Assembly (NCBI GenBank): GCA_030591965.1
Contig: JAUVAA010000004.1
Location: 1-45,672, forward strand
Origin: a bacterium
GTDB taxonomy: Bacteria > Pseudomonadota > Gammaproteobacteria > Methylococcales > Methylomonadaceae
Direction: 5' to 3'
DNA length: 45,672 nt
Part shown: piece after piece, positions 1 to 45,672 of the stretch
Numbering within the stretch: position 1 is the first letter of the stretch
Layout of the letters: each line of letters starts with the position of its first letter
Notes under the pieces: generated by a model
Database searches by the model: none
What the model saw: the letters and a program-made list of their open reading frames with translations, nothing else
What the model was told of the DNA's origin: nothing
Position numbers and translations under genes: made by a program

Positions 1-134
1 CAGCTATTGCAGACTGTTCGGCAAGCTCAATTAAGGATATGGGCAAGGTGATGGCTTTATTAAAGCCAGCTATGCTGGGTCGAGCAGATATGTCTGTAGT
101 CAGTGTAAAAATAAAGGCAGCACTAGGTATTTGA
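1..134 (+). CDS. yqeY: GatB/YqeY domain protein, C-terminal end (partial)
   Basis: This is the 3' end of a gene cut by the window edge. Reading from base 3, the frame gives 43 residues containing KDMGKVMALLKPAMLGRADM and ending ...KIKAALGI before TGA at 132-134. The pattern KDMGKVM...GRADM is typical of the C-terminus of YqeY proteins, which share the tRNA-binding tail domain of the amidotransferase subunit GatB. It ends 13 bases before dnaG. That matches the rpsU-yqeY-dnaG-rpoD macromolecular synthesis operon of many gammaproteobacteria, so rpsU is expected just upstream. The molecular function of free-standing YqeY is not settled. Confidence 0.85.
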   Translation, partial: AIADCSASSIKDMGKVMALLKPAMLGRADMSVVSVKIKAALGI

Positions 135-147
135 TTTTTAGCTGATT

Positions 148-1869
148 ATGGCAGGCAAGATCCCACGATCGTTTATTGATGATTTATTGGTCAGGGTTGA
201 TATTGTTGATCTTGTTGATACTTATGTTCCATTAAAAAAAACGGGAAGCAGCTATGTAGCGCGCTGCCCTTTTCATACTGAAAAAACGCCTAGCTTTGCA
301 GTAACTCGCAATAAGCAACTGTATCATTGCTTCGGTTGTGGTGCGGGTGGCAATGCTATTAGTTTTTTGATGGATTATAGCCATCTTAATTTTGTTGAGG
401 CAGTAGAGGATTTAGCTGATTTTGTTGGTGTAGAAGTACCGAGAGAAGCTAGTTTAGGTCCAGTAAAAAAGAATAATACTGCAGAGATTTTGCAGGTGCT
501 CGAGCAGGTGACGGGCTTCTATATAGATCAATTACGCGACAATGTAAGTGCTAAAGTTGCTGTCGATTATTTTAAATCGCGCGGCTTAAGTGGTGAGGTG
601 GCGCGTGAGTTTCAGTTAGGTTATGCGCCTGCAGGCTGGGATGCTCTGAGTAAGCGTTTTAAGCCGCAGCAGTTGATTGAGGCCGGCTTAGTGGTTACTA
701 AGGACAATGGTTCAGTTTATGATCGTTTTCGTGATCGAGTTATTTTTCCTATTCGTGATCGTCGTGGTAGGGTGCTGGGTTTTGGCGGGCGAGTTTTAGA
801 TGACTCCTTACCCAAATACTTGAATTCTCCTGAGACAGCTGTATTTCATAAAGGCCGAGAGGTTTATGGGCTGTATGAGTTATTGGCCAAAAATGCCAAG
901 CCTGAACGAATTCTTGTCGTTGAGGGGTATATGGATGTAATTGCATTGTCCCAGTTTAGTTTGGGCTATGCTGTAGCAACCTTAGGCACGGCAACTTCTA
1001 AAGAGCATTTGGAGTTACTGTTTCGATTTAGTTCAGAGATTGTCTTGTGCTTTGATGGTGATAAGGCTGGAAGGGCTGCCTCTTGGCGAGCTGTTGAGGC
1101 TGCTTTGCCTAGTCTCAAAGATGGACGGCAAGTAAAGATCATGCAGTTGCCGGCGGGAGATGATCCTGATGTGTTGGTTAGGCAGGAGGGGCTTGTTGCT
1201 TTTGAGCAACGCATAGCATCAGCAACTAGCTTATCAGCTTTCTTTTTTGATCGGTTAAATCAAGGTTTAAATCTTAATGATTTGGAAGGTCGTGCAAGTT
1301 TAGCGAGCAAGGCAAAAGGATATTTAGAAAAGATACCGAGCGGTGTCTTTCAAGATCTAATGCTTGAAAAGTTAAAAGAGCTATCCAAGGTAGACCGGTT
1401 GGACTTTTTTGAAAAGCCGACTACGCTTAAGTCACTAAGGCATAAGCAAAATCAAGCAGATGTAAAGTTGTCACCAGTAAGGATAGCAATCTCTTTATTG
1501 TTGCAGAACCCTAGCTTAATTGGTGTACTCGAAGAAAAAGATATAAATTGGCAAAGTTTGGATTTTCCAGGCATAAGCTTATTGAAAACAATAGTTGAAA
1601 TTATTGTTGAGAACCCTAATATTAATTTACCTAGCTTGCTGGAGTATTTTAGGGGGAAAGAGGAAGAAGGTTATATAGGTGTAATGATGAATCATGACTT
1701 TTTTATCTCTGGAGATGAGTTAAAAGAGGAGTTTTCAGGAGCAATTGACAGGTTAATTAATCAGGGCCAGGAGAGTCGCCTTGACCAATTAATTGCAAAG
1801 GAAAGGGCGAGTGGTTTGAGCGAGCATGAACGAAAGGAATTGTTAAATATGTTGGCGAACCGTAAGTAA
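148..1869 (+). CDS. dnaG: DNA primase DnaG
   Basis: DnaG synthesises the RNA primers for Okazaki fragments and for leading-strand initiation, working with DnaB helicase at the fork. The 573-residue protein has the N-terminal zinc ribbon C40-x2-H43...C61-x2-C64, a core with RFRDRVIFPIRD, and a TOPRIM fold with EGYMD near residue 258 and FDGDKAGR near residue 300. These are the acidic metal-binding motifs of the active site. The C-terminal region, about 430-573, is the divergent helicase-binding domain. Length is normal for the family. The ATG is preceded by only a weak ribosome binding site, as expected for a translationally limited gene in this operon. rpoD follows after 51 bases. Confidence 0.97.
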   Translation: MAGKIPRSFIDDLLVRVDIVDLVDTYVPLKKTGSSYVARCPFHTEKTPSFAVTRNKQLYHCFGCGAGGNAISFLMDYSHLNFVEAVEDLADFVGVEVPREASLGPVKKNNTAEILQVLEQVTGFYIDQLRDNVSAKVAVDYFKSRGLSGEVAREFQLGYAPAGWDALSKRFKPQQLIEAGLVVTKDNGSVYDRFRDRVIFPIRDRRGRVLGFGGRVLDDSLPKYLNSPETAVFHKGREVYGLYELLAKNAKPERILVVEGYMDVIALSQFSLGYAVATLGTATSKEHLELLFRFSSEIVLCFDGDKAGRAASWRAVEAALPSLKDGRQVKIMQLPAGDDPDVLVRQEGLVAFEQRIASATSLSAFFFDRLNQGLNLNDLEGRASLASKAKGYLEKIPSGVFQDLMLEKLKELSKVDRLDFFEKPTTLKSLRHKQNQADVKLSPVRIAISLLLQNPSLIGVLEEKDINWQSLDFPGISLLKTIVEIIVENPNINLPSLLEYFRGKEEEGYIGVMMNHDFFISGDELKEEFSGAIDRLINQGQESRLDQLIAKERASGLSEHERKELLNMLANRK

Positions 1870-1920
1870 AGCAATTTTTCTATATCAGAAATTTTTGATG
1901 TAGTGTCTTTAAGGTAAATA

Positions 1921-3732
1921 ATGAATCAAGAACAGCAGCAGTCCCAGCTTAAGCAATTAATTGCAAAAGGTAAGTCGCAAGGTTATTTAACTTATGCGGA
2001 GGTCAATGACCATTTACCAAATGATATTGTCGATCCTGAGCAAATTGAAGATATTATCGGCATGATTAATGACCTTGGTATTAAGGTTCATGAAAGTGCG
2101 CCAGAAGATAATGAGGATCTTTCTAATGATGAGGTGACTGCTGATGATGATGATGCAGAAGAGGTTGCCGCACTTGCATCGGTCGATAGTGAATTTGGTC
2201 GTACTACTGATCCAGTCAGAATGTATATGCGTGAAATGGGTTCAGTTGGGCTATTGACGCGACCTGAAGAATTAAAAATTGCACGCCGAATCGAAGAAGG
2301 GCAGCGTCAAATTGTGCGGGCAGTTGCTCGGTCTGGTTTGGTTGTTGAATCTTTGTTTGCAGATTTTGCGACAGTCGGTGAAGAGGGCGGTTTGCGTTTG
2401 ACAGATATCCTTATCGATTTTATCGATCTTAACGAGCCTGACTATGATGATTCGAAAGTCGCGGTTGTCGCAGGATCTGATGATGATGACGATGATGATG
2501 AGGTAGTTGAGCCTACAGGGATTACCTATGAAGAGGCCGAAGCGAAAATTGAGGAAATTAGGGTAGCTTATAAGCTGGTTAATGCTTCGGTGAAAAAAAA
2601 TGGCTATAAACATGACAAAACAGAGAAGGCAATGGATGCACTGTCTGTGCGTTTTCTTGAGGTAAAGTGGACTCCGCAATATTTTAAAAAGAAAGTCGCG
2701 TTACTTGATGTAGTTACGCAGAATATTCGTGAGCAAGAAAGAGTCGTTTTAGGCATTTGCGTTAAACAGGCAAAAATAAATCGTAAAGAATTTATTGATA
2801 GATTTATTGCTAATGAAGCTGATTTAACGTGGTTGTCTGAGTATGCAGATAAGGACGAAGCTGTTGCGGCAGTGCTGGCGGCTAATAAAAAGGAAATTAA
2901 AAGAGCTCAGATTCAATTTAGTGCAATGGAAGAAGCGCATGGTTTAGCTATTGTCGAAATAAAAGATATTAGTCGTCGTGTGTCGATCGGAGAGGCAAAG
3001 TCAAGGCGCGCGAAAAAAGATATGATCGAGGCTAATTTGCGTCTGGTTATTTCGATTGCAAAGAAATACACTAATCGCGGGCTGCAGTTCTTGGATTTAA
3101 TTCAGGAAGGCAATATCGGCTTAATGAAAGCAGTTGATAAGTTTGAGTATCGTCGAGGCTATAAGTTTTCGACTTATGCGACATGGTGGATACGCCAAGC
3201 GATTACGCGATCTATTGCTGATCAGGCGAGAACAATTCGTATTCCTGTGCATATGATTGAGACGATTAATAAGTTGAATCGTATTTCACGTCAAATTATG
3301 CAAGAAAAAGGCCGTGAAGCAACACCTGAAGAATTAGCTGTGCATATGGAGATGCCAGAAGATAAGGTGCGTAAAGTTCTTAAGATTGCCAAAGAGCCGA
3401 TTTCTATGGAGACGCCGATAGGTGACGATGAAGATTCGCATTTAGGTGATTTTATTGAAGATTCAAAGATGCTTTCTCCTGTAGACTCTGCTACAATTGC
3501 CGGTCTGAAAGAGTCGACACAAAGTGTGTTGGCGGGATTGACGGCAAGAGAATCGAAAGTCTTACGTATGCGTTTTGGTATTAATATGAATACTGACCAT
3601 ACCCTAGAGGAAGTTGGAAAGCAGTTTGATGTCACGCGCGAACGTATCCGTCAAATTGAAGCAAAGGCATTACGTAAATTGCGACACCCATCTCGTTCTG
3701 ACCAGCTTAAATGCTTTTTGGATGCAGAGTAG
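1921..3732 (+). CDS. rpoD: RNA polymerase primary sigma factor (sigma-70)
   Basis: This is the housekeeping sigma factor, which directs RNA polymerase to -35/-10 promoters. The 603-residue protein has an N-terminal region 1.1 and the acidic non-conserved insert of RpoD, with a run of seven Asp near residue 188. Region 2 contains [20 protein letters not shown] and [10 protein letters not shown] near 380-440. Region 3 contains [10 protein letters not shown], and the region 4 helix-turn-helix is [20 protein letters not shown] near 560-580. The acidic insert identifies it as the primary sigma rather than RpoS. AAGG lies 8 bases before the ATG. It is the last protein gene of the yqeY-dnaG-rpoD unit, and a tRNA gene follows 30 bases later. 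Confidence 0.98.
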
Positions 3733-3762
3733 GAGAGAAGTAAGTCTTTGTAGATAGTTTTA

Positions 3763-3839
3763 GGGCCCTTAGCTCAGTTGGTTAGAGCATCCGACTCATA
3801 ATCGGCAGGTCCCCAGTTCGAGTCTGGGAGGGCCCACCA
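3763..3839 (+). tRNA. tRNA-Ile2 (anticodon CAU, expected lysidine-modified)
   Basis: The 77-base cloverleaf has acceptor arms GGGCCCT/AGGGCCC, D-arm AGCTCAGTTGGTTAGAGC, anticodon loop CTCATAA and T-arm CCCAGTTCGAGTCTGGG, and the CCA end is encoded. A CAT anticodon could mean Met or Ile2. The CCGACTCATAATCGG anticodon arm and the position directly behind rpoD match the Ile2 gene found downstream of rpoD in E. coli (ileX). It is therefore read as the AUA-decoding tRNA whose C34 is converted to lysidine by TilS. Elongator Met is the less likely alternative. Confidence 0.9.
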
Positions 3840-3846
3840 TATATTA

Positions 3847-3873
3847 AAGGTTGCTGATGCAGCCTTTTTTTTT
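3847..3873 (+). terminator. Rho-independent terminator after tRNA-Ile2
   Basis: AAGGTTGC (3847-3854) pairs with GCAGCCTT (3859-3866) around a TGAT loop, with one G-U pair, and a run of about nine T follows. It should end the rpoD-tRNA transcript before metK. Confidence 0.85.
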
Positions 3874-3942
3874 ATCTGAAATTCAAGCTCTAGCTGTTTT
3901 CAGTCTTTATATCTATCCCTTGTATAAAAAAGGACCATATTT

Positions 3943-5103
3943 ATGAGCAATAACTATATTTTTACCTCTGAATCCGTTTCAGAAGGGCATCCGGATAAGG
4001 TTGCCGATCAGATTTCTGATGCTATTTTAGATGCGCTACTAGCGCAAGATCCTAAGTCCAGAGTTGCTTGTGAGACTTTAGTTAAAACCGGCATGGTGAT
4101 TATTGCCGGTGAAATTACTACTGATGCTTGGGTTGATACAGAAGAGGTCGTTAGAAAAGTTGTTCATGATATAGGCTATAACAGTTCGGAGATAGGTTTT
4201 GATGCGGCAAGTTGTGCGGTATTAAATGCGATTGGTAAGCAATCGGCTGATATTGCTCAAGGTGTGGACGATAGCGAAGATCATGAGCAGGGCGCAGGTG
4301 ATCAAGGGTTAATGTTCGGTTATGCGAGCAATGAAACGGATGTGTTAATGCCGGCTCCGATTACTTATTCGCATCTGTTAATGAAGCGCCAGGCAGAAGT
4401 ACGTAAAAATGGTACTTTGCCTTGGCTGCGTCCAGATGCGAAAAGTCAGATTACTTTCCGCTATGAAAATAACAAGCCAGTTGCCATTGATGCTGTCGTT
4501 TTATCTACGCAGCATTCTCCTGAAATGGGTGGTAAGCAGCTGGAAGAGGCGGTGATGGATGAAATTATCCTGCCGACTTTACCTAAAGAATGGTTGCATG
4601 CGGGCACTCAATATTTTATTAACCCAACAGGTCAATTTATTATTGGTGGCCCTGTTGGTGATTGTGGCCTAACAGGACGTAAAATAATTGTTGATACATA
4701 CGGCGGTATGGCTAGACACGGCGGTGGTGCTTTTTCTGGTAAAGATCCTTCAAAAGTAGATCGTTCTGCGGCGTATATGTGTCGTTACGTAGCTAAGAAT
4801 ATTGTTGCTGCAGAACTGGCTGAGCGTTGTGAAATTCAAGTATCTTATGCGATTGGTGTTGCTGAGCCAACTTCTATCAGCGTAGAAACCTTTGGTACAG
4901 GAAAAATTAGTGAAGACCGTTTAGTGCAAATCATTAGAGACGTGTTTGATTTGAGACCAAAAGGCTTAATTGCCATGCTCGATTTATTAAAACCTATCTA
5001 TTTGCCGACTGCCGCTTACGGTCACTTTGGCCGTACGGAAGACACCTTTAGCTGGGAAAAAACTGATAAAGTTGATGCTTTAAAAAGCGCAGCTGGCCTT
5101 TAA
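3943..5103 (+). CDS. metK: S-adenosylmethionine synthetase
   Basis: MetK makes S-adenosylmethionine from methionine and ATP in the cytosol, supplying all methyl transfers. The 386-residue length is standard. The start [19 protein letters not shown] carries the ATP-binding His/Asp, [12 protein letters not shown] lies near residue 118, and the P-loop-like [19 protein letters not shown] lies near residue 260. AGGA lies 9 bases before the ATG. ahcY follows 25 bases later on the same strand, and metF is next. The three genes together cover SAM formation, recovery of its by-product, and regeneration of the methyl group. No SAM riboswitch fold was seen in the 70-base leader. Confidence 0.97.
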
Positions 5104-5128
5104 CAAATTAAATATACGGGATAATAAA

Positions 5129-6421
5129 ATGAGCGAACAAGATTATAAAGTTGCAGATATGTCTTTGGCCGAATGGGGGCGTAAAGAAACATTAATTGCT
5201 GAAACAGAAATGCCAGGATTAATGGCTTTACGTGAAGAGTTCGGTGCGGCACAGCCTTTAAAAGGTGCGCGTATTGCGGGTTGTTTGCATATGACGATTC
5301 AAACAGCTGTTTTAATTGAAACTTTAACAGCTTTGGGTGCTGAAGTACGTTGGTCTTCATGTAATATTTTTTCTACACAAGATCAAGCCGCGGCAGCAAT
5401 GGCGGCGGCGGGTATTCCTGTTTTTGCTTGGAAAGGCGAAACGGAAGAAGAAGCAGAGTGGTGTATTGAGCAAACTATTGTCGGCCCTAACGGCTGGCGT
5501 CCAAATATGATTTTGGATGATGGTGGTGATTTAACTGTGCTAATGCATGAAAAATACCCAGAATTGATGGCGGATGTAAAAGGCCTTTCTGAAGAAACTA
5601 CAACGGGTGTATTGCGTTTATACGAGATGGTTACAGCTGGAACTTTGAAAGTACCAGCATTTAACGTTAATGATTCTGTCACTAAATCAAAATTCGATAA
5701 CCTTTACGGCTGTCGTGAGTCTTTAGTTGACGGTATTAAGCGTGCAACTGACGTAATGATTGCCGGTAAAATCGCGGTTGTTTGTGGTTATGGTGATGTA
5801 GGTAAAGGTTGTGCGCAATCGCTACGTGGCTTAGGTGCAACGGTTTGGGTCACAGAAATTGATCCAATTTGTGCGCTGCAAGCATCAATGGAAGGTTTTC
5901 GTGTTGTAACGATGGAAGAGGCTGCCCCACAAGGGAATATCTTTGTGACGGCAACAGGTAACTATCACATTATCAACCATGATCATATGAAAGCAATGCG
6001 TAACAACGCTATCGTATGTAATATTGGTCACTTTGATTCAGAAATCGAAATTGCAGCTTTACGTCAATACACTTGGGATAACATTAAGCCACAAGTGGAT
6101 CATGTTATTTTTCCTGATGGTAAAAAACTGATTATCTTGGCAGAAGGCCGTTTAGTAAACTTAGGTTGTGGAACAGGCCATCCTAGTTTTGTAATGTCTA
6201 ACTCTTTCTGTAACCAAGTGCTAGCGCAAATGGAATTATGGGAAAATGCGGCTGATTATGAAAATAAAGTGTATATCTTGCCTAAAAAGTTAGATGAAAA
6301 AGTGGCTCGTTCACATTTGGCGCAGTTAGGTGTGCAATTAACACAGCTAACACCAGAGCAAGCTAAATATATTAGTGTGCCAGTTGAAGGTCCATACAAA
6401 GCAGATCATTACCGTTACTAA
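5129..6421 (+). CDS. ahcY: Adenosylhomocysteinase (S-adenosylhomocysteine hydrolase)
   Basis: AhcY reversibly splits S-adenosylhomocysteine, the inhibitory product of methyltransferases, into homocysteine and adenosine using bound NAD. The 430-residue protein has the N-terminal substrate domain ([28 protein letters not shown]), the Rossmann fold [20 protein letters not shown] near residue 215, and the C-terminal signature of the family ending in DHYRY. Position behind metK suggests co-transcription, since only 25 bases separate them and no terminator lies between. Many gammaproteobacteria use Pfs/LuxS instead. An ahcY in a metK-ahcY-metF cluster fits organisms with high methylation flux. A terminator follows at 6448. 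Confidence 0.98.
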
Positions 6422-6447
6422 GCGACTTCGCTAACGGGTTTGCTGTG

Positions 6448-6496
6448 AAAAGGGCTTTAGCTGCGCATATTTATGTCGTGTCTATAAGCCCTTTTT
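6448..6496 (+). terminator. Rho-independent terminator after ahcY
   Basis: AAAAGGGCTT (6448-6457) and AAGCCCTTTTT (6486-6496) form a 10-bp stem enclosing a 28-base apical region, and T-rich sequence follows. metF, 34 bases later, therefore probably has its own promoter or depends on read-through. Confidence 0.7.
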
Positions 6497-6529
6497 ACTT
6501 TTTATTATTCCTCCGATGCTGAAAATATT

Positions 6530-7372
6530 ATGACCAAAGAAAACAAAGCAGACTTATTTAGTTTTGAATTTTATCCGCCCAAAACGCTAGAAGGGGCGAA
6601 AAACTTAGAGAAAGTTCATCAAGAATTGGCCCAGTTAAATCCTGATTTTTTCTCAGTTACGTTTGGTGCGGGTGGTTCAACGCGTGATAATACCTACGAT
6701 ACGGTGGTTAAGATTCAGGAAAGTGGCATTTCTGCTGCACCGCATTTATCTTGTGTCGCTTCGACGAAAGAAAACATTCTAGAAATTCTACAAAATTACC
6801 GCGAGCATGGCGTTTCTAAGATTGTCGCTTTGCGCGGTGATTTGCCATCGGGAATGATGTCTGCTGGTGAATTTCGTTATGCAAATGAATTAGTTGAATT
6901 TATCCGTAAAGAAACGGGTGATCATTTTCAGGTTCATGTTGCTGGCTACCCTGAAGTGCATCCGCAGGCAAGTAGTGCGCAGGACGATTTTGATAATTTT
7001 AAGCGTAAAGTGGATGCTGGAGCTAACGCAGTTATTACCCAGTATTTCTATAATGCTGAGGCTTATTTCTACTTTTTAGATAAATGTGAAAAAAACGGTA
7101 TTGATATTCCTATCGTGCCGGGCATTATGCCAATTACTAATTATTCTCAATTGTTCCGTTTTTCCGATATGTGTGGCGCTGATATTCCACGCTGGATGCG
7201 TAAAACATTGGAAGGCTTTGGTGATGATCGAGATTCGATTATTGCTTTTGGTGAAGAAGTGGTTTCTAAGTTATGCCAAGAATTGCTAGATAATGGCGCG
7301 CCAGGACTGCATTTTTATACCATGAACCAAGCAAAGCCCACTTTGGCGGTTTGGAAGAATTTAAAATTCTAA
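6530..7372 (+). CDS. metF: 5,10-methylenetetrahydrofolate reductase
   Basis: MetF is an FAD enzyme that reduces methylene-tetrahydrofolate to methyl-tetrahydrofolate, the methyl donor for homocysteine. The 280-residue protein starts near FSFEFYPPKT, the conserved N-terminal strand of the TIM barrel carrying the catalytic Glu. It continues with PHLSCV, ALRGDLPSG near residue 103 (FAD contact), VITQYFYN near residue 164 and PGIMPITN near residue 197. Length is slightly short of the E. coli protein (296) but complete. It completes the methyl cycle with metK and ahcY. The ATG at 6530 has a poor Shine-Dalgarno sequence. A strong hairpin terminator follows. Confidence 0.96.
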   Translation: MTKENKADLFSFEFYPPKTLEGAKNLEKVHQELAQLNPDFFSVTFGAGGSTRDNTYDTVVKIQESGISAAPHLSCVASTKENILEILQNYREHGVSKIVALRGDLPSGMMSAGEFRYANELVEFIRKETGDHFQVHVAGYPEVHPQASSAQDDFDNFKRKVDAGANAVITQYFYNAEAYFYFLDKCEKNGIDIPIVPGIMPITNYSQLFRFSDMCGADIPRWMRKTLEGFGDDRDSIIAFGEEVVSKLCQELLDNGAPGLHFYTMNQAKPTLAVWKNLKF

Positions 7373-7392
7373 AAGCGTTTTGAGTGGATTAT

Positions 7393-7432
7393 AAAGGCAG
7401 ACAAGGCAGCTTATGTTTTGTCTGCCTTTTTT
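7393..7432 (+). terminator. Rho-independent terminator after metF
   Basis: AAAGGCAGACAA (7393-7404) pairs perfectly with TTGTCTGCCTTT (7418-7429) and more T follow. It also decides the rsmE start, since an upstream in-frame ATG at 7418 sits inside this hairpin and is unlikely to be used. Confidence 0.9.
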
Positions 7433-7450
7433 GTTGGTGCGGGAGAGTAT

Positions 7451-8191
7451 ATGAGAGTATCAAGATTATATATAGACATGCCTTTGGCTGTGCAGGAAGC
7501 GATCGAATTAGATGAAGACTGCGCGCATTATGTGCGTACTGTTTTACGACTCAAAAAAGGGTATTTAGTTGTGTTGTTTAATGGGCGGGGCGGTGAATAT
7601 CAAGCCGAAATCGTCGAAGTGTCACGTAAACAAGTTTTAGTGCAAGTACTAAGTTTTGTTGAACGTGATGTTGAATCGCCTTTGCAAGTAGTATTAGGTT
7701 TAGGTGTGTCGCGTGGCGAACGGATGGATTTTGCAGTGCAGAAATCAGTGGAATTAGGGGTTGCGAATATTACGCCGTTAATCACGGATCATTGCGTAGT
7801 ACAGCTAAAAGGAGATAAAGAAAGCAATAAAATTCGTCATTGGCAGAAGATTTCACAGCATGCGAGCGAGCAAAGTGGGCGAACAGTTATGCCAGCTATT
7901 GAAGCTGTTGAGTCTTTAATTAACTGGGTGGAGCAGCAATCTGGGCTTAAAGTTTTCTTGGATCCTTTTGCTACGCACGTGTTGCAAGATTTAAAGAGGG
8001 AAGATAACACAGTAACTTTATTGGCGGGGCCTGAGGGTGGGTTTTCTGAGCAAGAACGAGAAATAGCGAAGCAAGCAGGTTTTATTCCGGTGCGATTAGG
8101 GCCAAGGGTATTGCGTACGGAAACGGCGGCGTTGTCAGCTTTAACCGCGGTTCAGGTTTTATGGGGTGATTTAGGAGTTGGTGATGCTTAA
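7451..8191 (+). CDS. rsmE: 16S rRNA (uracil1498-N3)-methyltransferase RsmE
   Basis: RsmE is a SPOUT-class methyltransferase that makes m3U1498 in 16S rRNA using S-adenosylmethionine. From ATG 7451 the protein has 246 residues beginning MRVSRLYID, with an N-terminal PUA-like domain (HYVRTVLRLKKG, FNGRGGEYQAE). The C-terminal knotted SAM-binding part contains LLAGPEGGFSEQE and LGPRVLRTETA. The start at 7451 is chosen because GGGAGAG lies just before it and the family starts with this MR-x-RLY sequence. The frame also opens at 7418, inside the metF terminator. It overlaps the next gene by 8 bases. Confidence 0.95.
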   Translation: MRVSRLYIDMPLAVQEAIELDEDCAHYVRTVLRLKKGYLVVLFNGRGGEYQAEIVEVSRKQVLVQVLSFVERDVESPLQVVLGLGVSRGERMDFAVQKSVELGVANITPLITDHCVVQLKGDKESNKIRHWQKISQHASEQSGRTVMPAIEAVESLINWVEQQSGLKVFLDPFATHVLQDLKREDNTVTLLAGPEGGFSEQEREIAKQAGFIPVRLGPRVLRTETAALSALTAVQVLWGDLGVGDA

Positions 8192-9065
8192 AAAAACTGG
8201 TATTAGCTTAGTGCCTTTTGGCATGCTGCTGCTCTATACTTGCATTGCCTGTGTCATTGGCTATGGTATTTTTATACTTATTAATGGTGCGGCAGAGCTA
8301 CATCGAGTTATTAGTAGAGTGACGCAGGCGCTATTAATACTGAGTATTTATCCAACGATGCGTTATTTGAATATTAGCGCAAAGCAACTGGGGTTTGTAC
8401 CGTTTAAGCGGTTTCTTAAGCAAATGTCAGGTGGAATTATCTTGGGCTTGTGTACTTTGCTGCCTGTTGTATTATTAAGTTATGCTTTAGATATTACGAT
8501 TTTTGATGAAACTAAGGTCTGGACGCTAGAAAAAGTTTTGGTTAAATTATTGGTAGCTTTTCTGTTAGCTTTGTTGATCTCTCTTTTAGAGGAACCGATG
8601 TTTCGAGGGATTTTAATCTCGGCATACGTAAAACGTATAGGTGTCACGGCGACGATATTTATTAGCTCTTTTTATTATGCCATATTGCATTTTATTAAAG
8701 CACGCACTTCTATCTCTGTTGAAGATGCACGATTGAGTGATGGTTTTTATCTTGCCATAGAGGCTTTTCAAAACTTATTAAAGCCGGAGCATTTAGGAGC
8801 TTTGTGGGCTTTATTGATGGTGGGTGTCTTTTTGGCGGTTATGCGCACACGCCTGCAATTGAGTCTGGCCTGGTGTATAGGTTGCCATGCAGCATGGGTG
8901 TGGCAGATTAAAATGGCACATCACTTGATGAATGTTAACCCCCATTCAGATTTAACTTATTTAGTCAGTCCTTATGATGGGGTGATAGGGCCGATGGTCG
9001 CGATGTGGTTGTCTTTTGTTCTCGCTGTTTATTTTCTTTATGAAAAAATGAGGATTCGTAAGTAA
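8184..9065 (+). CDS. CPBP family intramembrane metalloprotease
   Basis: This is a polytopic membrane protein of about 293 residues with several hydrophobic helices. It has the three CPBP (CAAX-protease/bacteriocin-processing, Rce1-like) motifs: EEPMFRG (EExxxR) near residue 134, FYYAILHF with its His near residue 162, and CHAAWVW with its His near residue 234. The Glu and His residues are the expected metal or catalytic residues. ATG 8184 is preferred because TAGGAG sits 6 bases upstream. GTG 8181 or TTG 8178 would add one or two residues. It overlaps rsmE and is probably translationally coupled to it. The substrate is unknown. Confidence 0.85.
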   Translation: MLKKTGISLVPFGMLLLYTCIACVIGYGIFILINGAAELHRVISRVTQALLILSIYPTMRYLNISAKQLGFVPFKRFLKQMSGGIILGLCTLLPVVLLSYALDITIFDETKVWTLEKVLVKLLVAFLLALLISLLEEPMFRGILISAYVKRIGVTATIFISSFYYAILHFIKARTSISVEDARLSDGFYLAIEAFQNLLKPEHLGALWALLMVGVFLAVMRTRLQLSLAWCIGCHAAWVWQIKMAHHLMNVNPHSDLTYLVSPYDGVIGPMVAMWLSFVLAVYFLYEKMRIRK

Positions 9066-9067
9066 TA

Positions 9068-9097
9068 TGCACCTCTGCTTGAGCTAAGGGAGGTGCA
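9068..9097. terminator. Hairpin between convergent genes
   Basis: TGCACCTC (9068-9075) pairs with GAGGTGCA (9090-9097). It lies between the converging CPBP gene and yajQ and can act on both strands, although no long T-run follows on either side. Confidence 0.55.
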
Positions 9098-9104
9098 GAA
9101 TATC

Positions 9105-9587
9105 TTAGTCTCTAAAATTATTAAACTGTAGCGGCTGCTCTAAATCTTGTTTGCGTAATAATTGCATAGCGGCTTGTAGGTCATCTCTTTTTTTGCCGTT
9201 TATCCGAATTTTTTCGCCTTCAATGGCTGTTTGCACTTTGATCTTGCTATCTTTAATGGCTTTAACGATCTTCTTTGCTAAAGGCTTGTCGATACCTTCT
9301 TTCAGTGAGATGGGTTGCTGTGCCGTTTTTACGCCTTCTTTTGCATCGCCTGTTTCTAAGCAACTAATATCAATGCCGCGTTTAGTCATTTTAGAAAATA
9401 AAATGGGCAGCATTTGTTGTAGCTGGAATATCGATGCGGCTTTCATCACGATGGTGTCATCTTTCAGTTCAAACTCTGCATTAGAGCCTTTAAAATCAAA
9501 GCGAGCGCCTACTTCTTTGTTGGCTTGGTCAAGGGCATTTTGTGCTTCGTGCATATCTAATTCTGAAACAATATCAAAAGAGGGCAT
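9105..9587 (-). CDS. yajQ: YajQ family nucleotide-binding protein
   Basis: The 160-residue protein starts MPSFDIVSELDMHEAQNALDQANKEV and contains RFDFKGSNAEFELKDD, the hallmark of the UPF0234/YajQ family. It has two ferredoxin-like domains. Members bind nucleotides, and some bind cyclic-di-GMP and act as cofactors for a LysR-type regulator. Which role applies here cannot be told from sequence. It lies 16 bases downstream of cca on the same strand, so the two are probably co-transcribed. Confidence 0.93.
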   Translation of the reverse strand: MPSFDIVSELDMHEAQNALDQANKEVGARFDFKGSNAEFELKDDTIVMKAASIFQLQQMLPILFSKMTKRGIDISCLETGDAKEGVKTAQQPISLKEGIDKPLAKKIVKAIKDSKIKVQTAIEGEKIRINGKKRDDLQAAMQLLRKQDLEQPLQFNNFRD

Positions 9588-9603
9588 GTTAAATCCTATG
9601 GTC

Positions 9604-10839
9604 TTAATTTTGAGTGTATTGGGTTTTTATTTTACTGATTTCAGCCGTGCGTAGTCTATTAATTGCTATGCCGATTTCTTTGCCTTGTAAATTTCCGTTT
9701 AAAACAGTTGAGCTGTCTATATCAGATCCTGCTTTTTGCGCAGCTAAAATATAATTGGCTTGAGGGTAAGCTGAGTTTTCAAATCCCAAGCGCCCTTTAG
9801 CATCAGCTTCACAAGCGAGTAAAAAATCGTTGAGGTGATTGTCTGTTTTAAAGGCATTCAGGCTGGCTAGTGTTGTGCAGAGTGTTGATGCTTTTAACTC
9901 AAAGGCTCGATGGCAGTGAGTGTGATATTGCATGACTTGCTGCGCTAGTTTCTGGTAATTATTGGGTACACGTAGTCGAGTGCAGAGTGCCGTTAATGCA
10001 CTTAAGCCTAATGTTTCATGGCCATGATGGCTAGGCCAATTGGTCGAAGGAGTGAGTGCTTTTCCTAAATCGTGCATTAAGGCGGCAAAACGAACTGTCG
10101 TTTTATCGCTTAATAAAACGGCCTGATCTAAAACCATTAGAGTATGTATGCCGGTATCGATTTCAGGGTGATAGACGGCAGTTTGCGGTACGCCAAATAA
10201 GGAGTCAATTTCTGGAAAGATGCGCGCTAAGGCGCCACAATCACGCAAGGCTTGAAAGTAAGCGGAAGGTGATTGTTCACTCAGAGCTTTGGCTGTTTCT
10301 GCCCAAACACGATCGGGAACGAGGTGATTAATTTCGCCTTGCGTAACCATGTCCTGCATCAGTTTTTGTGTTTCTGGTGCAATATGAAAGCCAAGGTGTT
10401 GGTAGCGCGCGCAAAAACGGGCAATACGTAAGATGCGTACTGGGTCTTCGCAAAAAGCAGGGGATATATGCCGAAACACTCTATTTTTGAGATCCTCTTG
10501 GCCGCCATAAGGGTCGATAATCTCGCCGTTATCTAGCATGGCCATGGCATTGATAGTTAAATCGCGGCGTAGTAGATCTTCTTCTAAGCTGACGTCAGGT
10601 GTTGCGCAAACAGCAAAGCCTTTATAGCCGTGTGTGGTTTTTCTTTCGGTACGCGCAAGTGCGTATTCGTCTTTTGTTTTTGGGTGCAGGAAAACTGGGA
10701 AGTCTTTGCCTACTTTAGTAAAGCCTTTTTGCAGCATGGCTTCTGGTGTTTCTTCTAGGACCACCCAGTCGCGCTCGCGTACGGGTAGATTGAGAAGTGT
10801 GTCACGTACAGCGCCGCCAACTAAATAGGCTTTCATCAT
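9604..10839 (-). CDS. cca: Multifunctional CCA tRNA nucleotidyltransferase
   Basis: This enzyme adds or repairs the CCA end of tRNAs without a nucleic acid template. It starts with YLVGGAVRDTLLNLPVRERDWVV, the class II nucleotidyltransferase G-G-x-V-R-D motif plus the metal-binding D-x-D equivalent (RDWV). RRDLTINAMA and the RILRIARFCARYQHLGF helix follow. ALMHDLGKAL near residue 255 is an HD phosphohydrolase motif, as in the longer gammaproteobacterial form of about 410 residues. Two consecutive ATGs (10839 and 10836) are possible starts. Neither has a clear Shine-Dalgarno sequence. Confidence 0.95.
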   Translation of the reverse strand: MMKAYLVGGAVRDTLLNLPVRERDWVVLEETPEAMLQKGFTKVGKDFPVFLHPKTKDEYALARTERKTTHGYKGFAVCATPDVSLEEDLLRRDLTINAMAMLDNGEIIDPYGGQEDLKNRVFRHISPAFCEDPVRILRIARFCARYQHLGFHIAPETQKLMQDMVTQGEINHLVPDRVWAETAKALSEQSPSAYFQALRDCGALARIFPEIDSLFGVPQTAVYHPEIDTGIHTLMVLDQAVLLSDKTTVRFAALMHDLGKALTPSTNWPSHHGHETLGLSALTALCTRLRVPNNYQKLAQQVMQYHTHCHRAFELKASTLCTTLASLNAFKTDNHLNDFLLACEADAKGRLGFENSAYPQANYILAAQKAGSDIDSSTVLNGNLQGKEIGIAINRLRTAEISKIKTQYTQN

Positions 10840-10954
10840 GTTAAATTTATTATCTTTTTAATATTAAGATGCATGATAAAGGATTCAGTGCTAATTTGGC
10901 AATGAGTTGTCGTGTTGATATTTGATGTTTATTTTCCAGCATAAGGTTAAAACC

Positions 10955-11512
10955 TTCGCCTTTCAGGCGAACAGATTTATCTCAAATGTTATACTCAAAG
11001 AATGGATTATCGCTATGGCAGTCATACAGTTTACAACATCGAATATCATTTTGTTTGGGTAACAAAATATAGATACCAAGTATTAAATGGTGATGTTAGC
11101 TTGCGGGTAAGAGAGTTGGTAAGGCAAACTTGTGAAGCCTTTGAAATTAAGATTTTGTCAGGTGTTGTTAGCAAGGATCATGTACACATAGTTGTTTCTG
11201 CCCCTCCTAATATAGCGCCAAGCGAAATAATGCGAAGGATAAAAGGACGTAGTGCAAGAAAGCTCTTTGAAGAATTTCCAAAATTAAAAAAGCGTTACTG
11301 GGGAAAGCATTTTTGGGCAAGAGGATACTTTTGTGTCACGGTAGGTCAGGTGACTGAAGAAATGATAAAGCATTACCTTGAGCATCACTTTGAAGCAAAC
11401 CCGAATGATAATTTTAAAACAGAATATGGTGAGCATGAATGACAGGGCTATTCGCCCTGTATCCCGACTTTCAGTCGCCAAGCACTCTAACCCACCCGTC
11501 TTTAGCGGGTGG
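10955..11512 (+). mobile_element. IS200/IS605-type element (tnpA only)
   Basis: A complete tnpA is flanked by subterminal hairpins, as required by single-strand transposition. The left-end hairpin is TTCGCC/GGCGAA with loop TTTCA (10955-10971). The right-end hairpin is CCACCCG/CGGGTGG with loop TCTTTAG (11492-11512). There are no terminal inverted repeats and no tnpB, which is the IS200 layout. A third hairpin, ACAGGGC/GCCCTGT (11442-11460), overlaps the tnpA stop codon and may block read-through. Exact cleavage sites lie a few bases outside the hairpins and could not be fixed. Confidence 0.8.
11002..11442 (+). CDS. tnpA: IS200/IS605 family Y1 transposase TnpA
   Basis: This 146-residue HUH endonuclease of the Y1 transposase family acts on single-stranded ends of its element. 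It starts with YRYGSHTVYNIEYHFVWVTKYRY. It carries the HUH-type metal motif HVHIVVSAPP near residue 71, IMRRIKGRSARKLFEEFP near residue 95, and the catalytic tyrosine helix MIKHYLEHH near residue 124. All key residues are present, so it looks active. It sits between cca (divergent) and the TSUP gene (co-directional) and its left end lies in the cca leader region. Confidence 0.95.
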   Translation: MDYRYGSHTVYNIEYHFVWVTKYRYQVLNGDVSLRVRELVRQTCEAFEIKILSGVVSKDHVHIVVSAPPNIAPSEIMRRIKGRSARKLFEEFPKLKKRYWGKHFWARGYFCVTVGQVTEEMIKHYLEHHFEANPNDNFKTEYGEHE

Positions 11513-11553
11513 TTGTTTAGTAAAGGGTTGAATGTAATGATGAAAGTGTTTTC

Positions 11554-12360
11554 ATGTTAGATGTTATGTTGATTTGCTTAGCTTTTGGTTGTTTTTCAGG
11601 TATTTTAGCGGGGCTTTTTGGCCTTGGTGGTGGTTTGGTTTTAGTGCCTTTTTTTGTGCTTTTATTTGAGCAGCAAGGTATTGCTAATGAGTTGATTATG
11701 TTAATGGCTGTTGCAACTTCATTGGCAACGATTATTATTACTTCCATAGCGACGGTGTTCGCGCACCAGCGATTAGGGGCGGTTATTTGGTCTTATGTCT
11801 GGCAACTTTCCGGTGGCATTGTGTTTGGTGTTGTCGCGGGTGCTTATGCGGCGGATTATCTTCTGTCGGTAAACTTACGTTTTATCTTTGCCTTGTATAT
11901 GTTATATGTGGCAGTACAGATGGCAATGCAATTAAGGCCAAAAGTAGCTGTGCAGAAAAAAAGTTTGGCTAGACCGATTTTAAATATAGCAGGGCTGTCG
12001 ATAGGCTTTATTTCTGCTGTCTTGGGTATAGGGGGAGGGACTCTAACGGTTCCTTTGCTAGCTAAGTATCGAGTCCCTATGCGTAATGCTGTGGCTGTTT
12101 CTAGTGCTTGCGGTTTGCCGATTGCGCTTGCAGGCAGTATCAGTTATGCATTGCTGGGATGGCAAAAGGTCGGCTTGCCAGAAGGAAGTTTTGGTTATGT
12201 TTATTTGCCGGCATTTTCAGGCGTAGTACTGAGTAGTATGTTGATTGCTCCTATTGGCGCTAAATGGGCCAATAGCTTGCCAACCCAGAAGCTAAAGCAG
12301 TATTTTTCTATCTTGTTGTTTATCGTGGCCGGAAAATTATTATGGCCTTTTATTAATTGA
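11554..12360 (+). CDS. TSUP (TauE/SafE) family membrane transporter
   Basis: The 268-residue protein has about eight hydrophobic segments and the duplicated TSUP fold. The N-terminal half has [21 protein letters not shown] and the second half has [21 protein letters not shown], both carrying the G-x-G-G-G repeat of sulfite exporter TauE/SafE proteins. Members move sulfite, sulfonates or related anions across the inner membrane, and the substrate here is unknown. It starts 34 bases after the tnpA element, so its native promoter may have been altered. Rubredoxin follows after 13 bases, likely in the same transcript. Confidence 0.88.
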
Positions 12361-12373
12361 TTGGGAGAGAGTC

Positions 12374-12544
12374 ATGGCAGAATTTAAAAAATATCGGTGT
12401 TTAGAGTGTGAGCATATTTATGATGAAGCGAAGGGCGACCCAGATAGTGGCCTTGCTCCAGGTACATTATGGGCTGATATTCCAGATGATTGGGCCTGTC
12501 CTATTTGCGGTGCGCCGAAAAGTTTTTATGAGTTGATTGTGTAA
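12374..12544 (+). CDS. Rubredoxin
   Basis: This short gene encodes 56 residues with the rubredoxin iron site in two cysteine pairs, C9-x2-C12 ([12 protein letters not shown]) and [13 protein letters not shown] near residues 41-48. The conserved [14 protein letters not shown] lies between them. It binds one Fe and acts as a small one-electron carrier in the cytosol, for example for hydroxylases or oxidative stress enzymes. GGGAGAG precedes ATG 12374 with 5 bases spacing. No partner reductase is adjacent. Confidence 0.95.
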
Positions 12545-12584
12545 GCTTTGGTAAGTCGGTATTGGCCATGCTAATAAACAGCTA

Positions 12585-12612
12585 TTAACAAGTTGATTAC
12601 TTATAGTATAAT
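12585..12612 (+). promoter_or_regulatory. Probable sigma-70 promoter of guaB
   Basis: The -35 TTAACA (12585-12590) and -10 TATAAT (12607-12612) are separated by 16 bases and lie 36 bases before the guaB start. The match to consensus is 5/6 and 6/6. No PurR-like operator was recognised with confidence. Confidence 0.6.
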
Positions 12613-12636
12613 CATGGGTTAATTTTTATTTCTTGA

Positions 12637-14112
<1,476 letters not shown>

Positions 14113-14133
14113 TTTTAGCGCAAAATTGTTACG

Positions 14134-14164
14134 AAACGAGGCTCCTAGTGAGCCTCGTTTTGTT
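14134..14164 (+). terminator. Terminator between guaB and guaA
   Basis: AAACGAGGCTC (14134-14144) pairs perfectly with GAGCCTCGTTT (14150-14160) around a CTAGT loop and is followed by TTGTTT. Confidence 0.85.
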
Positions 14165-14202
14165 TATAGAACTAGATATATTAAACATTAAAGAGATTTA
14201 CC

Positions 14203-15792
14203 GTGAATCAACATTCAACTACAGATATTCATGCCCACAAAATTCTTATTTTAGATTTTGGCTCGCAGTACACGCAGCTTATTGCACGACGTATTCGTGA
14301 AATTGGCGTTTATTGTGAAATTTACGCCTGTGATTGTTCCGATGATGAGGTGCGTAACTTTGGCGCTAAAGGTATTATTTTATCCGGTGGCCCTGAGTCT
14401 GTGACTTTAGGCAATACACCGAGAGCGCCGCAAGCTGTGTTTGAGGCTGGCGTACCTGTACTAGGTATTTGTTATGGTATGCAAACTATGACAGAGCAAC
14501 TCAATGGAAAAGTGGAGTCCTCAGATCATCGTGAATTTGGTTATGCGCAAGTCCGTGCGCGCGGGCATTCTAAATTATTAAAAGACATAGAAGATGCTGT
14601 CACAGCCGAAGGTTTTGGCTTATTAGATGTGTGGATGAGTCATGGTGATCGCGTAGTTGAATTACCAGAAGGCTTTAAACTGATTGCCAGTTCTGATGGT
14701 GCGCCGATTGCTGGGATTGCCAATGAAGAAAAAGGTTTTTATGGTGTGCAGTTTCACCCTGAAGTGACTCACACAAAACAAGGCGGTCGCATGTTAAGTC
14801 GTTTTGTCTTGGATATTTGCGGCTGTGATGCCTTATGGGATTCTGCACATATTATTGATGAAAATATTCAAATTATTAAAGAAAAAGTCGGTACCGATCA
14901 GGTTATTTTAGGATTATCAGGAGGGGTTGATTCCTCTGTTGTAGCAGCTTTATTGCATAAATCTATTGGCGAACAATTAACTTGTGTGTTTGTCGATACG
15001 GGCTTATTGCGCTTAAACGAAGGCGATCAAGTGATGGCCATGTTTGCTGAAAGCATGGGCGTCAATGTAATTCGTGTTAATGCGGAACAGCGTTATCTGG
15101 ATGCTTTAGCAGGTAAAAGTGACCCTGAGCAAAAACGCAAAATCATCGGTAACTTATTTATTGAAATTTTTGATGAAGAAGCGGCTAAATTAACTGATGC
15201 GAAATGGCTCGCACAAGGTACGATTTATCCTGATGTGATTGAATCAGCTGGCGCGGCAAATGGTAAAGCGCATTTGATTAAATCGCATCATAATGTCGGT
15301 GGCTTACCTGAGAATATGAAGCTGAAACTACTTGAGCCATTACGTGAATTGTTTAAAGATGAAGTACGTAAACTCGGTTTGGAATTAGGCTTGCCCGCCA
15401 ATATGATTCAGCGCCATCCATTTCCAGGGCCGGGTTTAGGAGTGCGTATTTTGGGTGAAGTGAAAAAAGAATACGCGGATTTATTGCGTAAAGCGGATGC
15501 TATCTTCATTGAAGAATTATACAGACATGATTTGTATCATACTGTTAGCCAAGCCTTTGCCGTGTTCTTACCGGTTAAATCGGTGGGTGTGATGGGTGAT
15601 GGTCGACGTTATGATTATGTAGTTGCGATTCGCGCGGTAGAAACGGTTGATTTTATGACCGCACGCTGGGCGCATTTGCCGTATGAATTTTTAGGCTTAA
15701 TTTCCAACCGGATCATCAATGAAGTCGACGGCATCTCCCGTGTGACTTACGATATTTCAGGTAAGCCACCCGCAACGATTGAATGGGAATAA
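14203..15792 (+). CDS. guaA: GMP synthase (glutamine-hydrolysing)
   Basis: GuaA converts XMP to GMP with ATP and glutamine. The 529 residues begin at GTG 14203, with AAAGAG 8 bases upstream. The N-terminal class I glutamine amidotransferase contains [20 protein letters not shown], the nucleophile motif VLGICYGMQ with Cys near residue 90, and FHPEVTHT. The ATP pyrophosphatase P-loop is [19 protein letters not shown] near residue 237. The dimerisation domain ends in the conserved [12 protein letters not shown]. It overlaps the tadA start by 10 bases. Confidence 0.98.
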
Positions 15793-16259
15793 CACCAGAA
15801 GACGAAGCGTGGATGCGTCATGCTATTCGGCTGGCGCAGCGTGCTGAAGAGCAGGGTGAAGTGCCCGTTGGTGCGGTCGTGGTATTGGATGGGCAATGCA
15901 TTGCCGAAGGATGGAATGTACCGATTACCACCCATGATCCATCAGCACATGCGGAAATGGTCGCGTTACGACTCGCAGGCAAGGCTTTAAAAAACTATCG
16001 TTTAATTAATAGCACTTTATATGTGACACTAGAGCCTTGCGTTATGTGTGTGGGCGCAATCGCTCATGCGCGAGTTAAGCGCGTGGTGTTTGGCGCGCTA
16101 GATGAAAAACGCGGCGCGATCTGTAGTGCTTTAGAGTTAGCTAACGCCGATTTTTTAAATCATCAAATCGATTGGCAGGGCGAAGTGCTAGCAGAAACCT
16201 GTGCTGATTTATTGCGCAATTTTTTTAGAGCAAAGCGGAGAAAGTCTAAAGCGCAATAG
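15783..16259 (+). CDS. tadA: tRNA-specific adenosine deaminase
   Basis: TadA deaminates A34 to inosine in tRNA-Arg(ACG), allowing wobble reading. The 158-residue protein has the cytidine-deaminase fold zinc motifs [11 protein letters not shown], with proton-shuttle Glu, and [20 protein letters not shown]. It also has the [10 protein letters not shown] strand. Start ATG 15783 lies within the end of guaA, indicating translational coupling. ATG 15813 is an alternative giving a 148-residue product. The guaA-tadA neighbourhood is common in gammaproteobacteria. Confidence 0.95.
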
Positions 16260-16313
16260 CTGTTATCGCGGTTTTAGGACGTATCCTACTCTTTAGTGAG
16301 AGCACGAAGATTC

Positions 16314-16374
16314 AAGATTCCTCCTAAACTCGGAATGGCCTCGTACTTCGTCATCTCGACGTAGGAGAGATCTT
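16314..16374. repeat. Imperfect palindromic repeat in the tadA-SIMPL gap
   Basis: The 224-base gap after tadA holds an inverted repeat. AAGATTCCTCCTAAACTCGG (from 16314) is similar to the reverse complement of CATCTCGACGTAGGAGAGAT (from 16352). It resembles dispersed intergenic palindromes seen in many bacteria. No coding frame was recognised. Arms are about 75% alike, so the element looks old. Confidence 0.5.
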
Positions 16375-16483
16375 AATTTCTGAGGTGGTACGAAGAGTTA
16401 AGGTTTTATGTTCCTTTTGGTTATAAAATAGTTAGCTAACATCAGTAACTAAATTGTGAGAAATATTCAAAAGGAGCACTCAA

Positions 16484-17200
16484 ATGCAAGAAAATAGTAA
16501 AGCTAATGTCTTCATACTCGGTTTTTTTATATTTTTAGGTTTATCCTCATTGGGCTATTTATTAGCTAATGCGGCGGTTAAAGTTAAAGAATATGAGCGA
16601 TCAGTAACAGCAAAAGGCTTATCCGAACGTGAATATACTGCAGATATTATTATTTGGCCGATTCAATTTACTGCAGCCAATAATGATTTAAGTCAGCTTT
16701 ATAAGTTAGTTGATGCAAACAGTCTAAAAATTAAGCAATTTGTGCTGAAAAAAGGCATTAAAGAAAAGGAAATCTCCTTTTCTTCCCCTGTAATTACCGA
16801 TAAATCAGCGCAGCAATATGGTAATGCTAAAGCAGAATTCCGCTATGCTGCCATGCAAACAGTTACCGTTTATTCGGAAGATATTAAACGCGTCCGTGAG
16901 ATGATGAATTCTTTATCTGAGCTAGGTAGAAGCGGCATTGCTTTTACCGGTAATAATTACCAGTCGCAAACAAAGTACATTTTTACAAGGCTTAATGAAG
17001 TTAAGCCGGAAATGATTGAAGAGGCAACTAAGCAAGCTAGAGTAGTGGCACAAAAGTTCGCGGCAGACTCACAAAGCAAATTGGGTAAAATTAGAAAAGC
17101 ATTACAGGGGCAATTTAGTATCAGTGCCCGAGACCAAAACAACCCACATATTAAAAAGGTGCGAGTGGTTTCGACGGTTGAGTATTATTTGTCGGATTGA
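16484..17200 (+). CDS. SIMPL (DUF541) domain protein, membrane-anchored
   Basis: The 238-residue protein has one N-terminal membrane segment (residues about 8-30, VFILGFFIFLGLSSLGYLLA). The periplasmic part has the SIMPL/DUF541 pattern: SVTAKGLSEREYTADIIIWP, the middle region YAAMQTVTVYSEDIKRVREM, and the tail ATKQARVVAQKFAADSQSKLGKI. Family members are cell-envelope proteins, and one is named for interaction with a mouse kinase, but no biochemical role is established. AAGGAG lies 8 bases upstream of the ATG. It converges on tex. Confidence 0.85.
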   Translation: MQENSKANVFILGFFIFLGLSSLGYLLANAAVKVKEYERSVTAKGLSEREYTADIIIWPIQFTAANNDLSQLYKLVDANSLKIKQFVLKKGIKEKEISFSSPVITDKSAQQYGNAKAEFRYAAMQTVTVYSEDIKRVREMMNSLSELGRSGIAFTGNNYQSQTKYIFTRLNEVKPEMIEEATKQARVVAQKFAADSQSKLGKIRKALQGQFSISARDQNNPHIKKVRVVSTVEYYLSD

Positions 17201-17291
17201 GTATTCTGTAGGGGAAGAGAAGGATTCATAAGCAGAAAAGTTGAACCACTCGTATTTTATTTTTCGCCATAAAATTTCAATTTTGTTTAGC

Positions 17292-17394
17292 ACGTAGGGT
17301 GGAATAGTGTTAACGTTTTCCACCATCACTAGCAAACCAATAGATCAGAGGCAAGCAATATGCCGGAAAACGCTACGCTATTCCAGCTTACGTA
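17292..17394. repeat. REP/MITE-like nested inverted repeat between SIMPL gene and tex
   Basis: The left arm 17292-17323 starts ACGTAGGGTGGAATAG and contains CGTTTTCCACC. The right arm 17363-17394 is its imperfect reverse complement and ends CTATTCCAGCTTACGT, at roughly 80% identity. Each arm is itself partly palindromic (GGTGGAA/TTCCACC). It fills the gap between two converging genes and ends 3 bases before the tex stop. It may serve as a bidirectional terminator, and no coding capacity is seen. Confidence 0.65.
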
Positions 17395-17396
17395 CC

Positions 17397-19685
17397 TTAT
17401 TTCTTCAGCGCCTTAGCAAAGGCATGGGCCATAGAGCCTTGAGTTTTTTCAGCTGCTGGCTTAGGTTTATGTGCTTTTCTGGGTGGGGCATTGTCGGCTT
17501 TTAGGTGGACTTGCTCACCAACAGGCGCATCTTTTTTCATCGATAAAGCAATACGTTTACGTGCGACATCGATTTCAATGACTTTAACGTTAACCATATC
17601 TCCTGTTTTGACCACTTCGCGTGGGTCTTTGACGAACACATCTGCTAAATGTGAGATATGGATCAATCCATCCTGATGCACGCCTATATCAACAAACGCC
17701 CCGAAATTAGCCACGTTGGTTACTACACCTTCTAATCGCATACCTTCTTTGAGGTCGGTGATTTTCTCGATACCTGCTTTAAAGGTGACGCTTTTAAATT
17801 CAGGTCTAGGATCGCGGCCGGGTTTTTCCAGTTCTTGCAAAATGTCAGTGACGGTGGGTAAGCCAAAATTTTCATTGGTGTAATCAGCGGGGTTTAAATT
17901 ACGTAAGACGCTGCTTTTGCCGACCAGTTCATTAATTGGCGTGCCGGTTTTTTTAACAATATCTTCAATTACTGGATAGGCTTCGGGGTGAACTGCCGAG
18001 CTATCCAACGGGTTATCGCCATTCATAATACGTAAAAACCCTGCTGCTTGTTCGTAAGCTTTACCACCTAGACGCGGTACTTTTTTCAGTTGTTTACGGT
18101 TTTTAAAAGCGCCTTGCTCATCTCTAAACGCGACAATATTATGGCTGATGGTATTGGATATACCTGACACCTGTTTTAGCAGGGCGGCAGAAGCGATATT
18201 AACGTCCACGCCGACAGCATTTACACAATCTTCGACGACGGCATCGAGTCCGCGAGCTAATTTAATTTGATTAACATCGTGCTGATATTGACCGACACCA
18301 ATAGATTTGGGCTCGATTTTTACAAGTTCCGCAAGTGGATCTTGTAAACGGCGTGCAATTGACACTGCGCCGCGTAGTGATACATCTATATCAGGAAATT
18401 CTTGCGAGGCAAGTTCTGAGGCGGAATACACGGATGCACCAGCTTCTGAAACGGTTATTTTGCTGAATTTTAAGTCTTTGTGTTGCTTCATAAGATCGGC
18501 AACCAGTTGATCTGTTTCGCGTGAACCTGTGCCATTACCGATACTGACTAACTCAACTTGATGCTGTTTAATAAGTTTGGCAATGGTAGCGATAGAAGCA
18601 TCCCACTGATTTCTTGGTGGGTGTGGGTAAATAGTTTCTGTGGCAACGAGCTTTCCTGTGGTATCGACAACAGCAACTTTTACGCCGGTACGAATGCCGG
18701 GGTCTAAACCTAAAGTGGCTTTAGGGCCTGCAGGTGCGGCGAGTAATAAATCTTTCAGGTTGTTGGCGAATACTTTTATCGCTTCTAGTTCAGCCGCTTC
18801 ACGTAATTGCTGTTTTAAATCTAAATCAATACGCGTAAATAATTTAACCTTCCAGGCAAAACGTGCTGTGTCAGCTAACCAAGCGTCTGCTGCTTTGCTG
18901 GTGTCAGTGACATGAATATGGCGCGCTACAATTTGTGCGCACAGTTGATGATCGGCTTTTTCATCATTACCTGGTAGTAAATTAACATTCAATAAATTCT
19001 CATTACGACCGCGAAACAAAGCTAAAGCGCGATGCGAAGGGATTTTATTGATAGCTTCTTGATAATCAAAATAATCTTTGAATTTCGCAGCTTCGGCTTC
19101 TTTATCTTTGGCAACTGTGGCATGAATAATCCCTTTTTGCCAAATACGTTCACGTAGCGTACTGACCAGTTCGGCATCTTCTGAAATACGCTCCATAATA
19201 ATTTGGCGCGCACCAGCTAAGGCGGCATCAGCATCGTTAATACCATTGTCGGTATTAATATAACCGGCGGCAAGCTGCTCTGGATTGCAGTTTCTATCGT
19301 CTAAAATAGCATCGGCTAGCGGCTCTAAACCAGCTTCGCGTGCTATTTGGGCTTTGGTGCGTCGTTTGGGTTTATAGGGTAAATATAAATCTTCTAGTCG
19401 GGTTTTGGTATCCGCTTCTTTAATAGCCAATTCTAAAGCAGGAGTGAGCTTGTCTTGAGAGGCGATGCTTTCTAATATGGTCTCACGACGCGCATTAAGT
19501 TCGCGTAAATAAATTAAGCGTTCAGCTAAGAGCCGTAGCTGAATATCATCTAGCCCACCGGTGACTTCTTTACGGTAACGAGCGATAAACGGCACGGTTG
19601 CGCCTTCATCTAAAAGTGTGACTGCGGCTTTGACTTGATGCTGAGTAACGGCTAATTCGTCGGCAATTTTTTTGATAACGTCCAT
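17397..19685 (-). CDS. tex: Tex-type RNA-binding transcription accessory protein
   Basis: Tex proteins are YqgF-fold plus S1 proteins that bind nucleic acids and influence transcription and stress survival. The 762 residues include the N-terminal HTH-like region VTLLDEGATVPFIARYRKEVTG. The YqgF-like RNase H fold is TLGLDPGIRTGVKVAVVD near residue 325. SIGVGQYQHDVNQ and the helix-hairpin-helix region RKQLKKVPRLGGKAYEQAAGFLRI follow. The C-terminal S1 domain is GVVTNVANFGAFVDIGVHQD near residue 660, and the tail is basic. Length is normal. It stands alone in its transcript and its 5' side borders the retron cassette. Confidence 0.96.
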   Translation of the reverse strand: MDVIKKIADELAVTQHQVKAAVTLLDEGATVPFIARYRKEVTGGLDDIQLRLLAERLIYLRELNARRETILESIASQDKLTPALELAIKEADTKTRLEDLYLPYKPKRRTKAQIAREAGLEPLADAILDDRNCNPEQLAAGYINTDNGINDADAALAGARQIIMERISEDAELVSTLRERIWQKGIIHATVAKDKEAEAAKFKDYFDYQEAINKIPSHRALALFRGRNENLLNVNLLPGNDEKADHQLCAQIVARHIHVTDTSKAADAWLADTARFAWKVKLFTRIDLDLKQQLREAAELEAIKVFANNLKDLLLAAPAGPKATLGLDPGIRTGVKVAVVDTTGKLVATETIYPHPPRNQWDASIATIAKLIKQHQVELVSIGNGTGSRETDQLVADLMKQHKDLKFSKITVSEAGASVYSASELASQEFPDIDVSLRGAVSIARRLQDPLAELVKIEPKSIGVGQYQHDVNQIKLARGLDAVVEDCVNAVGVDVNIASAALLKQVSGISNTISHNIVAFRDEQGAFKNRKQLKKVPRLGGKAYEQAAGFLRIMNGDNPLDSSAVHPEAYPVIEDIVKKTGTPINELVGKSSVLRNLNPADYTNENFGLPTVTDILQELEKPGRDPRPEFKSVTFKAGIEKITDLKEGMRLEGVVTNVANFGAFVDIGVHQDGLIHISHLADVFVKDPREVVKTGDMVNVKVIEIDVARKRIALSMKKDAPVGEQVHLKADNAPPRKAHKPKPAAEKTQGSMAHAFAKALKK

Positions 19686-19778
19686 TTAGGGAAGCTCTTA
19701 TAAAGGATTGAAAAATAGGGTTGTATTAATATAAAATTGATGCAAATCCTTTGTTAATTCTACGCTGTCGTGTGAGGA

Positions 19779-20465
19779 TCATATAGGCAGAAATACTTGG
19801 AAATATTGTCGTCTTGTGGTTAAGAATGACTGGTGCTTATTATTAAATTCTTCCAATTCTAACTCGGCAAAATCAGATAGAGCGCTGGGGTTATCTAAAA
19901 GGTCGTTAACAATTTCTTGGCCTTCTAAAATCATATCGTAACGTGCGCGTTTCAATCGGCGGCAGTTAAGATTCAGTAAGTTTATTGTATATTCTGCTTT
20001 AGATGCCTGATTAACTGTCAAATTTGGATGAGGAGTAATTCGCCCATCTAATTCATAGTGAAAATAACTTTCACAGTTTTGGTCGGTGGGTTTTATAAAT
20101 AACTGTGGATCAAATTGACTCTTTTTTGCATGACCACAGCTAATTGGGTTAGGGGCGAGAGTAGATGACGATATTTCATATCCTGAGTCAAAGCATGAGA
20201 TCAATAGATTACTAAAATCAAAGGTACGGCTTGGCCTCATAGATTTTGGTTCTATATGTTCAATATGATAACCAATATTGCCTTCACCACGAACTAATTC
20301 AATTTCGCAATAGGAACAAAGATTTTTTTGCGCAGGTAGTAAACTATCTTGTACTGCCTTCGTATACTTAAAATTCTCCCAAGCCTTTGTGGAGTTAGCA
20401 ACAGGTTTTTTATGCCTTAAAGCAAGTTTTCTGGGAATATTCACAGGATGAATTAGATGCTTCAT
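19779..20465 (-). CDS. Retron effector HNH endonuclease (PtuB-like, TIGR02646-type)
   Basis: The 228-residue protein has a zinc-finger-like HNH nuclease: CSYCE near residue 50, then HIEHIEPKS, the NLLISC finger half near residue 89, and a later NPISCGHAK. This pattern matches the HNH family coupled to retron ATPases (known as retron-system HNH, PtuB). In studied ATPase+HNH retrons (Ec78 class) the nuclease is the toxic arm released when a phage disturbs the msDNA complex, and it cleaves tRNA in Eco7. That function is inferred by family here. Its ATG overlaps the ATPase stop by 4 bases (ATGA), showing tight translational coupling. Confidence 0.88.
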   Translation of the reverse strand: MKHLIHPVNIPRKLALRHKKPVANSTKAWENFKYTKAVQDSLLPAQKNLCSYCEIELVRGEGNIGYHIEHIEPKSMRPSRTFDFSNLLISCFDSGYEISSSTLAPNPISCGHAKKSQFDPQLFIKPTDQNCESYFHYELDGRITPHPNLTVNQASKAEYTINLLNLNCRRLKRARYDMILEGQEIVNDLLDNPSALSDFAELELEEFNNKHQSFLTTRRQYFQVFLPI

Positions 20466-22150
20466 TCTTTTCCAATAATCTTATTTTTATTTATAGCTAG
20501 CCACCGATTTATAGCCATATCTGCTAATCGTAATTGGCTATAATTCTTACCATAGTGTTTTTCTAATTCTGTACGTAATGATCTAATGTCATTTGATTCA
20601 ATATCCCCTCGATTAACTCTTTCAAGGTAGGCTGTTAGTTGTTGGGACATTAAATCCTGAGGGCGTGAATCAACATTCATGACATCTTCAAGAGTTGTAC
20701 GACTTTCTTCACCAAGGGTGTTCACTGATGCATTAAATACGCCATCTTTGGTTAAAATACGAATACATTTATGATGCACTGTCGTTAAAACTTGTGGGCT
20801 ATGAGTTGTAACAATAAATTGAATATTAGGAAAAGTTTTTAATAAATTAGGTATAACGGATTGCTGCCATGTGGGATGTAGATGCAGATCGATTTCATCA
20901 ATTAAAACGATGCCATTGCCTTCTAAAGGATTACCTAATGACGGATTTAATAGCACTAGACGGCGCGCAATATCGGCAATTAAAGCCAGTAATGATTTTT
21001 CGCCTTGTGATAATTGTAGAATATTTAAGGTAATATCATTTTTATTAATTAATACTTCAAAGGGGCTTAGTTGAATGCGTAAGTCACTAAAATCAGGCAT
21101 AAATGTATAAATCGCTTGAGTTACATATTTAATGATAATGCTGGACTGTATTGACGGATTATTAATGATTTGAGCTTGTAACTTGTTTATTGCTTGTTGC
21201 TTTTGCTGCTTAAATACCCGCAAAAACTCGTTTATATTAGCATCCGTCATCGCTTGTTTTTCCATTGCCATAACAAGTTCACTATCTAACTCGGCCTGTA
21301 ATGCACTAATGGATGTTAATATCTCTTGGTTCTGTTGATTGTTTGCATTGCTAGAGTCGTTTAAATATTTAAACCAATGCATGAATAACTTAAAATCACC
21401 TTTACCATTAAGCGTTTCTTTATCGTAAGCATCAAGTTTCACCCAATGTTTTTGGTCTAAAGCTGTACTAAATTCAATGTCTTTTTTGTTTATATCAATA
21501 GCGCGCTTATCCCCATAAAAAGCCATAATAGGAAAGCTACATTGATCATTTTTTGAGTGTGCTAACTTATATAGGGCTGCGAGTTGTTTAATGTTTTCCA
21601 GAGAGCTCTTTCTTGAAATATGACTACCTTTCCTAGATTTAGATAATTCAAGTTCATATTGTGCATTCTTTGTGATTAAAAACTGACTGACAATAGATGC
21701 GTACTTAGGGATACTGTTGTTATTTATATCTAATTCATTAATTGAGTCGCCTGTACCGCTATCCTTACTACTGCGTATGCCATTAATTAACCAGCTTAAA
21801 CTTTTTGCCAGTGTCTCTAAAATGGTAGTTTTCCCTGCACCATTATTACCAATAATGACGGTTAAGTTAGAGCCATGTTTATATTGATGACAAAAATCAA
21901 TTTCAAGGTCTTCAAAAACACGAAAATCAGTAAGTTTTAAGGATGACACTTGTAAAGACTGAGGTTGAAACAGCTCTAACACTTTTGCATAGTATATTTC
22001 AGCTTGCTCAGGGGCTTTTTCTACATACTGACCTTGTTCATAGTTCTGCGCTAATTGGAATAAAGCATTCATATCGCCTTTATGTGCTTTATTTTCCAAA
22101 GCTCTAATGGTTTTATGTTTTTTTCTACCTTCGGATTGGTTCATCTTCAC
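20462..22150 (-). CDS. Retron effector ATPase with Sel1-like N-terminus (PtuA-like)
   Basis: The 562-residue P-loop ATPase is of the SMC/RecF-like type. Residues about 25-60 (DMNALFQLAQNYEQGQ..., AEIYYAKVLEL) form one Sel1-like helical repeat. Walker A is IIGNNGAGKTTILETL near residue 98, the signature is LSQGEKSLLALIADIARR near residue 385, and Walker B is GIVLIDEIDLHLHPTWQQ near residue 418. TTHSPQVL follows near residue 449. A helical region lies between the ATPase halves. It overlaps the reverse transcriptase 3' end by 26 bases and the HNH gene by 4, so the three genes form one operon. This architecture is that of PtuA in Septu and type I-A retrons. Confidence 0.88.
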   Translation of the reverse strand: MKMNQSEGRKKHKTIRALENKAHKGDMNALFQLAQNYEQGQYVEKAPEQAEIYYAKVLELFQPQSLQVSSLKLTDFRVFEDLEIDFCHQYKHGSNLTVIIGNNGAGKTTILETLAKSLSWLINGIRSSKDSGTGDSINELDINNNSIPKYASIVSQFLITKNAQYELELSKSRKGSHISRKSSLENIKQLAALYKLAHSKNDQCSFPIMAFYGDKRAIDINKKDIEFSTALDQKHWVKLDAYDKETLNGKGDFKLFMHWFKYLNDSSNANNQQNQEILTSISALQAELDSELVMAMEKQAMTDANINEFLRVFKQQKQQAINKLQAQIINNPSIQSSIIIKYVTQAIYTFMPDFSDLRIQLSPFEVLINKNDITLNILQLSQGEKSLLALIADIARRLVLLNPSLGNPLEGNGIVLIDEIDLHLHPTWQQSVIPNLLKTFPNIQFIVTTHSPQVLTTVHHKCIRILTKDGVFNASVNTLGEESRTTLEDVMNVDSRPQDLMSQQLTAYLERVNRGDIESNDIRSLRTELEKHYGKNYSQLRLADMAINRWLAINKNKIIGKE

Positions 22151-23084
22151 CCTCCATGCTGGTACTAATTTGGTTTATTGTCTCAAAAGAATATTTTTTT
22201 ATCATTCTCTGTTTAAAATCAGGTTCTATATGACAAGCAAAAGCGAGTAAACCTTGTAAATACTGTCTGTCTTCTGTGGGAAGTTGCCCGAGGTTAAATT
22301 GATGAATTAAGGATGAAATATAGCGTTTTTTTTGTCGCCCAATGGAAAGTTTATTTTCATTGGTTAAAGTAATCCCTGTGATATGTCTGTTATGCGCTTT
22401 TGATGAAAAAACGGTCTTGCTTTCATTAACAGTAATCGCGCCATTAAAATGATTAACGAGTAGTTTTTTAACTAAATGAGGTATTTCAAATAATGTATTT
22501 TTAGTATTTGTTGAAAAGCTTATATCGTCTGCATAACGAGTATAGGTAATATTTTGCCTGTGGCATTCTGTATATAAGGCTTGATCAAAAAAGAACATAA
22601 TCACATTGGAAATAAAAGGTGAGCTGGGCGCGCCAATACTTAGAATAAGTTTACCACCACTGCGCTTACTCGGGTTCCAGAATAGAATTTGACTTAAAAG
22701 ATAGCGATCTTCTTGCGTTAGATCAACCTTTAGTTTTTCAAGTATAGAGAGAAATAACTTTGGTTTAATACTGTGAAAAAAATCCTGAAAATCCATTTTT
22801 AACAGATATTTTGATTGCTGATGTTGTGCCGCATTTTGTTTAATGCCTGTATTTTTTTTATATGCAAAAGCGACATCGTGCACAGGAAGTGATTGTTCAA
22901 GTAAGCTTATTAATGTTCTTTGGTATTCTTTTAACTTTTTAGCAGGGTGGGCAATGGTACGCTTGCCTGAGGTTCTTTTAGGGATGGTATAAATTTTATA
23001 CATTTTTGGCGCGGATAATATAAATTTATCTATTTCTTGTTTAGAGGTCGATAGCTCCGTACTCAAAAATTGATAAAGTTGCAT
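22125..23084 (-). CDS. Retron reverse transcriptase
   Basis: The 319-residue RT makes branched msDNA from the adjacent non-coding RNA. The motifs in order are the early block YTIPKRTSGKRTIAHPA near residue 32, the retron-specific NAxxH box as NAAQH near residue 84, and LLKMDFQDFFHSI with the first catalytic Asp. Then come GAPSSPFISNVIMFFFD, the catalytic YADD in TRYADDISFST near residue 181, and the retron VTG box as HITGITL near residue 235, where Ile replaces Val. NAxxH and (V/I)TG separate it from group II intron and DGR reverse transcriptases. The thumb tail contains the basic GRQKKRYISSLIHQ. AAGG lies upstream of ATG 23084. Confidence 0.93.
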   Translation of the reverse strand: MQLYQFLSTELSTSKQEIDKFILSAPKMYKIYTIPKRTSGKRTIAHPAKKLKEYQRTLISLLEQSLPVHDVAFAYKKNTGIKQNAAQHQQSKYLLKMDFQDFFHSIKPKLFLSILEKLKVDLTQEDRYLLSQILFWNPSKRSGGKLILSIGAPSSPFISNVIMFFFDQALYTECHRQNITYTRYADDISFSTNTKNTLFEIPHLVKKLLVNHFNGAITVNESKTVFSSKAHNRHITGITLTNENKLSIGRQKKRYISSLIHQFNLGQLPTEDRQYLQGLLAFACHIEPDFKQRMIKKYSFETINQISTSMEGEDEPIRR

Positions 23085-23108
23085 TAGTGGCCTTATAGGT
23101 GAAAATTT

Positions 23109-23146
23109 AAAAACATTAACAGGCTATAAAGCCTGATAATGTTTTT
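23109..23146 (-). terminator. Terminator-like hairpin between retron RNA and RT gene
   Basis: Read on the - strand, AAAAACATTA pairs with TAATGTTTTT and, after one T-T mismatch, CAGGC pairs with GCCTG around TTTATA. The stem ends in a T-run. It can terminate or attenuate transcription after the ncRNA so that more msr-msd RNA than RT mRNA is made. The RT start is 25 bases beyond it. Confidence 0.65.
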
Positions 23147-23154
23147 AAATGATA

Positions 23155-23322
23155 AACTCTTTACTAAAGGAAGCGGAATATGTTTTCTGCGCTTCTGAAA
23201 TGAAGAATGAGTTTAAGAAGCGCAGAAAATGTATTTCGCAACCTAAAACCACTCAATAAATTTGAGTCTGGCTAAACGCCCGACTAGATCAAAAAATTAT
23301 TAATCCAAAACACTAAAGAGTT
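23155..23322 (-). ncRNA. Candidate retron msr-msd RNA (about 168 nt)
   Basis: Reading on the - strand, the a1 arm AACTCTTTA (23322-23314) pairs exactly with a2 TAAAGAGTT (23163-23155). Inside lies a small msr hairpin ACTCA/TGAGT (23267-23251). The long msd hairpin has a 14-bp perfect core TTTTCTGCGCTTCT/AGAAGCGCAGAAAA (23229-23216 with 23196-23183), a 19-base loop, and ten more base positions below it with three mismatches (23239-23230 with 23182-23173). The only TAGC, the usual branching-G context, places the G at 23272. An alternative hairpin AGTC-GGC/GCC-GACT (23285-23265) competes with the msr hairpin. Boundaries come from pairing and the -10 box only. Confidence 0.75.
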
Positions 23323-23329
23323 GTTTTTT

Positions 23330-23335
23330 ATTATA
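23330..23335 (-). promoter_or_regulatory. -10 box of the retron transcript
   Basis: A perfect TATAAT on the - strand ends 7 bases before the a1 arm, so initiation would fall on or near the first base of a1. The region 17 bases upstream (ATTTTC) is a weak -35. This supports a1 being the 5' end of the ncRNA. Confidence 0.65.
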
Positions 23336-23387
23336 TCATTTGTACCTACATAGAAAATCCCCTAATTAATCATCAAGCAATATATTA

Positions 23388-24662
23388 ATGAAAACAGCTC
23401 TTTTAGCCGGTACGCAGTCAGGTTGTGGCAAGACCACGATAATGTTGGCTTTGTTGCAATATTTAAAAGCACAACAGCATAAGGTGGTGTCTTTTAAAGC
23501 GGGGCCTGATTTTTTAGATCCTTTATGGCATCAGACGATTACCGGCAAGTGTTCTTATAATATGGATACGCGCATGATTGGCGCGTCGAATAGTCAGCAG
23601 TTATTAGCTAAGCAAGCACTTACTGCCGATGTTGCAGTTATTGAAGGGGTGATGGGTTTATTTGATGGGCGCTCAGGTGTCGGTGAAAGTGGCTCTAGCG
23701 CGGAATTAGCACAAGCTTTGCAAGTGCCCGTTTTTTTAGTGGTTGACACTAAAGGGATGAGTGGTTCGATTGTGCCGTTGGTTAGTGGTTTTTGCGCTTA
23801 TGCTGAAAAGATGGGTGTTAAGATTGCAGGCATTATCGCTAACCGAGTCGGTAGTGCGCATCATGCGAGTTTATTAAAAACCGTTTTACAGGAACATCAG
23901 CAACCGCCTTTAGTTGCTTGGATGGCTAAAGGTGCATCTGTATTACCCGAGCGACATTTAGGTTTGATGCAGCCTTCTGAAGTGGTTTTGCCTGATTTCT
24001 TGCCTTTTTTTCATGTGGAGATAGAGAATTTAGTCGCCTTGTTTTCTGAGGCGGATAGTCATTCAGATGAACAAAATCCAGCCCAATTATTAAAAGGTAA
24101 AAAAATCGCTATCGCGCAAGACTCAGCCTGTTGTTTTATTTATCCGGCCAATCTGGAATTTTTACGAGAGCAGGGCGCAGAGCTTTTATTTTTTTCGCCT
24201 GTTGCGGGTGATGTGACTCCTAAAGGTGCTGATGCACTATGGTTGCCGGGTGGTTATCCTGAGTTATTTGCAGAAGCTTTGTCTCTCTCAAAGACTTGGC
24301 TTTCTTTAGGTGAATTTATCGAAGCCGGTAAGCCTGTATTAGCTGAATGTGGGGGTGCAATGTTATTGGGAGAGGCTTTAATTGATCATGATGGCAAGTC
24401 TTGGGCGATGGCGAATATTTTACCTTTTCGCTCGAAAATGCAGCATAGGCTGACTTCTTTAGGTTATCGGGAGGATGCGTCAGGTATCAAAGGGCATGAG
24501 TTTCATCATTCTGTGCGTGAGTCCGAGCAAGCACTAGAAAGCTGCTTACAAACGGATCGGGGTGATCAGGGTGTGCGTTATAAAAATTGTCGTGCTTCTT
24601 ATGTGCATTGGTATTTTGCCAGTGCGCCTGAAGTTATAAGTAAATGGTTGAGTGGGAATTAA
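23388..24662 (+). CDS. cobB: Cobyrinate a,c-diamide synthase
   Basis: This enzyme amidates the a and c side chains of cobyrinic acid (or hydrogenobyrinic acid) using ATP and glutamine, in cobalamin synthesis. The 424-residue protein starts with a P-loop AGTQSGCGKTTIMLALLQYL. VSFKAGPDFLDPLWH and VEGVMGLFDG follow in the CobQ/BioD-like ATP domain. The C-terminal class I amidotransferase has LWLPGGYPELF and the Cys nucleophile AECGGAMLLGEAL near residue 325. cobO starts directly after its stop. It is divergent from the retron, whose promoter lies only about 50 bases away. No cobalamin riboswitch is visible in that gap. Confidence 0.93.
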   Translation: MKTALLAGTQSGCGKTTIMLALLQYLKAQQHKVVSFKAGPDFLDPLWHQTITGKCSYNMDTRMIGASNSQQLLAKQALTADVAVIEGVMGLFDGRSGVGESGSSAELAQALQVPVFLVVDTKGMSGSIVPLVSGFCAYAEKMGVKIAGIIANRVGSAHHASLLKTVLQEHQQPPLVAWMAKGASVLPERHLGLMQPSEVVLPDFLPFFHVEIENLVALFSEADSHSDEQNPAQLLKGKKIAIAQDSACCFIYPANLEFLREQGAELLFFSPVAGDVTPKGADALWLPGGYPELFAEALSLSKTWLSLGEFIEAGKPVLAECGGAMLLGEALIDHDGKSWAMANILPFRSKMQHRLTSLGYREDASGIKGHEFHHSVRESEQALESCLQTDRGDQGVRYKNCRASYVHWYFASAPEVISKWLSGN

Positions 24663-25199
24663 ATGAAAGAAAGAGATCGCCGTCAGGGCATCGTATTAGT
24701 CAATACCGGCGAAGGCAAAGGTAAGTCATCGAGTGCTTTGGGTATGGTGTTTCGTGCCGCAGGTTGGGATATGAAGGTTTGTGTTATTCAGTATATTAAA
24801 GGTAAGTGGCAAACGGGCGAGCAAAAAGCTGCGGAGCGTTTTGATAATATCGAATGGCATGTGTTAGGTGATGGCTTTACTTGGGATACTAAAAACCCCG
24901 AGCAGGATATTAAAACTAGCCGTGAAATTTGGGAGTTCAGCAAACAGAAGATTCTGTCGGAAGAATATGATTTTGTCTTATTGGATGAAATTAACTATTG
25001 CTGTGGCTATAACTGGATTTCTGGGCAGGAAATTGCTGATTTTATTACTAATGAAAAGCCGCCTTGGATGCATTTGGTTTTGACTGGGCGCAATGCCGCG
25101 CCTGAAGTGATTGAAGCCGCGCATACGGTGACAGAAATGACTAAGATTAAACATGCTTATGGGCAAGGTATTAAGGCTGCTCAAGGTGTGGAGTTTTAG
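24663..25199 (+). CDS. cobO: Cob(I)yrinic acid a,c-diamide adenosyltransferase
   Basis: This BtuR/CobO-type enzyme transfers the adenosyl group of ATP to Co(I) corrinoids. The 178-residue protein begins with GIVLVNTGEGKGKSSSALGMVFRA, the GEGKGKS P-loop of the family. VCVIQYIKGKWQTGEQKAAER, FTWDTKNPEQD and FVLLDEINYCCGYNWI follow. It starts at the base after the cobB stop, so the two are co-translated. The rest of the corrin pathway is not in this window. Confidence 0.95.
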   Translation: MKERDRRQGIVLVNTGEGKGKSSSALGMVFRAAGWDMKVCVIQYIKGKWQTGEQKAAERFDNIEWHVLGDGFTWDTKNPEQDIKTSREIWEFSKQKILSEEYDFVLLDEINYCCGYNWISGQEIADFITNEKPPWMHLVLTGRNAAPEVIEAAHTVTEMTKIKHAYGQGIKAAQGVEF

Positions 25200-25240
25200 G
25201 CTTTTCAGTTTCCACTTTAAAATGAGATATTTCGGCGCTT

Positions 25241-25307
25241 GTGGGGCGTGGCTTCAGCCAGCCTTTGACGCAGTTGTGAGCTTTGGCGGACTGAAGTCAG
25301 CCCTACC
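25241..25307. repeat. Intergenic palindromic repeat, copy A (GTAGGGC family)
   Basis: The left arm GTGGGGCGTGGCTTCAGCC (25241-25259) is an imperfect reverse complement of the right arm ending GACTGAAGTCAGCCCTACC (25289-25307). It belongs to the same family as copies at 32861-33027 and 35248-35263, by the shared GCGGACTGAAGT...GCCCTAC word. It lies between cobO and pip. Confidence 0.7.
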
Positions 25308-25338
25308 GAAAATAAAATAAAAATAGAATAAGTTAAAA

Positions 25339-26292
25339 ATGAAGTCACTTTACCCAGAAATAGAACCTTTTCAGACCTTTTTTCTTGAAACAGGCAGCCA
25401 GCATAAAGTTTATGTAGAGCAGTCAGGTAATCCTGCGGGGATTCCTGTGATATTTTTACATGGCGGTCCCTGTTCAGGCACTAAGCCGCAGCACCGCTGT
25501 TTTTTTAACCCCGAGTTGTATCATATTATTTTATTTGATCAGCGTGGCTGTGGTTTATCTCAGCCTTTTGGCGAGTTAGAGGGAAATAATACACAGAATC
25601 TAATTGCCGATATGGAGTGCATTCGTCAGCAATTAAAAATAGAGCAATGGCTATTATTTAGTGGCTCGTGGGGCAGTACTTTAGCTTTGTTGTACGCGCA
25701 ACAGTTTAAGGAATATGTTTCGGGAATTATTGTGCGTGGTGTTTTTCTCGCGCGGCAACAAGACTTAGAATGGTTTGCCGGTAAGGGGGCAAATCGACTC
25801 TACCCAGAGCAATGGCAGGTATTGCTCGATAGTTTGCCTGTAGATGCCGATAAAGAACAGCCAATGCACTCAGTTTTTACTACGCTATGGGGGGAGGATG
25901 AAATGGCGGTGCGGCGGGTGACGCGTGCGTGGATGCAATGGAGCAGTCAAGTGGCTTTGGGTGCGCTTTATGATCAAAGCAGGCAAGCAGAACATATTAC
26001 CCAAACGATGGTTGATCAGGTAAAAATGGAGCTGCATTATGCTCGTAATCGATATTTTATTAATGAAAATCAAGTATTAGAGGGCTGTGTTGAGCTACAA
26101 GATATTCCAATGACTATTGTTCATGGTGCTTATGATTTTGTGTGCCCTATGGAAGCAGGGTTTAAATTGTCTCAGGCTTTACCTCATGCAGATTATAAGG
26201 TTTTACCAAACGCAGGGCATATTGCTCAGGGTTCTGAAATGATAGCGGCTTTAGTTGAGGCAACTGATGAAATGGCGGAGAAGTCAAAATGA
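25339..26292 (+). CDS. pip: Proline iminopeptidase (alpha/beta hydrolase)
   Basis: This enzyme removes N-terminal proline from peptides in the cytosol. The 317-residue serine hydrolase has the oxyanion region VIFLHGGPCSGTKPQHRCFF and FDQRGCGLSQPFG. The nucleophile elbow FSGSWGSTLALLYAQ has its Ser near residue 114, GAYDFVCPM carries the acid, and PNAGHIAQ carries the catalytic His. The first Gly of the usual GGSWGS is Ser here (SGSWGS), which is tolerated. It overlaps ubiX by 4 bases (ATGA). Confidence 0.92.
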   Translation: MKSLYPEIEPFQTFFLETGSQHKVYVEQSGNPAGIPVIFLHGGPCSGTKPQHRCFFNPELYHIILFDQRGCGLSQPFGELEGNNTQNLIADMECIRQQLKIEQWLLFSGSWGSTLALLYAQQFKEYVSGIIVRGVFLARQQDLEWFAGKGANRLYPEQWQVLLDSLPVDADKEQPMHSVFTTLWGEDEMAVRRVTRAWMQWSSQVALGALYDQSRQAEHITQTMVDQVKMELHYARNRYFINENQVLEGCVELQDIPMTIVHGAYDFVCPMEAGFKLSQALPHADYKVLPNAGHIAQGSEMIAALVEATDEMAEKSK

Positions 26293-26867
26293 GCCAACAG
26301 AAAAAACGGCTAGTCATTGCCATGACAGGGGCAACGGGTGCAATTTACGGTGTACGTATGTTGCAAGTATTACAGCAGCAAGACGAATGGGAGTCACATT
26401 TAGTGATTTCATCAGCTGGTTTGGTCAACCTAAAATATGAATTAGAAATGAGTCGCTCTGAGTTGTATGCGTTAGCCGATGTTACTCATGGCATTGATGA
26501 TATTGCTTCAACCATTGCCAGTGGTTCATTTAAAACCGAAGGTGTGGTTGTTGCGCCGTGCTCGATGAAAACCCTAGCTGCGATAGCGCATGGTTTTGGT
26601 GATAATTTAATTTCTCGATCTGCCGATGTCGCATTAAAAGAGCGTAGACGTGTGATTATTATGCCGAGAGAAACGCCGTTAAATTTAGCACATATTCGTA
26701 ATATGGCGAGTGCCACTGAAATGGGTGCGATTATCTTTCCACCTATGCCCGCGTTTTATAATAAATCCAATTCGATTGCCGCTATGGTAGATGAAGGCGT
26801 AGGGCGAGTATTGGATATGTTTGGTGTTAATGTCGAGGGCTTGTTTACGCCTTGGGAAGGGTTGTAG
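26289..26867 (+). CDS. ubiX: Flavin prenyltransferase UbiX
   Basis: UbiX attaches a dimethylallyl group to FMN to make prenylated FMN, the cofactor of the UbiD decarboxylase in ubiquinone synthesis. The 192-residue protein has the flavoprotein start VIAMTGATGAIYGVRMLQVL. VVVAPCSMKTLAAIAHGFGDNLISRSADVALKERR, MPRETPLNLAHIRNM and PPMPAFYNKSN are the expected substrate loops. Translation is coupled to pip by the ATGA overlap. A diverged partial copy of its 3' end occurs at 29701-29769. Confidence 0.95.
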   Translation: MSQQKKRLVIAMTGATGAIYGVRMLQVLQQQDEWESHLVISSAGLVNLKYELEMSRSELYALADVTHGIDDIASTIASGSFKTEGVVVAPCSMKTLAAIAHGFGDNLISRSADVALKERRRVIIMPRETPLNLAHIRNMASATEMGAIIFPPMPAFYNKSNSIAAMVDEGVGRVLDMFGVNVEGLFTPWEGL

Positions 26868-26895
26868 AGAGTTATTCTCCGTAATGTGACTTGCC
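26850..26895. repeat. ubiX 3' end and flank, copy 1 of a diverged direct repeat
   Basis: These bases (CCTTGGGAAGGGTTG...GTAATGTGACTTGCC) match 29723-29769 with about eight substitutions and one gap. On the - strand the segment past the ubiX stop reads GKSHYGE then stop, like the AKTHYGE end of the RelE-type toxin near the second copy. It may therefore be the fossil of a toxin gene tail. Confidence 0.6.
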
Positions 26896-26994
26896 CCGGA
26901 GCTCTTATTGTCCTTATTTTTTAGGATCGCTATGCTTAAGGCGGGTCTTGTGAAATGTGTTTAGGCATTTTTAAGGCAGTTTCTTAGGCGTTGA

Positions 26995-28023
26995 TTAAAA
27001 TAACCTCCGATACTCTTTCGGAGAAATCCCCATCCAACGCCGAAAGGCTCGTGTAAAATTTGAGGCATCGCTATAGCCAAGAGAAAGGGCAATATCAATT
27101 AGCTTCAAGTTATTTTCCTTTAAAAGAGAAGAGGCTTGAAACACTCTCGCCTTATCAACAATATCTGAAAAATTACTGTTATGGTCTTTTAGGCGTCGTT
27201 GAAATGTACGAACACTGGTTCCAGCTAATTCTGCTGCTGTCGTGATATTTAGATGGTTACCTGAAAGATAGGGGGTAATCATATGCTGCACCTTAAAAGC
27301 AAACTCATCAGGAATAGCAGTATATAGAGTGCGCTCAGAGTGTTTTATCTGTAGTGGGAGCGCTAGCAAGGCCCGCGGAATTGTAATAGCAGGATAGGGT
27401 TGAGTGAAAAGGACTCGACTAAACCCAAGCAGTTCGGATCCCTCAATCTTATGGTCTGGTTTAAAAGTGAGGTGTATTTCAGCTGGGTGCCATTGATAGT
27501 CAGTGGCAAGATTAACTAACTGGATCATTCCTGCAATTTCGAACAGTTGAACTTGCTTGTCATCATCTAGTAGTCGGTCACCTTTTTGTTTAAACACTAC
27601 ATTGTCTTGGTCAGATTCAATAATATAGCTGGCAGTGTCACATAGAGTTGGACCAACTAAACAGAAGCGTTTTAATAAATCGAAAAGGTTTTCGCAATTG
27701 GCTAGTAATGGAGCGAGAGCTGTCATTTCATCATGGGCGACTGCTTCCGTAGCTAACTTACCAAAATCTTGAATACCCTCAAGTTGACTCACTTCACGGA
27801 TAAATTCCCAACATGCACGTTCAGGAATTAATATATTCTGATTTTCTAGTAGCTGTAGGGGGAGATTTACTTTGTTTAGTATCTTTTCAATAGGTATGCC
27901 AACCTGGGTTGATGCAATAATGAAAGGCTCAAAAATAGAGTTATGTACCAAGTGGATTTTATGGTGAGTGTCCATTATTATTAAATAATTTACCGTATTT
28001 CTTTTGATGGCATGAAATGACAA
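26995..28023 (-). CDS. AraC family transcriptional regulator
   Basis: The 342-residue frame has an N-terminal ligand-binding region of the AraC-type PF12625 kind, about 20-210. The C-terminal double helix-turn-helix, about 245-342, has AELAGTSVRTFQRRLKDHNS, LKLIDIALSLGYSDASNFTRAFRRWMG and ISPKEYRRLF. The frame opens at TTG 28023. ATG 27975 (327 residues, starting MDTHHKIHL) is the first ATG and may be the true start. Neither has a good Shine-Dalgarno sequence. It is divergent from the DUF3332 gene and may regulate it. The inducer is unknown. Confidence 0.85.
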   Translation of the reverse strand: MSFHAIKRNTVNYLIIMDTHHKIHLVHNSIFEPFIIASTQVGIPIEKILNKVNLPLQLLENQNILIPERACWEFIREVSQLEGIQDFGKLATEAVAHDEMTALAPLLANCENLFDLLKRFCLVGPTLCDTASYIIESDQDNVVFKQKGDRLLDDDKQVQLFEIAGMIQLVNLATDYQWHPAEIHLTFKPDHKIEGSELLGFSRVLFTQPYPAITIPRALLALPLQIKHSERTLYTAIPDEFAFKVQHMITPYLSGNHLNITTAAELAGTSVRTFQRRLKDHNSNFSDIVDKARVFQASSLLKENNLKLIDIALSLGYSDASNFTRAFRRWMGISPKEYRRLF

Positions 28024-28035
28024 GAATCATGATTC
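28024..28035. promoter_or_regulatory. 12-bp palindrome in the divergent AraC/DUF3332 region
   Basis: GAATCATGATTC is a perfect dyad lying next to the TTG start of the AraC gene, 113 bases before the DUF3332 start. It could be an operator, but AraC proteins usually bind direct repeats, so this is tentative. Confidence 0.3.
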
Positions 28036-28147
28036 TAGCATGAATATAATGACCTTTCGCTTTAATGACTACTCAATAAGTTAAAAATTTATATTTAGTT
28101 TAGAGTGGCAATGTCTAGTTATTTATATTTTACGAAGGAATTAATGA

Positions 28148-28639
28148 ATGAAAATTAAAAAAATTATACTACTATCACTCTCACTATCTGTTTTAACTGG
28201 CTGTATGGGGCAAATGGGACTAAGTAAGGATCTTAATAAATGGAATATGGAAGTAACTAAAGACCGCTGGGGTAGAGAAGGTATTTTCTTAGGCTTGCAT
28301 TTACTCGGTGTTTCACCGATTGTATCAATGGTCGATCTACTTGGTTTTAACGCAGTAGAGTTCTGGACAGGTACAAACCCATACACAAAAAAGAGCCCTG
28401 CTGTTGTTGATATGGCTGCAGCCGACATTGAAAAGGCTGGATTAAAAAATGTTGCTCAAGCTACCATTCGTTACAATGGAAAAGATACAGTTAAATTAGA
28501 AGTTACCTTTAATGATGGGCACGAAGAAGTTATTAGTGCTATTAGAAAAGAAAGTACTTTTGATTTCTATCAAGGTGACAAGCTAATCACTACCGTTACT
28601 CAAGAAGAGCTCATCGCACATAGCCAACAAAAGGGCTAA
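28148..28639 (+). CDS. DUF3332 family lipoprotein
   Basis: The 163-residue protein has a lipoprotein signal peptide with lipobox LTGC (Cys 19). The conserved core of DUF3332 proteins follows: LNKWNMEVTKDRWGREGIFL, a hydrophobic stretch SPIVSMVDLLGFNAVEFWTGTNPYTKKSPAVVDM, then a globular tail. It is expected to be lipid-anchored in the cell envelope, and the function is unknown. An ATG at 28144 is out of frame and overlaps the real start. A strong hairpin follows the stop. Confidence 0.82.
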   Translation: MKIKKIILLSLSLSVLTGCMGQMGLSKDLNKWNMEVTKDRWGREGIFLGLHLLGVSPIVSMVDLLGFNAVEFWTGTNPYTKKSPAVVDMAAADIEKAGLKNVAQATIRYNGKDTVKLEVTFNDGHEEVISAIRKESTFDFYQGDKLITTVTQEELIAHSQQKG

Positions 28640-28648
28640 CCTATCTGA

Positions 28649-28681
28649 CTAAAGCTAAGCAGTTTATATGCTTAGCTTTAG
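28649..28681 (+). terminator. Hairpin terminator after DUF3332 gene
   Basis: CTAAAGCTAAGCA (28649-28661) pairs perfectly with TGCTTAGCTTTAG (28669-28681) around GTTTATA. The T-run is offset, as GGTTTTT follows about 15 bases later. Confidence 0.65.
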
Positions 28682-28717
28682 CTGGTTGAGCTTTGGTTTT
28701 TAAAACCCTATTCCTTA

Positions 28718-28927
28718 GGTTCTGTCGCAAATACTCCCAAAACCTGAATTAACCTATTCTACAGGCAATACTATGCTGCTAAGTACCGAAGCATATGTAC
28801 AGTTTCAACTTCCCTTCTAGTGGTCGCTAGAGCAGAATGAAAGCTTCTTAAACCCCACCATTTAAGTCTTTGAGCGCGGGAAATGTAAAAATAAAGTAAT
28901 CCATACTTGAGTGCTTTGAGTCTTTTT
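28718..28927 (-). pseudogene. IS6-like transposase 3' remnant with terminal repeat
   Basis: The gap of 363 bases before the HdeD-like gene is not empty. On the - strand one frame reads ...LKWWGLRSFHSALATTRRE then VETVHMLRYLAA and stops at 28771. It resembles the SA-x-AT-x-x-GIE-x-MHML-x-KGQ C-terminus of IS6-family transposases. Forty bases beyond the stop lies GGTTCTGTCGCAAA (28718-28731), close to the GGTTCTGTTGCAAA terminal repeat of IS6 elements. The 5' part is missing. A 12-bp palindrome AGCCTTAAGGCT (28980-28991) lies just before the next gene's ribosome binding site. Confidence 0.5.
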
Positions 28928-29002
28928 CCCTAGAGGGTTATAAGGGTTAAAGTGGGAGATAAAATTTCACACAAAAAACAGCCTTAAGGCTAGGGGAAAG
29001 AA

Positions 29003-29584
29003 ATGAATACAAAAACTGAAGCTACAAAGATTGAGAGACTCATAAATTATCCTGAGTGGTTTATGCTTCGAGGGCTAGTAATGCTGATATTAGGGGTATT
29101 ACTGTTAATATTCTCAATGTTAGTACCGAATGTTGAGATGTTAGGCGTGCAATCATCTTGGTTACTTTTTTGTTCAATTTTAATATTAATAGCGGGTGTT
29201 TTAAGGGCTATTGATGCTTATATCTCTGATCGGGTGGCGTTGAAGGTGATGAACATGCAAAGTAGTATTATTGACTTGGTTTGTGGCTTTGTTATTTTGA
29301 CTAATCTCGGTGAAACTGCGCTTACTTTGAGTTTAATTATTGCTGCTTACCTTATGATACAAGGACTGTTTCGGCTGGGATTTATTTATTTATCTGAAAT
29401 TCCCAACCCCCATTCAGCGAGAATTGGCGGGATTGTATCTGTGCTGTTAGGTATGATGGTTTGGCTGCAGTGGCCATTTAATGGGCTATGGTTTTTATCT
29501 TTTGCGCTAAGCACTGAAATAGCTAATCGTGGGTGGGCATTACTTTTTTATGCAAGATCAGTCCGTAATGGTCAGGTTGACTAG
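29003..29584 (+). CDS. HdeD-like (DUF308) membrane protein
   Basis: The 193-residue protein has about six hydrophobic helices in pairs: MLRGLVMLILGVLLLIFSML, SSWLLFCSILILIAGVLRAI, IIDLVCGFVILTNL, ALTLSLIIAAYLMIQGLFRL, IGGIVSVLLGMMVWLQW and GLWFLSFALS. The pattern matches the DUF308/HdeD family, one member of which is tied to acid resistance in E. coli. Function here is unknown. AGGGGAAAG is a strong ribosome binding site before ATG 29003. Confidence 0.82.
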   Translation: MNTKTEATKIERLINYPEWFMLRGLVMLILGVLLLIFSMLVPNVEMLGVQSSWLLFCSILILIAGVLRAIDAYISDRVALKVMNMQSSIIDLVCGFVILTNLGETALTLSLIIAAYLMIQGLFRLGFIYLSEIPNPHSARIGGIVSVLLGMMVWLQWPFNGLWFLSFALSTEIANRGWALLFYARSVRNGQVD

Positions 29585-29700
29585 GCTTTGGACTAATGGT
29601 GGTGCATAGGTTAAGGTTTTAAGTAGTCGTTCAAAATCATTTTAACAAAAAGAAAAATCAAGAAACTCTAAAATAACCACGGAGGGCATAGAGGTTTTAT

Positions 29701-29769
29701 AATAAATTCAACTCGATTGCCGCCTTGGGAAGTGTTGCAGAAAGATTATTCGCCATAATGTGTTTTGGC
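29701..29769. repeat. Decayed copy of the ubiX 3' end
   Basis: AATAAATTCAACTCGATTGC at 29701 matches ubiX bases 26760-26781 with two changes over 22 bases. From 29723 the match jumps to 26850-26895, so about 68 bases are deleted. The end of the RelE-like gene lies inside this copy on the opposite strand. Confidence 0.75.
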
Positions 29770-30009
29770 TCTGACGATGATAACCGTACAGACATCTTTT
29801 TCTATACGGTAAACAATGCGATCTTGATAAGAAATCCTGACTGAATAATAGCCCTGTAAGCTACCAACTAAAGGTTTGCCTGATTCTGGATGAAGTGCAA
29901 TCTTTCGCCTTAAAATATCCTTTAGTTTTTCCTTCAATTTGGGAGAAAGACTTGTTATATCTTTTTGTGCTCTTTTGGTGAATTGTAGTTTGTAAGGCTG
30001 GCGCTCCAT
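29746..30009 (-). CDS. RelE/ParE-superfamily toxin
   Basis: The 87-residue basic protein has the RelE fold pattern: YKLQFTKRAQKDITSLSP at the N-terminus, a helix KLKEKLKDILRRKIALHP, then GKPLVGSLQGYYSVRISYQDRIVYRIEKD and a VIIVRAKTHYGE tail. The RISYQDRIVYRI strand is typical of RelE/YafQ-type ribosome-dependent mRNA interferases. It is the second gene of an antitoxin-toxin pair and its ATG overlaps the antitoxin stop (TAATG). Its 3' end lies in the duplicated ubiX fragment, so its last residues may have been altered by that event. Confidence 0.87.
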   Translation of the reverse strand: MERQPYKLQFTKRAQKDITSLSPKLKEKLKDILRRKIALHPESGKPLVGSLQGYYSVRISYQDRIVYRIEKDVCTVIIVRAKTHYGE

Positions 30010-30269
30010 TATTGCGCTTCGCCAAATACGTCATCAAATTCTACGACATCGCCTCGGTCAGCTTCTTGTACGGATTCGGTGAAATGTTCTTTAAAACTGG
30101 GTTGGGATAGTAGGTAGAGGCTTTCTTGAAGGCTTTCATACTCGGCGGCAGACATCAGAATGGCATTTCCTGATTTATGTTGAACTTCAAAAATCTGATG
30201 TTGTTGATTGCTTTGTTTGATCAGTTCAAAAAACGATTTTCTAGCTTCTGTTGCTGTTAAGTTAATCAT
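30009..30269 (-). CDS. Phd/YefM-family antitoxin
   Basis: The 86-residue protein starts MINLTATEARKSFFELIKQSN, the Phd/YefM N-terminal DNA-binding part. A strand EVQHKSGNAILMSAAEYESLQESLYLL and an acidic C-terminal tail (DRGDVVEFDDVFGEAQ) follow, the latter expected to wrap the toxin. It represses its own operon by binding the palindrome at 30288-30319 and neutralises the downstream toxin. Confidence 0.9.
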   Translation of the reverse strand: MINLTATEARKSFFELIKQSNQQHQIFEVQHKSGNAILMSAAEYESLQESLYLLSQPSFKEHFTESVQEADRGDVVEFDDVFGEAQ

Positions 30270-30287
30270 TGGGTGCTACCTAATGGT

Positions 30288-30319
30288 AAATAGTGGTACA
30301 TGAAATAGTACCACTATTT
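30288..30319. promoter_or_regulatory. Operator palindrome of the phd-relE module
   Basis: AAATAGTGGTAC (30288-30299) and GTACCACTATTT (30308-30319) are perfect inverted repeats around 8 bases, ending 18 bases before the antitoxin start. The place and symmetry fit an autoregulatory Phd/YefM operator. Confidence 0.8.
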
Positions 30320-30444
30320 CTATGTCTAAGGTTTTAAATTCTTACGGTTACGATAATTCGATGGTATTTAATTGCTTTCTAAGGGAGGGTTTGATGGGTG
30401 CAGTGGAGCTACTCCTCGCGGTCAATGCTTAGCTAGAGAAGGAA

Positions 30445-30625
30445 TTAAATTCCCATGCCATTTAGCTGGCTTGCAACATACTTCGCATGATTATCCGTCA
30501 TGCCTACAAGGTAATCAGTTACTCTTTGGTACATATATAATAAGTCAGCAGATTTTTCTGGCTTATCATCTCCCATTAAAGCTAACGCTTTCTTGTTTCT
30601 GAAGGAAAGTGACTTACCATTTTCC
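30445..30625 (-). pseudogene. 3' remnant of a dGTPase (dgt-like) gene
   Basis: This lies in the 399-base gap between the two toxin-antitoxin modules. On the - strand a frame without start reads ENGKSLSFRNKKALALMGDD, then KPEKSADLLYMYQRVTDYLV and GMTDNHAKYVASQLNGMGI, stopping at 30445. The RVTDYLVGMTDNHA string matches the DY-x-x-GMTD-x-x-A helix near the C-terminus of Dgt-type deoxyguanosinetriphosphate triphosphohydrolases. Everything upstream is missing, so it is a fossil. The rest of the gap shows nothing else recognisable. Confidence 0.55.
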
Positions 30626-30668
30626 TTTTATTTCTTTTTATAGTAAAAAATTAAAATAAGGAGTGAGT

Positions 30669-31013
30669 TCAGTTCTCGCCTATTTTGTCTTGCGCGGATT
30701 GTACGATCACTTTATTAGCTTTAATGATTTCTCGAAAGGTAACTGACGTCGCCGCCCAGTCCACTATATCTACTTTAAAGGGTAAGTCTGATTCATCAAA
30801 GGCTTCCTTGAGAATGGCATATTCACTTAAGGATAGCGGCTGTTGAGTGATAATAGCTAAATCCAGATCAGAAAACTGTTTGGCTTTTCCTGTAACGCGC
30901 GAGCCAAATGCCCATACTTCATATAGAGGGGCGTAAGTTTTAATAATCTGATTTGTTTTTTTCCATTCTTCTGGCTTTACATTAAGTTTTGCTAAAGCCA
31001 TGCTATCTGTCAT
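30669..31013 (-). CDS. mntA: MNT-domain nucleotidyltransferase antitoxin (MntA-like)
   Basis: The 114-residue minimal nucleotidyltransferase has the exact GS-x10-DxD motif: GSRVTGKAKQFSDLDLAI near residues 37-54. A later Asp (KVDIVDW near residue 81) completes the triad. In MNT-HEPN modules this protein inactivates the HEPN toxin by adding AMP to its tyrosine. It overlaps hepT by 4 bases (ATGA). Its stop is followed by the dgt remnant. Confidence 0.87.
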   Translation of the reverse strand: MTDSMALAKLNVKPEEWKKTNQIIKTYAPLYEVWAFGSRVTGKAKQFSDLDLAIITQQPLSLSEYAILKEAFDESDLPFKVDIVDWAATSVTFREIIKANKVIVQSAQDKIGEN

Positions 31014-31438
31014 TCTTTGTTACTTCTTGCTATCAGTTGTTGGTAGAGATGTTTAGCTTCGAGCAAAAAATCAGGGGCTATTTGATACACTTGTTTTGCT
31101 TTATCTGCATCATAAGTGTGGCTGCTGTTATTTCTCGCTTGGCGATAAGTACGCCAAACGAGCCAGTCAGAGCGCAGTAAGCCTTTTTCGTTGCCAGTAC
31201 GAATTAGGTCTTGAAAAGAACTGGTGTTAATGTCTTCGGTGCTTGCGGCCGTTTCTTCCATAAAGCGTTTTAGCATTTTATGGCTAAGTTCGTAAGTAAA
31301 CTCAAAGCATTGAATAACAGAATTGCGCAATTGCTCAAATAAGCCGGGATTATTTTTGGCTAATGGTGAATTCGCGTAGTCTAAGCTTTTTTCTAGCTGA
31401 CTGATTGCATTGGCAAGGGGTGAAAAATCAAGGCTCAT
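31010..31438 (-). CDS. hepT: HEPN-domain toxin (HepT-like)
   Basis: The 142-residue helical protein of the HI0074/nucleotidyltransferase substrate-binding family has the R-x4-H-x-Y motif as RNNSSHTY near residue 111. R and H form the HEPN ribonuclease site, and the Tyr is the AMPylation target in studied HepT-MntA pairs. N-terminal helices include QLEKSLDYANSPL and QCFEFTYELSHKMLKRF. It starts 5 bases after the pqqE stop with no good ribosome binding site, so it is probably translated from the pqq operon mRNA. Confidence 0.87.
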   Translation of the reverse strand: MSLDFSPLANAISQLEKSLDYANSPLAKNNPGLFEQLRNSVIQCFEFTYELSHKMLKRFMEETAASTEDINTSSFQDLIRTGNEKGLLRSDWLVWRTYRQARNNSSHTYDADKAKQVYQIAPDFLLEAKHLYQQLIARSNKE

Positions 31439-31443
31439 ACGAT

Positions 31444-32568
31444 TTAATAAGCTTTCGAGTTCTTGCTATTACGGAAAATCAACGGTTTTTCATCGCTGGC
31501 TAAAGCCGATTGTCGCGCTGATTCTATCGCTTCTGTGATGATGTGTTTATCGGGCGACTTACTGCACACAGGGTCGGTTTTATACATATCGCCGGTGAGT
31601 AAATAGGCTTGGCAACGGCAGCCGCCGAAGTCTTTGTCTTTTTCATCGCAGCTTTTGCACGGCTCTTGCATCCATTCTGTGCCACGGAAAAAGTTAAACG
31701 CTTTAGATTCATGCCAGATTTCTGAGATACTCGCATCATTAACATTCGGACAATCTAAGCCAGGTAGTTCACGCGCAGAATGACAGGGCAGGGCAACACC
31801 GTCGGGTGCAATAGTTAAAAATGTAGTTCCCCAGCCATTCATGCAGGCTTTCGGGCGATCTTCATGAAAATCAGGCACGACATAATAGATTTTCATTTTG
31901 CCGGCGACTTTTTCTTTAAAAGCTTGAGCAATTTTTTCTGCTTCTAGGTATTGTTCTTGGGTGGGCATTAATAAGTCACGGTTAGCATGCGCCCAGCCGT
32001 AATATTGGGTGTTGGCAAGTTCAACATAATCAGCGCCAAGCTCTTCTGTCATGGCTAAAATATCGGCCATCTGGTGAATATTTTCACGATGAATAACTAC
32101 GCATAACACCATCGGGTAGCCGTGCTTTTTAACTAGGCGTGCGACTTCTTGTTTGCTGTGAAACGATTCGGTACCAGCAATATGATCGTTTAAGTCTTGG
32201 GTGCTGGCTTGGATGCTGACTTGGATATGATCTAAGCCTGCTTCTTTTAGCTGAATGATTTTTTCTTCCGTTAGGCCGTAGCCTGAGGTGATTAGATTAG
32301 AATAGTAGCCGAGTTGCCGTGCATGCTGGACTAATTCAGGTAAATCTTGGCGCGTTAGAGGTTCTCCGCCAGAAAAGCCGAGCTGTACTGCACCCATTTT
32401 GCGTGCTTCAGAAAGTACACGCTTCCAATCGTCGGTGCTGATCTCATCGCTATGTTTTGTGTAGTCGAGCGGGTTTGAGCAGTAGGGACATTGCAGAGGA
32501 CACTTGTAAGTGAGTTCTGCTAATAACCAGCGGGGAGGGGTGATGTTAGTTTTGTTGGATCCAGCCAT
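31444..32568 (-). CDS. pqqE: PqqA peptide cyclase (radical SAM) PqqE
   Basis: PqqE links the Glu and Tyr side chains of the PqqA peptide, the first step of PQQ synthesis. The 374-residue protein has the radical SAM C-x3-C-x2-C cluster in [12 protein letters not shown] near residues 24-31 and GFSGGEPL near residue 65. The SPASM C-terminal domain has several Cys: [40 protein letters not shown] and DPVCSKS. It starts inside the 3' end of pqqD (23-base overlap). Confidence 0.97.
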
Positions 32569-32818
32569 TGCCTAGTGCTACCTCTAAAAAGCCCGAAATA
32601 TCGTTTTTTAAGCCTGTGGTGGCGAATTTTTCTTCCAAGTCGGCAACTAGTTGATCTAGGTTACGTGTGCCATCGCAGAGTTTTAATATCTCTGCTGAAC
32701 TTTGGTTTAATTCCACCATGCCTTCGGGGTAGAGTATAACATCTTTTTGTTGAGCTTCTTCCCACTGTAGACGGTGCATAGGGGAGAATTGGATTTTTTG
32801 TTCTGGGTTAAGGCTCAT
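32546..32818 (-). CDS. pqqD: PQQ peptide chaperone PqqD
   Basis: PqqD is a small winged-helix RRE protein that binds PqqA and presents it to PqqE. The 90 residues include [35 protein letters not shown], with L-N-x-S-A-x-E-I-L being the family signature, and [12 protein letters not shown]. It overlaps pqqE. Upstream, where pqqC would normally abut, a 167-bp MITE-like element is inserted. Confidence 0.96.
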
Positions 32819-32860
32819 GTTATTTTGCTTTGGTGTTTTGATTTAAAAGTAGAGCAGCTT

Positions 32861-33027
32861 GTAGGGCGGACTTTAGTCCGTAATTTATGCAGATATTTCT
32901 ATGGAATATAGACTCAATAAAGCCCAGAACTTTAGATCATGCAATATTGCCTACCCTCGAAGGTCTGGCAGTGTTTCTGGGCAGTATTGAATTTTGATTC
33001 CTATCTGCGGACTGAAGCCCGCCCTAC
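32861..33027. mobile_element. MITE-like element between pqqD and pqqC (repeat copy B)
   Basis: The 167-bp segment has terminal inverted repeats: GTAGGGCGGACTTTAGTCCG at 32861-32880, and at 33008-33027 the reverse complement of GTAGGGCGGGCTTCAGTCCG. The internal symmetry includes GCCCAGAA...TTCTGGGC. No open frame exists. It splits the pqq operon by 216 bases between pqqD and pqqC, while the other pqq junctions are 2 bases or overlapping. Confidence 0.8.
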
Positions 33028-33034
33028 GGATTAA

Positions 33035-33760
33035 TTAATCTTCAACATTAAAATACGGAGGCATATCATTGATATAGGCCATATACATGGCATCAGCCAT
33101 GCACCATAAAACATTTAATTTGAATTTTAGAATTTCCAGCATGCGTTCTTGTTCTTTACGTGTCTTGTAGTAGTCCAGAGTAATTTCTAGGCCATGCTCT
33201 ACATCACGACGTGCTTCAGATAAACGTTTACGGAAATAAATATAGCCTTCTCCTTCTACCCAAGGGTAAAGCTCAGGCCAATTACTTAGGCGTTGCTGAT
33301 GAATTTTTGGCGCGAATAATTCAGTTAATGAAGAGCTAGCTGCTTCATGCCATTCTGAATTACGGGCGAAATTCACATAAGCTTCAACGGCAAATTTTAC
33401 ACCCGGTAAAACATGCTCTAAAGAGGTAACTTCTTCGCGTGTCATGCCTACAGCAATACCTAATTGTATCCATGCTTCGATGCCACCTGGATCGCCAGGG
33501 TGACCGTCGTGATCTAATATGCGTTGCGTCCACATAGCACGTGTTTCTCGGTCTGGACAGTTAGCTAAAATATTAGCATCTTTAATTGGAATCATGATTT
33601 GATAATAAAATCGATTCGCAACCCAGCCTTGCAGTTGTTTTTTAGTTAGTTTGCCTTCATTCATCAAGGTGTGCATAGGGTGATGAATGTGATAAAACTT
33701 TTCCATATCGCGCAATTTAGCTTCAAATTCTTCGCGTGTCCAAGGTGTTTGATCAGTCAT
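33035..33760 (-). CDS. pqqC: Pyrroloquinoline-quinone synthase PqqC
   Basis: PqqC is a cofactor-free oxidase doing the last ring closure and eight-electron oxidation to PQQ. The 241-residue all-helical protein has the motifs [51 protein letters not shown], and [20 protein letters not shown] with the catalytic His. [13 protein letters not shown] and the C-terminal [14 protein letters not shown] follow. Two bases separate it from the pqqB stop. Confidence 0.97.
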
Positions 33761-33762
33761 AA

Positions 33763-34671
33763 TTATAGCTCGATATTCATGTTGTCGAAGGATACCTCTA
33801 TGCCGTGTTGGGTCAGTATAGCGCGTTCTTCTGATTCATCATTGAGAATCGGATTGGTGTTATTAATATGGATTAGCACTTTGCGTGGTTTTTCGAGGGT
33901 ATCTAAAAATTCGATCATGCCACCTTCACCCGATTGCGGTAAATGACCAATTTTTCTGGCCAATAAGGGGCGGCCGACGCTGGCAAGCTCATCATCAGTC
34001 CAAAATGTACCATCTACCATGACGCAGTCCGCTTCAGCCATTGCTTGTTCTACATGCGGTTCTATTAAGCCTAAACCTGGTGCGTAGAAAGTAGTTTTTC
34101 CGGTCGAGATTTGGCGAATAACCATGCCAATATTATCACCTTCGTGCGGGTCGTTTCTGTGCGGTGAATAAGGTGGCGCTTTACTTTTTAGGGCTAAGGC
34201 GGTGAACTCAAGGTCGTTAATATTGGGTATCGTAAAGGCATCGCCATTTAAGGGAATGGAATGTTCATTAACACCACAAAAGTGTTCCAAAATATTAAAA
34301 ATAGGAAATCCAGTGGTCAAATCTTGTTTAACCATCTCAGTGCAATAAATATTCAGCGGATCGCCTTCGCGTAGAATCAGTAGTCCTGTTGCATGATCAA
34401 TTTGCGAATCAATGATGACAATGGCTTCTATGCCTGTGCCACGCACTTTATTTTTAGGATGAATCTCTGGGAAATTTTCTAATTGCGCACGGACATCTGG
34501 GGAGGCATTAAATAATACCCAGTGCTCACCATCGGATGACACGGCGATAGAGGATTGGTTGCGCGTGCTGGCTTTGATCGTACCTGCTCGCACGGCTTTA
34601 CAATTTGGGCAACTGCAGTTCCATTGTGGAAAACCACCGCCAGCACCTGATCCGAGAACTCTTATTTTCAT
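33763..34671 (-). CDS. pqqB: PqqB, metallo-beta-lactamase-fold PQQ synthesis protein
   Basis: PqqB hydroxylates the excised Glu-Tyr dipeptide in PQQ synthesis. The 302-residue metallo-beta-lactamase-like protein has [22 protein letters not shown], where the C-x-C-x2-C binds zinc, [11 protein letters not shown] near residue 90, [25 protein letters not shown] and HINNTNPI near the C-terminus. Length is normal. It follows pqqA across a terminator hairpin. Confidence 0.97.
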
Positions 34672-34701
34672 GATTATTTAGTTTATTTAGAAATAGTAGA
34701 C

Positions 34702-34730
34702 AAAAAAAAGGGCTCAATAAAGAGCCCTTT
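34702..34730 (-). terminator. Terminator/attenuator between pqqA and pqqB
   Basis: On the - strand AAAGGGCTC pairs with GAGCCCTTT around TTTATT, followed by TTTTT. Placed 19 bases after the pqqA stop, it should give much more pqqA mRNA than pqqBCDE mRNA. That suits PqqA being consumed one molecule per PQQ. Confidence 0.88.
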
Positions 34731-34748
34731 CATTTCTGAACCGAAAGA

Positions 34749-34823
34749 TTAACGGTTGTAGATGTACATAGTGACTTCAAAACCAAAACGTAAATCAGTA
34801 TAAGCTGGTGTTTCCCATTTCAT
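34749..34823 (-). CDS. pqqA: PQQ precursor peptide PqqA
   Basis: This 24-residue peptide supplies the Glu and Tyr that become PQQ. It begins MKWETPAY, contains the signature RFGFEVTMYIYNR, and keeps Glu16 and Tyr20 with three residues between them, exactly the E-x3-Y that PqqE cross-links. GGAGA lies 8 bases before the ATG. It is the first gene of the pqq operon. Confidence 0.96.
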   Translation of the reverse strand: MKWETPAYTDLRFGFEVTMYIYNR

Positions 34824-35024
34824 AAATTTCTCCGGATTAATATTTAATTTTTATTATGCTAGCTTGATCAAGTAAGCTACTTGGCAGTATACGATGAAGT
34901 TTTTTGTTTGGCAAATCAACAATCAGCTAAATGCACATAATATACTTGTGAGAATAGTCAGGGCGCGTTATATTTGGCTTTCTCGTATTGAGTAAACATA
35001 ATAAAATTTTCGGAGGGGTAGGTT

Positions 35025-35159
35025 ATGACTGGTGACGTTATTTGGATGACTATTGTGATGTGGATCGCTGCGACAGCGGCTTTTGCACCATTAGGGTATT
35101 TTATTTGGAAATATGTTCAGAAGAATGAAGAGGCTAGAGCCGAAGCAGATAGTGAGTAA
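35025..35159 (+). CDS. Small single-pass membrane protein (44 residues)
   Basis: A short gene, divergent from pqqA, with strong ribosome binding site CGGAGGGG 6 bases before the ATG. It has one membrane helix VIWMTIVMWIAATAAFAPLG, then YFIWKYVQ and a charged tail KNEEARAEADSE. A terminator hairpin follows, supporting a real transcription unit. No family was recognised. Its place beside the pqq operon may only be chance. Confidence 0.65.
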   Translation: MTGDVIWMTIVMWIAATAAFAPLGYFIWKYVQKNEEARAEADSE

Positions 35160-35180
35160 ACAGCTGCTTTAAATATTTGT

Positions 35181-35205
35181 GGGTGGGTTATGTCCACCCT
35201 TTTGT
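35181..35205 (+). terminator. Terminator after the small membrane protein gene
   Basis: GGGTGG (35181-35186) pairs with CCACCC (35194-35199), then TTTTGTTGTTTTT. Confidence 0.75.
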
Positions 35206-35247
35206 TGTTTTTATTTCATAGCTTTATTTAAGGCGGGCTACTAAAAA

Positions 35248-35263
35248 GCGGACTGAAGTCCGC
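35248..35263. repeat. Intergenic palindromic repeat, copy C (GCGGACT family)
   Basis: GCGGACTGAAGTCCGC is a near-perfect dyad, the core word of copies A and B, with GGCGGGC 15 bases before it (35232-35238). It lies between the small membrane gene and moeB. Confidence 0.7.
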
Positions 35264-35305
35264 CATACAAATATGATTTGACGTCCCGCTTTAGCTTGGT
35301 TCCCC

Positions 35306-36055
35306 TTATTTCTTAGAGCCGCAGGTAGGGCAGTGACTGTTTTTACGTAATTTCATTTCATTCCATTGCATAGATAGTCCATCTAGCAATAATAAACGCC
35401 CAGTCAGGTTTTCTCCAATATTCATAATCAATTTTAAGGCCTCCATAGCCTGAATGCTGCCAATAATGCCGGTAATCGGTGCTATAACGCCATTAGTGGC
35501 GCAATTCTGTAATTCCTCACCACTTTCTGCATATAAACAGTTATAGCAAGGGCTATTGTTATGCCCAGGCGTAAATACGCTCACTTGTCCTTCAAAGCGA
35601 ATGGCTGCACCTGAGACTAGATGTGTTTTATGCTTTACGCAAGCACTATTGATAGCAAAACGCGTGCTGAAATTATCTGAACAATCTAATACCACTTCGG
35701 CATCGCGAACCGCTGATTCTAAGGCTTTGCCCTTTAAGCGTTGCTTGATAGCAAGCACCTTTATATCAGGATTTATATTATTTAATGTTTGTTGGGTTGA
35801 AATGACTTTATCTGTCCCAATATCGTTTGTGTAATGAGCTATCTGTCGTTGTAAGTTGGATAGATCAACTTGGTCATCATCATATAGTGTGATACTGCCC
35901 ACTCCTGCCGCAGCAAGGTACATGGCAGCAGGTGAGCCTAGGCCGCCAGCACCAATAATCAGGATACGGGCATTAAGTAGTTTTTCTTGCCCTTCAATGT
36001 CCACTTGCGGGAGCATGATTTGACGGCTGTAGCGTAAGAGTTGATCGTCGTTCAT
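35306..36055 (-). CDS. moeB: Molybdopterin-synthase adenylyltransferase / ThiF-type E1-like protein
   Basis: This is an E1-like enzyme that adenylates the C-terminal Gly-Gly of a small sulfur carrier (MoaD or ThiS). The 249-residue protein starts LLRYSRQIMLPQVDIEGQEKLL, with the nucleotide-binding ILIIGAGGLGSPAAMYLAAAGVG near residue 31. It also has DDDQVDLSNLQRQIA, VLDCSDNFSTRFAIN and a zinc site CYNC...CPTCGSKK. MoeB and ThiF are hard to separate, and MoeB is preferred by overall resemblance. It is divergent from groESL. Confidence 0.85.
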   Translation of the reverse strand: MNDDQLLRYSRQIMLPQVDIEGQEKLLNARILIIGAGGLGSPAAMYLAAAGVGSITLYDDDQVDLSNLQRQIAHYTNDIGTDKVISTQQTLNNINPDIKVLAIKQRLKGKALESAVRDAEVVLDCSDNFSTRFAINSACVKHKTHLVSGAAIRFEGQVSVFTPGHNNSPCYNCLYAESGEELQNCATNGVIAPITGIIGSIQAMEALKLIMNIGENLTGRLLLLDGLSMQWNEMKLRKNSHCPTCGSKK

Positions 36056-36103
36056 TTTTGGTTGTCGTTTTTCGGTAAGGAGAAGATGAATGATGCCACA
36101 AAC

Positions 36104-36131
36104 TTGACAGACTGCGAAAGTGGATTATTAT
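36104..36131 (+). promoter_or_regulatory. Promoter of groESL
   Basis: -35 TTGACA (36104-36109), 16-base spacer and -10 TATTAT (36126-36131) form a near-consensus vegetative promoter. The -10 touches the CIRCE element, so a bound repressor would block it. Confidence 0.7.
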
Positions 36132-36157
36132 TAGCACTCGTATTGAGTGAGTGCTAA
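36131..36157. promoter_or_regulatory. CIRCE operator (HrcA binding site)
   Basis: TTAGCACTC (36131-36139), nine bases, then GAGTGCTAA (36149-36157) is an exact match to the CIRCE consensus. It indicates that groESL is controlled by the HrcA heat-shock repressor. Confidence 0.97.
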
Positions 36158-36203
36158 TCGGTTTTAGTTTTTTTAATTTTTTATTATTTTAGGAGATATT
36201 TGA

Positions 36204-36491
36204 ATGAATATACGCCCTTTACACGACCGTGTGATCGTTAAACGTGTTGCAGCAGAAGAAACAACAGCAAGTGGTATCGTACTTCCTGGTTCAGCAACTG
36301 AAAAACCAAGTGAAGGCGAAGTGTTAGCTGTAGGTACTGGTAAAGTTTTAGATAACGGTCAAGTACATGAATTACACGTAAAAGTTGGCGATAGAGTGTT
36401 ATTTGGTAAATATTCAGGTAGCGAAGTTAAAATCGACGGTGAAGAAGTTATCGTGATGCGTGAAGACGATATTATGGGTGTTTTAGGTTAA
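36204..36491 (+). CDS. groES: Co-chaperonin GroES
   Basis: The 95-residue GroES caps the GroEL ring. It has the start [14 protein letters not shown], the mobile loop [27 protein letters not shown] and the end [21 protein letters not shown] lies 9 bases upstream. It is co-transcribed with groEL from the CIRCE promoter. Confidence 0.98.
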
Positions 36492-36507
36492 GCCTAGAGA
36501 CACATAG

Positions 36508-38193
<1,686 letters not shown>

Positions 38194-38262
38194 ATGCCAC
38201 TCACACCATGAATTTCTGTTAATTATCAACAGGATACGGTGGTGTAAAATAAAAAAGGTAAC

Positions 38263-38345
38263 AAAATAGTAACAACACCTCTAATCTGAGGCGCATAAAA
38301 GCTGCATTTGTTACTATTTTTGCTACTAATTTTTTTAGTAGCAAA
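38263..38345. repeat. Paired inverted repeats downstream of groEL
   Basis: Two perfect inverted repeats sit side by side. AAAATAGTAACAA (38263-38275) pairs with TTGTTACTATTTT (38308-38320), and TTTGCTACTAA (38319-38329) pairs with TTAGTAGCAAA (38335-38345). The words GTAACAAA and GTAGCAAA recur nearby (38258, 38340, 38453, 38465). It looks like a recombinase or attachment-type site, and no coding frame is credible. Confidence 0.55.
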
Positions 38346-38353
38346 GACATCCG

Positions 38354-38391
38354 AAACCCCCTTATAAATGTATGTTTTTAAGGGGGTTTTT
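38354..38391 (+). terminator. Strong terminator downstream of groEL
   Basis: AAACCCCCTTA (38354-38364) and TAAGGGGGTTT (38379-38389) are perfect arms, followed by TT. It can end the groESL transcript about 160 bases after the stop. Confidence 0.75.
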
Positions 38392-38502
38392 CTTTGTCTG
38401 AAAAGTTCGCATACCAGCCAAAATAGAGTGTATGGGGGCGATTTTTTCAGTAGTAGCAAAAAAGGTAGCATTTTTTGAATTTTTGCTCAAAATTCTTTAT
38501 GG

Positions 38503-38520
38503 TTGACCAAAATTGGTCAA
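38503..38520. repeat. 18-bp perfect palindrome
   Basis: TTGACCAAAATTGGTCAA is fully self-complementary. It lies between the groEL terminator and the IS21-like remnant. A regulator or recombinase site is possible, and nothing decides between them. Confidence 0.45.
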
Positions 38521-38566
38521 TAAACAGCTTCTTAAGAACACCTCATTCCACACTTTTACCTTATCA

Positions 38567-38656
38567 CTACCCCTTACTTTTAAGGGAACGAGCAATTGAA
38601 CTAATACTCTCTCCACTGACAAGATGCCGTATTCTGACTTCGGCAATTATATCCAT
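38567..38656 (-). pseudogene. IS21-type istA 5' fragment
   Basis: From ATG 38656 the - strand reads MDIIAEVRIRHLVSGESISS then IARSLKSKG and stops at 38567. This resembles the N-terminal helix-turn-helix of IstA transposases (I-x-E-V-R-x-L-x-x-G-x-S-I-S-x-I-A-R-x-L). All downstream istA/istB sequence is absent, so the element is dead. Confidence 0.6.
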
Positions 38657-38666
38657 GATTAACACT

Positions 38667-38746
38667 CCAGGGTTCTCCGACAAAATATCGGATTTTACAC
38701 AATCTGGGGTGGAAACTTTTCAACGCTGTTTTCCCCAGAACCCTGG
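38667..38746. repeat. Nested inverted repeat at the IS21-like remnant end
   Basis: CCAGGGTTCT (38667-38676) and AGAACCCTGG (38737-38746) are perfect arms, and CTGGGG/CCCCAG is nested on the right side (38704-38709 with 38733-38738). The block lies just upstream of the istA fragment on the - strand and may be the element end. Confidence 0.55.
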
Positions 38747-38797
38747 TAAGTTTTGCAAGCTGATTAACACAAAGTCATGGTCGTGTAAATAGGGTCA

Positions 38798-41371
38798 CTA
38801 ACTTACGGTTTGTTGTACTAGGGCTTTTTTAAGAGTTTCTTGCCATTCTTTTTGCGAAGGGACTTTATTGATAGCTTTTTTAATTTTATTTATACCTTCT
38901 TCTATATGGTTTTTTTTCAGGTAAACAAGACCTACCATGTAATTGCATGCAGCATGATCTGGAATGTGATGCAGCATTTTTTTAAAGTTAGTTTCGGCTT
39001 CGTCAAGTTCACCTTTGTGGTAGTGCTCAACACCGGTGGTTAGGTAGCCTGCTATAGGTAGAGTAAGCATTTTGATATCTTCAATTTGTATTTTTTTGTT
39101 GGTGCCTTTTGTCAATGGAGTAAGGTGCTTTTCATAGTGTTTCCATTTTTCTTTTGAGGTTTTGTAGATGGGTTGACGTACTTGCCAGACGCTGGCTGTC
39201 TTAACAGAGCGCTCAAGTTCGTTAAATTTTAGAACTTGGGCCTCCCAATTTACACCAATGTAGTTAAGCATTTTTCGAGCTATGCTTTCAGTGTCGTTAA
39301 CGACATCTTCATAGTTTATTTCTAGAATTTCATTGGGAAAGAGGGTTTGCCAATGATGCATCATCATATTGTGATCTGCAAGTTGTTCACCTATCCATTC
39401 TAGGTCATAGGCAAAGCCCATACCGCCATGTTTGGCTTGGTAGTCGGTAAAGTAGTTTGAGAGGGCAATATCTCTCGGGTCACGTCTAACTGAGATGATT
39501 TTAGCATTAGGAAAAAGAAATTTGATAAAGCCAATATGCTCAAAATTATGCGGAAGTTTGTCGATGATATGCAAAGCTTGTTCATCGTATTCTTGAAGTT
39601 CATCTAAAATACCGGTGGCAATCCCTTCTATTACGTAGGGCGTATAGTCATCTATACAATCTGGGTAACGCCTTCCTGATCCGGTGTGGCGTTCCCAGCG
39701 ATTTAACCCTTGTATACGGCTTGGTATAACACCGAGTTCCCCAGCACCACAGATTTTGCTATGCCCCGCTAAAATTTGCTCTACAAGTGTAGTGCCTGAG
39801 CGTGGCATACCAAGTACATAGATAGGCAAGCTGGAATTAACACCGGTATTAGGGCGATGTTCATAGAGCTCTTTACAGAAGGCGTAACGGATGCGCCCGC
39901 ATTCTTGACGATGTGCTTTTGCGTTGTATTTTAGAAGTTGTTTACTTGTATTATTCGCCTCTTCCGCAAGGGAAAAAGCTTTATCGTAGTCTTTCCTTTT
40001 TTCCCATGCACTAGCAATTTTCAATAGTAAACTACTGTTAACTCCCCCTTCTAGACTGGATTTTCTTGCAATTTTTTCCATGCGTTCTAGCACAACTGAG
40101 TTATCAGGGAAGTTGCGTGCATTAATGAGGGATGAGTAGCCTTTTGTTTGATCAATATCTTTAATGCGCTCAAACAATGCGATGGCCTCATCTATGTTAC
40201 CGCGCTGCATTTGTAGCTCACCCAGGCCTTGTAACGCACCAATAAAGTAAGGGTTTTTTGCTAATACTTCTTTAAAGAGGTTTTCTGCTAAATCAAAATT
40301 TTGTTCTTGGCTCTCGACTTGAGCTAAGGAATTTTTGGCTTGTAGACTGAGTGCTTTTATCATGCTGTCTGAGATTTCATCACTAGTCTGCATTGTTTCA
40401 ATCAGTTCAACAGCTTTTTCTGCCGCGTGGCGAGCTTGCTCTATCACTTGGTGTAAGCAGGCGGTTGATAGCTGCACCCAGTATATTACTTCAGGTTTTT
40501 CATTTTCTTTTGCTAGCGAAATAAGTCGTTTGAGTAGTTTTACCACTTGCCCTGTACGACCTTGTATATTAGCTAGTTCATATAATTGATAAATAAGTAT
40601 TTCATTTTTTGGGTAAACTTTTAAAGCTGAAATAAGAGATTCTTCTGCTGTGGCGTGTTCGCCAATACTTGATAAGGTATTGGTAAATTGAACAATTAAA
40701 GTAGTCCACTGATCTTCGTTAAGAAGTGCTTTGTATTTTTCTAGCCATTGTTCAGCTTGGGTTATTTGTTGGTTAATAACCCAAAGTTCGAGTTGGCCAC
40801 AACGGAATTGTTCAGTAAAATGAGCTATGGCAGTTTCGGGTAGTTTTTCTTTCTGTTCATTTAAGTAGCGGATACCTACATTTAATGCATTCTGTGCGTT
40901 TTTAATATCTTTAGTTTGTAGGTAGAGGCGAGATAAAACGCTCCAAATAGGTAGTCGGGTAGGAATTAGCGTAATAGATTGTTGATATAAAGTAATGGCT
41001 TGTTCAAACTCATCATTTTGCATATAACACCAGGCTAATCGTGCTAAGGCCATTGCATTATTAGGGTGCTTATTGATGATGGTTTCTAAAAGTTCTTTTG
41101 CTTCTTTAAGTCGATACATTAAACAATAGACGCCAGCAATATCAACAAGGGCATCATCATTCAGCTCAGTTAGATATGCTTGTATCTCTACTAGTGCTTT
41201 TTCAGCTTCGATATGTTCGTTTAAATGTACAAAGGCAAGTATTTTTAGGGGCAATGCTTGAATGTCATTTGTTTGTGCAAGATAATTTTTTACTTCTTTT
41301 TTTAGTGTAGTAAATTGTTGTTGATCAACTAAATCGTGAAGATATTGGATGGATGACATAAGGCTGCTCAT
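38798..41371 (-). CDS. TPR-repeat sulfotransferase family protein
   Basis: The 857-residue protein has tetratricopeptide repeats over about residues 1-490 (for example PNNAMALARLAWCYMQNDEFEQAITLYQQS and NPYFIGALQGLGELQMQRGNIDEAIALFERI). A sulfotransferase domain lies at about 510-745. The P-loop-like phosphosulfate site is YVLGMPRSGTTLVEQILAGHSKICG, and IISVRRDPRDIALSNYF is the 3'-phosphate loop. A last TPR pair (HYHKGELDEAETNFKKML...) closes it. Such proteins sulfate envelope sugars or peptides with PAPS, and the substrate is unknown. No partner gene is adjacent. Confidence 0.87.
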   Translation of the reverse strand: MSSLMSSIQYLHDLVDQQQFTTLKKEVKNYLAQTNDIQALPLKILAFVHLNEHIEAEKALVEIQAYLTELNDDALVDIAGVYCLMYRLKEAKELLETIINKHPNNAMALARLAWCYMQNDEFEQAITLYQQSITLIPTRLPIWSVLSRLYLQTKDIKNAQNALNVGIRYLNEQKEKLPETAIAHFTEQFRCGQLELWVINQQITQAEQWLEKYKALLNEDQWTTLIVQFTNTLSSIGEHATAEESLISALKVYPKNEILIYQLYELANIQGRTGQVVKLLKRLISLAKENEKPEVIYWVQLSTACLHQVIEQARHAAEKAVELIETMQTSDEISDSMIKALSLQAKNSLAQVESQEQNFDLAENLFKEVLAKNPYFIGALQGLGELQMQRGNIDEAIALFERIKDIDQTKGYSSLINARNFPDNSVVLERMEKIARKSSLEGGVNSSLLLKIASAWEKRKDYDKAFSLAEEANNTSKQLLKYNAKAHRQECGRIRYAFCKELYEHRPNTGVNSSLPIYVLGMPRSGTTLVEQILAGHSKICGAGELGVIPSRIQGLNRWERHTGSGRRYPDCIDDYTPYVIEGIATGILDELQEYDEQALHIIDKLPHNFEHIGFIKFLFPNAKIISVRRDPRDIALSNYFTDYQAKHGGMGFAYDLEWIGEQLADHNMMMHHWQTLFPNEILEINYEDVVNDTESIARKMLNYIGVNWEAQVLKFNELERSVKTASVWQVRQPIYKTSKEKWKHYEKHLTPLTKGTNKKIQIEDIKMLTLPIAGYLTTGVEHYHKGELDEAETNFKKMLHHIPDHAACNYMVGLVYLKKNHIEEGINKIKKAINKVPSQKEWQETLKKALVQQTVS

Positions 41372-41625
41372 TGTAAAAAAATCTAATGGTAAATTAAAAA
41401 TGTCTGCTTTAAAATAATACCTTTAACATATTAACAGTTTTACGGACACAACCCGGTCGAGATTATTTTAAATTATGCCTAAATGTTGCTGCTGCACAAT
41501 TCAGCAATAAATATCAGGGTTTAGTGCTTACGACAGCATTTTAGAGTGTGATTATGTGGTACATCATACGGTATCGACAGGTTCAAGACTTAAACTCTAA
41601 TGCAACTTTATAACAGAAAGGGATT

Positions 41626-43422
41626 ATGACTATAAAAACAAAAATAATAGGTTTTAAATTAAAACCGATTAGCCTTATATTACTTACTAGTGTTTTAAAT
41701 GCCTGTAGCGAACCTAAAAATGATGGTATACCCAATGACTATGCAAGTAATAGTGCATCAATCACTGTTGCAGGAGATGTGATTGATGGGCCGATAGTTA
41801 ATGGTATTATTGAATTACGTGACCGTGATAATGTGATTATTAACAGTTCAAAAACAGATACTAAAGGACATTATGCTTTAACAATTCCTGATAGTGCTAA
41901 ATTCCCTTTATTGGCTACTATTACAGAGGGAACCGATATTGTTACTGAGCAACCGCTGATTTTTTCACTCAATTCAGTAATTATTGAGGACATCCAAACG
42001 ACAAGTAATAAAACCATTAATATCAATACTTTTTCAAGTTTGATTACGCTATCAACCCAATTATTTCCTAATCATAGTGCAGGTGAGATTAGTCAAGCAG
42101 TTAAGAATATATTAAATGGTATGAGTTTTGGTTTAGATATGAATATTAACCCCGTATCAACGCCAACCAGTAAAGATAACGTGGCAGATATTATTAAAGC
42201 CAACCAAGCGGCGATTGAGTTTATGAAACGACTCAGTCATGCTGCTGAAAAATCACTGACTAAAACCATGAAGGCGGTTGTTGAGGATTTAAGTGATGGT
42301 CAAATTGATGGGCAAGTCGCGGCAGGAATTGTAAAAACACAATTAACCGAGCGTATCAGTCAATTAGCCCAGTTGATTCAAAAACAAGTGATTGAAGAGT
42401 TAAAACAGAATCAATTAGAAATACGTGACGAAGAAGGCAATGTATTATTTCTAGGTGTGGAGTTTGCACAGCAAATGAATAATGCGATTAAGATTAATCA
42501 ACCTGAAGCCGATGCAAACCAAACTGTTGAGAAGGTTTTACCAACAGAAAAATTAGAAGCTGAATTAGCTCTCGTGATTGAAGGCATATACGGTTTTGAT
42601 GAAAGTTTATTTAAGCAGGCAGGGGTGAGTGTCGGGCCTGTTATTACTTTACAGGGCGCTCAACAAATTAATTTAATTCAAGGTGAAACCTACATAGAAT
42701 TAGGTGCAGTCGCGTACCATGGTGTAGAGGGATATATCCAGCCTATTATTAGTGGTAATGTAGATATTGATACTATTGGTCGTTATGTCGTCACCTATAC
42801 CGCAGTGGGTAGTTTAGGTAATACTTCAATAGCGACACGAGTGATTAATATTCTTGATCCAGTATTAGATGTAGTTGATGAAAGTAATAATTTTAGTGAG
42901 CAGAATACCACGCTGCCTATTTTAGACAGTGCTGAAATTGATCCTACAATTGTTGTATTTGATTTAATTGAAGGAGTAAGCTCAAATCATTCTGGGCGTG
43001 AATTTGATTCAAGTGTTAGCTATGATATATATATACAAGTTAATTCAGGTAGCACGATAAATAATATTCCAGAAGAAGAGTCTGATACTTGGGGTGTTTG
43101 GCATGCTTGGGATAGACTTTCATCTGATGATCATATTATATTTGTTGGTTCAGACGGTATTATATTAGGGGAAGAGAACATGCCTGTAGTAAAGTACGCA
43201 CAATTTGAAAATACTTATTTTTTAAAATCAGCCACATTTACGGCAATAGCACTTAATTTTAACGGTAATTTTACTAGAGTAGTTGATGATTATTATAGCT
43301 CAGCTATCTTAGGAGATAATGTACTTGTAACGCATTCAATTAATCAAATTCCTCAAGTTAATTTAATGCAAATGCTTCCCCAAAGGCCAGAAACTATCTG
43401 GAGTAATCAAGGGTTATTGTAA
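41626..43422 (+). CDS. Large lipoprotein with DUF5011-like Ig domain
   Basis: The 598-residue protein has a lipoprotein signal with lipobox LNAC (Cys near residue 27). Residues 45-115 resemble a carboxypeptidase-regulatory-type beta domain (VAGDVIDGPIVNGIIELRD...TKGHYALTIPD). A long helical region (about 130-320) follows. Near 345-420 lies an HYR/DUF5011-like Ig domain (YIELGAVAYHGVEG, DTIGRYVVTYTAVGSLGNTS). The C-terminal 170 residues, with WGVWHAWDR, are unlike anything I recognise. It is probably outer-membrane anchored and adhesive or surface-structural. It stands alone, divergent from the TPR gene. Confidence 0.7.
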   Translation: MTIKTKIIGFKLKPISLILLTSVLNACSEPKNDGIPNDYASNSASITVAGDVIDGPIVNGIIELRDRDNVIINSSKTDTKGHYALTIPDSAKFPLLATITEGTDIVTEQPLIFSLNSVIIEDIQTTSNKTININTFSSLITLSTQLFPNHSAGEISQAVKNILNGMSFGLDMNINPVSTPTSKDNVADIIKANQAAIEFMKRLSHAAEKSLTKTMKAVVEDLSDGQIDGQVAAGIVKTQLTERISQLAQLIQKQVIEELKQNQLEIRDEEGNVLFLGVEFAQQMNNAIKINQPEADANQTVEKVLPTEKLEAELALVIEGIYGFDESLFKQAGVSVGPVITLQGAQQINLIQGETYIELGAVAYHGVEGYIQPIISGNVDIDTIGRYVVTYTAVGSLGNTSIATRVINILDPVLDVVDESNNFSEQNTTLPILDSAEIDPTIVVFDLIEGVSSNHSGREFDSSVSYDIYIQVNSGSTINNIPEEESDTWGVWHAWDRLSSDDHIIFVGSDGIILGEENMPVVKYAQFENTYFLKSATFTAIALNFNGNFTRVVDDYYSSAILGDNVLVTHSINQIPQVNLMQMLPQRPETIWSNQGLL

Positions 43423-43632
43423 TTTTTATTACCCGGATACCCATTTCTTTGGGGGGCTAGTTTTGAAAATTGGATGGTGTATCAAGTTGCCTATGGATTG
43501 ATCAGCATAAGTTTGAACTGGGGGTTGAAGCGCAACGAGACGAAAACGTCAGGGCAACCACATCTAAATTCAACTCGATTTATGGTATAAGAAAGATATA
43601 AATTACTGAAAATCAAGAGGTTATTATATTGG

Positions 43633-44018
43633 ATGGCTCGGATTAAAGAAGATATTACTCATGCATTATCCAAATCTGCTTGTCACCTCTATGCTTATGT
43701 CATCATGAGTAATCACTTGCATCTTCTTATTACCCTAGCGGGCACGAAATAGACTGGCACTATCTGGGAAGGTCGGTTTAAGTCATGCCTAATAGATAGT
43801 GAGAACTACCTTTTACACTTTATCATTATATTGAAATGAGCCCCGTTAAGGCTAATATGGTTAAAGGCACTGCTGATTATCCTTGGTCAAGTCACCGGCA
43901 TAATGCGTTAGGTGAAGAAGGTATTTTAATCACTGAACATAAGCTATATCAGAATTTAGCTAAAAGTTCTGCATTACGGGTTGAAAATTACCAAAACTAT
44001 AGGGATCAAGCTGGCTGA
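43633..44018 (+). pseudogene. Decayed REP-associated tyrosine transposase (RAYT)
   Basis: The sequence reads LYAYVIMSNHLHLLIT, the HUH motif of Y1/RAYT enzymes, in a first frame broken by TAG at 43750. Then come GTIWEGRFKSCLIDSENYLL, a frameshift, YHYIEMSPVKANMV, and DYPWSSHRHNALGEEG to a stop at 44018. All are in RAYT order, but the N-terminus and middle are missing. At least one stop and one frameshift make it inactive. The bases 43423-43632 upstream hold no other feature I recognise. Confidence 0.85.
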
Positions 44019-44027
44019 CCCCATGAA

Positions 44028-44240
44028 ATGGCAGCTGTTCAACTGATGCGTAATACTGCAAGTTTATGTATCACGCTAACAGGAACGGCTTTAGGGAAAA
44101 TATTACACCCTCTCTTAATAGCCATGGCACAAACGGAAATCGGGCAACGAATCAGGCCAAATCAACCAAGAGTTATTAAGCGAAGACCGAAGGGGTATTC
44201 ATTAATGACAAAACGAAGAAGAGAATATGCAACCAGTTGA
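44028..44240 (+). pseudogene. IS4-type transposase C-terminal fragment, copy 1
   Basis: The frame ends RPNQPRVIKRRPKGYSLMTK, a common C-terminal string of IS4-family transposases (PR-x-x-KRRPK-x-Y-x-L-M-T-K). It has no catalytic core, and the piece is followed by a second diverged copy 430 bases later. Confidence 0.65.
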
Positions 44241-44479
44241 TATGGAAGGAATTAGTGTGACTGGTAGCGGTATTACCGGCTGACCCTATGAACCTCGATG
44301 GACCGCTACGAGAAAGTGGAAAAAAATTATTGAAAAAAGCTTAACGGGGTTTATATTCCGAACTCTGTGTCGACCCCTATTACTTCTTTCTTTTTCAAGT
44401 AATACTCTAACAAACCTATTTTAGATTCCATATATCAATCTAAATTAACTCGTAAATCCAGAACTACACAAGCTGAAGT

Positions 44480-44623
44480 GCTCATTTTGTGTATCACATT
44501 AACAGGAGCAGCCTTAGGAAGATTAATCCCCTCTAATAAGTCAAACAGAAATTGGCCAAATGAGCCAAGAGATATCAAGCGAAGACCAAAAGGGTATTCA
44601 TTAATGAAAAAACGAAGAAAATA
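44480..44623 (+). pseudogene. IS4-type transposase C-terminal fragment, copy 2
   Basis: This is a diverged duplicate of copy 1. ATTTTGTGTATCACATTAAC matches 44060-44080, and the frame ends WPNEPRDIKRRPKGYSLMKK then stop at 44623. GTAACTGGTAGCGGTA follows both copies (44260 and 44657), so the duplication reaches past the coding fragment. Confidence 0.6.
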
Positions 44624-44691
44624 ATATACAACTAATTGATATTTATTGTTTAAATGTAACTGGTAGCGGTACTAACACCTGTCCCTTGTTT

Positions 44692-45480
44692 TTATTTGCT
44701 GAGTTTACATTTATTAATTAGATTCTCGCCGCTAGAATCTAGTGGGTGAGTTGCTACAGCTTTTTCTACTATGTAATGAAAAAAATCTGATTCAACAATA
44801 TTGCAGTAGTCTTTGTAGTGACGTCGATATAAACGTATCGCTTCTGTAATTTCGTTCATTTGTAATAACGTGATTGTCATTGCAGTGACAATCTCCTTCT
44901 TTCTTTTTTTATGCGTTAAAAGTTTAGATTGTTCAGTCGTATTGTTAATTTTAATAGTTTGACATTCGTATATCGCGTCAAGTGCAGACTTAAATTGACG
45001 ATGATGTTTGAGCTTAAAAGCTTGATCATAGGCGTCATGAAACGTTTTTGTTTTAGTGAGGTCACAGATATTTGTTATTGAAGCATTGAGTTTTTTAGCT
45101 TTCTTAAAAAGAGTTAAAGCTTTAATGATATCACCTCTATTCAGTACTACAAGGTACCGCAACTCAGCGAGTTTACCTATTTCTATATAAAGCTCTTTAC
45201 GCTCAGGTACACTGAGTGGATTAGCTACTTCTTTGATTTTGCATTTATATATTTTTTCAAGTTCAACTTCTAGATTTGCATAATCATTAGTAATTGCGTA
45301 GTTTTTAATTGTTTTTCTATATGCTGCTGTTTTAGTAGAATCACAGATTTCTTTATTTTTTGCACGTGTTATTTGTATATTTTTTTTATATTTTTCTGTA
45401 TAGCCCTTCACCATTGCTTGGTGTGTTGTACAGGCTGTTAATAAAAACAGTATCAAAATGCATAGCGAAAAATATCTCAT
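44692..45480 (-). CDS. Putative lipoprotein with TPR-like helical repeats
   Basis: The 262-residue protein has a signal peptide and lipobox LTAC (Cys 17). The mature part is Lys-rich and helical with repeated Cys-Asp/Cys-Lys pairs (EICDSTKTAAYRKTI, NICDLTKTKTFHDAYDQAFK, AIYECQTIKI), suggesting two or three related units with TPR-like segments such as GDIIKALTLFKKAKKL. No named family was recognised. It sits alone among transposon fragments, and base composition is very AT-rich. Confidence 0.6.
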   Translation of the reverse strand: MRYFSLCILILFLLTACTTHQAMVKGYTEKYKKNIQITRAKNKEICDSTKTAAYRKTIKNYAITNDYANLEVELEKIYKCKIKEVANPLSVPERKELYIEIGKLAELRYLVVLNRGDIIKALTLFKKAKKLNASITNICDLTKTKTFHDAYDQAFKLKHHRQFKSALDAIYECQTIKINNTTEQSKLLTHKKRKKEIVTAMTITLLQMNEITEAIRLYRRHYKDYCNIVESDFFHYIVEKAVATHPLDSSGENLINKCKLSK

Positions 45481-45546
45481 TTCTTATTCTTTTTTAAGTG
45501 TACATTTGATTTAAATTGCCTAACGAGTAGTTTATATCATTGCGGG

Positions 45547-45672
45547 GTAAGCGCTCAATGACGCACGTACTTGCCCTATTCAGAAATATCCGGTTTTTTA
45601 ATATTCCAAGGCAGCAAAGCTTCCACTTGATCAACCGTATCAGCATAGGGTAAGGCAGTGAGTAGTTGCTTA
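45547..45672 (-). mobile_element. End of an IS66-type element (partial)
   Basis: GTAAGCG at 45547 matches the terminal bases of IS66-family inverted repeats, and the element continues out of the window. A transposase 3' end lies 29 bases inside. The bases 45481-45546 between the lipoprotein gene and this end show no other feature. Confidence 0.65.
45576..45672 (-). CDS. IS66 family transposase TnpC, C-terminal end (partial)
   Basis: From the window edge the - strand reads KQLLTALPYADTVDQVEALL then PWNIKKPDISE and stop (45578-45576). The L-P-x-A-D-T...LLPWN tail is characteristic of the C-terminus of IS66 transposases. The catalytic domain is outside the window, so activity cannot be judged. 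Confidence 0.82.
   Translation of the reverse strand, partial: KQLLTALPYADTVDQVEALLPWNIKKPDISE

Follow-up and report, generated by a model that had tools for sequence, protein, structure and literature searches.

In the parts of the published accounts drawn on here, the toxic PtuAB of Retron-Eco7 is neutralised by msr-msd together with the reverse transcriptase (RT) (PMC11555353), and in Ec83 the msDNA sequesters PtuAB until its phage-induced degradation (PMC12948488, PMC13158370). The reported targets are tRNA-Tyr for Eco7, with no tRNA decrease for Eco4 (PMC11555353), and single-stranded DNA for Ec83 (PMC12948488). Since the known I-A targets differ, the target at the locus described here is not fixed by analogy. 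Septu has been described as PtuA plus PtuB (PMC12948488). The priming guanosine of retrons is reported to lie within a1 or immediately behind it, in most cases in a TAGC context (PMC6868368), and the branch of Yf79 has been predicted at RNA position 12, G12 (PMC3335539).

We analysed a stretch of 45,672 nucleotides (hereafter the window) that almost certainly contains the noncoding RNA of an anti-phage system of type I-A (retron-Septu), a complete one made up of a promoter, an msr-msd RNA, a hairpin, an RT, PtuA and PtuB.

Layout and gene content of the locus

Our analysis establishes the sequence, its conserved structure and which genes are present and in what order; all elements are on the minus strand (Table 1). 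From 23338 to 23105 the order is extended -10 element, a1, msr, msd hairpin, a2 and a further hairpin. RT, PtuA and PtuB follow 3′ of the RNA as three intact overlapping frames, the RT starting 70 nt after a2. The span from the start of a1 to the end of a2 is 168 nt, with a minimum free energy (MFE) of -56.3 kcal/mol (z -6.6; as low in 0 of 200 shuffles). The Rfam msr model matches it with 69.1 bits against a gathering cut-off of 52 (E = 1.3e-10 over the window), and this is the sole msr match reported in the genome, in which 150 of the 424 first-look candidates were scored. The initial annotation had proposed an msr-msd RNA carrying a -10 element, a1/a2 arms and an msd stem, and both the Rfam match and the homologues, which keep these elements, agree with it. 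Its details are confirmed in the sequence, namely a TATAAT ending seven bases before a nine-base a1, the exact pairing of a1 with a2, and an msd hairpin of 24 positions with a perfect 14-bp core, which forms 24 pairs in the predicted fold.

Table 1. Features of the retron locus, in window coordinates
Feature	Position	Strand	Basis
Extended -10 promoter element TGATATAAT	23330-23338	-	Sequence; TATAAT 23335-23330, TGA before
a1 arm AACTCTTTA	23314-23322	-	Exact pairing with a2
Expected 2′-5′ branch guanosine, TAG^T context	23313	-	Comparison of I-A RNAs; position as in Yf79
msr helix SL1 (GGATTAA / TTGATCT), 7 bp	23286-23306	-	Locus-by-locus shuffle test
msr hairpin SL2 AGTCGGGCGTTTAGCCAGACT, TAGC 23274-23271 in apex	23265-23285	-	Alignment pairing
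Rfam RF00170 retron msr match	23248-23321	-	69.1 bits
msd hairpin, perfect 14-bp core 23229-23216 / 23196-23183	23173-23239	-	Fold, both-sided changes
Probable msd template, ~80-89 nt, starting at the base that precedes a2 and running towards msr	23164-23252	-	Homology with published Yf79 prediction
a2 arm TAAAGAGTT	23155-23163	-	Exact pairing with a1
20-pair hairpin between ncRNA and RT	23105-23150	-	Fold; putative role, terminator-like or attenuator
Retron reverse transcriptase, 319 aa	22125-23084	-	PADLOC, NCBIfam, PDB matches
PtuA-type ATPase, 562 aa from GTG; alternative ATG 6 bases on	20462-22150	-	PADLOC, PDB
PtuB-type HNH nuclease, 228 aa	19779-20465	-	PADLOC, PDB

The RT contains NAAQH, YADD and ITG, which we take to be RT motifs. 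Its best PADLOC model is RT_I-A (459.6 bits; next model RT_II-A, 397.7), its score with NCBIfam St85 RT is 337.7 (cut-off 235), and in the PDB it matches a chain named Ec78 RT (320.8 bits) and the Ec83 RT (295 bits). PtuA is best matched by PADLOC ATPase_I-A (525.8 bits) and has a PDB match to the Ec83 ATPase (328.3 bits). For PtuB, the best PADLOC model is PtuB (182.3), with HNH_I-A third (150.2 bits), and among PDB chains it matches the PtuB of entry 8ee7 most strongly (113 bits), presumably a stand-alone Septu. PtuA and PtuB stand together in an operon, and TIGR02646 gives 107.7 (cut-off 52.15). The scores with the NCBIfam equivalogs of retron Ec78 (NF041760, NF041761) fall below the cut-offs, at 498.1 of 500 for PtuA and 124.7 of 150 for PtuB. 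This counts against our reading of the locus, which is consequently classed as an I-A retron and not as an Ec78 orthologue. The general features of a retron are all found (an RT with an ncRNA, a1/a2 repeats with a G at the end of a1, and an msd hairpin template), as are those of type I-A (an RT of the I-A lineage, a PtuA ATPase and a PtuB HNH nuclease). Judged from its sequences, the locus belongs to the type I-A retrons. The same genome holds one more RT match, a distant one (28%), at another place (L002, G000:C214:1125-1649).

A near-consensus -10 element (at least 5 of 6 letters) is found at about the same spacing from a1 in 27 of 60 loci, the window included, versus 5 of 60 in a control zone further upstream. 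No -35/-10 pair was picked up here by the promoter scan, a point against our reading of the locus. With no -35 recognisable at the locus, the retron could be silent or decayed, its RNA and genes no longer yielding msDNA or defence; the three intact overlapping frames, the RT and HNH motifs, the exact a1/a2 pairing and the perfect msd core all speak against this, and we consider it very unlikely.

Conservation of the RNA among relatives

A profile of eight RTs searched against genome contigs gave 80 loci, the best of 577 confirmed stretches, and eight further loci were taken from plasmid and phage records. L033, a duplicate of L017, was omitted from the alignment, the trees and the SL1, hairpin, structural-scan and -10 counts, and was retained among the 65 loci of an unguided search for a1/a2 helices. 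The structural scan covered 88 loci (the window and L017-L104 without L033), of which 71 yielded the RNA and 17 gave no match. In the unguided search, 36 of the 65 RNAs were placed, by anchor match, close before the RT, and the alignment (A2) consists of 34 of these, L033 being left out along with L054, which is nearly identical to L049. Among the 44 rows with PtuA and PtuB, 11 stand outside A2: L026 and L031, in which the contig starts inside the RNA or RT; L043, L064, L068, L071, L076, L081 and L084, with no anchor match or cut; L052, with a2 misplaced; and L054. The nearest RTs among the matches listed (the best 80 of 577) are from Methylococcaceae MAGs. When the genome was searched for the AMO/pmoA family there was no match, and the control genomes gave none either.

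The relatives, most of them gammaproteobacterial, keep the a1/a2 pairing, both helices of msr and the stem of msd, and compensatory changes are seen. The Rfam msr model scores above its cut-off in 13 of the 17 loci tried, and an E. coli RT-ptuA-ptuB locus (L125) is preceded by an RNA of the same plan. Across a1/a2, SL2 and two msd helices in the 34 aligned RNAs, the covariation score is 0.356, versus 0.141 in shuffles and at most 0.080 with slid partners, and 21 of the 32 pairs show both-sided changes. Conservation of the a1/a2 pairing and the msd stem, for which covariance over homologous loci had been named as the check, is confirmed by these values. In the a1/a2 helix, both-sided changes are found at 7 of 12 aligned pairs, all in the outer seven, and fewer than half of the sequences form the outermost three pairs. 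All 34 RNAs have CTTTAG and GTAAAG unchanged; the inner five pairs are invariant and thus yield no covariation signal. All 13 counted pairs of the two aligned msd helices show both-sided changes, and SL2 is paired in 100% of cells. The msd loop of the window, CTCATTCTTC at 23202-23211 (-), resembles the CTCGTTCCTC of many relatives despite differing stems. A conserved loop motif of this kind was considered and rejected, at least 8 of 10 letters being present in 20 of the 34 RNAs and the likeness being weak in the others.

SL1 is hard to align by sequence and was therefore tested locus by locus, in 60 of the 65 loci (L089, L092, L033, L052 and L062 were omitted). Its mean score is 4.78, versus 2.58 in shuffles, with P < 0.05 in 37 of the 60 loci, and its arms show 20 different four-base combinations plus six shorter ones. 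The other 23 loci miss this level, a point against our reading, and an SL1-type helix was not seen in several loci (e.g., L037, L087, L090, L094 and L100). The plan of the I-A RNA, backed by covariation, can be used for annotating other I-A RNAs.

A further hairpin follows a2. In the window it has 20 pairs and a folding energy of -23 kcal/mol (z -10.2). The gap between a2 and the RT was folded for 35 of the 36 RNAs, gaps of more than 130 nt being cut, and it folds unusually well (z < -2) in 34 of these 35 I-A loci, the window included; the sole exception is L029, whose gap is 22 nt. In L035, L040 and L051 the best stem of the gap cannot clearly be equated with this hairpin. Many of the gap stems have a run of T behind them, as in an intrinsic terminator, and few T follow that of the window. 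By its sequence the hairpin may be a terminator or attenuator, through which more ncRNA than RT mRNA would be made. The Rfam model STnc400 (RF02058), which spans msd, a2 and a hairpin of the post-a2 type, matches the window at 23121-23246 (-) with a score of 45, below its gathering cut-off of 80. At a loose threshold, its match starts three bases past the end of the msr match in all six chosen loci (L125, L126, L046, L070, L082 and L053), only L046 being above the cut-off. The proximity of msr and STnc400 has been noted in a published account of a Cronobacter retron (PMC12757443).

The branch guanosine and the alternative folds

The initial annotation had placed the 2′-5′ branch at G23272, in a TAGC about 40 bases after a1, and had taken this distance to be longer than usual. 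From the comparison of sequences, the branch is expected not there but at G23313, directly after a1 (CTTTA^G). A G directly follows a1 in all 34 aligned I-A RNAs. Over the 71 loci of the structural scan, a G follows the best helix in 61, although in two of these (L028 and L037) the helix is a chance one at a different place; in the remaining 10, the helix chosen by the program lacks a following G. The unguided search, which sometimes picked chance helices, gave a best a1/a2 helix with a G behind it in 52 of 65 loci, four of them (L049, L052, L053 and L054) at another place. The unpaired probability in the predicted fold is 0.99 for G23313 and 0.00 for G23272. If the Yf79 RNA starts with TCAG, as assumed here, the G12 of the published prediction would be the G of CTCTTTAG adjoining a1 in L058, and the equivalent base in the window is G23313. 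The context of the latter is TAGT and not TAGC, a point against our choice; TTA^GT is found in 8 of the 71 loci, the window included.

The TAGC does lie about 40 bases after a1. It forms the apex of a hairpin, SL2, so the 40-base gap is no anomaly, and the long distance from a1 to the branch vanishes because the branch base had been wrongly picked. The apex of SL2 reads TAGC in 48 of the 71 loci and TCGC, TTGC or similar in 23. The SL2 stem is a different one, AGTT/AACT, with AGTTTGGCGTTGCGCCAAACT or a sequence near it, in seven loci from Psychromonas, Colwellia (two that are identical in this part), Brenneria, Tatumella, Alteromonas and Pectobacterium.

The initial annotation had also suggested that the TAGC can be sequestered in a hairpin that competes with the msr stem, and that the two folds could gate priming. 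Its location in a hairpin is upheld, G23272 being paired; the gating is not supported. SL1 and SL2 stand side by side and are compatible (-4.3 and -9.5, in sum -13.8 kcal/mol). The full fold of the window prefers a small stem of six pairs, SL3, over the lower SL2 stem, whose pair probabilities are low in the window (0.02-0.43) because SL3 competes; this, too, counts against the preferred structure. SL3 is complete in 2 of the 34 RNAs (the window and L028), with at least five of its six pairs in 8 of the 34, and SL2 is paired in all cells, so a fold switch is not supported; by the fold model, it might at most operate in the RNA of the window alone. Priming from G23272 in a distant TAGC under the control of two competing msr folds has in its favour that TAGC is reported as the commonest branch context (PMC6868368) and that the MFE structure of the window holds SL3, but it is improbable in the extreme given the paired G23272 and free G23313, the loci that lack an apical TAGC, the constant G after a1, the rarity of a complete SL3 and the branch position published for Yf79 (PMC3335539). 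Both the apparent long gap and the fold switch can be traced to the misplaced branch base.

With G23313 as the branch base, we infer the priming site, the ends of the msDNA, the antitoxin role, the trigger and the action of the nuclease on its target as follows. The RT would bind msr and use the 2′-OH of G23313, beside a1, as primer, and msd would be copied from 23164 towards approximately 23252, giving an msDNA that is a branched hairpin some 80-89 nt long. If the system works as Ec83 and Ec78 do, PtuAB would be kept inactive by the complex of RT and msDNA, and attack of a phage on the msDNA would free the nuclease, upon which growth would stop.

Cassette history and comparison with described retrons

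The retron (19685-23388) occupies the gap between cob and tex. Among 18 genomes of the genus searched, its own included, 15 have a cob match, eight of them without a determined site. Cob and tex are adjacent without the retron, 128 to 316 bases apart, in G005, G012, G007, G006 and G016 (in the last, the cob match is fragmentary), and the gap is 674 bases in G017 (L118). The GC content is 34% in the retron stretch and 44% in the flanking genes. The cassette has probably been acquired. Elsewhere in the window, two small adjoining frames at 29746-30269 (-) are, by the look of their sequences, presumably a RelE-type toxin and antitoxin pair, and a small frame at 30669-31013 (-) looks like an MNT-type nucleotidyltransferase.

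The RT and PtuB trees comprise 44 rows, L028 and L063 being omitted as they end before a complete PtuA. In the RT tree, the window pairs with L025 (support 98/94; 70% identical), and a branch sets the six near RTs apart from the rest (71/79). The PtuB tree rejects both the pairing of the window with L025 (p-AU 0.00025) and the group of six (3.6e-5). PtuB of the window shares 31% identity with that of L025 and 36% with the Pseudomonas L048 protein; between L048 and the window, the RTs are only 51% identical. These sequences suggest that PtuB has a history different from that of the RT. The long branches of the PtuB tree, flagged by the program, are a caveat, and PtuB may instead have diverged fast. 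A joint swap of the PtuA tail with PtuB is not supported, quick trees giving mixed results: for the pair of the window and L025, p-AU is 0.47 for the tail (not rejected) and 0.0475 for the head (borderline), and for the wider clade of six rows it is 0.0057 for the tail (rejected) and 0.41 for the head (not rejected). If the window and L025, its nearest RT relative, do carry PtuBs of differing history, the molecule attacked upon infection, be it tRNA, ssDNA or another, could not be told from the RT lineage.

I-A retrons may keep one RT-msDNA lock and exchange the nuclease, with the conserved hairpin after a2 setting the amount of antitoxin RNA per RT and toxin, a proposal to which we give even chances. 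If nuclease exchange and the conserved hairpin both hold, they would help to explain the way a single msDNA guard can serve different toxins and how the antitoxin dose is set. Within the titles and abstracts covered, a set that excludes key structure papers, none concerns the post-a2 hairpin or PtuB exchange in I-A retrons.

Compared with Retron-Eco7 (Ec78), the RNA layout (a1-G-SL1-SL2-TTATTG-msd-a2-hairpin) and the gene order are alike. The RT and PtuA of the window are 49% and 32% identical to those of L125, which is probably Ec78-like, going by its annotation. The window differs in a longer SL1, in TAGT for TAGC, in a PtuB whose match to the chain named Ec78 HNH amounts to only 45 bits, and in its position relative to the equivalog cut-offs, PtuA being narrowly and PtuB clearly below. 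Retron-Eco4 (Ec83), also an I-A retron-Septu, has the ATPase closest to PtuA of the window among solved structures, whereas its HNH protein is weakly matched by the window PtuB (26 bits). The latter has its best solved match in the PtuB of 8ee7, yet sits in a retron operon. Retron-Yf79 of Yersinia frederiksenii (L058) has a distant RT (48%) and distant effectors (PtuB 31%), but shares the same RNA plan, with its predicted branch G12 adjoining a1.
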